DNA from: Metallosphaera yellowstonensis MK1
GTDB taxonomy: Archaea > Thermoproteota > Thermoprotei_A > Sulfolobales > Sulfolobaceae
Assembly (NCBI RefSeq): GCF_000243315.1
Contig: NZ_JH597770.1
Span: 190,794 to 254,793, forward strand
Reading direction: 5' to 3'
Length of the DNA: 64,000 nt
Shown here piece by piece: positions 1 through 64,000 of this stretch; positions within the stretch are counted from its first letter, which is position 1, and every line of letters begins with the position of its first letter. Under the pieces are notes generated by a model. That model was not told where the DNA came from. It made no database searches and saw nothing but the letters and a program-made list of their open reading frames with translations. A program made the position numbers and the translations under genes.

Positions 1-209
1 GGAGGGAGACCTTGAACCCCCTCAGGAACCTGTACCTGGCGTAACCCCTCCTCCTCACCTCCTTCCCCCTGGCGTACCCGGGGGGAGGTCCTCTCCGCCT
101 CCTCCAGGGCCCTCCTCTCGATCTCAGCCACCGTTTCATTCAATAGCGCGTCCTTCCCAAGTAACTCGGGGACGAGCGAGGTCACCACGTGATTGAATGA
201 GTGTCTCAT
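1..209 (-). pseudogene. N-terminal fragment of an insertion-sequence transposase, frameshifted and cut by the window edge
   Basis: Reading leftwards from an ATG at 207-209, the sequence encodes MRHSFNHVVTSLVPELLG and continues as a charged helical stretch. Near the G-run at about 79-86 the coding signal moves to another frame (PPPGYARGKEV, then RYRFLRGFK), so one base has probably been lost or gained in the homopolymer. The same N-terminus and the same ~110 bp upstream leader occur inverted at 5848-6028, so this is a repeated mobile element. I suspect an IS256/mutator-type transposase from the general look of the sequence, but the family is not proven. The rest of the gene lies outside the window. 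Confidence 0.5.
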
Positions 210-316
210 GGTATGACCTAGCGCTCGTCCCCTTTTCGTGTACTGATGTAGGATCAATTAAGTCACTTTCATTCTATAGAAACAAATAGAAATCGCAATG
301 GAGCCCTGAATCGCCC
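130..316 (-). repeat. Inverted copy 1 of an IS terminal segment (partner at 5848-6028)
   Basis: The reverse complement of this segment matches 5848-6028 with few changes from the tip gggcgattcag through the first codons of the transposase. The tip is at about 316. A third, isolated tip is at 51489. The two long copies face each other with about 5.5 kb between them. This is read directly from the sequence; that it is the 5' end of an insertion sequence is inferred from the attached transposase start. Confidence 0.75.
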
Positions 317-357
317 TCGTTGAGATTACACCTTAGTTATGATAATAACACTTCATG

Positions 358-741
358 TTATTCCTTAGGAATAAGTAGCACTTTAACCTCTTTAACTTTA
401 CTAAGCTCGTGATCACTAGTTACAGCAGTTGAATTTGTACTTTTGGCAGATGCCAGTAAGAACGCGTCTCCTAAGGAGAGGTTATACTTAATTTTCAACT
501 TGGCCGCGCTTTTAATTATGTCCTCGCTGTTAACATCTATTAGCTTAAATGTATCCCTGATCAAGGTATATTTAAATAGAGATTCCCTCCAGCCTTTGAC
601 TTTTGCGTACGAATAAAGGAATTCTGTAAGATTTACCGAATTTACAAAAGCTTCGCTCACGTTTTTCTCTATTATCTCTTTGGCCTTGTTATTTCCATAA
701 AAATACAAAATTAATGTAGAGGCGTCAAGTACTACTTTCAC
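358..741 (-). CDS. vapC: PIN-domain ribonuclease toxin, VapC family
   Basis: 127 aa, a normal VapC length. The acidic residues of a PIN active site are in place: D6 in the first strand (VVLDAST), E40 (NLTEFL), D92 (LSLGDAFLL) and D110 (VTSDHEL). The family consists of Mg-dependent ribonucleases inhibited by a cognate VapB. Its start overlaps the end of the upstream vapB-like gene by 17 nt, the usual antitoxin-toxin arrangement, so the pair should be translationally coupled. The locus is AT-rich compared with the metabolic genes further on and lies among IS remnants, which suggests acquired DNA. The VapC assignment is firm; the RNA target is unknown. Confidence 0.88.
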   Translation of the reverse strand: MKVVLDASTLILYFYGNNKAKEIIEKNVSEAFVNSVNLTEFLYSYAKVKGWRESLFKYTLIRDTFKLIDVNSEDIIKSAAKLKIKYNLSLGDAFLLASAKSTNSTAVTSDHELSKVKEVKVLLIPKE

Positions 742-955
742 GTTCTCTTCTCCTCTCCTCTTCCAGAATGTTTAAAGCTTTTATTGCATCTTTGTCACTA
801 CCAAAGTATTTTCTAATATCACCACGAGGAAATATATAAATTCCCTCATCATCAACTATAACGTTAACTTCGTCACCTTCTTCCAAGTTGAATTTTTCTC
901 TTATCTCCTTTGGTATTACAATAATACCTTTCTTATGAACCTTCAGTGTATACAT
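725..955 (-). CDS. vapB: AbrB/SpoVT-type antitoxin, VapB family
   Basis: 76 aa from the ATG at 953-955; an upstream in-frame ATG at 1015 would add 20 residues that do not look like this family. The N-terminus (KVHKKGIIVIPKEIREKF) is a swapped-hairpin AbrB DNA-binding domain at residues 5-45. The C-terminal ~30 residues are charged and helical (EEERRRERESS) and would bind VapC. It should neutralise the toxin and repress its own promoter, as known for VapBC systems. It is the first gene of the minus-strand pair and overlaps vapC. Confidence 0.85.
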   Translation of the reverse strand: MYTLKVHKKGIIVIPKEIREKFNLEEGDEVNVIVDDEGIYIFPRGDIRKYFGSDKDAIKALNILEEERRRERESST

Positions 956-1215
956 ATAAAAGAATATCCTCATGAATGCTTTAAGTTTAACTTTACTTAT
1001 CCTTAAGTTAAACAAAGACTGAATTTCAACTGTATAAAAGTTTAAATTAATAACTCATTCTTCTCTCTATGATAATTTATAAGCAACAGAGAAAATGCTA
1101 ATCATTGTAAAATTCTTCTCATTTTATTTACACTTTGTAAAAGGGAATATAAGGTCGAAATTGTTTATAAGATTACAATAAGTCTTTTAAATGAGATTGT
1201 AAGTTTAAAGCAAGG

Positions 1216-1777
1216 ATGATAAAGTACAGCACAGAGTGGATGTATCTCGTAATACCGTTTAACATGGCAATAGGGCCAATTTCCACTTTAGTCACTTTAC
1301 AAATTTTAACCCTTGGTGGTAATGCCATAGATGTAGCTTACGTAATTTCTCTTAGGTAACGCAGTATTAATTCCTGCATCAATAATATGGGGTTTCTTGA
1401 CTGATAGAATGGACAGGAAAAAGCAGATATTATTAAGCTTTGCAGGAACTGCACTACCCTTACTATTAATGCCTTTCTTTAATTCAATTTCCTTCGTTGC
1501 TATTAATTATTCCCTGTTAGTTTTCATGAGCACAGCATCAACTACACCTTTCAACCTATTAGTTATGGAATCTGCAGAGAAAAAACATTGGGGTTCGCTG
1601 TTTTCCAAGTTCTCTTTCTTCTCCTCCATTGGTATGTTGTTAGGTTTGCTTGCCTCAACTTTTCTAGTTATTTTTCTAAAAATTTACGAAGTAGAGGAAA
1701 TTCTAGGCATATTAACTCTGGGAACTTTGATTGCCGGATTCAAGCTGGTTCCTAGGAGAATATCAGGGGCCTTGTAG
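1216..1777 (+). pseudogene. Frameshifted and truncated major facilitator superfamily transporter
   Basis: From ATG 1216 one frame gives a hydrophobic N-terminal segment (EWMYLVIPFNMAIGP) and ends at TAA about 1351. The adjoining frame continues without a gap as LGNAVLIPASIIWGFLTDRMDRKK, which contains the MFS loop 2-3 signature (G-x-x-x-D-R-x-x-R-K), and runs to 1777. A one-base change near 1349 therefore splits the gene. Together the parts make only about 187 residues, half of a normal ~400-residue MFS protein, so the second half is missing too. The substrate cannot be inferred. The gene is dead or, less likely, the frameshift is a sequencing error in an already truncated gene. Confidence 0.65.
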
Positions 1778-1860
1778 CTCTCTATAAGCTTATACGACAT
1801 CAACCCGCCTACCATGATGTAAATCATTTTTCTAAATCTGACCTCCTCCCCGCCCTAAAC

Positions 1861-3071
1861 GGTAGACCCAAAATCATATTATGAAAAATAACTCCAGCAG
1901 GATAATATCGATTCATAGCGAATAACAGGATTTATAAGAGTATTAAGAATTCAGTTGAAGAAAGGTTTAAGGTGAGGGAGATGTGGTATTACCGTGTGGG
2001 AGATCAAGATGGTAACACCGGTTCTCCCTCACCAAAACAACGTTCAACAAATAGGATATAAATTACTTTCCATGCTGAACTTCAAGGGAAAGAGAGGGGA
2101 AGAGGTGGCGAGAACCCTCATCTCGGCCTGTCTGTGGAACGATTCAGTAGAGAACAAGTCGAGGGCGTATGGCGTGTCCCCACAGACCGTGAGGAATTAC
2201 GTGGAGGAGCAAGGGGTGGAAGTGGTGGAAAAGCTGTTGGAACAAGTGAGGAAAATATCCTTGGAGACGCTGAAGGGAGTCAAGGAGATAGACGTCTCAA
2301 TAGACTGGATAACCAAGACCTGGTACGGGAAAACGGTGGGAGGGCTCGGGAGTTCGGAGGAGGGAAACTCTTGGAACTACGCAACTGCGACGACCAAAGA
2401 TGGGAAAGTGCTCCTACTGGCCTTCGTCACACTAGTCAAGGGGATGACCAAGGATGAGGTCGTGAAGGCCCTCGTGGAGCGAGTCGTCGCCATGGGGTTC
2501 AAGGTGAGGTTGATGACTCTCGACGCTGGCTTCTACACTGTAGACGTGCTCAACTTCGTTTCGCAGTTCAAGTACGTAATTGCCGTCCCTGTTGGTGATG
2601 TTAAGGTCTACCAGGAGTTCGACGGCGAGTACGAGACGAACAGTAAGAGGCACAGGAGGGACGAGCAGGTCAAGTTCAGGCTTTTGGTCTACGGTAGGGA
2701 GAAGGGGAAGAGGAAGAAGGTTGTTTACTTCGCTAGGGCTACGAACCTCGACCTACCGAAGGGGGAGGTGTTGGACTTGTACAACAAGGTGAGGGGTCCC
2801 ATAGAGACCTCTCACCGGAACATCAAGGCTTTTCTCCCATTCACCAGTTCCACCAAGTTCGTCTTCCGCACGTTGATCTTCGTGCTGGCCGTGGCCTTCT
2901 ACTCCCTGTACACCGTGTTCAAGGGGGAGGTGAGGAGGGAGCAGTTCAGGATACTCCTAATACTCTTGTTTTCTGATGATTTATTCTATCTAAAAGATTC
3001 TCTATTTAAATCAATAAAACCGCTTATTAATAATATAGATTTATTTTCAAGGAGGTGATTTTGGGTCTACC
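1861..3071 (+). mobile_element. ISH3-like insertion sequence with 16-bp terminal inverted repeats
   Basis: ggtagacccaaaatca at 1861-1876 is repeated as its exact reverse complement at 3056-3071, just past the transposase stop. The similarity may reach a few bases further out on both sides (GCCC-rich flanks), so the outer edge is uncertain by roughly 10-13 bp and I could not assign a target duplication. The enclosed transposase is intact, so the element may be active. Sulfolobales ISH3-family elements of ~1.2-1.4 kb are known. Confidence 0.7.
1994..3058 (+). CDS. DDE transposase, ISH3-like
   Basis: 354 aa from GTG 1994; an ATG at 2009 gives a 349-aa alternative. A helix-turn-helix-like segment lies at about residues 58-72 (YGVSPQTVRNYVEEQ). 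The DDE triad is visible as D100 or D104 (EIDVSIDW), D177 (LMTLDAGFY) and E271 in the IS4/ISH3-type signature Y-x-x-R-x-x-I-E-x-x-x-R-x-x-K (NKVRGPIETSHRNIK). The C-terminus is hydrophobic. It would cut and rejoin the ends of its own element (1861-3071). The reading frame is undamaged. ISH3 is my best family call; another IS4-related group is possible. Confidence 0.8.
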   Translation: MWEIKMVTPVLPHQNNVQQIGYKLLSMLNFKGKRGEEVARTLISACLWNDSVENKSRAYGVSPQTVRNYVEEQGVEVVEKLLEQVRKISLETLKGVKEIDVSIDWITKTWYGKTVGGLGSSEEGNSWNYATATTKDGKVLLLAFVTLVKGMTKDEVVKALVERVVAMGFKVRLMTLDAGFYTVDVLNFVSQFKYVIAVPVGDVKVYQEFDGEYETNSKRHRRDEQVKFRLLVYGREKGKRKKVVYFARATNLDLPKGEVLDLYNKVRGPIETSHRNIKAFLPFTSSTKFVFRTLIFVLAVAFYSLYTVFKGEVRREQFRILLILLFSDDLFYLKDSLFKSIKPLINNIDLFSRR

Positions 3072-3292
3072 GAGAAGGGGCGAGGCTTGTCGTTAGTTTT
3101 ATCATGCGTTCGACTATTACACTATCACGTAAACACTAAAATGCTGTCTAGCAGTCATGAGATTACTCCAGGGAGGCTGGGTTTTACGCCCTCAGATCCC
3201 CTCCGTTAGAGGGATTTGCCCCACAACTGGGGCATGTTACCCTTGACGAGACTTTAGTCATCTTTATATCAAAGCCCACATAAAACAACTTA
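3072..3292. other. Gene-free spacer with two strong hairpins
   Basis: No coding frame is convincing. Two adjacent hairpins are plain: atcccctc-cgtta-gagggat around 3195-3216, and tgcccc-acaac-tggggca around 3217-3234. They are followed by a probable promoter (ctttatat near 3261) for the TPR gene. Paired hairpins next to mobile elements can be the subterminal hairpins of IS200/IS605 ends, but no tnpA or tnpB is present, so this is only a suggestion. Confidence 0.4.
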
Positions 3293-4039
3293 ATGGATGA
3301 GCTTGCGTCCCTAATAGCTTCAGGCAATCTCCACCTGGCACTGAAGAAACTCCAAGAGGTCGTGAGCCAAAATCCAACAAAGGACTCCTATGCCTTATTG
3401 GGAAAGGTCCTCTTAGAGCTTGGTAGAGACGAGGAGGCCCTAGATGCCTTCATTAACGCAGGGGACTTTGAGTCCGCAGCAAAGATACTCGTCTCCATGG
3501 GAAGTTTTGACAAGGTCTTGTCATTGCTCGAGAGCAAGAGCGGTAAGGAAGTGAGCCTCATCAAGGCCCTGATATTCATGAGAACGGAGAAGTTCGATTC
3601 AGCCCTCAAGGAGTTAGAGGGGAAGGAGGATGAGTTTAGGAATGAAGCTATCTTCCACAAGGTCAAGGGGATATCGGAGTATGCTACCAAGAGGTTCTAC
3701 GAGGCCATCAGGGATCTCACCAGGAGTATAATGCTCTATCCACTAGACGCTGAATTGTATTACTATAGGGCCTTGACCAGGTTGGCCTTGGGGGATGAAG
3801 CTGGGGCTGAACGGGACCTGAACATGGCCATAAACCTGAACCCTTACTATGCCGAGGCATACCTTAGTAAGGGTATAATCACGGAGAACAGAGGTGATAC
3901 GGAGAGTGCTATATCCTTTTATTCAAGGAGTATAGAGCTCAAGCCTAACTACAAGGAAGCTTACTTAAGGAGATCCAGGGCATACCTGAAGCTGGGCAAG
4001 CTGGAGGAGTCCAGGAAAGATGAGGAGAAGTCTAGATAA
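3293..4039 (+). CDS. Tetratricopeptide-repeat protein
   Basis: 248 aa, apparently cytoplasmic, with no signal peptide or membrane segment. About six degenerate helix-turn-helix repeats cover the whole chain; the clearest are at about residues 150-240 (AELYYYRALTRLALGD, AEAYLSKGIITENRGD, KEAYLRRSRAYLKLGK), each with the Ala/Gly/Pro spacing of TPRs. TPR proteins are scaffolds for protein contacts; nothing here gives the partner. The ATG at 3293 follows a TATA-like ctttatat by ~30 bp, which fits a leaderless transcript. It sits alone between mobile elements, yet its frame is intact. Confidence 0.8.
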   Translation: MDELASLIASGNLHLALKKLQEVVSQNPTKDSYALLGKVLLELGRDEEALDAFINAGDFESAAKILVSMGSFDKVLSLLESKSGKEVSLIKALIFMRTEKFDSALKELEGKEDEFRNEAIFHKVKGISEYATKRFYEAIRDLTRSIMLYPLDAELYYYRALTRLALGDEAGAERDLNMAINLNPYYAEAYLSKGIITENRGDTESAISFYSRSIELKPNYKEAYLRRSRAYLKLGKLEESRKDEEKSR

Positions 4040-4605
4040 CTTAGTATGGACCTTCGCAGTCGAAACCAGGGTCATCGTGCTTTGGATTACATAGGGGAAG
4101 AGCAAGACGATGTCATACCTCACGATAAAAGAGGGTTCTAGAACATCCTTCCAGTGAAGAGGATTAAGGGCCTCCCCAGAAATGATTCGATGAGCGAACA
4201 CAACTTAAATCAGCAGTTAAGGGTAGAGTGCGAGGTCTACGGGTACTAGGATCGTCCTAGCCCTGAAGTCACGGAAACTAGGTCAATTCCCATAATGGGT
4301 CGTCGGTGGAGTAAGGTACACCTCACCGAACCTAGCCCAAGTGTCCTGGTAACGCTTACCCCATCGATTATCGGCATTAATGTATTGACCACCAAAATCG
4401 ATGTCAACAATTATATTCCGCCCTGATTCTGGGGATATCCGAGGGAGATTCTCGTGAGTGTTGGGACATCTAAATCCTGGGGCTATTCCCCCCACCGACG
4501 AAGTTTTCCACACCGCATTTTAACATTGTGACGATCACGTTAAGCTCGCCTAAGAATTACCCTTGACCATATAAGCCAGTTCGAAAGGGAGTCTGAGCCA
4601 ATTAA
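4040..4605. other. 566 bp without a supported gene
   Basis: There is a 76-codon minus-strand frame at 4283-4513, but its composition is not protein-like, it has no ribosome-binding or TATA signal, and it matches no family I know. The stretch has the look of decayed DNA. A cagcagttaaggg at about 4212 resembles the MITE tip described at 4606 but has no partner end. Confidence 0.4.
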
Positions 4606-4669
4606 CAGCAGTTATTAGATTTTGCCTTGATTACAGGGCGATATTTAAGGGAAAGTCCCATAACTGCTG
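4606..4669. mobile_element. 64-bp MITE with 7-bp target duplication (copy 1)
   Basis: The tips cagcagttat and ataactgctg are perfect inverted repeats and equal the tips of the ISC1217-like element at 42896-44109. Both flanks carry caattaa (4599-4605 and 4670-4676), a 7-bp target duplication like that of the full element. There is no coding capacity, so it must be mobilised in trans. It lies directly behind the pilin gene, and the right duplication contains that gene's stop codon. Confidence 0.9.
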
Positions 4670-4672
4670 CAA

Positions 4673-5137
4673 TTAAGAAACCAAAGCGTGGAAGTAAAGG
4701 ACAGGCTCCAATGAGGATGAAGTTTGAAGTGACACAGGTATCAACGACTTGTTTTGATCCAACTGTGAGATGTTTACGACGCTGAACGTTATGACAAAAC
4801 TCTTGGAGGAACTCCCAGGAACCATAAGGTTCAACGAACTGTTGGTGACCTGAGGAGTTACACCTAAAGTCGCTGAGGTTACGTAGATCGGTTGAGATCC
4901 GTAGTTCACAACTGTCACGTTGAGGTAAACCTTACCGCCTTCAAAACTAAGGGTAGGTATACCCTTGACGGAGAGGACGGACTGGGAACTATAACTTCTA
5001 AACATGGTGAAGCCGAGGAGGGCTACAGAGAGAGTTAGGGATACCGCCACTATTAGTAATATTACCACAGTTATGGAGTCCGAAATGCCTTTCCTTTTCC
5101 TCGCTTTTACCATGACCTTCTGAGCTTTAGACATCAC
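4673..5137 (-). CDS. Type IV pilin-like secreted protein with class III signal peptide
   Basis: 154 aa. The N-terminus is a basic leader ending KARKRKG (G17), followed by ISDSITVVILLIVAVSL, a ~22-residue hydrophobic helix. This is the substrate pattern of the archaeal prepilin peptidase PibD, cleaving after G17. The rest is rich in Ser, Thr, Asn and Val, beta-rich and without Cys, as in Sulfolobales adhesive pilins and sugar-binding pilin-like proteins. No assembly ATPase or membrane platform gene is nearby, so it may be an orphan pilin. A good TATA box (5155-5167) sits about 25 bp before the ATG. A MITE is inserted immediately after the stop codon. Which filament it serves is unknown. Confidence 0.75.
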   Translation of the reverse strand: MMSKAQKVMVKARKRKGISDSITVVILLIVAVSLTLSVALLGFTMFRSYSSQSVLSVKGIPTLSFEGGKVYLNVTVVNYGSQPIYVTSATLGVTPQVTNSSLNLMVPGSSSKSFVITFSVVNISQLDQNKSLIPVSLQTSSSLEPVLYFHALVS

Positions 5138-5154
5138 TTAATAAGGAGGAAAAA

Positions 5155-5167
5155 TTCTATATAAGCG
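5155..5167 (-). promoter_or_regulatory. TATA box of the pilin-like gene
   Basis: On the minus strand this reads cgcttatatagaa, close to the crenarchaeal box-A consensus, and its centre is ~25 bp from the ATG at 5137, so the transcript is probably leaderless. Confidence 0.6.
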
Positions 5168-5847
5168 TTTCTGTATACGGAGAGTTGTTTTCACCCTGGC
5201 TCACCGAGGACACTCTCGGTGTTGAGGAATTCAATCCTTCGTAGGTTGCCTCTATCTCCTCATGATTACCGTGATTTTATGACATCTACTGAGGTTCTAA
5301 TGTGATATCACTTTTCGCTTTCATTTTTCATAAATAATGACGTTGTAATAAATTTAGAGCCTTATCAATCCCGTGGAGTTTGGGTTTCCTCTTTAAACAA
5401 ATTGATAACTGCGACACGCAAACTGTGACCGTTGGGTTTGTGGGATGAGAAGGATACCAATACACTCGAGGACTATGCGACCATGACGCCACACCGAGTA
5501 GTGTCGCTACGGCTAGTTCAACGATGGATTGATTGTAAGCGAGAAACGAATTAAAAGGAGATGAGCCAAACGCTCTCTGATACAAATCTATTGCGGGTTT
5601 ACAGTTCAATGTACCGGTGTACTCAAGTCTGAATTCATGACGTAGCTAAAACCGCTCATTTGACTTTTTATTTCTAAATAAATAGTGCTAGATTGGGCCA
5701 GCTCCAGCATCAAAGGTTGACGGGTAATATTCATGAGGGGTAATATCCTGAAACTACCGTCTCGCTTCTAAATTGCAAAATCAGGACTTCTCTTGCAGGC
5801 AAGTTAATATCGCTAAGGTGTGAAAAGGGTATATGTTGCACTATAAT
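5168..5847. other. 680 bp without a supported gene
   Basis: One 93-codon minus-strand frame (5328-5609) exists, but it has no family resemblance and no promoter I can recognise. The stretch runs up to the inverted IS remnant at 5848. I see no further repeat in it. Confidence 0.4.
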
Positions 5848-6028
5848 GGGCGATTCAGGACTCCATTGCGATTTCTATTTGTTTCTATAGAATGAAAGTG
5901 ACTTAATTGATCCTACGTCAGTACACGAAAAGGGGACGAGCGCTAGGTCATACCATGAGGTGTCCAATCACGTGGTGACCGCGCTCCTCTTTGAGGTAGT
6001 TGGGGAGGACGCGCCATTAAATGAATGA
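5848..6028 (+). pseudogene. Inverted copy 2 of the IS 5' end, with decayed transposase start, interrupted by another IS
   Basis: From the tip gggcgattcag at 5848 the sequence matches the reverse complement of 130-316, including the leader ctaggtcataccatgag. The transposase frame is destroyed: after ATG (about 5955) it reads MRCPITW and stops. At 6029 the matching sequence ends exactly where the ISC1217-like remnant begins, so the second element appears to have inserted into the first. What follows the second element (7167 on) does not resume the first, so material was also lost. Confidence 0.65.
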
Positions 6029-7166
6029 CAGCAGTTATGGGATTTTACCTTAACTTAAAGATTTTCATCAGCCCCGACGGTCCGCCTAAATGACGTTCAA
6101 CGAACCTGAGGAACACCTCCACGCTCCTCAGGTTCAGCTCCCTATCAAATCCCTGACGACGTTGGTCACGGTGAAGATCGTGAGGTAACCCTGAAGCCTC
6201 TCCCTCCTCCAGAACGAGGAGTCCCAGGGCCTTGACGTCCCTTGGAGGTCCTCGATCTCCCACCCGACAGGCCTCCTCCTCGCTGAGCGAGAGGTCGGTC
6301 GTGTAGAGGTACCTGGCGTGTGTCCCAGAGTCACGTTTATGTTCCCGGACTAGCAACTTCACCGTAATCGCTCGGCCTCCCAGGGTCAGGGAGACGAAGT
6401 AGACTCCAGGGGGTATCCCACTCGGAGGTGTCCCTCCACCTCCTCGAGGGTCCCCTGGGCCGACTCGACCCTGAGCTCGGTTGGACTTGAGCTCAGACAC
6501 TACGTTGTCCGTCACGAGCTTCTCGGACAGTACTGGGGTCGAAGACGACCCTGGCTACCGGAAGCGCTCCTTGAGCACGTCCAACGTCTGGCCAAGTCGA
6601 TCTTGGTCTTGAACTCGTTGACCATCCCCAAATCCAACATCTTCCTCACGACGTAGGGGAAACCGTGAACGTCCTGCCCGTGGAGAGGTCCACTATGGCG
6701 ACCGTGAGGAGCTTGGCCCTCTCGAACCTCCCGTGGGTGTGGCAGTAGATCCAGTGGTTCTCAGGGGCTCACGTCCTTCCCCTGGAGTATTGTGGTCCAC
6801 GGTGTCGTCCATGATGACGATCTGACCCTTCACCAGTCTGACAGGACCTCCAGTCCCTCCACGCGTCGTCGAGTTCTCCCAACGTCCCCAGCAGGTTTGC
6901 GTAGTCCAACCCGAACGTCTCGGCCGCGTTCCTCACGCTGGCCCTCCCACCTACCAGGACCATGAGGACTAGCGCCAACCCGACCTTCCTGCTCCTCCCG
7001 TTCCTCCTGACCACGCCCAGCCTGTTGACCGCCTTGACCAGCCTCTCCCTAGCCAACTCGATCTGTCCCTTTCCGCATCTTTTCAGCAGGAAGACGTGGA
7101 AAAATAAAAACTTCTCGCTAATACCGACTTTTCCGTATTACCTCCCTAAGATTCCCACAACTGCTG
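6029..7166 (-). mobile_element. Degenerate ISC1217-like insertion sequence
   Basis: It begins cagcagttatggga and ends tcccacaactgctg, matching the tips of the intact copy at 42896-44109 with one mismatch. At 1138 bp it is 76 bp shorter than that 1214-bp copy. No 7-bp target duplication remains (tgaatga against tacacag). Most of it is alignable by eye to the intact copy. Confidence 0.85.
6045..7078 (-). pseudogene. Decayed ISC1217-like transposase gene
   Basis: Fragments of the intact transposase (42912-44021) are readable in several frames: RKVGLALVLMVLVGGRASVRNAAE near the start, GGRAITVKLLVREHKRDSGTH in the middle and FVERHLGGPSGLMKIFKLR at the end. Small deletions shift the frame repeatedly, and the start region (ATG at 7078) runs into a stop within ten codons. 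No functional transposase can be made. Confidence 0.85.
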
Positions 7167-7217
7167 TACACAGTACCACGAAACGTTTATTACGCGTCAA
7201 CCCATCTATGATAATAG

Positions 7218-7424
7218 ATGGTCATGCTTGAGTTCGACACTTCCCTCACTGGGGAAGAGGTGAGTTTACTGGAAGCCCTGAACAGAAGGGCCGATTTTGT
7301 GCTCGACGAGTATAAGGACTACTTCAAGGCACTGGCTGAGTTCGAGAAGACCGGGGTCCTGAAGCTGAAGGGTAAGGAGATATACGTGAGCAAACGCATC
7401 AGACCCATGAAGAGCCTCCCATGA
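7218..7424 (+). CDS. Small hypothetical protein
   Basis: 68 aa, acidic at the N-terminus and basic at the C-terminus, with no Cys and no membrane segment. I do not recognise a family. A TATA-like cgtttattac lies ~30 bp before the ATG at 7218; a second ATG at 7224 is possible. It converges on the Fic/Doc-like gene and overlaps its 3' end by 26 bp. An antitoxin role is conceivable because of that neighbour, but Phd antitoxins are normally encoded upstream on the same strand, so I do not assign it. Confidence 0.5.
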   Translation: MVMLEFDTSLTGEEVSLLEALNRRADFVLDEYKDYFKALAEFEKTGVLKLKGKEIYVSKRIRPMKSLP

Positions 7425-7863
7425 TCTCTTCGATTATCTTCTGAATTTCGCGCACAGGTTCCTCATCATCTTTCGGAGGGTTCTCGGAGGCTTCAGCAAG
7501 AACCCTCATCAATGACGAAACCTTGTCCTCTCTGAGCTTGACGTCCTTCCCAAGGAGTTCCGAGAGGATAGTCAACATCACTGCGATAGCGGTTCTCTTG
7601 TTTCCATCCAAGAAGATAGGACGGACAGCGAGACGATAAGTCAACAGCGCCAGGCTCCTGCTGACGCTCTTGTTGAGAGCGAAATCGTTCATGGCGGATT
7701 CGAAGGCTATCCATATCTCGAATGGGTTGAGAAGGATGAAGTACTCTCCCACGAAGCTCTTGTTCAACCTCACTATCAACGAGTCCGTCTCGAGCAACGT
7801 GTCGTACCAGAGGCTGGTCTCCTTCAGTAACGTGTAGAGTATCTTGGGATATCTACTCTCCAT
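7399..7863 (-). CDS. Fic/Doc-family protein with altered active-site motif
   Basis: 154 aa, helical, close to the length of Doc toxins. The Fic core at about residues 83-95 reads RPIFLDGNKRTA, against the family consensus H-[PF]-F-x-[DE]-G-N-[GK]-x-R. The FxDGNKR part is intact, but the position of the catalytic His appears to be Pro or Arg. Doc phosphorylates EF-Tu and Fic proteins transfer AMP; without the His base either activity is doubtful. No Phd-like antitoxin lies upstream. The start ATG is at 7863. The family call is reasonably firm, the activity is not. Confidence 0.65.
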   Translation of the reverse strand: MESRYPKILYTLLKETSLWYDTLLETDSLIVRLNKSFVGEYFILLNPFEIWIAFESAMNDFALNKSVSRSLALLTYRLAVRPIFLDGNKRTAIAVMLTILSELLGKDVKLREDKVSSLMRVLAEASENPPKDDEEPVREIQKIIEEIMGGSSWV

Positions 7864-7977
7864 GGATAAAATTGATATAGACTAGGTTATAATTTTAGAC
7901 GGCTCAGGTGTCAGTTAACTCGTTAGGTAGTGATTAGATCACCTTAACTTGGGCTTAATCCTCTTCATGGTAATAGG

Positions 7978-7992
7978 AATGTTTTATGTTCG
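7978..7992 (+). promoter_or_regulatory. Probable TATA box of structured repeat A
   Basis: aatgttttatgttcg lies ~35-40 bp before the first conserved stem. The equivalent place in copy B has gtttttatctttg and in copy C gtttttatatctg, so the promoter-like segment is conserved with the repeat. Confidence 0.5.
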
Positions 7993-8022
7993 TCTATTCT
8001 CGACCTTCACCGAGAGAACAGG

Positions 8023-8193
8023 ATCTCTCACATCGTGTAAGCTCTGCCCAAGAGGGTGGGAGTGACCCGGAGATGGTGACCGGCAACCTTCAAGTCGAAG
8101 GAGTCCCTCGACCCACTTACCATAGATAGGTGAGGGCTAAAACACTCGATCGTGAGTGAAGATAGAGTGATCCGGTGACAGTGTAAGGACAAA
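8023..8193 (+). ncRNA. Structured repeat family, copy A: candidate non-coding RNA
   Basis: This ~170-nt segment matches 9692-9949 and the complement of 26311-26502. Stem 1 pairs CUCUCAC (from ~8025) with GUGGGAG (~8055); the loop contains the shared GCUCUGCCCAA. A further stem pairs CACUUACC with GGUGAG, followed by the shared GAGGGCUAA. The later segment cactcgatcgtgagtgaa corresponds to cactcgatcatgattgaa in copy B. There is no long ORF. The same stem in the three copies is built from different bases, which argues for a folded RNA. The function is unknown. Confidence 0.5.
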
Positions 8194-9382
8194 AAGGTGA
8201 CCCTAGGGAGGTACGTGCATGAGGATTCTTAGCACTGGATGGAGCGTACTCAGGCTAGGAACTTCCCTGGACCATGTCTCGTTAAATGCCTCGCTAAATG
8301 GAACTTAATTGGAAATAAAAAAGATTTCATAGAGCTAATCAGGTCTAGGACGCCGGTCTAGAGTCTATTCTGCAGAAAAGTAGGGAGTAAAGTTCCCTTC
8401 ATGTGGGAGTTACTGCTTTAATATCATCAAACTATGAAACTACTTTAATGATGCCTCACAGAAGAGGAATAAAGAATTTTACAACAAATATTGAGCTTGT
8501 TTACAGCTTACACAGGAACTCGAGGTTATCGCTCCAGCTACGCCCAGTGACGTCATCTAGGAGCCGACGTCAGATTATCCCAACGGTAATTCCGCACCCT
8601 TCAATTGACGAGTTAACTGGGAGTTAACTATACCAAGTAATATCATCTCTATAAGGAGAGTTTAGAAATTACGTTAGCTCTAGTGGAAGTTGAGGGAAAC
8701 TGGATCGGTAGAGGAATTTCCAGTAATATTGACCTTGGGTGATACTCCTGAGAAAGTGTGGTGAGAGGTAGCCCAATTACTTGGGGAGAGTCCACCAAAC
8801 TCACGGGTCAAACTCCACTGTGTATGGTGGAAACTCAGTTCAGTGGTTATGGGATTCCTCGTTATGATTGGTCTTAAAGATAAGGTAAAGTCTTCATAAA
8901 AAGTGTATAGAATAATATTGTAAAGTTCCCTCATAGTGTAGCCGTTTAGCTATAGATCTTGATACCAATACCTTCCTAAATGTTGAGTGTTTTATCTCGA
9001 AGCTCCTTTTATCAGTCTTGCTGGTCCTCTCTAACCTGGGCTATCCTAGGGAAAAGTCGAGAGATACGTTTGGTCTGCTGGAGAAGTGTATGGTTATTCA
9101 ACGGGATCCCGCTTGACCGTCAGGGACGTATTGATGGTCCCTCTTTAGAGTCACCCCATGTGACACATTGAGATCCAAGGCGTTAAGTAATATAGGAACC
9201 TTGAGAGGCAGTGCCGTTCCGTCCCTGACGGATCACGGGATTTCCAGTTGGAGGACATCTGTGGCCGACGCCTCTCATAGCTGCTACCCTGAGGGAAAGA
9301 GTGTTGATGGTGCACTCTAAATGAGAGTCATAGCTTTTGTGTGGATTGAGCGGTAACCTCTCAGTATCGTTTTGACTTGGTA
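8194..9382. other. 1.2 kb without a supported gene; contains a 12-bp inverted pair
   Basis: The frames at 8403-8627, 8680-8934 and 8980-9171 have no family resemblance and no regulatory signals. The one structured item is ccgtcagggacg at 9117-9128, repeated as its exact complement at 9220-9231, with atcccg further out on both sides; this could be the ends of a ~140-bp non-autonomous element. Confidence 0.4.
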
Positions 9383-9445
9383 TAGCAGTTATTAGATTTC
9401 GGCTTAACTTTAAAGGCCATTAAACGAAGAATCCCCTAACTACCG
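9383..9445. mobile_element. Degenerate ~63-bp MITE (copy 2)
   Basis: It starts tagcagttattagattt and ends atcccctaactaccg, recognisably the tips of the 64-bp MITE family with several substitutions. Only ttgg of a target duplication can be matched at the flanks, so the insertion is old. Confidence 0.55.
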
Positions 9446-9587
9446 TTGGCCAAAACGCTAGGACAAGGGAAATAAGAGGTTGCGTGCCTGTGGGATAGGG
9501 CTAGGGAACAGGCTAAGGGTAAGGCCTTCATGAAGTTGGTGATGTTTGGATTTACGTAGAATTGCTCTCTTCACAAGTTCATTACGT

Positions 9588-9650
9588 AAGCAGTTATTAG
9601 GTTCGCCTTGACTACGGAATGATATTTTGGGCTGAATACTTTTCCACGTC
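9588..9650. mobile_element. Degenerate MITE (copy 3), right end lost
   Basis: About 43 bp from the left tip (cagttattaggttcgccttg) match copy 1 at 4606 closely; the right half has diverged and the right tip is not recognisable. No target duplication. Confidence 0.5.
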
Positions 9651-9691
9651 AAAATGTTTTTATCTTTGTTTATTACAATTTTTGATTAAAT

Positions 9692-9949
9692 AGAGCTCCT
9701 ATACCGTGTAAGCTCCGCCCAAAAGGGAGCGACGACAGGGACTTGAGCCCTTTGCCGTTGGGCTCCCAGGAGTCCTGTGATCCACCTACCGTACAGCAGT
9801 TGTGGGATTTTTCCTTAGGTAGCGCCCTGTAATCAGGGTAAAATCTGATAACTGCTGTACCGTAATTTGTAGATGGCCGAGGGCTAAGTTCCTACACTCG
9901 ATCATGATTGAACACAAAATGATTGGAATGAAGGTGTTGGGACAAACGG
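9692..9949 (+). ncRNA. Structured repeat family, copy B, interrupted by a MITE
   Basis: Without the MITE and one duplication (71 bp) this copy is ~187 nt. Stem 1 is GCUCC (~9695) with GGAGC (~9727), different bases from copies A and C but in the same place. Stem 2 pairs GAGCCC with GGGCUC around UUUGCCGUU. Stem 3 pairs CCACCUAC with GUAGAUGG. The shared GAGGGCUAAG follows. After it comes ATG ATT GAA CAC AAA ATG, a short frame of ~23 codons that also begins copy C. A TATA-like gtttttatc precedes it at ~9656. The MITE sits inside stem 3. Confidence 0.5.
9794..9857. mobile_element. 64-bp MITE with 7-bp target duplication (copy 4)
   Basis: Its ends are cagcagttgt and ataactgctg. The flanks taccgta at 9787-9793 and 9858-9864 are identical, giving a 7-bp target duplication. 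It interrupts structured repeat B, whose uninterrupted sequence can be restored by removing the MITE and one duplication. Confidence 0.9.
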
Positions 9950-10581
9950 AGAGTTCCATAAAACCATTTCAGTAGTTTCATCTACACCTCCAGGAGTCTT
10001 TACGTCTTATCTCGCTTTAGGGACTAGCGTTAGACGAGGAGATATTCCTAATGACGGGCTTTCCTCTCACAAATATTCAACATGCAAATATTTACGGCTA
10101 ACTGACTACATTATTAATAAACAACTTCTAGCTCTCTATGGTTAAAATTAATAGTATTTTCTCAAACATAAGATGGCAAATAAAATGAAATGAGCAGGTG
10201 TCATCAGATATTACGCTCCTTTGGTGATACCCATCGGCTTAGTTAGTTTGAGCTAGCCCAAGCTTGACATGTCGCCTCTGGAATAATATCTAAAATTTAT
10301 TCGATTTCCAGGAAGATACCAGTCGATCCATCAGTGTATCCATTTACCTATGAACCGCATAAACGGTTAGACAAGTTCAGGATTCTCCTCCGTCGGCTTC
10401 ATTGAACCGACTTTACGATCCAGTAGTTCCCCCAGCGGATCGTATTAAAAGTGCATCTATCCTCGCCGTAACGCTTCCCGGGAACGATCAGTGAAATCAG
10501 GAGTGGTATGATCAGTCTTTGAGTCATCCGTTCCCTCATGTCCTCATGAGAAGATTTTAAGTTATCCTCAACCGTATTTCC
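9950..10581. other. 632 bp without a supported gene
   Basis: The sequence is AT-rich around 10080-10200 and carries no convincing coding frame. The minus-strand frame at 10399-10821 lies across the start of the membrane protein gene and is a shadow. No repeat or RNA gene was recognised. Confidence 0.4.
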
Positions 10582-11199
10582 GTGGAGTACGTTCTCAAGG
10601 GAAACGTGATATATGACGAACTGGGGAAAATTGCAGAGGTTAGGAGGGAGGAGCAGTTCAGGACGGATAAGATCGAGATAGTAGGTAACGCGTTCAAGAT
10701 ATCCCTGGAGAGAGAAGGAATGAGATTTCGGATCCTCAAGGATGGGTCCCAGGTTGGCACTGAGAGGAGAGGACTTACCATACGCTATCAAGCTACGACG
10801 TATAGGGTAAGTAGAGGACAACTCACGAAGTTCGTGAGAGGAAGCAGTAACGAACTGCGGGTAGATGGTGACCCCTGGTTCTTCGTGATAAGGAGAGAGG
10901 GAGAGGAGCTTAAGGCCTTGGGAAATGCTAACCCCGACGTTATGATGATATATCTGGCCCTTCTGATCCCTTACCTGAAGCCGGTTAGAGTGGTGAGTAA
11001 GTCCGTTCCTAGGGAGTACAGTATATCTTCCTCCATCTTGAGCGCGTTGGCACTGGCGTCCTTAACTATTCCAGCGTTCACTCGGTCTCAGGAAGCGAGC
11101 CTCATTGCATATGTAATCTTCCTGATCTCAGCCATACTCTCTGTTGTAGTTAGGACAGTGGGTAGGAGGAGAACTAGAGAGAGTCTGGCTTCTAGGTAA
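10582..11199 (+). CDS. Membrane protein of unknown function
   Basis: 205 aa from GTG 10582 (no ATG is available near the start). Residues 1-140 form a soluble, charged, probably beta-rich domain. Two hydrophobic helices follow at about 149-167 and 170-190, then a basic tail (RRRTRESLASR). This suggests a cytoplasmic domain anchored at the C-terminus. I recognise no family. It converges on the acetyltransferase gene with a 5-bp gap. It marks the return to normal gene density after the accessory region. Confidence 0.6.
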   Translation: MEYVLKGNVIYDELGKIAEVRREEQFRTDKIEIVGNAFKISLEREGMRFRILKDGSQVGTERRGLTIRYQATTYRVSRGQLTKFVRGSSNELRVDGDPWFFVIRREGEELKALGNANPDVMMIYLALLIPYLKPVRVVSKSVPREYSISSSILSALALASLTIPAFTRSQEASLIAYVIFLISAILSVVVRTVGRRRTRESLASR

Positions 11200-11204
11200 G
11201 AGTC

Positions 11205-11753
11205 TCATCGCTCCAGCCTCAAAAACATGAGTTCCAAATTCACAGAATTCCCTCCCCTCTTCACTCCTCCAGGAAGTACACCATAGGTTTTGAACCCGAC
11301 CTTTTCATAGAGTTTCTTTGCAGCGAGGTTATTGGAGAAAACCTCCAGAGTAATGACCTCAAATCTTCCCCTACAACCCTCAATGGTCTTCAAAAGTAAT
11401 GCCTTCCCCACCCCTTTTCCCCTATAATTCCTGTTAACGTGCATGCCTAGATTACCTATATGTGAAAGCTCTATCCTCTTCGATCTCCTCCTTACCTCGC
11501 ACATTCCCACAATCCTCTTGTCAGCCTCAGCTACATACGCCACGGCATCGCCCTCCAACATGGACGAGTAGAGGTCTGCGAACCACTTAAACTCTGACGG
11601 TAAGCTGGGTCTTTGGGGAGGTGTGGTGATCCCCAACCAAGGATTTATATCCATCTCGTCCAATAAAGAGTAGTAATTTGATATGACTTGGTCTGCATCT
11701 TCCCATCTGACTTCCCTGATCTCGTATTGCAAACCGGTCATTTCGCCAACCAT
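11205..11753 (-). CDS. GNAT-family N-acetyltransferase
   Basis: 182 aa; the start may be the ATG five codons in. Acetyl-CoA binding motif A is clear at 111-120 (RGKGVGKALL), preceded by the beta-4 strand (HIGNLGMHV) and followed by motif B (NLAAKKLYEKVGFKTYG) at about 143-159. The family transfers acetyl groups to amines of small molecules, peptides or proteins. The substrate is not evident, and it is not the compact RimI/Ard1 type. Monocistronic, with 233 bp of gene-free sequence upstream. Confidence 0.85.
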   Translation of the reverse strand: MVGEMTGLQYEIREVRWEDADQVISNYYSLLDEMDINPWLGITTPPQRPSLPSEFKWFADLYSSMLEGDAVAYVAEADKRIVGMCEVRRRSKRIELSHIGNLGMHVNRNYRGKGVGKALLLKTIEGCRGRFEVITLEVFSNNLAAKKLYEKVGFKTYGVLPGGVKRGGNSVNLELMFLRLER

Positions 11754-11986
11754 TTTAGGTGATCAGTAGAACTAGAGCTTATGAGCTCTTGCGTGGGTAG
11801 GAACTGGCATAGCTTTTATGAGCTTAGGTCTCTTGTTCAGAGATAGCACGGGCTCCTACGGGAAATCTCCCCCTGACTGTAGGGAGACCAGTTACACCTC
11901 CAGGCATCATCTCCTCCCTCCAAGAGTTCTCTACTCTCGCAAAGATACAGCCAGGACGAGTCGAACCTTGTATAGACCAGCTAGGT

Positions 11987-12883
11987 TTACGGTAGATAAT
12001 GCACGGTAAACGAGATGAGGAGAAAGTAACTCAAGGAGAGGAGGAAACTCTCCAGTTTACCTAGTTTACCGTCCAGGATCACCAGAGTGCCCAATACGTT
12101 GGAGATCAGAGTGAGCAGGAGGTAGGGTCCTCTAACAGGTATTGAAATTAAGCCCACGAGTCCCAGCAGGAAGGTGATGTTTTGGATCTTACTACCGAAG
12201 TAGCTTAGTAGGGCTGAAGATCCACCTTCCCTACTCCTCATGGCTAATCTCAGCGCTGAGACCCCCTCCTCCAGTTCTGCAACTACGGGAGTGAGGATCA
12301 TGGCCAGGTAAGTATCTGAGGTCCCTAAGCTGAGGCTCAATTTTTCCAGTTGACCCACGAAGAGTGGAGATAGTATCAGCATAAGAATGCCTCCCCCCAA
12401 TATCTCCAGGACAGACACTGGACTCACCCTCTTCCCGGACTCGTTCCTCCCTCGGACCCTGTGAAGTAAATAATATCCGTAGAGGGCGAAGAGGGGAAGG
12501 GACGTGAGGGGAGTCAGACGTCCGTAAACGTACACTACTGCCAAGAACAACGTGGAAAGTGATATCACTCCCAACTCATGGGAGTAATCTCCTCCCATTC
12601 TCAGCTCGTCCTTCCACTTGAAGTTGTAAACTAACCCGACAAGTCCTATTCCCAGCGTCAGTAGTACTATGTTTCCACCGATGGCTGAACCCAAAGCGAC
12701 GTCTCCCTTGTCCTCCAGGAGGGCGGTGATCACTACTATCGTCTCAGGGAGAGAGGTGAGGGTTCCTAAAACTACTCCGCTGGCCATTCCCTGGCCTAAA
12801 CCCATGTTGAGTTTCTCTACTCCCCTAGCCAAGAGCTCTGCCGATAGTGCCATTAATCCTATCAACAGGAACAATAACCACAT
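11987..12883 (-). CDS. Sodium/calcium exchanger family membrane protein
   Basis: 298 aa with about ten hydrophobic helices. The two CaCA alpha repeats are visible: alpha-1 with GTLTSLPETIVV and GSAIGGNIVLL (about residues 41-78) and alpha-2 with PVVAELEEGVSAL and FGSKIQNITFLLG (about 205-245). These carry the acidic and Asn residues that bind Ca. The family exchanges Ca for Na or H across the cell membrane; in an acidophile proton coupling is plausible. It follows the DUF202 gene by 9 bp and is probably co-transcribed with it. Confidence 0.85.
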   Translation of the reverse strand: MWLLFLLIGLMALSAELLARGVEKLNMGLGQGMASGVVLGTLTSLPETIVVITALLEDKGDVALGSAIGGNIVLLTLGIGLVGLVYNFKWKDELRMGGDYSHELGVISLSTLFLAVVYVYGRLTPLTSLPLFALYGYYLLHRVRGRNESGKRVSPVSVLEILGGGILMLILSPLFVGQLEKLSLSLGTSDTYLAMILTPVVAELEEGVSALRLAMRSREGGSSALLSYFGSKIQNITFLLGLVGLISIPVRGPYLLLTLISNVLGTLVILDGKLGKLESFLLSLSYFLLISFTVHYLP

Positions 12884-12892
12884 CGTTTTCCC

Positions 12893-13225
12893 CTAAATTA
12901 TGAGGAGGGCCAACCCTACAGCGGTCAACAGGACGAAGAGGGCGAAGATAGAGTTCATCACGTACCTAGACCTATACGTGTTGTTCTCTAGGTCCCTCTC
13001 GACCAGAAGGTAGAGTAAAAGACCGTAGCCGATCACCGCTCCACCCAACACTATCATGGCTTCTCCGAAGATCACTGAGTTCCCTGATCCCTTTACACCC
13101 TTGATCAGTTGGAGGAAGAGGGCGAACTTGGCTATGACGAAACCGAAGCCTATCAAAGCTATGCCAGTTCTGACCCAGGCAAGGAAGGTCCTCTCGTTTG
13201 CCATGTGATCGGAAGGGGAAGGCAT
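12893..13225 (-). CDS. DUF202/YidH-like small membrane protein
   Basis: 110 aa with three hydrophobic helices (about 20-40, 52-75 and 92-109). The N-terminus [20 protein letters not shown] is the signature of the DUF202 family, found in YidH and in the membrane part of VTC complexes. Function in prokaryotes is not established. First gene of a likely two-gene unit with the cation exchanger. Confidence 0.85.
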
Positions 13226-13261
13226 ACTAATAAGAGGATGACGGAGTAAAAAGGGTTTGAC

Positions 13262-14182
13262 TTAAAGGTATCTCTTCAGTACCGACATGGGGTCTGACAG
13301 GTTCGCCGTAAGCAGTGCCTCCTCAGGGCTGTGACCGAAGGCAAACGCTAGCAACTGAGTGAAGTAAACCAGTGGCATCCTTAGGTCTTTACCGTACTTC
13401 TCAGCTATCTTGTTCATGTTGGTCTCTATGGCGACGTGACCTAACGGGCAGTCCGTTATTAGGAGTTCTGCACCATTCCGCTTGGCCTCCTTGAGTATCC
13501 TAGCCTCAAGGTGTAAGGAAGTTGGGAGATCAGAATACACATGAGGACCTCCACAGCATATGGTCTTAGCTTCGAAGGGTACTACCTCCGCTCCCAGGGC
13601 AGTGAGTAGTTCATCCATGAAGACTGGTCTCTCCGGGTCGTCCTTCAGTTTCATGTATCCAGTGAGCGTGTATGCCTTTGGCCTCGTGTAGAGACATCCG
13701 TAATAGGGAGCTACCTTAAGCCCGGCGAGGGGTCTCTTGACTCTTGCCTTAACTCCCTCGGGCCCCACAGTATTGTAGATGAATTCCACTGCATGTATCA
13801 TGAGGAGTTGCATGTCGTACTGCTTCTCACCCATTTTCTCCAAGTAAACGTTAACCTTCTCTCTCAGTTTCGGATACCTGGTCATGAAGTACTGAGTCCT
13901 CGACAGGGAGTAATGACAACCTGGACAGGCTGACATGACTGCGTTAGCTCCCATCTGCCTAGCTAAGGAGAGGTTCCTCGCAGGTAAGAGTAGTCCTGCC
14001 ATGGTATTCACGTTCTTGACCTCGAGAGCTCCACAGCAGTTATAGTCGTCTATCTTCTCGTACTCTAGTCCCAGATCCCTGGTCACAAGTTGCAACGTTA
14101 CGTCATATGCCTTACCGAGCCCGTCCAGAGCGCATCCCGGGTAGAGGGCTACCTTGCCGTATGGGTTAATGGTCTGGGTCAC
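13262..14182 (-). CDS. hdrB2: sHdr complex subunit HdrB2
   Basis: 306 aa, cytoplasmic. Two CCG domains. The first has C17, C49-C50, C86 and C89 (PGCALD, NCCG, CPGC). The second has C163, C209-C210 and C245 (YGCLY, ICCGGP, CPLG); the last Cys expected of a C-x-x-C is Gly here. HdrB subunits carry non-cubane [4Fe-4S] clusters that handle disulfides; in sHdr they are thought to act on protein-bound sulfane sulfur. The start ATG overlaps the hdrC2 stop (ATGA), so the two are translationally coupled. Last gene of the operon. Confidence 0.9.
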
Positions 14183-14871
14183 TCTGGAACCACCTCCTCC
14201 TTCATTGCCTCCTCCAACACAGGCTTTATTCTATCCCAGTTCTTCACCCTGTTGGGTTTCATGAGGTCCTTTATCAGGCCTGACTTCATGAGTGGTCCCA
14301 TCATGGTTATCAGATCCCTTAAGCTCATGGTCACAAAACCGGCCTTAGCTGATGCCCCTCCCAAGAGGAGTTCACTTATTCTCCCACCGTTCTTCATCAC
14401 AGTCTCCAGGAAGAGCTCGTCAAAGATCGTTCCTGGATCCCTTTTGACCAGACCATGCTTAAGAAGATAATTATGGATAGAGTGTACCACCTCCTCCACG
14501 AGTACTCCCTTGGGACACCTGTGAGTACACTTTTGGCAGGACACGCATCGCCACAGACTGTCCTGTAACTCTATCAGTGCCTGTTTATCGCCTTTCCTGG
14601 CTAGATCTATGAATCTCCTAGGACTGTAGTTGGGGTCATATTCTCTCATGGTACACCCAGAGGTACAGGTACCACATTGCCAGCACAGGCTTATGGTAGC
14701 TCCCTCAATTGTGTTGGCTATCTCGTCCCAGACGCTTTGGTCATAACCCGTCTGAGTCCTCTCTATCATGAATGCATTCCATGTTCCGTCTAACTCCACT
14801 CCGTCCACAATTACCTTATCCTTTTGGATTAGACCTTTTATGATTGGTTTTTCCAGATTAGGTATGGGCAA
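14179..14871 (-). CDS. hdrC2: sHdr complex subunit HdrC2 (two [4Fe-4S] clusters)
   Basis: 230 aa. Two ferredoxin motifs: C63-C66-C69-C73 ([11 protein letters not shown]) and C109-C112-C115-C119 ([11 protein letters not shown]), each followed by a Pro or Met position as in HdrC. It should pass electrons between the HdrA flavin and the HdrB2 catalytic clusters. The 5' end overlaps the hyp gene by 14 nt and the 3' end overlaps hdrB2 by 4 nt. HdrC of methanogens has the same two-cluster core; the ~60-residue N-terminal extension is typical of this paralogue. Confidence 0.9.
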
Positions 14872-15577
14872 GTTTTATCACCTTGAGATATGGTTTCAGG
14901 CCCATAACCAGGGCCGTGGTCGTGAGGTGCGTGGGTATCAACCCCGCGGCCTTCTTATCCACCGCGAGGTGGGTCGTGTAATCTAAGTACCTCACGTACG
15001 CGTAAACGAGAAAAATTGAAGTGGAGTAATAGTTACCTCCTGAGGAGAGACCGAAGATCTCCAGGATCCTCCTCAATTCATTGATAGCTGAGAGGAATTC
15101 ACCCTCGTTCTTCAGTGTCACACCGTCCTTTAGCACGTAATTTATGGAACCCGTGTTTCTGCTGGGGTTCCATATCCATCTCGTCCAGAGCGGATAAGAC
15201 TCCGGCTCCAGATAGTGGATTACCTCCTTGGCCAGATCCTCCATGTCCTCTTGATCTCCGCCCTTAACCCTTGAGGTGAACTCCGCTATTCTCTCCCCGT
15301 ACTCCTTTTCTCTCTCCTTCAGCACAAGGAAAGCTTGTCTAAACGAGGGGAGACCAGTCTTGGCGAGAACGTCACCGAAGTGTTTCTTGGCGTAAAATAC
15401 GGACTCGAAGATCTTCTTCATCTCCTCTTCTGAACTTACCTCTGTCTCCCTCAGGAACTTTGACTTAAGCTCCATGGCCTCCATTATGAGCTTCAAAGAC
15501 TTCTTGGCGTCCCCAGAAGCCGTGTTATTTACGTCAACGTTGAGCATAGCGTTGAATATTTCCCTCACGTAATCCAC
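14858..15577 (-). CDS. Conserved sHdr-cluster protein of unknown function
   Basis: 239 aa from GTG 15577, helical, with no Cys and no membrane segment. It occupies the place between hdrA and hdrC2 where sHdr clusters of sulfur oxidisers normally encode a conserved hypothetical protein, and I identify it by that position and length rather than by a motif. A Trp-rich patch ([11 protein letters not shown], about 147-157) is notable. It overlaps hdrC2 by 14 nt and is 16 nt from hdrA, so it is probably a component or assembly factor of the complex. Confidence 0.8.
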
Positions 15578-15593
15578 GTTTAAAAAAGTGGAA

Positions 15594-16691
15594 CTAATGA
15601 TGGGTCACCTCGATTCTCTTCTTCGCGAAGTCAGATTCGTCCCATATGCCTCTAGTTACGTACTCATATGCCTTCATGGCCGCTGCGTAGCCTTCAGTAA
15701 TGGAGTCTGATATCGTCTTGGGACCAGTTATGGCTCCTGCCAAGAATATTCCCTTCCTGGTGGACTGAACCGGTAGCCTGTCTGGATCCAGAGGTTTGAC
15801 GAAACCATGCTCTTCAAGCTCCAAGCCTAACGTTTTAGCGACCTGTTTCGAGCCAAGACCTAACTCCATACCATTGGCTAAGATCACCATGTCGTAAGGA
15901 ACTACGAGGGCCCTGTTGAGGTTCATGGTATCCTCGCCCTTTATTATAACGGTATCGTTGGGACCTCTCATGAACTCTGAGATCCTGCCCCTGATGTATC
16001 CTACCCTATACTCTAACTGCGACTTCCAGTACAATTTGTCTTCCATGAGCCCGTAGGTCCTTATGTCCATGTAGTAAATATGAACCACTGCGTCTGGAAC
16101 CCTCTCCTTGATCTCCATGGCCTGTTTCGTGGAGACCGCACAACAGACCCTAGAGCAATAGGTATTCCCTACCGTAGCGTCCCTGGAACCCACACACAGC
16201 AGTATGGCCACCCTCTTTGGAGGTGTGCCCTTAGTCGTCACCAGCTTGTTCTCCGATAACATCCTCTCTATGTCAGATATCTGATAGATGTTAGGAATGA
16301 TGCCGTAACCATATTCATATTTCCTCCTGGAATCGAAGTGCTCAAACCCAGAGGCAGCTATGACGGCGTTAACTTTCTCGTTAACTATCTTACCTGATTT
16401 GTCCTTAATGGAGACCGTGAATCCCTTATCCTCCTCCTTTATCCCCTCCACTATACTCTCCATGTAAGTCTTGACCCCACTGTTCTCTACTCCCTTGATG
16501 AGGGGATCCAGTACCTCACTTGCAGGTCTCAGTTCTGGAAAGAGTAAGCTGTACTTAAGTTTCTTTGGGGTACCTCCCAGGTAGGACTCTCTCTCCACCA
16601 GGACTACGTCCACTCCCATGTTCCTAAGTTCCTTGGTAGCTGAGAGACCAGCTGGACCCGAACCTATCACGAGAACCTTTTCCCCGGCCAA
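15594..16691 (-). CDS. hdrA: sHdr complex flavoprotein HdrA
   Basis: 365 aa from TTG 16691. A Rossmann FAD motif at about 6-18 (VIGSGPAGLSATK) and a C-terminal FAD-binding segment (GIFLAGAITGPKTI) are present. A Cys-rich segment at about 164-184 (LLCVGSRD, YCSRVCC) is the HdrA signature for an Fe-S cluster. It lacks the extra ferredoxin modules of methanogen HdrA, as is usual for sHdrA. It is the electron-collecting hub of the complex; NAD is the suspected acceptor. The TTG start is preferred because the GxGxxG begins right after it. Confidence 0.9.
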   Translation of the reverse strand: MAGEKVLVIGSGPAGLSATKELRNMGVDVVLVERESYLGGTPKKLKYSLLFPELRPASEVLDPLIKGVENSGVKTYMESIVEGIKEEDKGFTVSIKDKSGKIVNEKVNAVIAASGFEHFDSRRKYEYGYGIIPNIYQISDIERMLSENKLVTTKGTPPKRVAILLCVGSRDATVGNTYCSRVCCAVSTKQAMEIKERVPDAVVHIYYMDIRTYGLMEDKLYWKSQLEYRVGYIRGRISEFMRGPNDTVIIKGEDTMNLNRALVVPYDMVILANGMELGLGSKQVAKTLGLELEEHGFVKPLDPDRLPVQSTRKGIFLAGAITGPKTISDSITEGYAAAMKAYEYVTRGIWDESDFAKKRIEVTHH

Positions 16692-16735
16692 ATTCCCACT
16701 CTCGCCTCTTTTTTAATAAAAATAATTAAAAAGGT

Positions 16736-18076
16736 TTACTTAGAGCTTGTTGACTTCTGTCCCTCACCCTTATACCACTTCACTCTCTCTGGTACTGAGA
16801 GGTAGAAGTCGATCTTCCTGTGGGGCTTGTACAGATACTCTGGTTCGGCCTTTCCTTCCCTTAGGTCTGCCAAGTATTGAATGAACTTCTCCTTATAGTC
16901 GTCAACGTCTACCCCTATCTTTCTCATGAAGCCCTCTACGTCAGTGGCGTGCCAGTGAATCTGTGCTATCTTATATGGATCTGCACCCATAGCGATAGCG
17001 GCGAACTGTGCGTCGGCCAGAACCGGGAGGTTATAGTTGAATCCATGAGCCTTGCCGGCCCACTGGCTCTTATCTAACGTGGTTACACATCCTGTGTCTG
17101 AGGTAACGAAGACGTCTGCCTTCCCTTCCTCAACCGCAGGGATGACCTTCTTGAATAGGGCGAAGCTTCTGGAGAACTCCCTCTCAGTCAGGATGTGCCT
17201 AAAGCCGAAACCGCAGCAGTCCCACCAGGTCGAATAATCCACTAACTTGGCTCCGAAGTTCTGTACCGTCCCACTTGGAGCAGCTGGTCTTCTCCCCTGG
17301 AACACATCGGGGTCATATATGGTGTCCTCAGGGACGAGCTTGTACACGTGACACGGTGTGTGAACGGCTGCCCTCACCTCGTTCAGGTTATACTTCCTCT
17401 GTTGTGCGGCCTTCTTGCTCATAGTGTAGAGCCACTCAGAGTAGTGCACAACTTCCTCTGGGATGACGATGTCCATGTCCATCTTCCTCATTATGGGCCT
17501 TAACTTCTCCCTGATCTCCTTGTGCAAAACCAACATGTTCCTGATTTCCTTGTAGTGACCGAAGGAAGTTCCACAGTGTATTAGCGGGAAGTAATCTATC
17601 TCGTATGCCCTCCACATGTTCCTAACGTAAACTCCAGCTAGAGCTACTGGGTTGGAAGCACCAGACGCGTGGTAGTTCCAGCCCGTACAGGAGGTCTGAT
17701 GTGGTTCGTCCATGTAGTCTACTTCCATCTTGTTCATCATCCAGAAGACCGAAGTGGGATAACCGGGTATGTGACCACACTGTCCACAGCTCTTGTGTTG
17801 CCACAGCCTTGTCGTAGGAATGACCTTGGGGAAGCCGTTCAGGGTTTGCATCTTTACAGGATTGTTATAGGGCTTAATGTGATGTATTATTATCTCCCCC
17901 TTGTCTTCTAGCTTGTACAGTTCCTCCTTCACGTGGTTTAATCCGTGGGGAGTACTATACCTATATATTATCCTCTGGTAAACCTCGTTCCAATCCATGG
18001 TATCTGTCATGGGGAAGGCTTCCTTTATGCCCTCCTCTATCTTCTTATCTACCTCTTGAGCTGACAAACTATGCAC
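16736..18076 (-). CDS. hdrB1: sHdr complex subunit HdrB1
   Basis: 446 aa from GTG 18076, longer than a canonical HdrB. Cys motifs: C97/C100 (SCGQCGH), C130 (TSCTGW), a mid-protein PCHVYK, WDCCGFG and TGCVTT, consistent with one canonical and one modified CCG domain. A TATA-like caatatataatg lies ~20 bp upstream on the minus strand (about 18083-18094), so it may be transcribed separately from hdrC1, 134 bp upstream. With HdrB2 it forms the pair of catalytic subunits in sHdr. Confidence 0.9.
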   Translation of the reverse strand: MHSLSAQEVDKKIEEGIKEAFPMTDTMDWNEVYQRIIYRYSTPHGLNHVKEELYKLEDKGEIIIHHIKPYNNPVKMQTLNGFPKVIPTTRLWQHKSCGQCGHIPGYPTSVFWMMNKMEVDYMDEPHQTSCTGWNYHASGASNPVALAGVYVRNMWRAYEIDYFPLIHCGTSFGHYKEIRNMLVLHKEIREKLRPIMRKMDMDIVIPEEVVHYSEWLYTMSKKAAQQRKYNLNEVRAAVHTPCHVYKLVPEDTIYDPDVFQGRRPAAPSGTVQNFGAKLVDYSTWWDCCGFGFRHILTEREFSRSFALFKKVIPAVEEGKADVFVTSDTGCVTTLDKSQWAGKAHGFNYNLPVLADAQFAAIAMGADPYKIAQIHWHATDVEGFMRKIGVDVDDYKEKFIQYLADLREGKAEPEYLYKPHRKIDFYLSVPERVKWYKGEGQKSTSSK

Positions 18077-18210
18077 CTTCTAACATTATATATTGGTCAG
18101 GGTTAAATACTTTACTTATTAAACATTTTATGTAACTATGAAAGATATTACAATTGTACCGAAACTAGCAAAATAATGGCAAAAAAAGCTTTAGGCTAAA
18201 GGCAAAAAAG

Positions 18211-19053
18211 TTAGAGATCTAACCAACTGTCGGGTAATTCGCTTTCGTCAAGTTCTCCCTTCTCCCACTTCTGCTTTATCTCCTCTAGCTGGGACTTCCT
18301 CTCCTCATAGATGTCCATTATCATGTCGTAAAGGTCCTTGTCTACTCCCTTAAGCGAGTCCATGACACCTGACTCTATCATGATGGTCATCATCTCCACT
18401 GCAGTCTGTAAGGAGGGATGCCAGCCTATATCGGTCCTTTGCATCAGGTCAACAGGTATGGCCTTCCTATAAACGTCCATGTTCTTGGACTCTTCAACTG
18501 CCTGAGGACCCCAGTCTGGGAATGAATCTGGTTGGATCATATCTGGGGTAACTTGGTTGCCCATGGTCAGGACTGTGTATAGGACTCTCCTGTACGGGGC
18601 AAGGATCTCCTTAGCTGAGGGTAGGGCAAACTTTACGGCATACTCCCTGAGGACCATAATGAGTCCTGCAATTTCGTTGTTGAATGGACACCTCATGGAA
18701 CAGGTATAGCATTGGACGCATGCCCACACCTTCTTGTTTGTGAACTCCCATATCTTATCCACCTCGTCCCTCATCATGTACTGTATCATCTCTCTTGGAC
18801 CGAAGTCGTAAAACTTGGCTGCGGGACAACCTGAGGTGCACACTCCACAGTTTAAGCATCCCCTTAGATACTCGTTAAACCTGAAGTCTGACTTCACGGA
18901 CTCCCAGAACTTTATGGCTATCTCTCTATCTTGGGGGTTCAGATTTGATAATAGATTTCTTTCCTCCTCCGGTACAGGTCCCTGTACGTCATAGGCCATG
19001 TCCAGGAACCTGGGGTCGTCCGGGAGTTGTAATATACCCTTAGCTTGAGCCAT
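18211..19053 (-). CDS. hdrC1: sHdr complex subunit HdrC1 (two [4Fe-4S] clusters)
   Basis: 280 aa. Cluster ligands C66-C69-C72-C76 (CLNCGVCTSGC) and C112-C115-C118-C122 (CVQCYTCSMRC). The C-terminal ~150 residues are helical and acidic. First hdr gene of the cluster, 69 bp downstream of tusA. The minus-strand sequence cattattatacgg, about 25 bp before its ATG, may be its own promoter. In sHdr it should pass electrons between HdrB1 and HdrA. Confidence 0.9.
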   Translation of the reverse strand: MAQAKGILQLPDDPRFLDMAYDVQGPVPEEERNLLSNLNPQDREIAIKFWESVKSDFRFNEYLRGCLNCGVCTSGCPAAKFYDFGPREMIQYMMRDEVDKIWEFTNKKVWACVQCYTCSMRCPFNNEIAGLIMVLREYAVKFALPSAKEILAPYRRVLYTVLTMGNQVTPDMIQPDSFPDWGPQAVEESKNMDVYRKAIPVDLMQRTDIGWHPSLQTAVEMMTIMIESGVMDSLKGVDKDLYDMIMDIYEERKSQLEEIKQKWEKGELDESELPDSWLDL

Positions 19054-19122
19054 CTACATCCGTATAATAATGAGAAATGGGGACTTATAAGTTTTGTTAA
19101 AAAAAATCTAAAATAAAATAAG

Positions 19123-19365
19123 TTATTTGGCCCTCTTCACTAGTATCCTAGTCACGCCACCCTGCTGCTGTATATCTAGGATTTGGTGTCCTGTCCTCCT
19201 AGCCCAAGCCTCTATGTCAGGCTTGGCAGCAGGATCTGTGGCCAGAACCTCCAGGACTTCTCCTACGTTTATTTGCTTGATGGCCTTAGCGGTCTCCATG
19301 ACGGGGCCAGGACAATACATCCCTTTTACGTCTAGGGTTTTGGCTATTCTAATCTCCTGCGACAT
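19123..19365 (-). CDS. tusA: Sulfur carrier protein TusA
   Basis: 80 aa. The CPxP motif is at C18-P21 (GMYCPGPVMETAKAI), with the two-layer alpha-beta fold pattern of TusA/SirA. C18 would carry sulfane sulfur or thiosulfonate. It lies 10 bp downstream of dsrE2B and directly upstream of hdrC1. In Metallosphaera cuprina the homologous TusA accepts thiosulfonate from tetrathionate and exchanges it with DsrE3A. It is the likely sulfur donor to sHdr. Confidence 0.92.
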   Translation of the reverse strand: MSQEIRIAKTLDVKGMYCPGPVMETAKAIKQINVGEVLEVLATDPAAKPDIEAWARRTGHQILDIQQQGGVTRILVKRAK

Positions 19366-19375
19366 TTAGATCACC

Positions 19376-19792
19376 TCATATAAAGAGGGTTATACCACCT
19401 TCGGCCCTATCTAAGAAGGTAGCAACGCCCACAACTTCATCCACGAAGTCCGCTAGATCCTCCTTCTTCATGCCGAAGAATTCCATAGTGGTAGAACATG
19501 CGAAAACCTTAACCTCCCCCACATCCTTAGCCTCCTTCACCAGTTGGTGCCACATGGGGAACTTCATTTCTTGCATCCTCTTCATCATCATGGGGCCCAT
19601 CTGCTCGTAGTTCTTGTCTATCTGGGGCTGTGAGCTCATTCCTCTCTTGCTAATTGCGTTCAACCCCCAGAAGGTGAAGAAAAGGTTTACCTCGTATCCC
19701 GAAGCTGCAGCACCTGAAGCCAGGATGCCTACTGGCATAAGCTTATCTACTGTGCCCGAAAAGACGATTATTGAGAGTTTCTTTCCTGCCAA
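19376..19792 (-). CDS. dsrE2B: DsrE-family sulfurtransferase, DsrE2B-like
   Basis: 138 aa from TTG 19792. The sequence FFTFWGLNAI near residue 38 and the single Cys C99 (KVFACSTTM) are typical of DsrE2. There is no transmembrane segment, so it is the soluble DsrE2B type. It is the first gene of the minus-strand operon; a TATA-like ttaatataaa lies at 19811-19820, ~20-28 bp upstream. It probably holds or passes sulfane sulfur between DsrE3A and TusA; the exact role is unproven. Confidence 0.8.
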   Translation of the reverse strand: MAGKKLSIIVFSGTVDKLMPVGILASGAAASGYEVNLFFTFWGLNAISKRGMSSQPQIDKNYEQMGPMMMKRMQEMKFPMWHQLVKEAKDVGEVKVFACSTTMEFFGMKKEDLADFVDEVVGVATFLDRAEGGITLFI

Positions 19793-19810
19793 ACTTTCAC
19801 CAAAATCTCT

Positions 19811-19820
19811 TTTATATTAA
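19811..19820 (-). promoter_or_regulatory. TATA box of the minus-strand dsrE2B-tusA-hdr operon
   Basis: Reads ttaatataaa on the minus strand, about 20-28 bp before the TTG start. The 176-bp divergent space to dsrE3A probably holds the control sites of both operons. Confidence 0.55.
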
Positions 19821-19925
19821 AAATATTTAAGCTTTGTGGTCTTGTTTAATATCTAAAAAATCACTTTAAAATCCTGGGTAGTCTGCTCTAGAGCAGAGCG
19901 AGGAACCACATGAATATGTTTGATA

Positions 19926-19939
19926 AAAAATATAAGTAA
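19926..19939 (+). promoter_or_regulatory. TATA box of the plus-strand dsrE3A operon, with Shine-Dalgarno-like site before the TTG start
   Basis: aaaaaatataagta lies ~35 bp before TTG 19969, leaving room for a short leader that contains gagggagag (19958-19966), a purine-rich site that supports the TTG start. Confidence 0.5.
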
Positions 19940-19968
19940 GCTAAATTAAATAATCCCGAGGGAGAGTC

Positions 19969-20370
19969 TTGGCACAAACTCAAACTGAGCAAACGCAGGA
20001 GGAACAGAAGAAAAAGATACTCATCGTAGTAACGCACGGCCCAGAGGACCTCGACAGAACATATGCCCCTCTGTTCATGGCGTCCATTTCCGCCTCAATG
20101 GAATATGAGACCTCAGTGTTCTTCATGATCAAGGGACCTCTGTTATTGTCTAAGAAGTGGCAGGAAGAAGAACGAAAGAAGGGAGGTAATCCGTTCATAC
20201 ACTTCTTCGATATGGCGAAGGATAACAACGTGAAGATGTACGTATGCGTGCAGAGTCTGAAGGATATGTGCCACATGAATGAGAGCGACGTAGTAGACGG
20301 AGTGGAGCTAGTAGGCGGATCCACACTAATAGACCTCACTCTGGACGCAGACAGAACACTGTTCTTCTGA
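19969..20370 (+). CDS. dsrE3A: DsrE-family sulfurtransferase, DsrE3A-like
   Basis: 133 aa from TTG 19969, placed by the purine-rich site just before it. After a Gln/Glu-rich tail (residues 1-15) comes the DsrE fold, with C93 and C101 ([11 protein letters not shown]), the positions I recall as the reactive and second Cys of M. cuprina DsrE3A. That enzyme takes thiosulfonate from tetrathionate and trades it with TusA. It is divergent from dsrE2B-tusA and overlaps the next gene by one base (TGATG). Confidence 0.82.
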
Positions 20371-21698
20371 TGCCCATGAAATATGATGTAGTAGTGATAG
20401 GAGGAGGCTCTGCTGGGTACGTAGCTGGAAGTGTACTAGCCAGAAACGGTAAGAAAGTTCTAGTAGTGGAAAAAGATAGGTTCGGGGGCGTCTGCGTAAG
20501 GTCCGGTTGCGCCCCCAGTATTTTTTTGTATGATGCCTCTTTTTTCTTAACAAGATTTACGGAGCTTGGAAACTATAAGGGTATCTCCATTGACGTTAAA
20601 GCCAAGGATCCTTTCAAGAAACGTAATGAGGTAGTGGATTACCTTTCAACTGCGGGTGAGAAATTAGTTGAGGACGCTGGAGCAGATGTGATTAAGGGGG
20701 AGGCTAGGATAAGTGGGAATTCATCTCTGTTGATTGATGGAAAGGAGGTTGAGTTCGATCGTGTAGTGATAGCTACAGGTTCGTCACCCTCCTTGCCGTG
20801 TATTAAGGGTGTGGAACAGGGTATCACTGAGGATGAAGCTGTAAACCTGAGTTTCACCCCCACAGATATGGTAGTGATAGGAGGGGGATTCGCTGGTGTG
20901 GAGATAGCACAGTTTTACGCCAGATTGGGTTCCACAGTCTCACTCATAACTAGGGGGAGAATCCTAAAGTGCCTAAGTGAAGATGCTAGGAACGCTATCC
21001 TCACCTCCCTCGAATGGGACGGAGTTAAGGTAATCGAGAACTGTGAACCGAGGGAGCAGGACGGAAAGGTGGTGAAGGCCACTTGCGGAGAGTTGAAGGG
21101 AGAGGTAACGGTTTACGCTACCGGGAGGAAGCCTAACTTTCCCGTGGGCCTCAACCTACTTGACGTGAATTACAACTCTAGGGGAATAGTTACAGACCAA
21201 TCTATGAGGACGAGCAACCCTAAGGTGTGGGCGGCAGGAGACGTGGTAGATAAGGAGAGAAAGGTTGCCCATTCGGCAATGATGGAAGGATTCATTTCCT
21301 CGCTGAATATCCTTGGGAGAGAATTGAGGATAGATCGACTTCCGGTTCCCCACGTGATATATACAGACCCTCAGGTCGCAGTTGTGGGAGATGTTAATTT
21401 GGCAACTTCATTTAGGAGATTCCCAATAAATGCCTCAACGAGGGCAATAATTTATGGACTCACCGAGGGATACACGAAGCTTGGCATCGACAGAGAGAAT
21501 AGGGTTGTGTACGGAGAGGTAGTTTCGAATAATGCAGAAGAGATAGTTAATCTTCTAGTACTCGCGATCAAGTTGAGGATGAAAGTCGAGGAACTAGCGT
21601 TGCTTCCCTTGGTCCATCCTTCAGTTTCGGAAGTAATCTCTAATGCTGCTAGAGCTTTCTTAAACCTCGATGTTGATGTATATAGGGAGAAAAGGTGA
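20370..21698 (+). CDS. Dihydrolipoamide-dehydrogenase-like flavoprotein disulfide reductase
   Basis: 442 aa. FAD motif GGGSAGYVAG at 11-20, redox-active C42-x4-C47 (GGVCVRSGCAPS), NAD motif GGGFAGVE mid-protein, a second FAD motif (WAAGDVV) and the C-terminal catalytic H416-E421 (VHPSVSE). All parts of an active Lpd-type enzyme are present. sHdr uses a lipoate-binding protein as sulfur carrier, so this enzyme may reoxidise dihydrolipoyl or persulfide intermediates and feed NADH. A lipoate-binding protein gene is not in the window. An ATG six bases downstream is an alternative start. Confidence 0.85.
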   Translation: MPMKYDVVVIGGGSAGYVAGSVLARNGKKVLVVEKDRFGGVCVRSGCAPSIFLYDASFFLTRFTELGNYKGISIDVKAKDPFKKRNEVVDYLSTAGEKLVEDAGADVIKGEARISGNSSLLIDGKEVEFDRVVIATGSSPSLPCIKGVEQGITEDEAVNLSFTPTDMVVIGGGFAGVEIAQFYARLGSTVSLITRGRILKCLSEDARNAILTSLEWDGVKVIENCEPREQDGKVVKATCGELKGEVTVYATGRKPNFPVGLNLLDVNYNSRGIVTDQSMRTSNPKVWAAGDVVDKERKVAHSAMMEGFISSLNILGRELRIDRLPVPHVIYTDPQVAVVGDVNLATSFRRFPINASTRAIIYGLTEGYTKLGIDRENRVVYGEVVSNNAEEIVNLLVLAIKLRMKVEELALLPLVHPSVSEVISNAARAFLNLDVDVYREKR

Positions 21699-22036
21699 AC
21701 CTGAAGGAATATCTTGAAAAGAAGAACTTCCGATATCGAGTTAATGAAGGTATAGAGGAGATCTACATGGACGACTATGTATTCTACATCAAGAACAACA
21801 CTCTCCACATCCCTATTCCCCTTCCCACTGGAAGAGAAAACCTTGATGAACTAGTGACCATGGGGACGTTTTACGCTAGGGCCTCGAGGCTGGTTCAGGG
21901 ATTGAAGGGGAAGGTCGAGTATGAGTTGAGAGAAACTACTGTGGAAGTCGTAGTTAATTTCACTTGCAGAGAGGAGCTGGAACAGAAACTAATTAATGCC
22001 CTGGAGGGAATTGAGAGTCTGAGGTATTTCATGTGA
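21695..22036 (+). CDS. Small conserved-looking protein of the sulfur operon, function unknown
   Basis: 113 aa from GTG 21695, overlapping the flavoprotein stop (GTGA). One Cys (FTCREEL, about residue 91). No lipoyl-lysine motif is visible, so it does not look like a lipoate-binding protein. I recognise no domain. Tight coupling to the flavoprotein and the CxxC protein suggests a shared pathway. Confidence 0.7.
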   Translation: MNLKEYLEKKNFRYRVNEGIEEIYMDDYVFYIKNNTLHIPIPLPTGRENLDELVTMGTFYARASRLVQGLKGKVEYELRETTVEVVVNFTCREELEQKLINALEGIESLRYFM

Positions 22037-22587
22037 GCTACGATTACGTAATTAGACAATACCTTAAGGCGATCAAGGACATAACGTTACGCCACTGTAA
22101 GGCTTCCGATTTCGTGGAATTTTTCCGAAGTGAATCTATCAGGATAGAAGATGAGGGAAATTGCCAAAAGCCGGAAATACATGTTTATCTCAGTGATGGA
22201 AAGTATTTCTCCTATTACGGGATACCATCTATGAACGAGCTATGGCCTTTCTTGAACGCCTTGGTCCGAGGATCCACCGGTGCAATACAGCTAGACTCTG
22301 AGGAACTGCAGTTGGCCAAGAAGGTTAAAGGTGACATTAAGCTCTTCGTCACACCTGAGTGCACAAAGTGTCCCATTACGGCGGAACTACTGTATCAAGT
22401 CGCCTTAGTCAACAGGAACGTTAAGCTTGAGGTTGTGGACTCCGAGCTCTATGACGATTTAAGCAAGAAATATCGCGTGATGAACGTTCCCAAGATAATA
22501 TTAAATGAAAAAGTGGAAATTCCTGGAGGATTTCCTCCACATATAGTACTTAAGATGTTAGCTAAGTCCAGTGAAGCTACATCATGA
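22033..22587 (+). CDS. Glutaredoxin/thioredoxin-like protein with CxxC
   Basis: 184 aa from GTG 22033, overlapping the previous stop. Residues 1-95 are an unassigned domain; residues ~100-184 have the thioredoxin-fold pattern: DIKLFVTPEC-TKC (C110, C113), the cis-Pro strand VMNVPKIIL and a C-terminal helix. This resembles one half of the archaeal protein disulfide oxidoreductase. It may reduce disulfides or persulfides of the sulfur carriers next to it. The CxxC is well placed, so catalysis is likely. Confidence 0.75.
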   Translation: MSYDYVIRQYLKAIKDITLRHCKASDFVEFFRSESIRIEDEGNCQKPEIHVYLSDGKYFSYYGIPSMNELWPFLNALVRGSTGAIQLDSEELQLAKKVKGDIKLFVTPECTKCPITAELLYQVALVNRNVKLEVVDSELYDDLSKKYRVMNVPKIILNEKVEIPGGFPPHIVLKMLAKSSEATS

Positions 22588-22914
22588 CGCGTCTGGAGAG
22601 ACAACTTTAACTCCTCGCCTCTCCGCTTCAGCCTTGACCTTCTCGTCAGATGCTATTAGTATGGCTTGAAGATCCGAGGCTACCATTATAGCCTCCGCCT
22701 CATGAATGGGTAACTCACCGTGAGAGAACACCTTGTGCGAATAGGCCCTCACCCAAACTCCCTTATCTAAGGCGAAATCTATATCAAGGTTATTCTTGAG
22801 AGCGTATGAGACACCGAATGTGGTTATTACCAACTTGTATTGGGAGAACTTGCTTAGGATCTCCTTAAGTCTCGGATAGGAACTAGGGGATATGACGGCG
22901 TACATATTCATCAA
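22582..22914 (-). CDS. Small PIN-like protein
   Basis: 110 aa. The second half (HEAEAIMVASDLQAILIASDEKVKAEAE split around D and E residues) resembles the end of PIN-like proteins of the DUF3368 type, with an acidic E-A-E and a later A-S-D-E. The N-terminal aspartate of a full PIN domain is not obvious, so it may be reduced or non-catalytic. Its ATG at 22914 lies 40 bp from the divergent DUF1641-like gene. It overlaps the CxxC gene's end by 6 bp. Confidence 0.45.
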   Translation of the reverse strand: MMNMYAVISPSSYPRLKEILSKFSQYKLVITTFGVSYALKNNLDIDFALDKGVWVRAYSHKVFSHGELPIHEAEAIMVASDLQAILIASDEKVKAEAERRGVKVVSPDAS

Positions 22915-22924
22915 AATTATTTAA

Positions 22925-25234
<2,310 letters not shown>

Positions 25235-25382
25235 ACTTATAGACTATGTTTACCGGTACATGCGGTACATCGTAGATGAGAATGTCGTAGCGCTGTGAAA
25301 ATGCCAGGAAACTCTAATAGACAGCGGTTAGATACCAGTTTACACGATGATGGAAGTAGCCTCATATGTGGTAACATTTTCA

Positions 25383-25445
25383 CAGAAGTTATGGGATTTT
25401 GCCTCGAGTACGGCCTCGCGGCTAAGGGGAATCTAATAACTGCTC
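25383..25445. mobile_element. 63-bp MITE with 7-bp target duplication (copy 5)
   Basis: Tips cagaagttat and ataactgctc, slightly diverged from the family. attttca flanks it on both sides (25376-25382 and 25446-25452), a perfect 7-bp duplication. It lies between the HDAC-family and permease genes, 19 bp past the stop codon of the permease. Confidence 0.85.
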
Positions 25446-25464
25446 ATTTTCAGATACACATCAT

Positions 25465-26016
25465 TCAGACCGTTAGAGGGTCAACGAGCAAGAAAGTGAA
25501 ATATGCAATAGTGAGTATAGATACGGCGAGGTTCACATACCTGTCAGCACTCTTGGGGACATACACGTTTATCCATCCCATAAGAAAGATAGAGATCCAA
25601 GTTATCGCCGAGAACCAGGCCACAATGAATACTCCATAGAGCACCGAACCTGTGTCCATAGCGAAGATTATGGCGAGGATCTTGGACGGGGTAACCACTA
25701 GTGCTCCCTGGACTATTCCAGCCCCCCTTGGTTCTATCTCCAGTTCCTTGCCTAAAATAACCGACATCAGGAGGATCATACCAAATGCGATGCCGACAAT
25801 ATACGAGGCCGCTTCCAGCGACGGTCTGACATAGGAGGCTAGACTCAACGCTATGGCTATAGGTATCGCAATAAGCAGAAATCCCAAAGAATGGAATGCG
25901 GCGAAAATCGCCACCTTCCTCCTCGTCTTCATCATTCTCGCTCCGGAGATGTGATCTGGTTCGAGACCGTGAGATAGAGCCAGGAGACCTGTCACCAGGA
26001 GGTCGGTGAAAATCAC
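25465..26016 (-). CDS. NicO/UreH-like metal permease
   Basis: 183 aa with five to six hydrophobic helices. The first helix carries HGLEPDH (H16, D21, H22), the metal-binding pattern H-x4-D-H of nickel/cobalt transporters. The family moves Ni or Co across the cell membrane; related small proteins are annotated as sulfite-export or UreH-like. The ATG is at 26016. A MITE lies just beyond the 3' end. Confidence 0.7.
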   Translation of the reverse strand: MIFTDLLVTGLLALSHGLEPDHISGARMMKTRRKVAIFAAFHSLGFLLIAIPIAIALSLASYVRPSLEAASYIVGIAFGMILLMSVILGKELEIEPRGAGIVQGALVVTPSKILAIIFAMDTGSVLYGVFIVAWFSAITWISIFLMGWINVYVPKSADRYVNLAVSILTIAYFTFLLVDPLTV

Positions 26017-26192
26017 AGGTTACCTCTAGGATATGCTTTAAAATGAGTTGTTGACACCAAGCATATTTAGGAGTAACACCTACAGGTCTCACAACGGCTT
26101 CAACTTGAGAGAGCTAGGTCTCCTCATCGTGAGGAGCTTAAATGAGTCTAATGGAGAGACATTCAGGATCGTGCCCGTTCCCTCATCACGAA

Positions 26193-26255
26193 CAGTAGTT
26201 ATTAGATTTCCCTTGATAACAGGACGTCAGTTAAGGGAAAGTCAAATAACTACTA
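26193..26255. mobile_element. 63-bp MITE with 6-7-bp target duplication (copy 6)
   Basis: Tips cagtagttat and ataactacta. The flanks share cacgaa (26187-26192 and 26256-26261). The interior ttcccttgataacagg matches copy 1. It lies ~55 bp from structured repeat C. Confidence 0.75.
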
Positions 26256-26310
26256 CACGAAATCAGAGCCCATTAGTGAAGGTTCTCTTTAAGTGGAGCC
26301 GGTCCTCTGA

Positions 26311-26502
26311 ACCGTTTGCCGCTACACTTTCATTCCACTCATTTTATGTTCGATCATGATCAGGTATGGGGACTTAGCCCTCAACCACCCACGAAGACTT
26401 ACGATAGGTGGCTCGTGGGACTCCTTAGAGCCCAACGGCACGGGGCTCACGTCCCAGATCACTCTCACCCTTTTGGGCAGAGCCCACATCGGTGTGAGAG
26501 AT
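26311..26502 (-). ncRNA. Structured repeat family, copy C: candidate non-coding RNA
   Basis: On the minus strand, stem 1 is CUCUCAC with GUGAGAG around AUGUGGGCUCUGCCCAAAAG; stem 2 pairs GAGCCC with GGGCUC, enclosed by UGGGAC with GUCCCA; stem 3 pairs CCACC with GGUGG; then GAGGGCUAAG as in copies A and B. It is followed by ATG ATC GAA CAT AAA ATG AG, a frame of 11 codons that ends in TAG. A good TATA box, tttttatatctg, lies ~44 bp before stem 1. No ORF of normal size follows. The strand is deduced from the promoter and from the order of shared blocks. Confidence 0.55.
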
Positions 26503-26533
26503 CACGTTTTATCGGTAAAGATCGGAAAATAAA

Positions 26534-26548
26534 CAGATATAAAAACGT
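26534..26548 (-). promoter_or_regulatory. TATA box of structured repeat C
   Basis: Minus strand cgtttttatatctg, the strongest of the three conserved promoter-like segments in this repeat family. Confidence 0.55.
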
Positions 26549-26735
26549 TCCTAATTAACATTACTTTGTAGAATCCTTCATTTTTCTCATAAAACGAGGT
26601 CATCAGTTCTCCTAAAACTCAAAAATCTAGTGTATGATAAAAAGAAGGACTACCGTTAGCTTGATGATAACTGAAGCAGTCTACAAAGCAACCCTTATGT
26701 CTAAATTTTTAAACATAGGTGTTCATCATGATAAT

Positions 26736-27155
26736 ATGAGTGAAGAGGAGATTTCTTATATTCTGAAAAATCTTAGAAGGATAGCCACTATAGGATTTTC
26801 GAAGGATCCAGATAAACCTTCACACAGGGTCCCTAAGTTCCTTATGGATCACGGCTACACAGTCTATCCAGTCAACCCTACTACACCTGAAATATTAGGA
26901 AAGAGATCATTCAGATCGCTCTCCGAAATAGGCGATTCCATAGACGTTGTTCAAATTTTCAGGCCATCAAGAGAGGTACCCCAGATTATGGATGAAGTAA
27001 TTAAGAGGAGGAGAGAGAAGGGTGACGTGAAGGCGGTATGGTTACAGGAAGGAATAAGGGACGATGTATCAGCGGAGAGAGCTAGGAACGAGGGATTAAT
27101 AGTGATCCAAGACAGATGTATGTACAAGGAATATCTAAGACTGTTCCAAGTTTGA
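26736..27155 (+). CDS. CoA-binding domain protein (YccU/succinyl-CoA synthetase alpha-like)
   Basis: 139 aa from ATG 26736. A longer frame from 26634 exists, but its first 34 residues are not family-like, and tttttaaac at ~26706 is well placed as a TATA box for 26736. The Rossmann core reads IATIGFSKDPDKPSHRVP (about 13-30), then YPVNPTTPEILG and VWLQEGI, all typical of YccU. The family binds CoA; its role is unclear, perhaps CoA protection or protein CoAlation. Monocistronic. Confidence 0.85.
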   Translation: MSEEEISYILKNLRRIATIGFSKDPDKPSHRVPKFLMDHGYTVYPVNPTTPEILGKRSFRSLSEIGDSIDVVQIFRPSREVPQIMDEVIKRRREKGDVKAVWLQEGIRDDVSAERARNEGLIVIQDRCMYKEYLRLFQV

Positions 27156-27201
27156 AGCTAGGGGTTTATCTATACGTACTAAAAAATAGATAAAGTTTTT
27201 A

Positions 27202-27558
27202 ATGACGAATGGAAAGAAATATATAATGCAGTCTCTGGAATCTTTGAAAGCCAAGAAAGAGAGCATAAGGTGTTGCTATAAGATAAGTGAGACCGATGTG
27301 GATTGTCTATTCACTCTTTTGGACCTCAAGGAGCCAAAGAGTTCCTCGGAACTTGCGGAAGTCATGAAGCTAAGTAAGACTACTGTGGAGAACAGTATGA
27401 AGAAGTTAATGGAGCTGGGGCTAGTGAGGAGAATAAAGATAGAGGAGAAGAAAATAGGGAGGCCTAAGTTTGTGTATTCATTAGTTGAAGATTTCTTTCC
27501 GAGAATTAGGGCTGATCTAAAGGATTGCGCGGAAAAAATACTCTCAGCAACTTCCTAA
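27202..27558 (+). CDS. Winged-helix transcriptional regulator (sulfur-region paralogue 1)
   Basis: 118 aa, or 110 from ATG 27226; upstream signals do not decide. A winged helix at about 32-95 has the recognition helix [19 protein letters not shown] and a wing [11 protein letters not shown] short conserved segment [10 protein letters not shown] with two Cys precedes it, and a further Cys (DLKDCAEK) follows. It is clearly related to the regulator at 28004-28399. Cys in these places could sense persulfides or redox state. It overlaps the convergent TusA-like gene by 15 bp. Confidence 0.75.
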
Positions 27559-27816
27559 TTCCTTAACGCTTTTATCCTCCCTGGTATCTTGTCTTGTCTT
27601 CTCAAGGATGAGCGTGTATACACCGTTGTCGTTCTTGTGCTCCAGGATCTTACAATCCATGAGCTTTACGGCCTCAATTATCATTTCATCACACTTAGGA
27701 TCCTTGAAAGTGACCTTAAGTGTTCCACCCTTCATCGTCATCAACTTTGCTGCAACCTTCATGAAGGGCTCAGGACACTCAAGATTAATGAGGTTAAGTT
27801 CCTCCATGCTTTCCAT
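27544..27816 (-). CDS. TusA/SirA-family sulfur carrier-like protein
   Basis: 90 aa; ATG 27816 or 27807. [14 protein letters not shown] holds the CPxP motif at about residue 14, so the sulfur-bearing Cys is present. Other Cys: PKCDEM, MDCKIL and a terminal SC. It is a second TusA-like protein in this window, more distant from the sHdr-linked tusA, and lies between two paralogous regulators. It likely delivers sulfur to another acceptor or signals sulfur status. Confidence 0.8.
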
Positions 27817-27849
27817 CCTTCCTAAAAAAGCTAAAAAGGTTTACAGTTC

Positions 27850-28035
27850 ATGATGCTAATCATGAAAGTAGTCTGTCCAGTTTGTAACAGGCTCTTCGAG
27901 GCCGAATGTACACCGTACCTCCAAAAGTATAACGAGATCACATACTACTTTGACACGGAGATATGTCAGCTGGCATTCTTAAGGGAACCGGAGAGGTTCA
28001 CGTTCAAGTGCCAGAAGTCTTCTGGAAGCTCTTGA
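27850..28035 (+). CDS. Small YHS/TRASH-type metal-binding protein
   Basis: 61 aa; the start may be the ATG four codons in (MKVVCPVC). A CPVC pair near the N-terminus is followed by [19 protein letters not shown], the pattern of YHS/TRASH domains in copper- and mercury-handling proteins, and then CQK. It probably binds one metal ion. It diverges from the TusA-like gene by 33 bp and overlaps the downstream regulator gene by 32 bp at the 3' end. Confidence 0.75.
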
Positions 28036-28399
28036 GCTCACTGGGGGTTAAGGCACTGAAAAGCTTTGCACAATACTCGAAATCCTTGGACATTTTTTCT
28101 ACCAGGAAGTCAGCGTCCACGGCCTTGTAGATATACCTGGGCCTGCCTCCCTTAGATCCCTGATCCTTCACTCTTTCAACGAAGCCTATTGATATTAACT
28201 TATTCACAGATCTGTTTATGGAAGCCTTACTCAGTTTAAGCACTGACGCTAGATCGTCCTCCGTTTTAGGACCTAAATTGATGAGAGCCTTCAGTATTTG
28301 GAAATCGGTGTCAGATATGTCATAACAAAAACTTAATGCCTCGACCAGTCCTACTTCCCTTCCTGAGGGAAGTCTAGCCTTAAGTTTTTGTACTTCCAT
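28004..28399 (-). CDS. Winged-helix transcriptional regulator (sulfur-region paralogue 2)
   Basis: 131 aa. It shares with the regulator at 27202 the segment [16 protein letters not shown], a recognition helix [19 protein letters not shown] and the wing [10 protein letters not shown], plus a late Cys (FEYCAK). It is probably a TrmB/MarR-like DNA-binding protein with conserved Cys as possible sensors. A strong TATA (atttatatata, about 28427-28438 on the minus strand) lies ~30 bp before the ATG, so the transcript is leaderless. Confidence 0.78.
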
Positions 28400-28643
28400 T
28401 CTATCTCACATATTATGTGGTAAAAACGTATATATAAATCTTTGCTTTTTTTAGCAATAAAGAATGACAAGTAAAGCTGATATCTTCAGGAAATTGGAGT
28501 AAAGGCGATAAGATCGTATAAAGATACAACCGCTCGACTTTTCAATCAAACCTCACTCAGATAGTTAAAGCCTGCCTAATTAGAGGGTATAAAATTCCTG
28601 TGCGAAGTTCTTTGAATATGCAAATGTAGGAAAGACGTCCTCA
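28400..28643. other. Intergenic, no gene seen
   Basis: Contains the TATA box of the upstream regulator near 28427-28438. Nothing else recognisable. Confidence 0.4.
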
Positions 28644-28997
28644 TTAACCCCAAAGCCCTTTACGCATGTCCTCCATCTTAGTGGCCAGGGCTATTTGAAA
28701 ATATCTCATAACTTCAAGAGCAAACTTTATGGCCTCTTGATCTTGCATGTTTGCGATTTTCCCTTTAAGTTCATTAACGAATCTAGCCATGTCGTTCATG
28801 GTTTGTTTACTCATCTCGTATTTGGTCAGATCAAGAGCGGAGTCCAGATCCTTCTTCTCCTTTGCCTCCTTTAAGGCCTTGTACATTTTGAGCACAACAC
28901 CTTCTCCCTTTGATCCGAATAGTGCCTCTTCTGGATTTCTGAGCCACCTTGCATAAGTTGCGGCTAATTTTTTGGCCTCATTTTCTCTGCTTTCCAT
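28644..28997 (-). CDS. Helical protein of unknown function
   Basis: 117 aa, all-helical, charged, no Cys, no membrane segment. I recognise no family. Repeated RxFxNxL-type amphipathic stretches (about 70-105) suggest a helical bundle. It is divergent from the queC-like gene with a 35-bp space that must hold both promoters. Confidence 0.65.
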   Translation of the reverse strand: MESRENEAKKLAATYARWLRNPEEALFGSKGEGVVLKMYKALKEAKEKKDLDSALDLTKYEMSKQTMNDMARFVNELKGKIANMQDQEAIKFALEVMRYFQIALATKMEDMRKGLWG

Positions 28998-29032
28998 GGG
29001 TTTAATTTCCCAACAATGTATTTTAAGGTAAT

Positions 29033-29632
29033 ATGAGGAGCCTGTTCTTAGTTTCTGGAGGACTAGATTCTACTGCTGGTATTTACAGATTCAAGGAAAT
29101 GGACTTCGATTGCTTGTTCTTTAACTACGGCCAGAGATCGTTCAGAGTACAAAGCTTTTATGCGGAGAAAAATTGCAGACGTCTCAACAAGAAGTTCATG
29201 AAGATCGATCTACAAAATTTAGGTAACTATTTTTCGTCTGGGAAATGGATGCGACCTCACGAACCGATAACCCACAGAAACTCAGTTATTATTCCTATCG
29301 CCCTAGCTTTTGCCTCTGAAAACGGCTACGAGAGTGTATACAGTTTTCTAGTTAACGAGGAGTGCAGATACGAGACTAACAAACCCATGATAATAAGTTC
29401 CCTTCGTGAGTTGGCCAGATCGCTCAGGGTGAACTTGGTCTTTCCCTTTTTAGGATTGAGTAAATCCTTTGTATTGAAGTTGGGCCTGCAGGCTGGAATG
29501 GATCCCAAGATGACTTATTCTTGTATTTTAGGGCACAAGTATCACTGTGGTAAGTGCAGTCAGTGCGAATTGAGAAAATTAGCCTTCATTGAGGCTGGAC
29601 TAAAGGATCCAACTCTTTATCAGGTGATATGA
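29033..29632 (+). CDS. 7-cyano-7-deazaguanine synthase-like protein (QueC family)
   Basis: 199 aa. The PP-loop ATP motif is SGGLDST at 8-14, the family's second segment is HRNSVIIPIALAFA (about 82-95), and the zinc site is C164, C172, C175 and C178 (SCILG, HCGKCSQC). QueC makes preQ0, the precursor of archaeosine in tRNA. The protein is 20-30 residues shorter than usual, and Sulfolobales carry several QueC-like paralogues including fused ones, so function in archaeosine synthesis is probable, not proven. Leaderless-type start. Confidence 0.8.
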   Translation: MRSLFLVSGGLDSTAGIYRFKEMDFDCLFFNYGQRSFRVQSFYAEKNCRRLNKKFMKIDLQNLGNYFSSGKWMRPHEPITHRNSVIIPIALAFASENGYESVYSFLVNEECRYETNKPMIISSLRELARSLRVNLVFPFLGLSKSFVLKLGLQAGMDPKMTYSCILGHKYHCGKCSQCELRKLAFIEAGLKDPTLYQVI

Positions 29633-29921
29633 ATTTCCCTGATTGAAAAGTCAAGGTAGGGAAAGTGCCTCTACTGTAGTTCATCCTTTTTCTGATTTTC
29701 GGCCTGAACGATACCACCCCCACATACGTCGAAAGCCAGAGGAGGGCTCAGAGGCTCTCTATGGAGGTTTACACGAAAGGTCGACTATATGTCCTATTCG
29801 TTAAAATTCCCTTAGAGCCTCCTCTCATTTAACAGTGATGAAGAGAACTCTCGTTATCAAAACATACTGTTAATTAACCCTGCCGATCATTTATGTGATA
29901 ACATCAGCTCAGTGATGAACT
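29633..29921. other. 289-bp intergenic, no gene seen
   Basis: No coding frame or RNA signature. A TATA-like segment near 29889 precedes the next gene. Confidence 0.4.
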
Positions 29922-30242
29922 ATGAGCGACGATAGAGAAACGGTCTTGCAGGTTGTAGACGCCGTAGGGAAGTGGGACGTGATGTTGGCTGGAATAAAGG
30001 GTGAAGAAGTCATCATAGTGTCGAAAAAGGAGTGTCCATCAGAAATCAGACTAGGGGAGAGAAAAGTGAGGATAAGAAGGTTCGATCCTGAGGAATACCT
30101 CAGGCTCGTGTGTGAGAATGAGTCGCTATTCAGGGATTATAAGATGGTGTATTTTGTGAAAGTCTACATGAGGAAAATCTTGGATCTCCTAGCTTCGTTA
30201 GAGGTCTACAGGCTCTCTAAGGACTTCAGCGCGTCTGAATAG
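29922..30242 (+). CDS. Hypothetical protein
   Basis: 106 aa, mixed alpha-beta, with two Cys (KKECPSE, RLVCENE). No family recognised. It overlaps the convergent membrane protein gene by 37 bp. The ATG start is clean and the frame is intact; coding potential is supported by acid/base-rich amphipathic segments and lack of rare stretches. Confidence 0.6.
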   Translation: MSDDRETVLQVVDAVGKWDVMLAGIKGEEVIIVSKKECPSEIRLGERKVRIRRFDPEEYLRLVCENESLFRDYKMVYFVKVYMRKILDLLASLEVYRLSKDFSASE

Positions 30243-30757
30243 TGTTTTGATAGCCTTATGTAAAGAAAAATCGAGATGAAGTTATAATATAGGGAGACCA
30301 ACTCCAAGCTGAAAGCTAATCCTAACGTGACTAAGCTTAGCTCCTTTGGTAGGATTAGGCTTAATGGTATCGCTATTATGGTTATGACTAACATCCACCT
30401 AATTTGAAAGAAGTAGGATCTTATTTTATTTAAACTCCTCTCCACGTCATAGAATTTGGCTATCCTGTCGCTTATTGTATTCAGGTCGCTTCTGATGTCC
30501 CAGATCTTAGATCTGAGGTAGTCCAGGAGATCCCGATCCTTCATATTCATTAAGCTACCCACTAGACCTTGTTCCACTATGTCTTGATCACTCACGAAAG
30601 CCAAGATCTCTCTGAAAACTTGTAGCAACATGAGATCACTGAGCCTCTGCTCATTTAGCTTGAGTCTGTCATAAAACTTTGATAAAATTAAATACATTAT
30701 TGATAACTCCAACAGGATGATTATCGACAGTAGCTCTATCTCTTGTTCAAAGACCAT
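30206..30757 (-). CDS. Membrane protein of unknown function
   Basis: 183 aa with hydrophobic segments at about 8-26, 119-137 and 142-165 and a helical, probably coiled central region (RLSDLMLLQVFREIL to IAKFYDVERSLNK). No family recognised. Its start directly follows the stop of the winged-helix gene (30758), so the two are one operon, perhaps with 31067-31660. Confidence 0.65.
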   Translation of the reverse strand: MVFEQEIELLSIIILLELSIMYLILSKFYDRLKLNEQRLSDLMLLQVFREILAFVSDQDIVEQGLVGSLMNMKDRDLLDYLRSKIWDIRSDLNTISDRIAKFYDVERSLNKIRSYFFQIRWMLVITIIAIPLSLILPKELSLVTLGLAFSLELVSLYYNFISIFLYIRLSKHYSDALKSLESL

Positions 30758-31042
30758 TTAAGAAAGCTCAGATAATGTCGAATTTAAGAGTTCATCTAAC
30801 CTGAGTTCCAGTCTTCTCAATTCCCTAAGGTTCTCTAAAATCTTCACTCCCTTGTCAGTTAGTTTATAAGCACCGTCCTTGTAGTATATTAGGTTCTTGG
30901 ATAAGAGTAGCTTAACGTACCTTTCCGTAAGGGCTTCACTGAGGTTGGCATTTCTCATTATGGAAGACTTACTCCCAGTGCCACCCTGTATAACTTCCAA
31001 GATATCAGCAACTATCTCTAACGAGGTTCTCCTAGTTCGCAT
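30758..31042 (-). CDS. Winged-helix DNA-binding protein
   Basis: 94 aa. A compact archaeal winged helix of the HTH_45 kind: helix ILEVIQGG, recognition helix ANLSEALTERYVKLLLSKNLI, wing YYKDGAYKLTDKG and a C-terminal helix for dimerisation. It should regulate transcription, possibly of its own operon, which also encodes a membrane protein and a second HTH-like protein. Confidence 0.8.
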   Translation of the reverse strand: MRTRRTSLEIVADILEVIQGGTGSKSSIMRNANLSEALTERYVKLLLSKNLIYYKDGAYKLTDKGVKILENLRELRRLELRLDELLNSTLSELS

Positions 31043-31066
31043 ATGTTATATTCATTACTATTCTTT

Positions 31067-31660
31067 TTAAGCATTGTGTTTAGCCTTCTCCAATAGTGTT
31101 TTCAGGGTCTTGGCTTCCTTTTCGCCCATATATTTAGAGACGAGCTCTACAAGCTTCTCCAATTCCTCTTGGGTTCTGTCCTTCTCGACCAGAGGAAGAA
31201 GTCTACTCAGGATCTCGGAATATATTATTTGCACAACCTCGGAAAACTCGGGTATAGTGAATTCTGGCTCCTCCGAGAGAAGGTTGAGATATGCTGTGGC
31301 TATTATCCTTAGCCCTTTATCCACTACCTTGCTCATTTCTGACAATCTTTCCTTAGCTTCCATCTGTACCTCGGAAACCTTCTTCAACTCTTCTAAATAC
31401 TTGGATATTCTGAACTTATGCAATTCTAGGCTTATCATAGCGTTCCTAACCCTCTTAGTGGCAACATATCTGATCTCGTCTCCGTCCCTCACCAAGGAAA
31501 TGTACTGGGAGAAATAGAGTTCTTCAATGGATTTAGCTAACGTGTCTTTACTCATGAGGAGGGATAGCGTTGAATTGAGGGAATCCAGGGTTATCCCTGC
31601 CACTCCCTCCTTCGCTATTGACAGCAGCACGATTCTCTTCCGCTTATCCATGAACTCCAT
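31067..31660 (-). CDS. Protein with N-terminal HTH-like part and coiled coil
   Basis: 197 aa. Residues ~1-70 resemble a winged helix (SIAKEGVAGITLDSL, then TLAKSIEELYFSQYISLV and a strand pair). Residues 75-125 are a likely coiled coil (KYLEELKKVSEVQMEAKERL). The rest is helical and acidic. I know no named family. First gene of the three-gene unit 31660-30206. Confidence 0.65.
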   Translation of the reverse strand: MEFMDKRKRIVLLSIAKEGVAGITLDSLNSTLSLLMSKDTLAKSIEELYFSQYISLVRDGDEIRYVATKRVRNAMISLELHKFRISKYLEELKKVSEVQMEAKERLSEMSKVVDKGLRIIATAYLNLLSEEPEFTIPEFSEVVQIIYSEILSRLLPLVEKDRTQEELEKLVELVSKYMGEKEAKTLKTLLEKAKHNA

Positions 31661-31702
31661 TAGGCATAAAGTAAGGCTAGAGGTTAAAAGTTGTGATAGG
31701 TT

Positions 31703-32665
31703 GTGATATCTGCACCTGGGAAGATATTATGGATAGGAAGCTACTCAGTAGTCTTCGGAGGGATATCCCACGTCATAGCTATAGATAGGAGGGTAACATG
31801 CGAATCCTCAAGGTCGACAAGTATGATATTCGAGACCAGCTATGGAACTTTCTTTGAGAAGGGGAACGATCTCATCGAGAGTGTACTAGAAGTTCTCAGA
31901 ACCCATTACAGTGAGATCCCCAATCTCAGGGTAAAACTTCGGAATCATCCAGACTTTCAAGTTGAAGGAAGAAAGACGGGCCTCGGAAGCTCTTCCGCAG
32001 CTACTGTAGCACTGGTGGGTTGTATTACTCTAGAAGTTGAGGGTAAACTGGACATAGAGAAGATCTATAGGTTTTCCCAAGAGGCAAACTATATGAGACA
32101 GAAGGGGATAGGCAGCGGATTCGACATAGCAGCAGCGGTCTATGGAAGTGTGATTTATAGACGATTCAGGGATCTAAACAAGATGGATTCTTATGTGGAA
32201 CCGCTCAGGCTACCTATAGGTCTGAGGATCATTTTAGGCTTTACAGGGAAGAGTTCCGGTACTGTTGCCCTAGTGAAAAAGTTTATCGATTCGAGTAATA
32301 AAGTGAGGTTCAAGGAATTGATGGAGGAAATCGAGGCTGACAATGAGATGGCCATCAAGTTACTTAAGATGGGGAGATTAGATGAAGCTACGGTTCACAT
32401 TAGACTGGCCAGGAAGAACCTGAACATGCTAGCTGAAGAAGTGGTAGGAGTGGAATTAGAGGGAGAAGAAGAGAGAAAACTCATGAAAATGGCTGAGGAG
32501 AGCGGAGCCATAATAGCACTTATGCCAGGGGCAGGAGGTGGAGACGTGATTTTTGCATTAGCGGAAGATAAGATCGACGTAATAAGGAAAAGATGGGAAG
32601 AGAGAGGACTTAAGACGATGGAAGTAAAAGATGATGAGGGATTGAGAGTTGAGGACGGAAGCTGA
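31703..32665 (+). CDS. Phosphomevalonate kinase
   Basis: 320 aa from GTG 31703. GHMP kinase with the N-terminal [15 protein letters not shown], the ATP loop [13 protein letters not shown] (92-104) and the late [11 protein letters not shown] motif. Sulfolobales use the eukaryote-like mevalonate route through this kinase and a decarboxylase; the decarboxylase gene starts inside its 3' end (17-bp overlap), which supports the call. It phosphorylates mevalonate 5-phosphate for isoprenoid ether-lipid synthesis. Confidence 0.9.
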
Positions 32666-33626
32666 AGCAGAAGCCCCCTCCAACATAGCTATTGTCAAAT
32701 ATTGGGGAAAAAGGAACAGAGAGCTCAATTTGCCCACTAACCCTTCACTTTCCATCTCTCTGGCTGAAGTTAAGGTGAGAAGCAAGGTAGTTTTTGACGA
32801 GAGTCTGAGCCGAGACGAGGTGGTGATAAACGGTGAGAGAGTAAGTGAAGAAGAGGTGAGAGAATACGCTGGGAGAGTGCTGGACAAGTTTAGAAAGATT
32901 TACGGCAAGGAGATATATGCTCAAGTTATTTCACAATTCAACTTTCCTAAATCCGCTGGCCTAGCATCTTCCGCTGCCGGGATAGCTGCCCTCACCTTAG
33001 CTGCCAACGAGGCTTTGGGACTGGGATTGCGTCCCGAGGAGCTATCTAAGATAGCTAGGATAGGATCTGGGAGTGCGTGCAGAAGTTTGTTCGGAGGCTT
33101 TGTCGTATGGGAGAAAGGAGAAAAGGAAGATGGGGATGACTCGTTTTGCCACCAGTTATTTCCTCCAGATCATTGGCCTGAGCTCCTGGACATAATAGGG
33201 ATATTCAGAGAAGAAAGAAAGAAAATATCCTCGAGGCAAGGGATGTTGAGAACCGGAGAGACCTCGAGACTCATGAAATGTAGACTCCAGTTCATTGAGG
33301 ATACGTTCCATGAAGTCGTTGACTCCATTGCTAACAGAGACTGGAGGAAGTTCTTTGAGCTCGCCATGAGACACAGCAATAATATGCATGCGGTGATTCT
33401 AGATTCCTGGCCTTCCAATTTCTATCTCAATGATAAGTCACTCCAAGTCATGAGTTGGGTACAAGAGTTCGGAAGGGCTGGATATACCTTCGACGCTGGG
33501 CCTAACCCACACATATTAGTCTTAGACAGAGACGCTAAGGCTATCATAAATGCACTAAAAGAGTTTGGTGCTAGTAGAATAATCGTGTCAAGGGTGAGTC
33601 AAGGACCTAGAGTTATACATTCCTGA
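32649..33626 (+). CDS. mvaD: Diphosphomevalonate decarboxylase
   Basis: 325 aa from TTG 32649, overlapping the kinase gene by 17 bp. Signature [11 protein letters not shown] (12-22) and GHMP loop [13 protein letters not shown] (103-115), plus the [13 protein letters not shown] segment of decarboxylases. It converts mevalonate diphosphate to isopentenyl diphosphate. It ends in a 28-bp overlap with the convergent HD hydrolase gene. Confidence 0.93.
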
Positions 33627-34834
33627 AGGGTCTTAACGTACCTCTCGGCCTCTTTACTATATGAGTCATGATAACCTATGACAAAATTCCTGATCTCGCT
33701 TAACGATCTTATGAGCGGTGAAACCTCCCTTAGCCTCTCTATCTCTCCCTTGTCTATTATGTAAACCGCCTCGTCCTTCTCCTCCCTATAAGGCACGTCG
33801 TTAAATTCGTGGAAGACGAAGAGGCCCCTAGAGGATACCATCTCGCTATAAAGCTCGTTCTTCATACCTTGGATTTGCTCATAGCAAGATTGAGTCGCGT
33901 TGAGCTTAACTCGTTTGTAGCCCTTCCTGTAGAGCACTGCGTCTCTTAGCTCACTCCTGACTGACCTTAATTGATGTAAAATATAGTTATCATCGAATGA
34001 TAGGAATTCCCCAGGCTCCTCAGGGATTTTTATTTTCCCCTTCTGTAAAAGCTCTATAATGGCTTGAGTGAGTATTGCGTTATAAAGTCCCACAACGCTG
34101 TGAAAATAGACGTTCTCGAACATGTACATCCTAGCCAGCAAGAATTGTTCTACTATAGGGAGTGCCTTCCTGAGAACTGCTATGGTGCCTCTTTTTAAAT
34201 AGAGGAATCTCTTTAACCTCTCAATGTCGAAACGTCCATAGCCAACTCCAGCATAATAGGAGTCCCTAAGAAGATAGTCTCCCCTATCTGCATCTATGAA
34301 ATTAGAGATGATGAGACTAGCTAGTCTCTCTTCATCTGAGGAGGGACTCTCGCTGAGAACATTAACGAGAAACTTAACTGGATCTCCTTGGTCTGAGAAT
34401 TTCTTCTCAATAATATCAGGAATACCCTCAGAAATCAACTTAATGCCAATCTTCACATGAGTTTTCTTGCCGTTATCTGGAACATCCATCCCATATACGC
34501 CCTTAGCTAAAGTCAGGGCACTCTCGAAGGTGTGTGAAAATGGTAGATGCCCAATATCGTGGAGTAGTCCAGCAGTCGCGATCAGCTCCATGAGGGTCTT
34601 GTCCAAATACTTCAAGTCTGAGTTCTCCTTTATGTATTTGGAAAATTCCAAGGCTAAGTGCATTGCACCCAAGCTATGTTCAAATCTAGTGTGAGTCATG
34701 CCTGGATATACCATGTATGCTAAGGCAGTCTGCTTGATGTATCTTAGTCTTTGAAACAATGGGTGAGAAACTATAGCCAGTATGTTGTCTGGCACTTCTA
34801 TATATCCGTGAACTGGATCTCTGATGAGCTTCAT
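33599..34834 (-). CDS. HD-domain phosphohydrolase (COG1078/SamHD1-like)
   Basis: 411 aa. Metal site H53 (RFEHSLG), H92-D93 ([12 protein letters not shown]) and a later D ([12 protein letters not shown]) of the HD superfamily, with the N-terminal [11 protein letters not shown] typical of COG1078. Such enzymes hydrolyse dNTPs or related nucleotides. It begins 2 bp after the nucleoside phosphorylase gene ends, so a nucleotide salvage or cleaning unit is likely. Confidence 0.88.
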
Positions 34835-34836
34835 TG

Positions 34837-35955
<1,119 letters not shown>

Positions 35956-36495
35956 ATGAATAAGAGGGAAGAGGTCAGGATCGAGAAGAAAGGAAACAGG
36001 ATCACATTCGATGGAATCGAGGAAGCGTTGTCGATTAACGAAATTCACATCTCTGAACCAAAAGACCGAAGACTACACATCCTCCTAGATGGACCTGGTC
36101 TGATAATCACATTAACTGAAGATGAATTCATTAGCATTGCTTCCTCTCTGAAGGGAGTCAAGCTTAAACCCCTTTATAAGACTGAGATCTCGCAAATCGG
36201 TGTGGTAATACGATTAGAGGCTGATTCTCTACACGTTATCGTTGTGATGGATTGGTCTCTCCATTCCATCTTCAGTAACGTCGATGGGGAAAGGATCAGA
36301 TTAGATTTCGGCCCATTATGCGAGTATAACGATTGTATCTATTATGCATTCTTTAGTAAAAACAACTGGATATATATGTTAAAGATGAGATCTGTGGATG
36401 GACAGATGGACGTCGAGTTCAGGAGAATAAGCCCACATGTTTTAAAAAACGAGCTCGTCTTTTATACTTTAGGAAACAAATTCGGTTTACTGTAG
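35956..36495 (+). CDS. Hypothetical protein
   Basis: 179 aa from ATG 35956 (start chosen by the TATA box tttataat at ~35919; the frame could begin at 35875). Predicted mainly beta, no membrane segment, two Cys (PLCEYNDCIYY). I recognise no family. The next small gene follows within 80 bp. Confidence 0.6.
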   Translation: MNKREEVRIEKKGNRITFDGIEEALSINEIHISEPKDRRLHILLDGPGLIITLTEDEFISIASSLKGVKLKPLYKTEISQIGVVIRLEADSLHVIVVMDWSLHSIFSNVDGERIRLDFGPLCEYNDCIYYAFFSKNNWIYMLKMRSVDGQMDVEFRRISPHVLKNELVFYTLGNKFGLL

Positions 36496-36520
36496 GTCCT
36501 TATATAAAACACCTGATCTT

Positions 36521-36772
36521 ATGAATAAGGTTTCAGGAAAAAGTTTTAAAAAAGCTGAAGGTAACTCTTATCTCATGAAAGAGAGAGAAGTAGAAGCTAA
36601 AAGATTGATAGGTAAGAAACAGGTGAGGGGAAAGATATACGAATATGAATACTATACGTTACCTCTAAACCTGTATATACCTAAGTCCATGGTGGAAAAG
36701 TTTGGCGTCAAGTATATGCTGCAAGTAGATGAAGACACAGGAACAATAACCATAAAGCCAAGAAGCTCATGA
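36521..36772 (+). CDS. Small AbrB-like protein
   Basis: 83 aa, or 65 from ATG 36575. The C-terminal half (YTLPLNLYIPKSMVEKFG, then YMLQVDEDTGTITI) has the strand-loop-strand pattern of AbrB/SpoVT swapped-hairpin proteins, without a toxin partner next to it. A DNA-binding role is likely but the match is weak. Confidence 0.55.
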   Translation: MNKVSGKSFKKAEGNSYLMKEREVEAKRLIGKKQVRGKIYEYEYYTLPLNLYIPKSMVEKFGVKYMLQVDEDTGTITIKPRSS

Positions 36773-36816
36773 CCCACCTCACTAAGTTTTTGAAAATATT
36801 ATTGTTTTCTTAAAAA

Positions 36817-37674
36817 TTATTTTCTTAGTACCTTCTCTATTAAGTCTTTGACTTCGTACGGAGTCTTTGCCAGTGGAATCCCTGCTTCCCTGAAGGCATT
36901 GACTTTACTTTCGAAAGTCCCCATACCCATATAAACTACGGCTCCTGCGTGCCCCATTCGTTTTTCCCTAGGTGCCGTCATCCCCGCTATATAAGCTACC
37001 ACCGGTTTCGTTATTTTACCAGCCTTTTTGAGCTGAGCTACGCGTTCTTCCATAGTACCTCCTATTTCACCTATAACAACTATGGCCTCAGTCTCAGGGT
37101 CGTCTTGGAAATCGAGAACGGCCTCTTGCATTGGGGTACCTATTATAGGATCTCCTCCTATACCTATAACAGTAGACTGACCGTATTGCCTCAGGATACT
37201 TGCCACCTCATAGGTCAGAGTTCCAGATCTGGACACTATGCCTACCATTCCCCTGTTGAAATATTTAGAGGGAAGTATGCCTATGAGGGATTCGCCTGGT
37301 GCTATAAGACCTGGGCAATTAGGGCCCACTATCCTTGTACCTCTTACTTTAGCATACCTCACAAACTTCGCTACCTCCACTACGGGTATATGTTCCGTAA
37401 TTATAACCACGAGCTTCACACCTGAGTCCACGGCCTCATAAACAGCCTCTGGGGCATATTTAGCTGGTACAAAAATTATGGAAGCATCTATTTCGTGCTC
37501 CTTTGCGGCCTCAGCTACAGTGTCATAGACTGGTACTCCGTTGAGCTTAGAACCTCCTTTTCCAGGGCTCACTCCAGCAACTATCTTTGTTCCATACTTT
37601 AACATGAGAGAGGTATGAAAGCTACCTTCCTTCCCGGTTATTCCCTGGACCAGTACCTTAGTATTGGAATTCAC
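36817..37674 (-). CDS. sucD: Succinyl-CoA synthetase alpha subunit
   Basis: 285 aa. CoA-binding [11 protein letters not shown] (11-21), GPNCPG, and the phosphohistidine segment GHAGAVV near residue 240. Forms a heterotetramer or dimer with SucC; makes ATP or GTP from succinyl-CoA in the oxidative TCA direction, or activates succinate in the 3-hydroxypropionate/4-hydroxybutyrate cycle. Its ATG overlaps the sucC stop. Confidence 0.95.
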
Positions 37675-38681
37675 ATACGTAGTGCATCACCTATGGCACT
37701 GATGGCGTCTTCGTATGTCTTTATTCCGTACGTCTGGAGAATTCTCTTTCCTTCCTCTTCGTTAGTTCCAGTGAGCCTAACGAAAATGGGTTTACCTATC
37801 TGTTTGTAGGCCTCTATTATTCCTCTAGCGACGTCGTCACATCTCGTTATTCCACCGAAGATATTAACGACGATCTTCTTCACCTTTGAGTTATTCCCTA
37901 CACGCAGTATGGATTTGGCTATCTTTTCTGCATCTGCTCCTCCCCCCACATCTAAGAAGTTCGCTGGACTACCTCCCATTATCTTAACCAGATCCATAGT
38001 TGCCATGGTTAGACCAGCACCGTTGCCTATTATCCCTATATCTCCATCCAGTTCCACATATGAGTCACTCTCCTCTTTCCTTCCCAGTTCACTGATTATG
38101 TCTTCGTGCCTATAGAGCGCATTGTCATCCAATATAACCTTAGAGTCCAAGGCAAGTAGACCTTCCTCAGTCACGGCGAGAGGATTTATCTCAGCTAACT
38201 CTGCATCATATGTTAGAACGAGGTCTAGCAAGCCTCGGAGTACAGTCTCTAAGCCCCTGACACCGAGATACTTCTCTACAGCTTCGACATCGAATCTCAT
38301 AACCCTTCTATCCAAGGGGATCTTGAACGTCCTGACCTCCTTACTCTCCTCTATATTTATCCCGCCAAAAGGCGAGGCTACTATCATGGGGTTCCCAGAT
38401 TCCCTGTCCATCATGGTGGAGAGATATATCTCCCGTGTATGGGGTATAAACTCCTCTACGAGAAAGGTTCCAATGCCCTGAGCTCTCATTTCGAGAATTG
38501 TTGAATACACGTCATCGGTTACCTTTACTAGGCCTCTCTTTCCTCTCGCACCCTCTAGGAGTTGAGCTTTAACTACAGCCTTTCCATCCCATTTGATGGG
38601 TTCCTTAGTGACAACGCCCTTAGGTACCCGTATTCCCACTTTTTTAAAGAGAAGCTTTCCCTCATACTCGTACAACTTCAT
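37671..38681 (-). CDS. sucC: Succinyl-CoA synthetase beta subunit
   Basis: 336 aa, shorter than the ~390 of bacteria but normal for Sulfolobales. N-terminal [20 protein letters not shown]-grasp segments ([16 protein letters not shown]), [13 protein letters not shown], and NFLDVGGGA. Starts overlap the glycosylase-like gene end by 4 bp and it overlaps sucD by 4 bp, so one transcript from the glycosyltransferase gene down to sucD is likely. Confidence 0.95.
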
Positions 38682-39355
38682 GGGTATCTATAATTACTTT
38701 TGCACCACTGTTTAAGAATGCATCTATCACATTTAGGTGTTCCTTGTAAACAAGAAGCTTTTCCAACAGAGCCTAAACCTGCATGCAAAATCTTAAACGA
38801 GTAGATATCTTTCGTTACGTTTTGAGACACAAGTTTAGGTACTTCGGACCGCCTGAGCTCTACTCCCAGGTATCTACTTAATACCCTCCTCGAGTATTCT
38901 GATGCCGGAAAGACAGGTTGATGTCCGGCAAAGAGAAGAATGGAATCTACCGTCTCCTCTCCAAGTCCATTAACCTTGAGTAGTTCACTCCTCATTTCTA
39001 ACTTTAGGAGGTTACTGAGCCCACCGTTCTCCACCACAAAAGATGCAAAGGCCCTCAACCTAGTTGCCTTGGTCTTGTAGAAGTTCACTGCCCTAATTTT
39101 TCTCGCTAAGTCCTCCTCGTCTAACCTAGAGATTGCTTCGATGGTAGAGAGACCCTCTTCCCTGAGAGCCAACAATATCCTCTTAACCGTTTCCCACTTT
39201 GTCATCTGGACTAAGAAGGCTGAGATCACTATCTCGTCTGCCGACTCTAAGTTGTCCCACCATCTAAAAGAGCGAGGATCTGAGATTATCCATCCCTGTC
39301 GTGCCAGTGCCTCTCTCTCCCTTTCAAATATTTGGATGAGCTCGTCAAAGGTTAT
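38678..39355 (-). CDS. Endonuclease III-like Fe-S protein with altered active site; start codon uncertain
   Basis: From GTG 39229 the product has 183 aa. Upstream the frame stays open to 39355, and the extra 42 codons encode family-like sequence ([18 protein letters not shown]) that belongs to the HhH-GPD domain, yet this part has no ATG, GTG or TTG; its first codon is ATA. The [4Fe-4S] ligands are kept: C-x6-C-x2-C-x5-C ([17 protein letters not shown]). The helix-hairpin-helix VNGLGEETV has Glu where the catalytic Lys is expected, and [10 protein letters not shown] has Ser where the catalytic Asp is expected. It is thus a glycosylase-fold protein of doubtful lyase activity. It is coupled to its neighbours by overlaps. 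Confidence 0.7.
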
Positions 39356-40295
39356 TCAGGATCACCTGAACCAATCTTTCTGTACCGGGCTTATGGGTCT
39401 TGGGCCTCCTGGGTGAGTTTATGGAGTTCAGAAGCTCCACCTCTGAAGCCCAAGTGTTTGGATCGTCCATGAATGTTGCCCCTATGATCTCAGCGTAGGC
39501 CTTAGCGTCGGAGAAAGTAGTTGCCCTCACTAAGGATCTGTTGAATACCATGATTACACTCTTATTATAGAGAATAGATGCCTCCATGGCAGTCTTCCCT
39601 TGATGGGTTATCACAAGCGACGCGTTGGCTAAATACTTCTCCATGTCCGGATCGAAGTCGAAGACCTTCCAGCCTAACCCTTTGTACCTCTCTGGGTTCA
39701 CCTTTCCTGTCTGCAGGATCACGTTGGGTAACTTGAGCTTGGCGAGGACGTCGAACAGACGTTGAAATCCCTCTGTACCAGCTGTGACGAAAACATATCC
39801 CTCGTCCTTGGGAACGTACCTGGGCCTCTGGAGTATAGGTCCGACCACAACTCCGTTCTTGTATAGTGACCTCTGTTCTTCCCAGTGAAGGAAAACACCC
39901 TTGGCAAATGCAGAAATGATCCTGATAGCCTTCCCTCTCGTGAATATCCTGTCCTGGCTCTCGATGGCGAACACCTTAGATCCCTTCAGGTAACCGAAGA
40001 AGGACGGCAACAATGAGTGATTGGACCCAGTAGCTAGAATTACTTTATACTTGGGCAGAAGCGATGATTGTACCAGAGACTCGACACCCTTATAGATTGC
40101 GTGTAGATCGGACTCTAAGGGTTCCCTAGGCTTAGGTAGTTCCCATATCTTGTTGGCCAAGGGTTCTAAGAGCTTCCACGAGTAGGAATCCCCCGTCGGA
40201 ATCACGAAATCCGGCTTAAAGGGTAGATAATCCGCTACAGCCTTGGCGAAACCTGAGTGGCCTCCTCCACTGGCCACGATCAAGAGATCCCGCAT
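39345..40295 (-). CDS. agl24: Agl24-like N-acetylglucosaminyltransferase (Alg14-Alg13 type)
   Basis: 316 aa. The N-terminal half has SGGGHSG (9-15), as in Alg14, and LATGSNHSLLPS; the C-terminal half has VFVTAGTEGFQRL and THQGKTAMEA, as in Alg13/MurG. A fused Alg14-13-like enzyme with an essential His in GGH is described for Sulfolobus acidocaldarius Agl24, which adds the second GlcNAc of the lipid-linked N-glycan. Membrane-peripheral, cytoplasmic face. First gene of the minus-strand unit that runs into sucCD. Confidence 0.8.
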   Translation of the reverse strand: MRDLLIVASGGGHSGFAKAVADYLPFKPDFVIPTGDSYSWKLLEPLANKIWELPKPREPLESDLHAIYKGVESLVQSSLLPKYKVILATGSNHSLLPSFFGYLKGSKVFAIESQDRIFTRGKAIRIISAFAKGVFLHWEEQRSLYKNGVVVGPILQRPRYVPKDEGYVFVTAGTEGFQRLFDVLAKLKLPNVILQTGKVNPERYKGLGWKVFDFDPDMEKYLANASLVITHQGKTAMEASILYNKSVIMVFNRSLVRATTFSDAKAYAEIIGATFMDDPNTWASEVELLNSINSPRRPKTHKPGTERLVQVILNNL

Positions 40296-40338
40296 TAACG
40301 TATAACATTATTACCTTAAACTATTTTAAAGGCTATCC

Positions 40339-41961
40339 ATGGAGTACAAAGCTGTATGGCTCAAGGGAGGTATAGTCCTCGCACTGAACATGCTGGAGGC
40401 AGGCCGAAGGGTATATCAAATAGGTCTTGGGGAAAGGGACTTCTACGTTGACGTTATAGCCGATTCTTCTTTGTCGCTAGAGGAAGCAGAGAACTTTGCA
40501 ACTTACAAAGATCATGACTTCACTATAAATAACGGAAAGGTTGTAAGCAAGTTCGGGGAGATCAGCCTCCTGGATGAGACCAAACCTTCTGGTAATCCGA
40601 GGTACTTCAAAATCCTTAACGTCTCTGTTCATCATGTGAGCCCAGACTTTCAGGTAGTGAGAATCAGGGCCGTGGCTTTCGAAACGGAGGAGCAACTCAA
40701 GGACTACCTGGAGTGGTTAGAGAAGGCATCGGAGACCGACCATAGGGTACTTGGGGAAAAGATGGATCTCTTCAGTTTCCATGAGGAGAGTGGTCCTGGT
40801 CTAGTGCTGTTTCACCCTAAAGGTCAACTGATAAGAAACGAAATGATAAACTATATGAGACAAATAAATGATTCAATGGGATATAACGAAGTATATACCT
40901 CTCACGTGTTCAGAACCGTCCTCTGGAAGATAAGCGGGCATTACGAGATGTACAGGGATAAGATGCTAATATTTCAGAAGGATGATGATGAACTAGGAAT
41001 TAAGCCGATGAACTGCCCCGCACATATACTCATCTATAAGTCGAGGGTTAGGAGTTACAAGGACTTACCCATCAGGTTCTCCGAGTTTGGAAACGTGTAT
41101 AGGTGGGAGAAAAAGGGGGAACTCTACGGTCTCCTCAGAATACGTGGTTTCACTCAGGATGATGGACATATTTTCCTTAGGGAAGATCAGATTAGGGAGG
41201 AAGTTAAACTTCTAGTAAAGAAGACCTTGGAAGTTCTAGGAAAGTTTGGCTTCAAGGGGGACGACGTTAGGATAAACTTGAGTACCAGGCCGGACGAGAG
41301 CATTGGGACAGACGAGCAATGGGAGAAGGCAACCAGCGCGTTGCACGAAGCTCTCAGGGAACTTGGTATCTCATTCATCATAAAGGAGAAGGAGGGGGCA
41401 TTCTATGGGCCTAAGATAGACTTCGATATTAGGGACAGCTTGGGAAGGTGGTGGCAACTTTCCACAATTCAGGTAGACTTCAACTTACCTGAAAGGTTTA
41501 AACTGGAATACGTAAATGCGGACGGAAGTAAGAAGAGACCAGTAATAATTCATAGGGCGATCTATGGTTCCATAGACAGAATGATGGCAATCCTACTTGA
41601 GCACTTCAAGGGCAAGCTTCCCTCTTGGCTCTCCCCAGTTCAAGTGAGGGTACTACCCATTACTGAGGATATTCACGAGTATGCGGTGAAAGTGGCTGAG
41701 GCTCACAGGAGCAAAGGTATTAGGGTGGAGCTAGACCCTAGTGGAGAGACTCTCTCTAAAAGGATTAAGAGAGCTTACGATGAAGGTGTGCCATATATAG
41801 TTATAGTAGGTAGGAAGGAAGCACCAGAAAATAAAGTCACAGTGAGGGGAAGATCCAATATTGAGGTTAAGGGTGTACCCTTAGAAAGATGGTTAGAAGC
41901 TCTAGTAGAAGAAATAAGAGAGAGGAACACCGAGAACGTCGCTCTAAAGATGATATCATGA
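40339..41961 (+). CDS. thrS: Threonyl-tRNA synthetase, catalytic form without editing domain
   Basis: 540 aa. Class II motif 2 ([10 protein letters not shown] to [11 protein letters not shown]), zinc Cys in KPMNCPAHI, motif 3 ([13 protein letters not shown]), and a C-terminal anticodon-binding domain ([16 protein letters not shown]). No editing domain of the archaeal DTD-like or bacterial type is fused, as known for crenarchaea with ThrRS split in two; the editing protein is at 56917. Stop overlaps the ogt start (ATGA). Confidence 0.95.
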
Positions 41962-42413
41962 CTGAGGTAAGATACGGCCTTTATAAGAGTTCCATTGGAC
42001 CTATAACGGTCATCGCAGAGGATGACGAAATTACGATGCTTGACTTTTGCGATTGCGTAGAGAAGGGCCTCATGAATAACGAGTGGTTCTCGGATCTCTT
42101 TCAAAAACTTGACATGTATTTCCAGGGAAAGAGGGTAGAGTTTACGGTAAAAATTAGATTGCCCATGAACCCCTTTAGACAGAGAGTTTTCAAAGAGGTC
42201 ATGAAATTACGATGGGGAGAGATCACTACCTATAAGCATGTTGCTGAGAGGATAGGTAGCTCACCCAGAGCTGTCGGGACCGCCCTTTCCAAAAATCAAA
42301 CTCTATTACTGGTTCCCTGTCACAGAGTTATAGCGGAAAGCGGGATTGGAGGCTATTCGAGGGGGGTTGACATAAAAAGAAAACTATTGAAACTAGAAGG
42401 CCACGAATTCTAG
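41958..42413 (+). CDS. ogt: O6-alkylguanine-DNA alkyltransferase
   Basis: 151 aa from ATG 41958, which overlaps the thrS stop; a longer upstream frame reads through thrS and is not real. Acceptor motif PCHRV with C121, DNA-binding helix [13 protein letters not shown], and C31-x-C33 (FCDC), which corresponds to the stabilising disulfide reported in S. solfataricus OGT. It transfers the alkyl group from O6-alkylguanine to C121 irreversibly. Confidence 0.95.
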
Positions 42414-42604
42414 TCCTCGATGATAGGCTCTACCTCATCTTCCCCCACGTTCCATCTCTTCAGTGCTCCCTCTATGCCGAAGGTTTTAATGTCTTTAATA
42501 ATGTTTGAGAAATGCTTGTCTAATATCTCAGCACAATCGGACGGTATCCTAGCTCTAAGCTCCGTGTAAATGCTCCTTATGACTTTCACATCTTCTATAT
42601 CCAT
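42410..42604 (-). CDS. Small acidic hypothetical protein
   Basis: 64 aa, helical, with one Cys (SDCAEIL). No family known to me. The 3' end overlaps ogt by 4 bp. The frame is intact and composition is protein-like (RSIYTELRARIP). Confidence 0.55.
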   Translation of the reverse strand: MDIEDVKVIRSIYTELRARIPSDCAEILDKHFSNIIKDIKTFGIEGALKRWNVGEDEVEPIIED

Positions 42605-42888
42605 TCTTCATCACGTGAAGCCGTGTCTAAAGAGGTAGAGACACTCAACCGACTTTGTATATCTAATCTATGTTCCATTCTATTTTAGCCAATTATGATC
42701 TTCTAATTTGAATTAAAATGACTATAAGAGAACGATGTTAATAATTGGAGTGACGGACACCGAATTAAGTTAATGAGGTGGAAATGGACTGAATTCGAAG
42801 GAGTTCCTAGGAAAGGACTCCAGTTCTATATTATCTTTGGTTAACGTTGAGATGATAATACGAATATCCCTCACCGCAGGTGAGTAAG
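42605..42888. other. 284-bp intergenic, no gene seen
   Basis: No coding or RNA signal recognised up to the target duplication of the insertion sequence at 42889. Confidence 0.4.
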
Positions 42889-42895
42889 TAACAGA

Positions 42896-44109
42896 CAGCA
42901 GTTATGGGACTTTAACGTAACTTAAAGATTTTCATCAGCCCAGGTGGTCCACCTAAATGACGTTCAACGAACCTGAGGAACGCCTCCACGCTCCTCAGGT
43001 TAAGCTCCCCCACCAGCTCCCTGACGACGTTGGTCATGATGGTGAAGATCGCGAGGTAGCCCTGGAGTCTCTCCCTCCTCCAGAACGAGGAGTCCTCCAG
43101 TCCCAGGGCCTTAACGTCCCTGTGGAGCTCCTCGATCTCCCACCTCATCCTCCAGGCCTCCTCGATCTCCTCCTCGCTGAGCGAGAGGTCGGTCGTGTAG
43201 AGGTACTTCACGTGTGTCCCGGAGTCACGTTTATATTCCCGGACTAGCAACTTTACCGTAATAGCTCGGCCTCCCAGGGTCAGGTCGGCGTAGTAGAGTC
43301 CGGGGGGTAGGTCCCCCACTCGGAGGTGTCCCTCCACCTCCTCGAGGGTCCCCTGGACCGACTCGACCCTGAGGAGCCTCCGGTTGGACTTGAGCTCAGA
43401 CACCACGTTGTCCCTCACGAGCTTCTCTGACCAGTACCACGAGTCGAAGACGACCCTGGACACGCGGAAGTACCCCTTGAGCACGTCCAACATCTCCCTG
43501 GCCAAGTCGATCTTGGTCTTGAACTCGGTGACCATCCCCAAGTCCAACATCTTCCTCACGGCGTAGGGGAAGGCTCCCACCATGAACGTCCTGCCCGTGG
43601 AGAGGTCCACTATGGCGACCGTGAGGAGCTGCACGCCCCTCTCGAACCTCCGGTGGGTGTGGCAGTAGATCCAGTAGTTCCCGTGGGGGCTCACGTCCCT
43701 CCCCCTGGAGTACTCCTTGTGGTCCACGGTGTCGTCTATGATTACGGCCACCTCACCCTTCACCAGCCCCGACAGGACCTCCAGGTAGTCCCTCCACGCG
43801 TCGTGGAGTTCCCCCAACGCCTCCAGCAGGTTCGCGTAGTCCAACCCGAACGTCTCAGCAGCATTCCTCACGCTGGACCTCCCACCTAGCAGAACCATGA
43901 GGACTAGCGCCAACCCGACCTTCCTGCTCCTCCCGTTCCTCCTCACTATGCCCAGGACCTGGTTCACTGCCTTGATCAGATCCTCCTTAGCCAGTTCCAC
44001 CTGTCCCTTCTGGTTTGACATCTTTTCAGCAGGAAGACGTCGAAAATTAAAAACTTCTCGTTAATACCAACTTCTTGGTATTACCTCCCTAAGATTCCCA
44101 TAACTGCTG
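42896..44109 (-). mobile_element. Intact ISC1217-like insertion sequence with 7-bp target duplication
   Basis: 1214 bp between perfect tips cagcagttatggga and tcccataactgctg. The flanks taacaga at 42889-42895 and 44110-44116 are identical, a 7-bp target duplication, so the insertion is recent. It encodes one undamaged transposase. The length is that implied by the name ISC1217; the family name is from memory of this element's transposase. It lies 88 bp before the tRNA-Thr gene. Confidence 0.9.
42912..44021 (-). CDS. ISC1217-like transposase
   Basis: 369 aa. Candidate catalytic residues are D in VAVIIDDTVDHKE (about 93-105), D in VVFDSWYWSEK (about 198-208) and E in MRWEIEELHRDVKALGLE (about 303-320), a DDE arrangement with the R-W-x-I-E-x-x-x-x-x-x-K pattern of IS4/IS701-like enzymes. 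The stop lies 16 bp inside the left tip, so nearly the whole element is coding. It is a likely trans-acting enzyme for the 64-bp MITEs. The copy at 6029-7166 is dead. Confidence 0.88.
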   Translation of the reverse strand: MSNQKGQVELAKEDLIKAVNQVLGIVRRNGRSRKVGLALVLMVLLGGRSSVRNAAETFGLDYANLLEALGELHDAWRDYLEVLSGLVKGEVAVIIDDTVDHKEYSRGRDVSPHGNYWIYCHTHRRFERGVQLLTVAIVDLSTGRTFMVGAFPYAVRKMLDLGMVTEFKTKIDLAREMLDVLKGYFRVSRVVFDSWYWSEKLVRDNVVSELKSNRRLLRVESVQGTLEEVEGHLRVGDLPPGLYYADLTLGGRAITVKLLVREYKRDSGTHVKYLYTTDLSLSEEEIEEAWRMRWEIEELHRDVKALGLEDSSFWRRERLQGYLAIFTIMTNVVRELVGELNLRSVEAFLRFVERHLGGPPGLMKIFKLR

Positions 44110-44204
44110 TAACAGAGTAGTTTCGGTCCTTGACTTCTGGTAGAAGGAGCACAAGCAGGTGGATAAGTTAAACTTTTGTACTTTCTAGGGCTGATCTCTA
44201 TAGT

Positions 44205-44291
44205 GCCGCGGTAGCTCAGCCTGGCTAGAGCGCTGCCCTGGTAACCTACCTGGGCAGGCAGAGGCCCCGGGTTCAAATCCCGGCCGCGGCT
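44205..44291 (+). tRNA. tRNA-Thr (GGT) with 12-nt intron
   Basis: Acceptor GCCGCGG pairs with CCGCGGC, D-stem GCTC with GAGC, and the T-arm is CCGGG-TTCAAAT-CCCGG. The anticodon stem CTGCC/GGCAG is split by an intron at the usual 37/38 site (44244-44255). Anticodon GGT is at 44240-44242, after U33. The discriminator is T at 44291; no CCA is encoded. Confidence 0.93.
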
Positions 44292-44292
44292 T

Positions 44293-44646
44293 CTACATGA
44301 AAGTTTGTGGTTTCCTAACGTATGTCGGTCTCCTAATCATTTGCAGAACGACAGAGTTTCCGTTGCTCATTCTATCGATAGCATAAATTACTAGAATTTT
44401 CAGTTTCCTTCTTTTCAGAGCTTTCAATTCGTCCTCTATACGCTCCAGTTCCTGGGCCAGTTCCCCAGTCATTTCTTCGCTTAGGCCTGTATTTTTAATA
44501 TCATGAATTTCCTTCTCTATCTCTCCAACTATTTTCATGAGGTTTTCGTCCTCTATATACCTCGTGGCCTCTATCAGCCTTTTTGCGGCCTCAACTTCAT
44601 TATCCTGGTTCAAATAGTCAATAATCCCTAAGAGCGTGTCCAGCAT
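44293..44646 (-). CDS. Helical protein of unknown function
   Basis: 117 aa, no Cys, with a probable coiled coil at about 20-80 (EEMTGELAQELERIEDELKAL). A basic C-terminus follows. No family recognised. It ends one base from the tRNA-Thr 3' end on the opposite strand. Confidence 0.6.
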   Translation of the reverse strand: MLDTLLGIIDYLNQDNEVEAAKRLIEATRYIEDENLMKIVGEIEKEIHDIKNTGLSEEMTGELAQELERIEDELKALKRRKLKILVIYAIDRMSNGNSVVLQMIRRPTYVRKPQTFM

Positions 44647-44682
44647 AGATAATATATCTTTATAACTTCACTCAATAAAAAG

Positions 44683-45105
44683 CTATTTGACTATCAGCAC
44701 AGGAACTCTCGCTTCTTGTACAACTCTACTTGAAACACTGCCCAAGAAAACACGTTTGACCGTGGATAGACCCCTGCTTCCCATCACGATCAGAGAGATA
44801 CTGTTCTTGTCGACGTAGTCCAGAATTGCCTGAGCGGGGTCGCCTTCCAATGTTTCCCCCACAGCTCTCACCCCTACTCTCTCCGCCTCCGTAACTGCAA
44901 ACTTAACATCCTCTTTGGCTTTTCTCTCCATGGACTCTAATTCCTTCAATGGAGGAAGGATACCTACGCTGTAGAATATCGTCTCGTTCACAACCTCGAT
45001 AATGTAAAGTCTACTATCATACTTGGACGCTAGATCTATGGCTACCTGTAGGGCTTTCTTGGAGTTATCTGAACCATCGAAAGGAACTAAAATTCTTTCA
45101 AACAT
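44683..45105 (-). CDS. Universal stress protein (UspA family)
   Basis: 140 aa. ATP-binding pattern ILVPFDGSDNSKKAL at the start and GSRGLSTVKRVFLGSVSSRV (about 110-129), the G-x2-G-x9-G-[ST] signature of nucleotide-binding UspA proteins. Cytoplasmic; likely an ATP-dependent stress protein. Single gene. Confidence 0.92.
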   Translation of the reverse strand: MFERILVPFDGSDNSKKALQVAIDLASKYDSRLYIIEVVNETIFYSVGILPPLKELESMERKAKEDVKFAVTEAERVGVRAVGETLEGDPAQAILDYVDKNSISLIVMGSRGLSTVKRVFLGSVSSRVVQEARVPVLIVK

Positions 45106-45158
45106 ACTTTCACACTCTTACTGTTTCATTGATAAGTAATTAAATATTTCACTGTTTC

Positions 45159-46922
45159 TCATGTTAAATGAGTGTCTTGAAGACTTTCTTCCAATTCACG
45201 GACAGTCACTACTACACCAGACGTGGGGAAAAGGTGAGGAAAATTACCTCTTGGAATGCATGTTCCTTTCTCTATGTGCTCTCCTAGCAACAGAAGATCA
45301 GTGGAACATGACTGGAGAACTTCAAGCATGTTAGAGGCCTCTTTAGTTCTGCCCAGCCTTATATACACTCTGGCCATCCATAGAGTAACTAGAGTGAAAG
45401 GATTAAGTGCTTCTCCCATGAAGTCCCCCCTATATCTTAGGAATAGGCCTGGTGACACCGCCAATTCTGTCTCTATCCTCTTCAGTGTTCCCAAGAACCT
45501 CGGATCTGTAGCCTCTATGAAACCGTAAAGGGGAAGGAGGAGTAAAGCTGAATCTATCTCTTGTGAACCATAATACTTAACGAAAGAGTTGAGCTCCTTT
45601 GAGTAGCCCTCTTCCATGACAGAACTCCTGATTTCCTCTGAAACGTTCCTCCAATCCTTCCATTTCTCCATTCCTAAATCCTGTGCTAGTTTTGATGCTC
45701 TATCTAGAGCTACCCAATTCATTATCTTGGTATGAACAAAATGTTCATTGACGTTTCTTTGTTCCCAAATATCTGTACTTTTCCTGTACCAGGAATTGGA
45801 GACCCAGTCTGCTATGGCCTCCACTGCCCACCAGTTATCCAAGAGAAACTGCTTGTCTTTGGATTCCTTATAATAAAGATGCAGGGAATGCATGTATGCT
45901 CCCTCAATATCGTTCTGCACCTGCATGTATGCACCGTTACCTATCCTAACCGGCCTAGAGTTTTGGAAACCTCTCAACCACTCTAGTTCTTGTTCTTCTG
46001 GGGGTGATGTCCCGTCTATACCATAGAACGGGTGATCGAAGCTCTTAGAAGAAGGATCAACCACGCTAGATAAGAAGTTGAGCACGTGTCTAGCCCTACT
46101 CAGAAGACCGGCCTTTATCAGTGCCTCTGCACCGTAGGAAGCGTCTCTAACCCACACATATCTATAGTCCCAGTTCCTGCTCTCGCCTATGATCTCTGGA
46201 AGAGATGTTGTGGGAGACGCTATGAGTCCTCCAGTCGGGAAGTACATAAGACCTAGAATGACGCTTAATGATCTTCTATAAAATTGCTCAAATCTCTTTA
46301 ATTTCGTAATTTGTCTAGATCTCATTATAAGATTTTTCCAAAACGTTAGGGTTCTTTCTAAGGCTTCATAGGGCTTAGAATAAACTTCTCCCTTTTTACT
46401 GAAAAGTCCGTATCGTAGATCCTTCGAATACAGGAGATATAAGTAGCCTTGACCTGGCTTAAACTTTATCTTTGTATCCTCAATGCAATAATTGCCTCTT
46501 AACTCAAGTTCTACTCCCTCTTGAGATCTCGGGTTCTTATATATCAACCCCTTCCTATGCACGTTCACACCAGGTCTAATGAGACCATAATCGAAAAATA
46601 CTTTGATATCAGAGACGAAAGGAATTTCGCTGTTATAAATTCGTATTATGGCTGGGAGAGAGAGAGGCAGGAAGTCTATCAGTTCAAGTTGACCTCTCTT
46701 TGTCTTGAACTTCGTCCTTAGAATCATACTGTCTTCCACGTATTCACTAGAGACCACGTAATCTTCGTCGTCAGGTAATACGCTAAACGAACCTCCTTCT
46801 TGATCCAGTAATTTGGTAAATATGGATGGGGAGTCGAATCTAGGGGTGGGGAACCATTCTATGTTTCCGTCTCTCTCTAAAGCCGAAGTGAGTCCATTGG
46901 AGAGAAACGCATAGAACTTCAA
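45159..46922 (-). CDS. GH15-family glucoamylase or trehalase
   Basis: 587 aa. An N-terminal beta domain (1-200) is followed by an (alpha/alpha)6 barrel with [18 protein letters not shown] (about 255-272), the [16 protein letters not shown] segment (about 408-423) carrying the general acid region, and [10 protein letters not shown] near 545, whose Glu is the likely base. No signal peptide, so it acts inside the cell. GH15 enzymes of Sulfolobales cleave maltooligosaccharides or trehalose. It overlaps the GT4 gene by 4 bp, so they form an operon. Confidence 0.85.
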
Positions 46923-48244
46923 TCCGTCTCCCTCTTTGGATAACCTTTCATCGCCTCTTCCATGGCTTCCTTAATCTTGTCTACAGCATACTCTAAGGAG
47001 CATTGTCTTAAGGTCTCCCTACCCATAGAACCTAACTTATCGCCTTCCTTGAACGTTCTCCTTATAGCTTCAGCAAGCTCATCGTATGAGTCCGACGGAA
47101 AGGTATAACCGTTCACTCCTTCTATTACTAGTTCACTGACCCCTGCACCTTTACTAACTACTACGGGTTTTTGATAGTTCCAAGCCTCACAGACAGTCAG
47201 ACCGAATCCTTCAGTTCTTGACGTCAAAATGACTACGTCGCTCCTCATGTAAAGGGATGCCAATTCCTTTTCAGTAACATACCCTGTGAAGATAACTTTG
47301 TCTTTAACTCCTGTTTCTTGTGTCAGGTCTCTAAGTTTTTTGACCCAAACACTAGCCTTGTCGTGACCAAGGGTCTTGCTCGTGAAACTACCATTTCCAG
47401 CCAGAACTAACTTGGCGTCTAGTTTCTTTATGGCCTTAATTGCTATATCTTGGCTTTTTATTGGATCCATCCTACCCACGAGGAGGACTACCTTCTCATC
47501 TTCACCTATGCCGAACTTATTTAGGGTAGATTGCTGTTCTGCGGTACTAGGCTTTTCGTAAGCCTGCGGATCTATGAAAGGATATATCTGTTTTGCTCTT
47601 ACTTTCCCCCCAGCTCTAACTAACCCTTCGAGGTCTCTCCTAGTGCTGAGTATAACTAAATCGAATCCTTCGAAAGACCTTACTAAAAATTCCCTAGTCC
47701 TATCTCCCATCTTCTCAGGCACGAAGGGAATATGGTACCACAACAGTGCAGGTGCCGAGGGACCTATTATGCCTCCTACTAGTAATTGTTGAAAATCATT
47801 CACAAAATATACGTCAGTGTCCAGGTAAAACTCTAGAAGCTTACTCGCTGAATACCAGTTATAGGTGGCATAGGCTATATACTCTTGGCCTACAATGTTA
47901 TATCTCGAAATTCCATGAGCCTCATTGTAAAGACCCTCTTTGAACTTGGTATATAGAGAAAGGACGTTTGGGGGGAGGTCTACCAAATGTAGTTCGATGT
48001 TTTGAAGAGATGCTTGCGGAGGGTAACCAGGGCCTAATGCTACCCATCTGGTTCTTCCTAAGTTCATCTTCCTGATCAAGCCTAACATCATGCGTGCTAC
48101 TCCCCCTACAGCCACCTGAAAATCGCTCTCCGATAACAATGAAAGGTCCACTGGTAGTTCCAGGTCCCCATATTTCTCTAGAAGATCCCTGTAAGTTAGC
48201 GTGAACCTCACTGGGGGAGTTTGTGTGTTTATCGCAACTCTCAT
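46919..48244 (-). CDS. GT4-family glycosyltransferase
   Basis: 441 aa from ATG 48244. The frame opens at 48295, but tttatattcgc at ~48264-48273 is a TATA box in the right place for a leaderless start at 48244. GT-B fold: [11 protein letters not shown] (N-terminal nucleotide region), [19 protein letters not shown] and the E-x7-E motif [12 protein letters not shown]. The donor could be UDP- or ADP-glucose. Coupled to a GH15 enzyme, it may make an alpha-glucan or trehalose-like sugar that GH15 trims; this is inference. Confidence 0.83.
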
Positions 48245-48263
48245 ATGTTCACTAATAATTAGC

Positions 48264-48273
48264 GAATATAAAG
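48264..48273 (-). promoter_or_regulatory. TATA box of the GT4-GH15 operon
   Basis: ctttatattc on the minus strand, ~22-28 bp before ATG 48244. The divergent ParA-like gene has its own TATA-like gatatattc at 48301-48309. Confidence 0.55.
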
Positions 48274-48333
48274 TATCAATGACAATAGTGGTCAATTAAA
48301 GATATATTCTTTAGTCAAGAGTTGTGGGAACGA

Positions 48334-49029
48334 ATGTATAGGATAGCTATCCTTGGAGCAAAGGGGGGTACTGGAAAGTCCACCATAGCCTTTGGTCTCT
48401 CCAAAGTTTTGGCCAATGAGTTTTCTGTCGTACTTCTTGATCTCAGCAGCTCGAGGACCATCAGTAACATCATGGGGATTAAGGGATGTCTGACCATTGG
48501 ACACGATTTCATTGCAGAAGATGGTAAACTTAAGATAGTTTCCTTTCATCTGCCCTTTATCCAACTTAATGAATCACCCAACCTCAAGGATATATATGAC
48601 GAGATTATCGATGAAGCAGAGTTTCTAATTCTCGACTATGGACTCCCACTTTACGATAGGGTTGCATCATACGAGTTAGAACTGTTCTATAGGACCCGTT
48701 CGGACTCTTCCCACATTATAGCAGTTTCACCACCCCATGATTTCATTATAAAATCCACGGAAAAGATGATTTCCTCCTATATGATGATCTTAAAGGAAAC
48801 GAGTCAGGTAGACTCGGGGCTGCTGGACTTCTTCACTGTCAACATGATAAGGCAAGAGGATATGAATAAGGAAATAAAGGTTGGTGTCAGTCCCATCTAC
48901 GGTATAGTGAAGATACCGTTCTTAAGGAATTTATCCTTTAATGGTTTTTGGAATGCGGATATACCTCCCCAGATAGTCGATATGGCGTCAAAGCTCGCGC
49001 AAGCTATTAGGTTAGAGAGGACAAGCTAA
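48334..49029 (+). CDS. ParA/MinD-like P-loop ATPase
   Basis: 231 aa from ATG 48334; the frame could open at 48322, but the TATA-like agatatattc at ~48300 fits 48334. Deviant Walker A KGGTGKST (11-18), Walker B-like ILDYGL, and a switch region VVLLDLSSSRT. The family moves or positions cargo on DNA or membrane by ATP-dependent dimerisation. No ParB-like partner is adjacent, so the cargo is unknown. Confidence 0.83.
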   Translation: MYRIAILGAKGGTGKSTIAFGLSKVLANEFSVVLLDLSSSRTISNIMGIKGCLTIGHDFIAEDGKLKIVSFHLPFIQLNESPNLKDIYDEIIDEAEFLILDYGLPLYDRVASYELELFYRTRSDSSHIIAVSPPHDFIIKSTEKMISSYMMILKETSQVDSGLLDFFTVNMIRQEDMNKEIKVGVSPIYGIVKIPFLRNLSFNGFWNADIPPQIVDMASKLAQAIRLERTS

Positions 49030-49047
49030 CTCTCCAATGGCCCAATC

Positions 49048-49482
49048 TCATTGGGCTGATCCTCTCTTATATCTACCACCTCTCCTTGAAGATCTCGATC
49101 TCCTTGTAAGAATGAACCTAGCGAAAGCGCCCGATGCTATTAGAGCCGATAGAGTGAGCAAATCTATCGCGTTAACTGGGGGAGCTAGAATTTCAATTAT
49201 TATTTCCCTAGCTACAAAGGACAACATTGCATCTATAACGTAGACCACGCTTCTGCCTCTTCCCTCAAAAAAGTCAAGAGCGCTCAAGTAAACTTCTAAG
49301 AAGACAATGATGAGGAGGACATTCTCTAAGACTATTGACGCTACTAACAGAAAACCAAACTGTAAGCTTGAGATTATCTGTAATATCGTACTTAATACTG
49401 CGAAACCTAGTCCCAAGAGAAGGAAAATCTGAACGATAATAGATACGATTTTTATCACAAATACGCTATTAGGTAGCCTCAT
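49048..49482 (-). CDS. PsiE-like membrane protein
   Basis: 144 aa, four hydrophobic helices, and the PsiE-family core YLSALDFFEGRG followed by AMLSFVAREIII (about 65-96). A very basic C-terminus (RRSRSSRRGGRYKRG). PsiE was found as phosphate-starvation inducible in E. coli; function is unknown. It converges on the ParA-like gene with an 18-bp gap. Confidence 0.8.
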   Translation of the reverse strand: MRLPNSVFVIKIVSIIVQIFLLLGLGFAVLSTILQIISSLQFGFLLVASIVLENVLLIIVFLEVYLSALDFFEGRGRSVVYVIDAMLSFVAREIIIEILAPPVNAIDLLTLSALIASGAFARFILTRRSRSSRRGGRYKRGSAQ

Positions 49483-49681
49483 TACGTTTCAATTGAACAA
49501 AGGGACTATTATAAATGTTGGGAAGATGACTCTCAGCGTCATTCAAAATCATGTTCGATATACATTATATTAAATTATTAAAAACAGAATACTTTCGATG
49601 GAGTTATAAGGAGAGTAGAAAGTCTCCAGAAGCCTAGGTATTGGGTAACTATTTTAATACTGGACGCCGAATTTCCGTTGT

Positions 49682-49755
<74 letters not shown>

Positions 49756-49951
49756 CTCAAAGATGAGTTCGATCCACTAATTGACATGATCTAACGTTGT
49801 AGAAACTTTCTCCTCCAAACGGGAAATCCCATTTAACTGTCGTGGACAGAGCGGTAGTGCCCCCAAGTAGTTCGTTAGACTCAATTATCGATACGGAACT
49901 GCATCTCATTGAAATATATTGTGCATAATTCTCATAACTACCTTTGAGAAC

Positions 49952-50482
49952 ATGAGCAAAATGAAGTGGTACACTGGCTTGGGCGATTCTGGAAAGACTA
50001 AAGTCCCGTCAAAAGGAGAGGTGTGGAAGGACGACGAGATGATAGAAGCACTTGGCAACATAGACGAATTGAATTCGGTACTTGGACTAGTCGTCAGTTT
50101 TTATCCTGAAGTAAAATCCCTGATACAGGGTCTTCAGAGGGACCTATTTGAGCTCTCTTCAGAGATAGCTGGATTTGACAGTGGTTTTGGGGAAGATAAA
50201 GTAAGGAAACTCGAACATGAAATCGAATTTTATGGCGATCAACTGACTCCTCTAAGAAACTTCGTCATACCTGGGGGGCACGTTGCTGCATCTCTTCTTC
50301 ATTTAGCTAGAGCAGTAAGTAGGAGAACCGAGAGGAGCATCGTTAGTTTAGTCAAGGGTGGTTTAGCTAAGTCAGTCCATTTGGCTTATTTGAATCGTTT
50401 CTCCACCCTTATGTTCGTATTAGCCCTATGGGTTAATCAAAGAACTGGAAATGGTAATCCAATATGGCAAGGGAAACAATGA
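49952..50482 (+). CDS. PduO-type cob(I)alamin adenosyltransferase
   Basis: 176 aa from ATG 49952 ([16 protein letters not shown]; 11 upstream codons are discounted because the family begins here). ATP site [11 protein letters not shown] (6-16), IDELNSVLG, and the C-terminal segments FVIPGG and [11 protein letters not shown] match PduO. It adenosylates cob(I)alamin for AdoCbl enzymes such as methylmalonyl-CoA mutase, used in Sulfolobales carbon fixation. Confidence 0.93.
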
Positions 50483-51121
50483 AAGCCATTTCTACATATA
50501 TGACTCCTTTTTCATTGTTCATTACGATCTAACGTAAAACTTGACCCTCAAGAGAGTCCAAAGTGGGAATATTTGAACGAACAAAACACTATAGAAGCAT
50601 CGAATTATGAGCGGGAAGGAACAGGGGTGAATTATATCTCTCAATATCAAGGAAGACATTCAATTTATTGAAAAATGAAATAATTAGTGAAAGGAAAATC
50701 GACTTTCCAAGAGATGCCACATTACGTGGGTCGGCTCTTGCCAGAATTGGCTCAGGCTGGAGCAGACATCCAGGCTCCAGTACTACGACCTCCCCATTAA
50801 GTGTTACTACGGACCCTCATCCGAGAGGAAATTCAGAACTTCTAGATAACTCCTACCTCGAATGGATTATTCACGGATAATTTGAACATAAATTTATTCA
50901 ATTATTGCCACTTGTGACACTCTCTCAATACCCAGCCCTATAGTTGGAGTAGAACCAAAACTCTTTCTGGGAATAGAACTTTTCCCTCAGAATTCTCCAC
51001 ATTAACGATAAATTCCTGAAGATGAACGTTCCTCAAGAGTAGTACGAACATGGTTGCTTCTTGTAATACCAATTTATATTAGTGCGTGACATTACGGCCA
51101 CGCCTAAACAATATTAATATA
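50483..51121. other. 639 bp without a confirmed gene; possible short coding relic
   Basis: Around 50725-50845 one plus frame reads QNWLRLEQTSRLQYYDLP and KCYYGPSSERKF, which looks like protein, but it has no start and stops within ~40 codons. A TATA-like taatataatg lies at ~51113-51122. Nothing else recognised. Confidence 0.35.
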
Positions 51122-51451
51122 ATGAGGATAGTCGGAAAAGATGTAGAAATGGTCAAGCTGGTGAATTGGAGCAAGGCTACTGAACTTGAGCTGAACATGG
51201 GTATAGGGGATATCATCAAGGAAACCGAGGCGGACGTAGTACTAATCCCTTTGGGACACAAAAGACTAGTGGAATATATCAAGTCTTCAGACCTAGATAC
51301 TTCAGAACCAATGATAATAAGGCTTGAATATTCTAGATCGCTTATCAAAGAAATAGAAAGGCTTAAGAGAGAGGGATTCCTGATCACTGTGGTGATACCT
51401 AATCCCAATTTGTCTGAGAATAAGGGGAAATCTTTGACTACGAAGAAATGA
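51122..51451 (+). CDS. Hypothetical protein
   Basis: 109 aa from ATG 51122; the frame opens at 51086 but starts in the promoter-like AT run. Alpha-beta, no Cys, no membrane segment. No family recognised. Isolated gene. Confidence 0.55.
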   Translation: MRIVGKDVEMVKLVNWSKATELELNMGIGDIIKETEADVVLIPLGHKRLVEYIKSSDLDTSEPMIIRLEYSRSLIKEIERLKREGFLITVVIPNPNLSENKGKSLTTKK

Positions 51452-51857
51452 TTTTCCGTAGAATAGATAGTTTAAGGGAAAATGCCCAGGGCGATTCAGG
51501 GCTCCGTTGCAGATTGTAATTCTTGACCTTAAATCAGTAGAATTCTGTTGATTCTCTGTTGATGCTCAGCCTAAATTGGCAATTGATTATTATAAGACTT
51601 GCTAAACAAAATGAATTAGCTATTGATCCTTGAACTGCTGAGGTGAGGGTGAAGGAGTGATAGAGCTCTTGAGAAACTTATGTGAAATAAGTTTCAAATT
51701 GAAGTAAGAAACTCATTTCGTCTTTTTTTAGATCATAATTATGGACAGACCATTGTACCAATGCATAGAATTATTTTATGGGAGTTGTGGTACCGAGAAC
51801 GCTTTCTTGCAAGGCGAGAATTAATCTTAAAGCTCCATAAATACGATGAAAGTGTGT
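51452..51857. other. Intergenic with a solo IS tip
   Basis: At 51489-51515 is gggcgattcagggctcc followed by gttgcagatt, matching the tip of the IS remnants at 316 and 5848 for ~27 bp, with no other part of that element. The rest shows no gene. Confidence 0.5.
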
Positions 51858-51947
51858 GGGCCGGTAGCTCAGCCTGGAAGAGCGCTCGGCTTGCAACCAC
51901 TGAGCAGGACACCGAGAGGTCCCCGGGTTCAAATCCCGGCCGGTCCA
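51858..51947 (+). tRNA. tRNA-Ala (TGC) with 15-nt intron
   Basis: Acceptor GGGCCGG/CCGGTCC with G3:U70. Anticodon stem CTCGG/CCGAG, anticodon TGC at 51892-51894, intron 51896-51910 at position 37/38. T-arm CCGGG-TTCAAAT-CCCGG. The 3' 19 nt overlap the end of iorB on the other strand. Confidence 0.93.
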
Positions 51948-52507
51948 CTCACTACGTAATTTTGGCTCGCAGAAACCGTCTCAATGAATAGTCTTTTATT
52001 GACCGTTCCAGGGATAGCCGACAAAATGTCTTCGATGTCCAATAATTCCTTTAGGCCAAACTGGAACAAGTAGGCTAACATTGCAATATTACAATAACCT
52101 CCGCTACTCTGCGAGATCTTCCGGCAATCAACAACGAATGTTCTCCACTTTTTCAAGAAACTTAGGATATAATTCAGATCTACCATAGGTTGGCCTGGCA
52201 GTGCCGAGGGTTTCGTCTCTGCGTTTACGAAGATCACTGCATCTTTAGAAAGGAAATTAATATTTCTCAACAACTCAGTGGCTTCTAATGCTATCATGTA
52301 GTCTGCCCCTCCTTCTGGAATTAAAGGAACTTCAATATCCCCAATTCTTACGTGAACGTTGACTGCTCCTCCCCTCTGTGCTAACCCATGAGTCTCGGCC
52401 TCCATAACTTTGAAACCCCTCCTACTAAAGGCTTCTGCCAGTATCTTACCTGTGGTGACTACTCCCTGGCCACCTATCCCGCATATCAATATGTTTAGCT
52501 TAACCAT
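51929..52507 (-). CDS. iorB: Indolepyruvate:ferredoxin oxidoreductase beta subunit
   Basis: 192 aa. [19 protein letters not shown] at the start and [15 protein letters not shown] (about 63-77) match the gamma-type domain of 2-oxoacid:ferredoxin oxidoreductases. With IorA it oxidises aryl pyruvates to acyl-CoA with reduction of ferredoxin. It overlaps iorA by 13 bp. Its last codons and stop fall inside the tRNA-Ala gene on the opposite strand (51929-51947). Confidence 0.92.
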
Positions 52508-54321
52508 GCCCTATCCCATCCCTCAGGCTTCTCCCCCTTCAGGAGTATTGCGTTGAAGGGACAGATGGGTACGCAAGCACCACAACCTATACATTCCCTG
52601 GGATCAATGTGCGCCTTCTTATTGGCTTTCCTCATAATAGCAGGACATGTGAAGTGATCGTAACATATAGTACATCCGGTGCACTTATCCTCGTTGACGA
52701 AAGCTAGAGGTCTTTCAGAAAAACCCTCAACGGCTTTAAGTGCACATGCCCTCTTCGCTATTAATAGTGCTGGTTTTTTATTTACTTTGACCCAAGAGAT
52801 AGCATTAGCAACAGCCTTAGAGAAGTCGGTACTAAAGGGGTCAGCAACGCTAACATATTCAACCCCTAATCCCGCAGCTACCCTAGCTATGTCCATATTT
52901 TCAGACGGACTGGGTTGTTGTCCAGTCATCGCGGTAGATCTATTATCCAGGACCACCACTAGGAGTGGAGTGTTATTGTATACGGCGTTGGCAAGTGAAG
53001 AAAGTCCTGCGTGGAAGAAGGTAGAATCCCCTATGACTGCCACAGGGATAGTTCCTGTTGACCTATAAACGCCGTTTGCTATTCCTATACTACTCCCCAT
53101 GGAGATGAGACTATCTTGTACGTTAAAGGGCGGAAGCACTCCTAAGGAGTAACAGCCAATATCCCCCGAATAAAAGGTCTCTTTCATTCCTCCTAGGATT
53201 ACCCCCCTCTTCATAAAGACGAAACTGGATCTGTGGGGACATCCTGGGCACATAGCCGGAGGTCGGGGTGGAACATTAGGTTGGAGGTGCCTTTCAAGGA
53301 CTTCTGAATTTAGCCCCATAAATTTGGATATGGCTAACCTTACTCTGTTGAGCGTCATTTCTCCAGATCTTCCAGTCAATTTCTTTCCCTGTACCCTTAT
53401 GTGAAGCCCCTCATCTACTACGAAGGACTTGAGCTGGTTTTCCACAATAGGTTCCAGTTCCTCTACAACAAGAACTTCCTCAACGTCCATGAGTTCCCTC
53501 CCAACCTTATCAGGTAGGGGCACCGGTGAGAAGACTCCGATTAATTTGACCTCGTCCTGTAGTCTCCAGTCCTCTAGGACCTCTTTGACGTAAGGATAGG
53601 AAATCCCAGAAGCGACTATTGCCTTTCTGCCTGATCCCGAAACTACAACTAAAGATTCCAGTTCCTCCTTTATTTTCTCCCATCTTTCCAGTTGTAGATC
53701 CCTGTCTCTCCTGGCTACATCGGGAACTAGTGAATATCGGTCTGGTCTCTTCCTAAGACTTCCCTTCACTGGTGAAGATCTGGGGAGTGTCTTTACTGGG
53801 GCCCTCACGTGGCTCACTCTGGTCGTGGTGTTTAGGATGACTGGATGACCGACCCTAGAACTAATTTCAAAGGCTTTTACAGTAAAGTCGTGAGCCGATT
53901 GAGGATCATATGGCTCCAGTATGGGTATTAGGGCCATGAGACCATAGTATCTGTTATCTTGCTCGTTCTGGGATGACCACATACCTGGATCCCCTGCAGA
54001 AACTATGACCAAGGCCCCATCAACTCCCGTGTATGAGGATGAGACTAGAGAATCCGATGCTACGTTTACTCCAACATGTTTCATGCACGCCATCGCTCTA
54101 GCTCCGCTGATCGCAGCACCGTAAGCTGTCTCAAAGGCAACCTTCTCGTTGGTGCTCCATTCTACGTAAATGTCTTTATATTCCATGAGCGTCTCTATTA
54201 TCTCTGTTGATGGAGTACCTGGATAACCTGCGGCCACAGATACCCCCGAGGCTAAAGCCGCTAGAGCTATCGCCTGGTTTCCCAAAAGAAGGGTGCTCCG
54301 AAGTTCTATCATGATTATCAT
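52495..54321 (-). CDS. iorA: Indolepyruvate:ferredoxin oxidoreductase alpha subunit
   Basis: 608 aa; ATG 54321 or 54312. N-terminal pyrimidine-binding domain ([18 protein letters not shown]), TPP-binding GDIGCYSLG and GDSTFFHAG segments (about 385-430) and two C-terminal [4Fe-4S] ferredoxin motifs ([26 protein letters not shown]). Typical IorA size. The first gene of iorAB; anaerobic-type aromatic amino acid breakdown in the cytoplasm. Confidence 0.95.
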
Positions 54322-54453
54322 TATAGTTTTGTGAATTTCAACTAATAAGACTGAATATTGATAATCTTAAAATCTTGGGGTCAAATTTAAAATAGGCTCA
54401 TAACCGCATATGAGGTTCTTCGTTCTATCGTTACAGATTACCTTCCCATAATA

Positions 54454-54529
54454 TGGGCCCGCCGGGATTTGAACCCGGGACCACGACGACCCGAACGTCG
54501 CATCCTGAACCAAGCTAGACTACGGGCCC
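54454..54529 (-). tRNA. tRNA-Pro (CGG), no intron
   Basis: On the minus strand GGGCCCG pairs with CGGGCCC. Anticodon stem CGACG/CGTCG, loop TTCGGGT, anticodon CGG at 54492-54494. T-arm CCGGG-TTCAAAT-CCCGG. Discriminator A; no CCA encoded. Confidence 0.93.
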
Positions 54530-54569
54530 TTACATCAGCTTATAATTTCCAGTTTTAAAAATGTTTTCA

Positions 54570-55289
54570 ATGACTATTGACTACATTGTTGAAAGTGTTG
54601 CCAAGAGGATCTCGGGAGACATAGTGTGGAGTGAGAACCCAGGCACTGCGATGAGAAAGTGGAGAGAAACATTTGGAATCTCACAGTCTGAGTTGGCGAG
54701 AATCCTCGGAGTATCACAGTCTGTGATAGCTGACTACGAAAGAAACAGAAGACAACCAGGGAGCGCATTCGTGAAGAAATTCGTTGAAGGACTCATCGAA
54801 GCTGACTCCAAGAGGGGATTCAAAATAGTCAATGAACTCGGAAAGGTCTTCTCGCTGAACTTTCCTTTCATAGTTGACATGAAAGACTTCGTCTCTCCCA
54901 TGACACTCCAGGATGTCGTTGTCGCCGTGGATGGAGTTCCCCTATGCACCGATATAGACAACATCCAGGTCTACGGTTACGTTATTACGGACAGCGTAAA
55001 AGCCATTACGTCACTTAGCGGAATGGAGTTCTATCAGTTCCTCTCCATAACCTTCAACAGAATACTTGTGTTCACTAAAGTGACTAGTGGAAGATCTCCG
55101 ATGATAGCCCTTAAGATAGCACCAATAAAGCCGAAGCTTGTTGTCCTTCATAGACCAATAAGGATGGATCCTCTCGCCATACTCATGGCGAACAGGGAGG
55201 GAATAAACGTTATAGTATCCACTAAAAGGACAGAGGAGGAGCTGATTAAGGGGCTTAAGGGCCTTGCCCTTCGGTCAGAAGCAGAATAG
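54570..55289 (+). CDS. XRE-type HTH transcriptional regulator (COG1709-like)
   Basis: 239 aa from ATG 54570 (the frame opens at 54561). Helix-turn-helix at about 30-55: [23 protein letters not shown]. The long C-terminal domain (about 95-235) is the archaeal-specific part seen in COG1709 regulators. Ligand unknown. It overlaps the convergent NAC gene by 35 bp. Confidence 0.85.
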
Positions 55290-55596
55290 CCTTCGCTATG
55301 TCTCCCCCTGCCTTGGCTAAAGCCTCCTTAGCTTCAGCCTCGGATTTCCCTGTCTGCTCCATGATAAACCTGACGTCTTCGTCCTTATACGTTGAGGGCT
55401 GTGACTTTTTCTCCACTCTTATCTGACCCATGACCGTGATAGCTTCCTGACCCATTACGTTGGCTTTGGTCACAATGGGCGAGTCCACTATAATATTCTC
55501 TTCTGGGGTCTCTATTACTACTCTTGTAGCATTTATATTCTCGGCCTTGACTCCAAGTCTCTCCAATTTCTTTAGATCCTTAGGTTTTACCTTCAT
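55255..55596 (-). CDS. nac: Nascent polypeptide-associated complex protein
   Basis: 113 aa. NAC domain at about 10-65 ([15 protein letters not shown], then [12 protein letters not shown]) and a C-terminal UBA domain at about 73-110 ([31 protein letters not shown], shortened here). Archaeal NAC is a homodimer that binds nascent chains at the ribosome. Divergent from the CPSF-like gene. Confidence 0.93.
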
Positions 55597-55654
55597 TATG
55601 AGGAATAATGTTGTAACTCAAACTTAATATTTGCGGTTACCGTTGTTGTCACAA

Positions 55655-56920
55655 ATGCAGTATACAGTGAAGATACTTGGTGGAGGCCAAGAGGTGGGGA
55701 GAGCTGGGATTGAAATCTCCAACTCTTCAGAAAGCATAATCCTAGATTACGGGGTCAACTTCAATCAAAAGGATGAACCCAACTTTCCTCTTCAGGAGTC
55801 TCCTTCTAAGGTGAGTGGCTTCGTGATATCACACGCTCACCTGGACCATATAGGGGCTTTACCTATTTATCAAATTTCGACTACCAAGAAGATTTACGGC
55901 ACTGGGATCACCAAATACATTACGGAGCTGATGCTGAAGGACTTCATAAAGCTTTCAGGACAGAAGGTGCCGTTTGAGTGGGTAGAGGTGAAGAAAACCA
56001 TGGATAACTTTGAAACTTTCAACTACTGGCAAGAGACCGAGATAGGACCCTTTACTGTCTCTACCTCCAGTGCAGGTCACATACCTGGAAGTGCCATAAC
56101 TGTTGTAAAGACTGAAAAGGGAGACATAGCCTATACCGGTGACATCAACGTAACCAATGCTAAGCTGGTAAGACCAGCTGAAGTTGAGATAATGAAGAAG
56201 TCGAAGGTGATTATAACTGAAGCCACCTACGGGAAGTTTAATCATCCTCCTCGAAGCGAAGTAGAAGAGGAATTCTACAAGTCCGTCATGGAAGTCTTGG
56301 AGGGAGGAGGGACTGTTCTAGTTCCGGCCTTTAGTTTATCTAGAAGTCAGGAAATATTGGCAGTACTTGCTAAATATAAGATACCATATCCAGTATATTA
56401 CGACGGTATGGCTAGAACAATAATGGAGATAATGATGAATAACCCGCAATACATTAATGATACTGATGCCCTCAGGAAGGCTTACGAAGAGTTCCACTAC
56501 GTTAAAGGTTGGGAGGATAGGAGTAGAGCCTGGCGGAACAATGCCGTTATAGTAGCCAGCGCCGGCATGCTAAAGGGAGGACCGGCAGTGTATTACTATA
56601 AGAAAATAGCCGACAATCCTAAGAATGCGATATTCCTCGTTAGTTACCAGGCCGAGAACACGCCTGGAAGAAGGTTGCTTGAGATCGGAAAGTTTGACGA
56701 AGGTTCACCCCTATTGAAGGCAAGGTTACAGATGTTCGACTTCTCAAGCCACGCTGGTAGGAATCAGCTTATAGATATAATAAAGACCTCAGAGAATCTG
56801 GAGAAACTGATAATTGTACACGCATCTCCAGATAGTGCACAATCCTTCTCCAGTCTAGTTAAGGAGAGGTTTGGTGTAGAAGTTTTAGTACCAGAAAACG
56901 GACAAGAGATTCAAGTATGA
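55655..56920 (+). CDS. Archaeal CPSF-like beta-CASP ribonuclease (aCPSF2 type)
   Basis: 421 aa from ATG 55655. Metallo-beta-lactamase motif H60-A-H62-L-D64-H65, [11 protein letters not shown] and [11 protein letters not shown] of the beta-CASP part. There are no N-terminal KH domains, which separates aCPSF2 from aCPSF1. It cuts RNA endo- or 5'-exonucleolytically. The gene overlaps the ThrRS-editing gene by 4 bp (ATGA). Confidence 0.88.
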
Positions 56921-58068
56921 TACTATTATTGATACACGCCTCTCAGTTTTCCTATCAAGTAAAGGAGAAGGCTATAGAGAAAGCCGAGGAACCCGAGGTT
57001 AGGGAGCTATCACTGGAAAACGTACTAGTAGTCTTTACGTCGGTTGAGAAGGGAGACGATGATTCAACAGTAGAAAAAGCTAAGGAGTCCATAATGGACG
57101 TGGTGAAGAGGGTAAACGCTACTAGCGTGGTCATATATCCCTACGCACACCTGTCCCAAAACCTCGCCGAACCATCGATCGCTTTAGTAATGCTAAGAAA
57201 ACTCCATGAGAGGTTGAGAGAAATCGGACTAAACGTCAGTAGGGCACCATTCGGATGGTATAAGTCTTTTAGCTTAACCTGTTATGGCCATCCTTTGAGC
57301 GAACTCTCAAAGAGGATCACTAACGAGACGGAGTACCAGAAATCGAAGGAACTCGATGTCTGTCATAAGTTCGGTTTTCCCTATTCTCCCAACGCTAGCT
57401 TCATGAAGGCAGCGATAATAGAGAGACTGAAGAAATTGTTGAACGCAAAGGGAGTAATATATGGTAACACGGAGGATGTCCCTGAGGGATACTTGGTAGT
57501 TAACTATGTGAGGCCCACCGGTAGGCTGTTGCCCTGTGTCAATGAGGATCCGAAATTATTTTGCAATTATAGAGGGAAAGGCGATTTTGGCCTTCCAGAG
57601 ACCTTCTCAGACTCTTCAAATACGTACGTTCTATGGACGAGAAAGCATGAAAACATATTGAGGATTGACCTGGGGGTACTACTATATTATTTTCTTTTAC
57701 AATCCAAAAAAATGAATACGCCTTCACTGCCCTTATGGCTTAGCCCTATCCATGTGAGGGTGTTACAGATAAAGGGAAACCCTGAAGCTTGGAAAATAGG
57801 GGAGGAAATCATGAAACGTGGCCTTAGAGTTCAAGTGGACGACATAGATGATTCTTTAGGTAATAAGATAAGGAGAGCTGGAACTGACTGGATACCTTTC
57901 GTCGTCATTGTTGGAGAGAGGGAGATAAAGACTGGAACTCTAACAGTTAAGATAAGGGAAACGGGGGAGCAAAGACCCATGAAGTTGGAGGAGTTGGTAC
58001 AAGCCGTGAAGGCTGGGGACGATCTTCTCTTGCCCCAAAACGTCCCATTAAGTCTAAAGGAGATGTAA
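56917..58068 (+). CDS. Threonyl-tRNA synthetase editing protein (ThrRS-ed)
   Basis: 383 aa. N-terminal archaeal editing domain related to D-aminoacyl-tRNA deacylase ([17 protein letters not shown], later [17 protein letters not shown] at about 109-125), a vestigial class II core, and a C-terminal anticodon-binding domain ([16 protein letters not shown]). It lacks catalytic motif 3. Crenarchaea use such a protein in trans to clear Ser-tRNA(Thr). The catalytic partner is at 40339 and a tRNA-Thr at 44205. Confidence 0.93.
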
Positions 58069-58075
58069 GCTAAAA

Positions 58076-59023
58076 ATGAGGTCAGTAGAAGCCATAGTTC
58101 CCCTGAAGTTAACACTTTTTGGAGAACACGCAGTGGTTTACGGATATCCGGCCATAGCCATGGCGATATCTGAGACCATGAAGGTGAGAGTGGAGAAGAG
58201 TGACAAAACTATAGTTTCCTCAAACACCTTGACGATAGGAAATATAAAAGTAGACCTTGATGAAATGAGGGCAGAGAGTTCACAATTGAACAGGGTTCTC
58301 TCCTACGTTATAGCTGCACTAAACTATTTTCAGGATAGGAGACCTGTACACGTGTCGGTAGAGTCTACTGTGGAACCATCTGTCGGCTTAGGAACCAGTG
58401 CTGCAGTGATAGTTGGTGTGGTAGCTTCATACTCGAGATATATTGGACTGAACTACAGCCCTGAGGAAATAGCCAAAATCTCAAGGGAGATAGAGAGGAG
58501 CGTACAAGGATTGGGAAGCAGAATGGACACTTACACGACTAGCTTAGGAGGCCTCCTCTACTTCCCTAGGAACTCTGATGACGTCATGAGAATAAACGGT
58601 AATCTGCAAATTGCAGCTGGCTATATAAGGAGAGCTACATCTACAGCTGAGATCCTTAGGAGAGTGAAGCGACTGAGGGACAGAGGTCACATAGTTGACA
58701 AAATCATGGACGTAATAGGAGAAGTCACTGAGCTAGCTAGGAAAGCCCTAGAATCTGGGGATGATAGTCTCCTAGGAGAGTTGATGTATGTGAATCATGG
58801 CCTCCTGTCCTCATTGGGCGTCTCCCACCCGACAATCGACGAACTAGTTTCCACTGCAAGGTCATTAGGTATGAAGGGTTGTAAAATGAGTGGAGGAGGT
58901 GGAGGAGGATCAGTGATATGCGTGAGAGAGCCCAAGAGTGAAATCCTTTTAGAGTCTAAGGGACTCAAAATCGTGAACAGTGAAATTAATTCGACGGGAG
59001 TGACGACAAAGGAAATAAATTAG
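58076..59023 (+). CDS. mvk: Mevalonate kinase
   Basis: 315 aa. KLTLFGEHAVVYGYPAI (11-27), GHMP loop VGLGTSAAVIVGV (103-115), and SGGGGGGSVICV near 278. Catalyses the first phosphorylation of mevalonate in isoprenoid synthesis. The other two steps are at 31703-33626, so the pathway is split. It lies 7 bp after ThrRS-ed and 19 bp before glmS; all are on the same strand. Confidence 0.95.
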   Translation: MRSVEAIVPLKLTLFGEHAVVYGYPAIAMAISETMKVRVEKSDKTIVSSNTLTIGNIKVDLDEMRAESSQLNRVLSYVIAALNYFQDRRPVHVSVESTVEPSVGLGTSAAVIVGVVASYSRYIGLNYSPEEIAKISREIERSVQGLGSRMDTYTTSLGGLLYFPRNSDDVMRINGNLQIAAGYIRRATSTAEILRRVKRLRDRGHIVDKIMDVIGEVTELARKALESGDDSLLGELMYVNHGLLSSLGVSHPTIDELVSTARSLGMKGCKMSGGGGGGSVICVREPKSEILLESKGLKIVNSEINSTGVTTKEIN

Positions 59024-59042
59024 TGATATAGATGCACTATTC

Positions 59043-60836
59043 ATGTGCGGAATAATAGGGATAGCTTCAGAGAAGCTCAGTGATAGAAAATTGGCTGAGC
59101 TGACTGTTGAGATACTGAGGAGGTTAGAGTACAGAGGTTACGACAGCGTTGGAATGGCATCAATGAGCGAAGACAGAATAGAGGTAAGAAAAGCAAAAGG
59201 GAGCGTAGAAGAATTTGTAAAGAAGAGATCACCCTCAACTATGAAGGGGAAAGTCTTCCTTGGTCACACTAGATGGGCGACTCACGGTGAGCCAAGTGAT
59301 ATCAACGCCCACCCGCACACGGACTGCTCGGGTGAAATCGCCGTAGTTCATAATGGAACTATACTGAACTTCGCTGAACTCAAGAACGACCTAATTCAGA
59401 AAGGTCATGAATTCAAGAGCGAGACGGACACAGAAGTCGTGGCCCACCTAATTGAACACTATAGAAAACTGGGAATGGACAATTTCACGGCCTTCAAGAG
59501 GGCAATTCTGTCGATAGAGGGAGACCATGCTATTCTAGTTGTGATTAAGGGTGACCCTCGAATATTCTTCTCTAAGAGGAATAACCCCTTGAAGATCGGG
59601 GTAGCTGACGGGATGACATTGATCTCCAGCGATTCGTGGAGTATGTTCATGGTAACCAATAAGATAATTCCAATAAATGATGAAGAGTTTGGATATATAT
59701 CCGCTAGAGAGAGATATATTGAAAAATTTTCAGGAGAGAGAGTGGATACGAATAGTAGGTTATACACAGAGGACACAGAGTCCCTAGCCTCTTCTCACGA
59801 GGGCTACGAGTCCTTTATGCATAAGGAGATATTGGAGAGTCATTTGGCAGTGAGGGAGACGTTAAGGTCAATGATGAGAGAGACCGAGATCGTCTCCAAG
59901 GCCATTAAGAGCTTGAGTGAAGCTAGGAGAATATTCGTTGTGGGGGCGGGAACTAGTTATCACGCTGGACTCATGTTTGCTTTAAGGCTTCAGAAGGCTG
60001 GTCTCACTTCCATACCTGTAATAGCCTCGGAGCATCACTATTTCAGAGCAACTGAAGATGATGCGGTTCTGGTGATCAGTCAGAGTGGGGAAACGATGGA
60101 TTCCTTAATTGCATCGAAGCATTATAGGGCTAATGGAGCCAGGATACTCTCACTTACAAATACTCTGGGTAACAGTATATCCCACGAAAGCGACATCGCA
60201 CTCCATACTAGGGCCGGACCTGAAGTAGGAGTTGCTGCGACTAAAACGTTCACGTCACAGGTTGCAGCTCTACTGTTTCTCTCCTCTAACCTCCTTGGAG
60301 AGGACGTAGAATACCTTAAAGAGGCCGAACAAACTGTTACGAACTCCTTACAGGCAATGGGGTATGCCCTAGAAATAGGAACCCAACTGTGCAAGAAGAG
60401 TAACGCCTATTATCTGGGCAGGGGTTTAGGTGTTCCCATGGCCCTTGAAGGTGCACTAAAGATTAAAGAGATTGCCTACATACACGCGGAGGCTTATCCC
60501 GCAGGCGAGAGTAAACATGGACCTATAGCCCTCGTGGAAAAGGGGTTCCCTGTTGTCTTCATTAACTTAGGAGAATTTGTAGGGGAGCTATCAAATAACA
60601 TCAAGGAAATGAGTGCTAGAGGTGCGGAGACCATAGTTCTCAGCATCAACAACAGACTCAGCGATAACAAGGAGCTCAAGGTATGGAGGGAAGTGAGTGT
60701 TAGCGTGAGCGATACTAGACTTGCCCCATTGGCTATGGCACCACTCATCCAAGCAATAGCGTACTATGCTGCAAAGTGTAAGGGAGTAAATCCTGACAGG
60801 CCTAGGAATCTTGCAAAGACGGTGACAGTACAATGA
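59043..60836 (+). CDS. glmS: Glutamine:fructose-6-phosphate aminotransferase
   Basis: 597 aa. Catalytic C2 (MCGIIGIASE) and the Ntn glutaminase segments GHTRWATHG and HNGTILNF; two SIS domains with VGAGTSYHAG and ALKIKEIAYIHAE; C-terminal NLAKTVTVQ. Makes glucosamine 6-phosphate for UDP-GlcNAc, used in N-glycans. Stop overlaps the next gene (ATGA). Confidence 0.97.
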   Translation: MCGIIGIASEKLSDRKLAELTVEILRRLEYRGYDSVGMASMSEDRIEVRKAKGSVEEFVKKRSPSTMKGKVFLGHTRWATHGEPSDINAHPHTDCSGEIAVVHNGTILNFAELKNDLIQKGHEFKSETDTEVVAHLIEHYRKLGMDNFTAFKRAILSIEGDHAILVVIKGDPRIFFSKRNNPLKIGVADGMTLISSDSWSMFMVTNKIIPINDEEFGYISARERYIEKFSGERVDTNSRLYTEDTESLASSHEGYESFMHKEILESHLAVRETLRSMMRETEIVSKAIKSLSEARRIFVVGAGTSYHAGLMFALRLQKAGLTSIPVIASEHHYFRATEDDAVLVISQSGETMDSLIASKHYRANGARILSLTNTLGNSISHESDIALHTRAGPEVGVAATKTFTSQVAALLFLSSNLLGEDVEYLKEAEQTVTNSLQAMGYALEIGTQLCKKSNAYYLGRGLGVPMALEGALKIKEIAYIHAEAYPAGESKHGPIALVEKGFPVVFINLGEFVGELSNNIKEMSARGAETIVLSINNRLSDNKELKVWREVSVSVSDTRLAPLAMAPLIQAIAYYAAKCKGVNPDRPRNLAKTVTVQ

Positions 60837-61891
60837 AGGCAGTAATCCTGGCCGCAGGCAGAGGAGAGAACCTGTTGCCGTATACGGAGAAGGAGCAGAA
60901 GGAAGCAATACAGGTCTCTGGCAAGGCAGTAGTAAGATATGTGGTAGAAGGTCTATGGAAGGCAGGGATTAGGGAGTTTGTGGTGGTGGTCAATGATAAG
61001 GGAAAACAGATAGAGGACGCCCTTGATGGCATAGATGCCTCAATGGAGTTCATAAGGCAGGTCACTCCAGGTATCTCCGGTGCAATTAGGGACGGTATGG
61101 AGAGAGTGGACGATTACTTCGTCCTAGCTTTTGGAGACATTATAGCACCAGACAACTTCTACTCCGAGTTGATAGGAAGGTATAACGAGAGTGGCAGACC
61201 AGTACTGTCTACTGTTCCAGTGTACGAAGGATTGGATACGTATGGGTTAGTTAAATTAAACGAGAGATTACATATAGTGAAAGAAGGCTCCACGTTAGCT
61301 TTGGCTGGAGCATATGTATTACCTAAGGGAGAGTTCAGCGAGTTTCTGGACTATCTCGAAAGTATAGCTGATAGAGCTGCTTACTTCATATGGTCAGGCC
61401 CTTGGGTTGACGTAGGATTTCCAGAGGATCTATTAAGTGCCATAGAAAATCTTCTCAATAGGAAAGACAGCTTTATCTCAAATAGGGCCACTATATCCAG
61501 TACGGCCATCATAGGAAAGAACGTAGTCATTGAGGAGGGGGCAATTGTAGAGGATTATGCAATACTTAAAGGCCCAGCTTACATAGGGAAAAATGCCTAT
61601 GTAGGTTCCTTCTCCCTGATTAGGGACTACTCCTCGATTGAAGAGGGGGCAGTGATTGGAGCCTATTGCGAGGTCGCTCACTCTCTAATTGGGAGGAGGG
61701 CAGTAATAGGCTCTAAGTCCTATATCACCCACAGTGTCATAGGAACTGAGGCTCGAATAGGAGCCTCAGCCGTGACAATCAGTTATCCTGCAGCATTAAA
61801 GAGGAAAGGTGAGAGGAAGTTTGGTGCCTTAATTTCTCCAGGTGGAGAATTAAGCCATGGATCCTTAGTAGGACCAGCCTTCAGGAAATAG
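60833..61891 (+). CDS. Sugar-phosphate nucleotidyltransferase-like protein with left-handed beta-helix
   Basis: 352 aa. N-terminal Rossmann part starts VILAAGRGENLLPYTEK, against the family L-A-A-G-x-G-x-R-L-x-P-x-T; Asn stands where the catalytic Arg is expected, and KEAIQVSGK replaces the usual K-P. The GD-I-I-A-PD substrate segment and WVDVGFPEDL remain. From about 215 to 330 come isoleucine-rich hexapeptide repeats (IIGKNVVIEEGAIVEDYAIL). Coupled to glmS, it should act in UDP-GlcNAc synthesis, as a GlcN-1-P acetyltransferase at least; nucleotidyl transfer is uncertain. Confidence 0.8.
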   Translation: MKAVILAAGRGENLLPYTEKEQKEAIQVSGKAVVRYVVEGLWKAGIREFVVVVNDKGKQIEDALDGIDASMEFIRQVTPGISGAIRDGMERVDDYFVLAFGDIIAPDNFYSELIGRYNESGRPVLSTVPVYEGLDTYGLVKLNERLHIVKEGSTLALAGAYVLPKGEFSEFLDYLESIADRAAYFIWSGPWVDVGFPEDLLSAIENLLNRKDSFISNRATISSTAIIGKNVVIEEGAIVEDYAILKGPAYIGKNAYVGSFSLIRDYSSIEEGAVIGAYCEVAHSLIGRRAVIGSKSYITHSVIGTEARIGASAVTISYPAALKRKGERKFGALISPGGELSHGSLVGPAFRK

Positions 61892-62022
61892 GGGTTTTCT
61901 CTATTCATTCTTTATTTCGTTTTTGTTAGCCGACATTTATCCCATCCATCTCCTCCGTGAACGGCAAAGTTTTCCGTCTCCTCAAACCCATCTTTATAAA
62001 TTAGGGATAGACGAGTATCCCT

Positions 62023-62424
62023 ATGGGTAAGCTTACTATACTATTGGCTGATAACAGTATGGACAAATTGTATCACGGACTTGTGCTCGCGTTAGACGCT
62101 AGATCGCTTGACTGGACTGTAAAATTCTTCGTGACTTCACAGGCGGTTTTGTTATTCACCAAAAAGTTCAAGGGGAGAGCCAAACTTAGATTAGGCTTCT
62201 TAGCTAGATTATTTGTCTCGACCCAGATGAAAAGGATAGGTATACCTGACGCTGAAGAATTAATCGAAGAGGCAATAAAGGAGGGGGTGGAGTTCTTCGT
62301 GGATGAAGTGGGTCTAAAAATAGCTAGGCTATCTAAGGAAGATCTCCTCGACTCGGTGAAACTTTCTGGAGGAATAACATACCTTAAAGAGGCACAGGAT
62401 TCTGACGTGGTGGTCACGTTATGA
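62023..62424 (+). CDS. DsrE-family-like protein without cysteine
   Basis: 133 aa. The N-terminal strand-helix ([22 protein letters not shown]) and the C-terminal pattern ([13 protein letters not shown] and [22 protein letters not shown], shortened) resemble DsrE-type peroxiredoxin-like proteins, but there is no Cys at all, so it cannot carry sulfur itself. It overlaps a TusA-like gene by 4 bp. It may be a scaffold or regulator for that protein. Confidence 0.65.
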
Positions 62425-62645
62425 AGGTCCTGGAAACTAGCGAAGTGTGCCCCGTAGTGATATTGAAGGTAATGCGTTTATGGAGATCTCTAACTCCCCC
62501 TTCTGAAGAGGAGATCATAGTGAAATCGCCGTGGGAGGCCGTTGCCCAAGAATTGGAAAAATGGTGCAATGAGACTGGAAATGAGTTTTTGGGATACAGT
62601 AGGGACGGTAATAAACTAGTGATCAAGCTTAGGTTGAAGAGATAG
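62421..62645 (+). CDS. TusA/SirA-like protein
   Basis: 74 aa from ATG 62421, overlapping the DsrE-like stop. [15 protein letters not shown] has Cys10-Pro at the TusA position; the second Pro of CPxP is Val. The [18 protein letters not shown] segment fits the TusA helix-strand order. It likely carries sulfur or binds a partner. The next gene downstream is cysteine-synthase-like, 37 bp away. Confidence 0.7.
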
Positions 62646-62682
62646 GTTTATTATATCTGGACTTAGCATGAGTGTTGGGTAG

Positions 62683-63588
62683 ATGCGTATTGTGTACCCT
62701 GAACTCAGGGTATTTGAGGATCCAGTTCAACTTTTAGAAGGAATGTGGCCAACGCCACTCCTAAAACTATCTATAGGAGAAGATGTCTGGGGGAAGTTGG
62801 AGTTCTTCAACCCCTTCAGTAGAAGTATAAAAGACAGGACAGCGTGGTTCTTGTTCAGAGATGCCCTAAGAAAGGGTGCAGAAAACATCACAGAAGCTAC
62901 CTCAGGGAACATAGGAATTGCTATCTCCTCTCTCTCAGCTATATTCGATAGAAAATTTGTGGCTTTCATCCCGACTACGGCCCCCAAATCCTTCAAGATA
63001 GCAATGAAAATATTAGGTGCTTCGCTTATTGAGGCGGGAAAATCTACTAACGATCTAATTCCGTTGGTTAAAGAGTTCTCCAAGAGCTCTAGTATGTATC
63101 ACTTAAATCAATTTCAGAGTCAATTCAACATACTAGCTCATTACGAGACTACAGCCAAGGAGATAGATAGACAGCTTGGGATGATGGGTAAGATACCCCA
63201 AAGAATTATAGCTACCATGGGAACGGGAGGACATGTGGCCGGTCTCTCTAAATTCTTTAAGGAGAAATATGGAGACGATGTAGAGGTAGTGGGAGTTCAG
63301 CCAGCCGACGGGGAGAGGATACCTGGGATAAAGAGACAGAACGGCGACACCTTAGCTTTAGAGGCCAAGATCGACAGAGTAATTGAGGTCACTTCGAGGG
63401 AGGCAATGGATGGTGTTCTGAAGGTAGCTAGGAGTACAGGGATATTAGTTGGGTTAAGCTCAGGGGCCACAGTGAACGCCTATTTAAAGTTAGCAGATTC
63501 AAAGACCACGGTCCTAATTTTCCCCGATGATGGTTATAAGTACATAGACGAAATGGCTACACTGATGGAATCCAGTCAATCCTATTGA
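62683..63588 (+). CDS. Cysteine-synthase-family PLP enzyme
   Basis: 301 aa. PLP lysine K50 in SRSIKDRTA, phosphate-binding TSGNIGIA (73-80), and [16 protein letters not shown]. The Q-F-x-S/N segment (NQFQSQFN) is present. The family makes cysteine from O-acetyl- or O-phosphoserine and sulfide, or serves as cystathionine synthase. Next to a TusA-like carrier, a sulfur-transfer cysteine synthase is possible; this is inference. Confidence 0.85.
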
Positions 63589-63637
63589 TGACCGAAGCTT
63601 AGAGATTTAAACAATTGAGGATAATATTGCCTGGAAA

Positions 63638-64000
63638 ATGAACATAGAAAATGTACTAAGATCGCTCTATCTCCAGACTAAGGTTATCGAAGACGGAGGT
63701 AAGAAATATGTTGTGAAATGCTACGGATCCAATGTGGGTTTGAAGTGGTACTTCATCTCGTCTGTATTTCGTTCTTTTCCGTATGTAGCGAGTCCTAAGG
63801 CTAGAATGTCTAGGGAGATCGACTTCATGACTTACACATGGAAAAAGGTAAGGGTGCCTACTATAGTTGATCTTGATACTGATGAGAAGTGTATAGTCAG
63901 GGAGTATATAGATGGAAGGATTCCAAATAGTGTGGAGGACTTCGTAGAGGTTGCACATGTCCTCAGAGAGATACATGAGGAGGATTTTGCACTAGGAGAT
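63638..64000 (+). CDS. N-terminal part of a protein-kinase-like protein, cut by the window end
   Basis: 121 codons from ATG 63638 without a stop. A beta-strand with KKYVVKCYG gives a possible ATP-binding Lys, an E occurs in RMSREIDFM, then hinge-like CIVREYIDG and VLREIHEEDFALGD, resembling the helix E and catalytic loop (H-G-D) of Bud32/RIO/APH-like kinases, with Leu for His. Function is unknown; the C-terminal part is missing only because of the window. Confidence 0.6.
   Translation, partial: MNIENVLRSLYLQTKVIEDGGKKYVVKCYGSNVGLKWYFISSVFRSFPYVASPKARMSREIDFMTYTWKKVRVPTIVDLDTDEKCIVREYIDGRIPNSVEDFVEVAHVLREIHEEDFALGD

Follow-up and report, generated by a model that had tools for sequence, protein, structure and literature searches.

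Two Lrs14-family regulators flank a divergent tusA-like/yhs gene pair in an sHdr-linked locus of the Sulfolobaceae

Judged from sequence, a Sulfolobaceae-specific locus linked to the sHdr genes is made up of two Lrs14-family proteins that flank a divergent gene pair, one member encoding a multi-Cys TusA-like protein (tusA-like) and the other a five-Cys YHS/TRASH-like protein (yhs). The locus is described here from a 64,000-nucleotide stretch of the Metallosphaera yellowstonensis MK1 genome, referred to as the window, and from related genomes. It is quite possible, although short of probable, that the Cys pair of the two regulators (reg1 and reg2), together with tusA-like and yhs, constitutes a thiol-switch module near sHdr. 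The relevant features of the window are as follows.

13262-22587: sHdr block, consisting of hdrB2, C2, hyp, A, B1, C1, tusA (19123-19365), and dsrE, then a divergent DsrE-family gene, a lipoamide dehydrogenase-like gene, and a thioredoxin-like gene
27202-27558, forward strand: reg1, Lrs14-family winged-helix regulator of 118 aa in the clade of S. tokodaii PDB 2D1H, with C24, C25, C35, and C109
27544-27558: 3′ overlap of reg1 and tusA-like, 15 nt
27544-27816, reverse strand: TusA-like protein in which four Cys are conserved, one of them in a C-terminal -GSC/-GGC tail (PF01206 and ortholog alignment)
27808-27861: divergent tusA-like/yhs promoter region, 54 bp between conserved start codons
27831-27837, forward strand: TATA-like CTAAAAA, ~26-28 bp from both the tusA-like and yhs start codons
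27850-28035, forward strand: YHS/TRASH-like mini-protein whose five Cys are invariant and spaced as CPVC-x7-C-x18-C-x14-C (PF04945 below cut-off, alignment, model and fold matches)
28004-28035: 3′ overlap of yhs and reg2, 32 nt
28004-28399, reverse strand: reg2, Lrs14/Sta1-family winged-helix regulator of 131 aa, with C25 and C110 (NF053606, NF040939, tree)
28442-28457: palindrome TTGCT-N6-AGCAA, a candidate autoregulatory operator upstream of the reg2 BRE/TATA
28644-28997, reverse strand: conserved, all-helical 117-aa protein, a constant neighbour of reg2 or yhs

The four ORFs of a preliminary description of this DNA, two Cys-bearing regulators placed around tusA-like and yhs, were all found in position, and the proposed order of regulator > < tusA-like, yhs > < regulator is borne out at 27202-28399. 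Both convergent pairs overlap in the window, as had been claimed, and the C-Y-x-I-S-x-T-D motif, GRP wing, and late Cys said to be common to the regulators can be read in both translations. Every one of the 22 intact cassettes has a reg1/tusA-like overlap of 15 or 18 nt, and the 3′ ends of yhs and reg2 overlap by 23-32 nt in some genera and lie 11-76 nt apart in others. Ortholog alignment favours later starts for the two divergent genes, at 27807 for tusA-like and 27862 for yhs, and these conserved starts are probably the true ones. From them, the divergent region is 54 bp long, and the intergenic span first given as 27817-27849 is corrected to 27808-27861.

Genomic co-occurrence, the check suggested in the preliminary description, finds the four genes together and in this exact order in 22 of 31 Sulfolobaceae genomes. 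Dispersal of the genes in most genomes coupled with a lack of Cys conservation, which had been named as evidence against a switch, was not seen, both Cys being present in 72/72 proteins of the reg1 and reg2 clades. Among the nine other genomes, reg1 alone is missing from the site in two and the cassette is broken or partly absent in seven. Of the 29 genomes with a tusA-like gene, 24 place it 6.5-13.2 kb from the sHdr tusA; the remaining five comprise one draft genome with the genes on different contigs and four with the genes far apart. As for the proposal of a sulfur- or metal-responsive switch, its sulfur half has a context in most genomes, where the sHdr-DsrE-TusA block has the cassette at its edge, whereas nothing specific to metal sensing was found.

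Most loci compared keep a common order of sHdr genes, DsrE, lipoamide dehydrogenase-like, DUF1641, deacetylase-like, CoA-binding, the cassette, the helical protein, and a QueC-like gene. Synteny thus extends over the whole block and is not limited to the cassette. A control locus, the neighbourhood of a Sta1-like paralogue, is conserved in 9/11 genomes and is thus about as syntenic, which makes linkage a poor guide to function; it was rejected as proof of a functional unit. The linkage to sHdr is real, yet no greater than expected for the family. These observations favour a possible, though not probable, alternative: that the four genes are passive neighbours whose order is conserved across the entire sHdr-to-queC block, the regulators being ordinary Lrs14 nucleoid or stress proteins with a Cys pair used for dimer stability or general redox sensing. 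The yhs-reg2 adjacency, kept by 26 of the 30 yhs-bearing genomes, counts against it to the extent that in two genomes (G004 and G021) the pair lies away from the sHdr genes.

Several members of the block and its surroundings deserve mention in their own right. The 117-aa helical protein at 28644-28997 lacks a Pfam match and adjoins reg2, or yhs/tusA-like where the cassette is broken; its model has a pLDDT of 92.9 and returned no significant PDB match. A histone-deacetylase-family gene (24173-25234) is a constant member between sHdr and the regulators, and acetylation of Lrs14-type proteins has been reported as a possibility. The sHdr block also encodes, at 22955-24208, a DUF1641 protein that is long and repetitive; in broken cassettes, its relatives occur near reg1 or tusA-like. 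The Sta1-like paralogue, which has the same Cys pair, resides beside apparent terminal-oxidase genes in most genomes (L250 1750-6328), another redox context.

The motifs of the two regulators read CCYKISETD ... IGRPKF ... DCAEK in reg1 and FCYDISDTD ... GGRPRY ... YCAKL in reg2. Both proteins exceed the cut-offs of the Lrs14 (NF040939, 90 bits) and Sta1 (NF053606, 80 bits) models, with 123.6 and 80.6 bits, respectively, for reg1 and 131.6 and 133.5 bits for reg2; ArsR models score below the Lrs14/Sta1 and TrmB models in each case. PDB 2D1H is matched by reg1 (E 1.1e-32) and reg2 (E 9e-17), and reg2 also matches the Lrs14-like PDB 6CMV (E 5e-10). We take 2D1H to be ST1889, on which a literature search returned no relevant paper. 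The GRP wing motif, scored by eye, is present in 109/110 aligned family sequences, the exception reading GRR. In passing both cut-offs, matching 2D1H, and carrying this wing, reg1 and reg2 resemble Lrs14, Sta1, AbfR1, AbfR2, and ST1889; by sequence they are members of this known Sulfolobales family, but of two different deep clades.

Five groups emerge from a tree built on 110 Lrs14-type proteins of 31 family genomes, in which many forks are weak: reg1, reg2, D1 (Sta1-like), A (AbfR1-type), and C (AbfR2-type). The names A, C, and D1 are our presumption from gene position and locus tags, and these three groups were sampled from fewer genomes, reg1 and reg2 being drawn from all 31 where listed. 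The Lrs14 model gives its top scores to the reg2 clade; for example, L029 of genome G017 scores 136.0 bits versus 122.7 bits for reg1 of the same genome. SSO1108 is the protein named “Lrs14” in a published account (PMC3518317), and we infer that reg2 is the ortholog of the founding Lrs14. In six genomes of two genera (G018, G019, and G027-G030; L083-L088), a second reg2-type gene occurs at the opposite end of the sHdr cluster, such that two reg2-clade regulators bracket the block; the cassette copy belongs to a subclade separate from that of the second gene.

The Cys pair, C25 and C110 in reg2 numbering, is conserved in 35/35 reg1, 37/37 reg2, and 13/13 D1 Sta1-like proteins (85/85 over the three clades), and reg1 has additional Cys at position 24 (35/35) and position 35 (27/35). 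Both residues are missing from 7/7 AbfR1-type and 18/18 AbfR2-type proteins, a difference that probably reflects joint loss in these two groups. Outside the family, 20 homologues were taken from the 37 genomes of other Thermoproteia families with a match, and 19 of these have both Cys and one has only the second. The pair is therefore ancestral and older than the cassette, and the idea of a cassette-specific adaptation was rejected (a co-loss test on the tree, with few independent changes, spoke neither way); its invariance in the non-cassette Sta1-like clade, together with the 19/20 homologues beyond the Sulfolobaceae, indicates that it did not arise for TusA. An ancestral pair suits passive neighbours with general redox regulators. 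So do two reports on relatives: AbfR1 of M. sedula binds DNA widely and has a dimer disulfide that involves another Cys (PMC12529230), and two Lrs14 paralogues of S. acidocaldarius, saci_1242 and saci_0133, increase during starvation (PMC6335949). Against a purely structural role, the AbfR1 and AbfR2 clades do without the pair, so the fold does not need it.

The TusA-like protein is a clear member of its family (PF01206, E 1.4e-15, 57.3 bits versus a cut-off of 28.6) and, among 229 genomes of the class, was found in 29 Sulfolobaceae plus three weak matches in others. Among the 29 orthologues, the CPxP Cys and the second Cys are invariant, the third is present in 27, and the C-terminal Cys in 28. 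The sHdr-cluster TusA (Mcup_0683 type) likewise belongs to the TusA family and has the CPxP active-site Cys, but it contains this one Cys, whereas the TusA-like protein has four that are conserved and a C-terminal tail bearing Cys. That tail occurs in 0/30 other TusA paralogues from the genome stretches examined. Could it be a by-product of the overlap with reg1? This was rejected, as six of the seven orthologues that do not overlap reg1 retain the tail Cys (G001 lacks it). Conservation of the tail Cys and of the YHS Cys independently of overlap is a further point against passive neighbours.

The start-to-start gap between tusA-like and yhs is 47-55 bp in 21 of 24 pairs, the other three being 100, 334, and 513 bp, the last including unknown bases. 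TATA-like elements lie ~25-28 bp from each start, and one genus has two overlapping elements. In P. furiosus, a bidirectional promoter with starts 49 bp apart uses one TBP site for both directions (PMC6640164). By analogy, a single TBP site would appear to serve tusA-like and yhs both ways, on the assumption that both messages are leaderless. The short gap was rejected as a unique feature, with 7/55 crude divergent pairs, a sample that includes some cassette pairs, also having gaps of 40-60 bp.

Upstream of reg2, the palindrome TTTGCT-N6-AGCAAA or a close variant directly abuts the BRE/TATA in three genera, and a fourth has a weaker variant. As a marker of a wider regulon it was rejected: the core occurs at two places in the window's genome, that is, one besides the reg2 promoter; the window itself has one match versus 1.57 expected with one mismatch allowed; and a reversed control pattern also gives two counts per strand genome-wide. 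Searches of the sHdr and tusA-like/yhs promoters did not find it. What commends the candidate site is its conservation at the reg2 promoters of related genomes. Autorepression by Lrs14 via sites overlapping core promoter elements has been reported (PMC12529230), and the placement of the candidate palindrome against the reg2 promoter is consistent with autoregulation of the same kind. The site also bears on a quite unlikely alternative, that both regulators mainly compact DNA and that tusA-like and yhs have unrelated thiolation or zinc roles. The Lrs14-family protein AbfR1 does act as a nucleoid protein (PMC12529230), but a specific conserved palindrome suggests sequence-specific control, and the reg1 and reg2 clades are distinct from that of AbfR1.

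The YHS protein matches PF04945 with an E of 5.2e-5 and 23.6 bits, under the gathering cut-off of 30.3, and its five Cys are present in 30/30 orthologues. An AlphaFold model (pLDDT 83.5) gives weak matches to YHS-like domains, the best being to a single region in toluene/methane monooxygenase hydroxylases (Foldseek E 0.06, VIA Z up to 6.2) and to L24e-type ribosomal proteins, both of which we presume to be YHS/TRASH domains. Close orthologues (E <= 2.4e-31) are confined to 30 of the 229 class genomes, every one from the Sulfolobaceae; a further 44 genomes yielded weak matches of E 2.3e-9 or worse. A cassette for metal stress, with the YHS/TRASH protein and the regulator Cys binding Zn, Cu, or similar, would fit a YHS-like fold and the five-Cys pattern and has a loose parallel in a distant archaeal contig (G050, L201 3809-5541), but it is very unlikely, as neither the cassette nor the conserved block showed a recognisable metal transporter or ATPase, two regulator Cys without a His/Cys cluster make a poor metal site, and the distant contig holds different families. 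That contig, which carries in a row a standard YHS gene, a fragment resembling a copper ATPase, a gene for TusA, and one for an HTH protein (the ATPase-like and HTH names being read off the sequence by the analyst), was not taken as an instance of the cassette; it represents an independent YHS-TusA-regulator neighbourhood.

Under the thiol-switch reading, tusA-like and yhs would be expressed from one bidirectional TATA element, and reg2 would control its own promoter through the palindrome against the BRE/TATA, as the site and the Lrs14 precedent suggest. Cys25 and Cys110 of both regulators would act as a thiol switch, with oxidation or sulfane sulfur altering DNA binding. More speculatively, the TusA-like and YHS proteins may handle the same pool of thiol-bound sulfur (or metal), allowing the locus to adjust to the sulfane-sulfur load beside the sHdr genes. 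A thiol or sulfane-sulfur switch is plausible because of the precedents set by OxsR, the AbfR1 disulfide, and sHdrR/SoxR. A more specific version is unlikely: an archaeal sulfane-sulfur switch, independent of bacterial ArsR-type sensors, in which a TusA paralogue with a flexible Cys tail, helped by YHS, would load sulfur onto or strip it from Cys25/Cys110 of two Lrs14 regulators, which would set expression of the locus and the adjoining sHdr genes.

The closest parallel in layout is found in Hyphomicrobium, where two related two-Cys winged-helix regulators, sHdrR and SoxR, occur in an sHdr locus with a TusA gene nearby; these are reported to hold sulfane sulfur between their two Cys, and TusA is the proposed, unproven donor (PMC12423496, PMC11582611). 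Two Cys are likewise present in reg1 and reg2, but on a scaffold other than ArsR, being Lrs14/TrmB-like, and a sulfur bridge demonstrated in the bacterial proteins corresponds here to Cys known from sequence. OxsR of Haloferax volcanii is a single-domain TrmB-type wHTH protein that needs its conserved N-terminal Cys for function and forms an intersubunit disulfide (PMC9426492). An N-terminal Cys can be read in reg1 and reg2 also. OxsR differs in having one Cys and a hypochlorite response, and in the available portion of that report no TusA or YHS neighbours are described (PMC9426492).

The protein families at this locus are known; the cassette, the Cys-tailed TusA subfamily, and the shared promoter appear to be new. 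The linkage of reg1 and reg2 to TusA-like and YHS genes sets them apart from the Lrs14/Sta1 family as otherwise described, no such link being mentioned in the available part of PMC12529230. A literature search for Lrs14 and TusA together found no paper, although De Kock et al. 2025, covering five Lrs14 clusters, may describe the neighbourhood; sHdr regulators are known in bacteria, and the search found none described for the Sulfolobales. The sulfur-responsive genes of one transcriptome include sirA and a gene for a DNA-binding protein (PMC11323534), but these are not tied to the cassette genes and carry no evidential weight. Should the Lrs14 Cys pair prove to be a switch for sulfur or redox state, a large, abundant family of archaeal DNA-binding proteins with few known signals would gain one, and a role would follow for a TusA subfamily with a Cys tail. 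Either way, four small genes are named, in tractable hosts, that are open to direct test.
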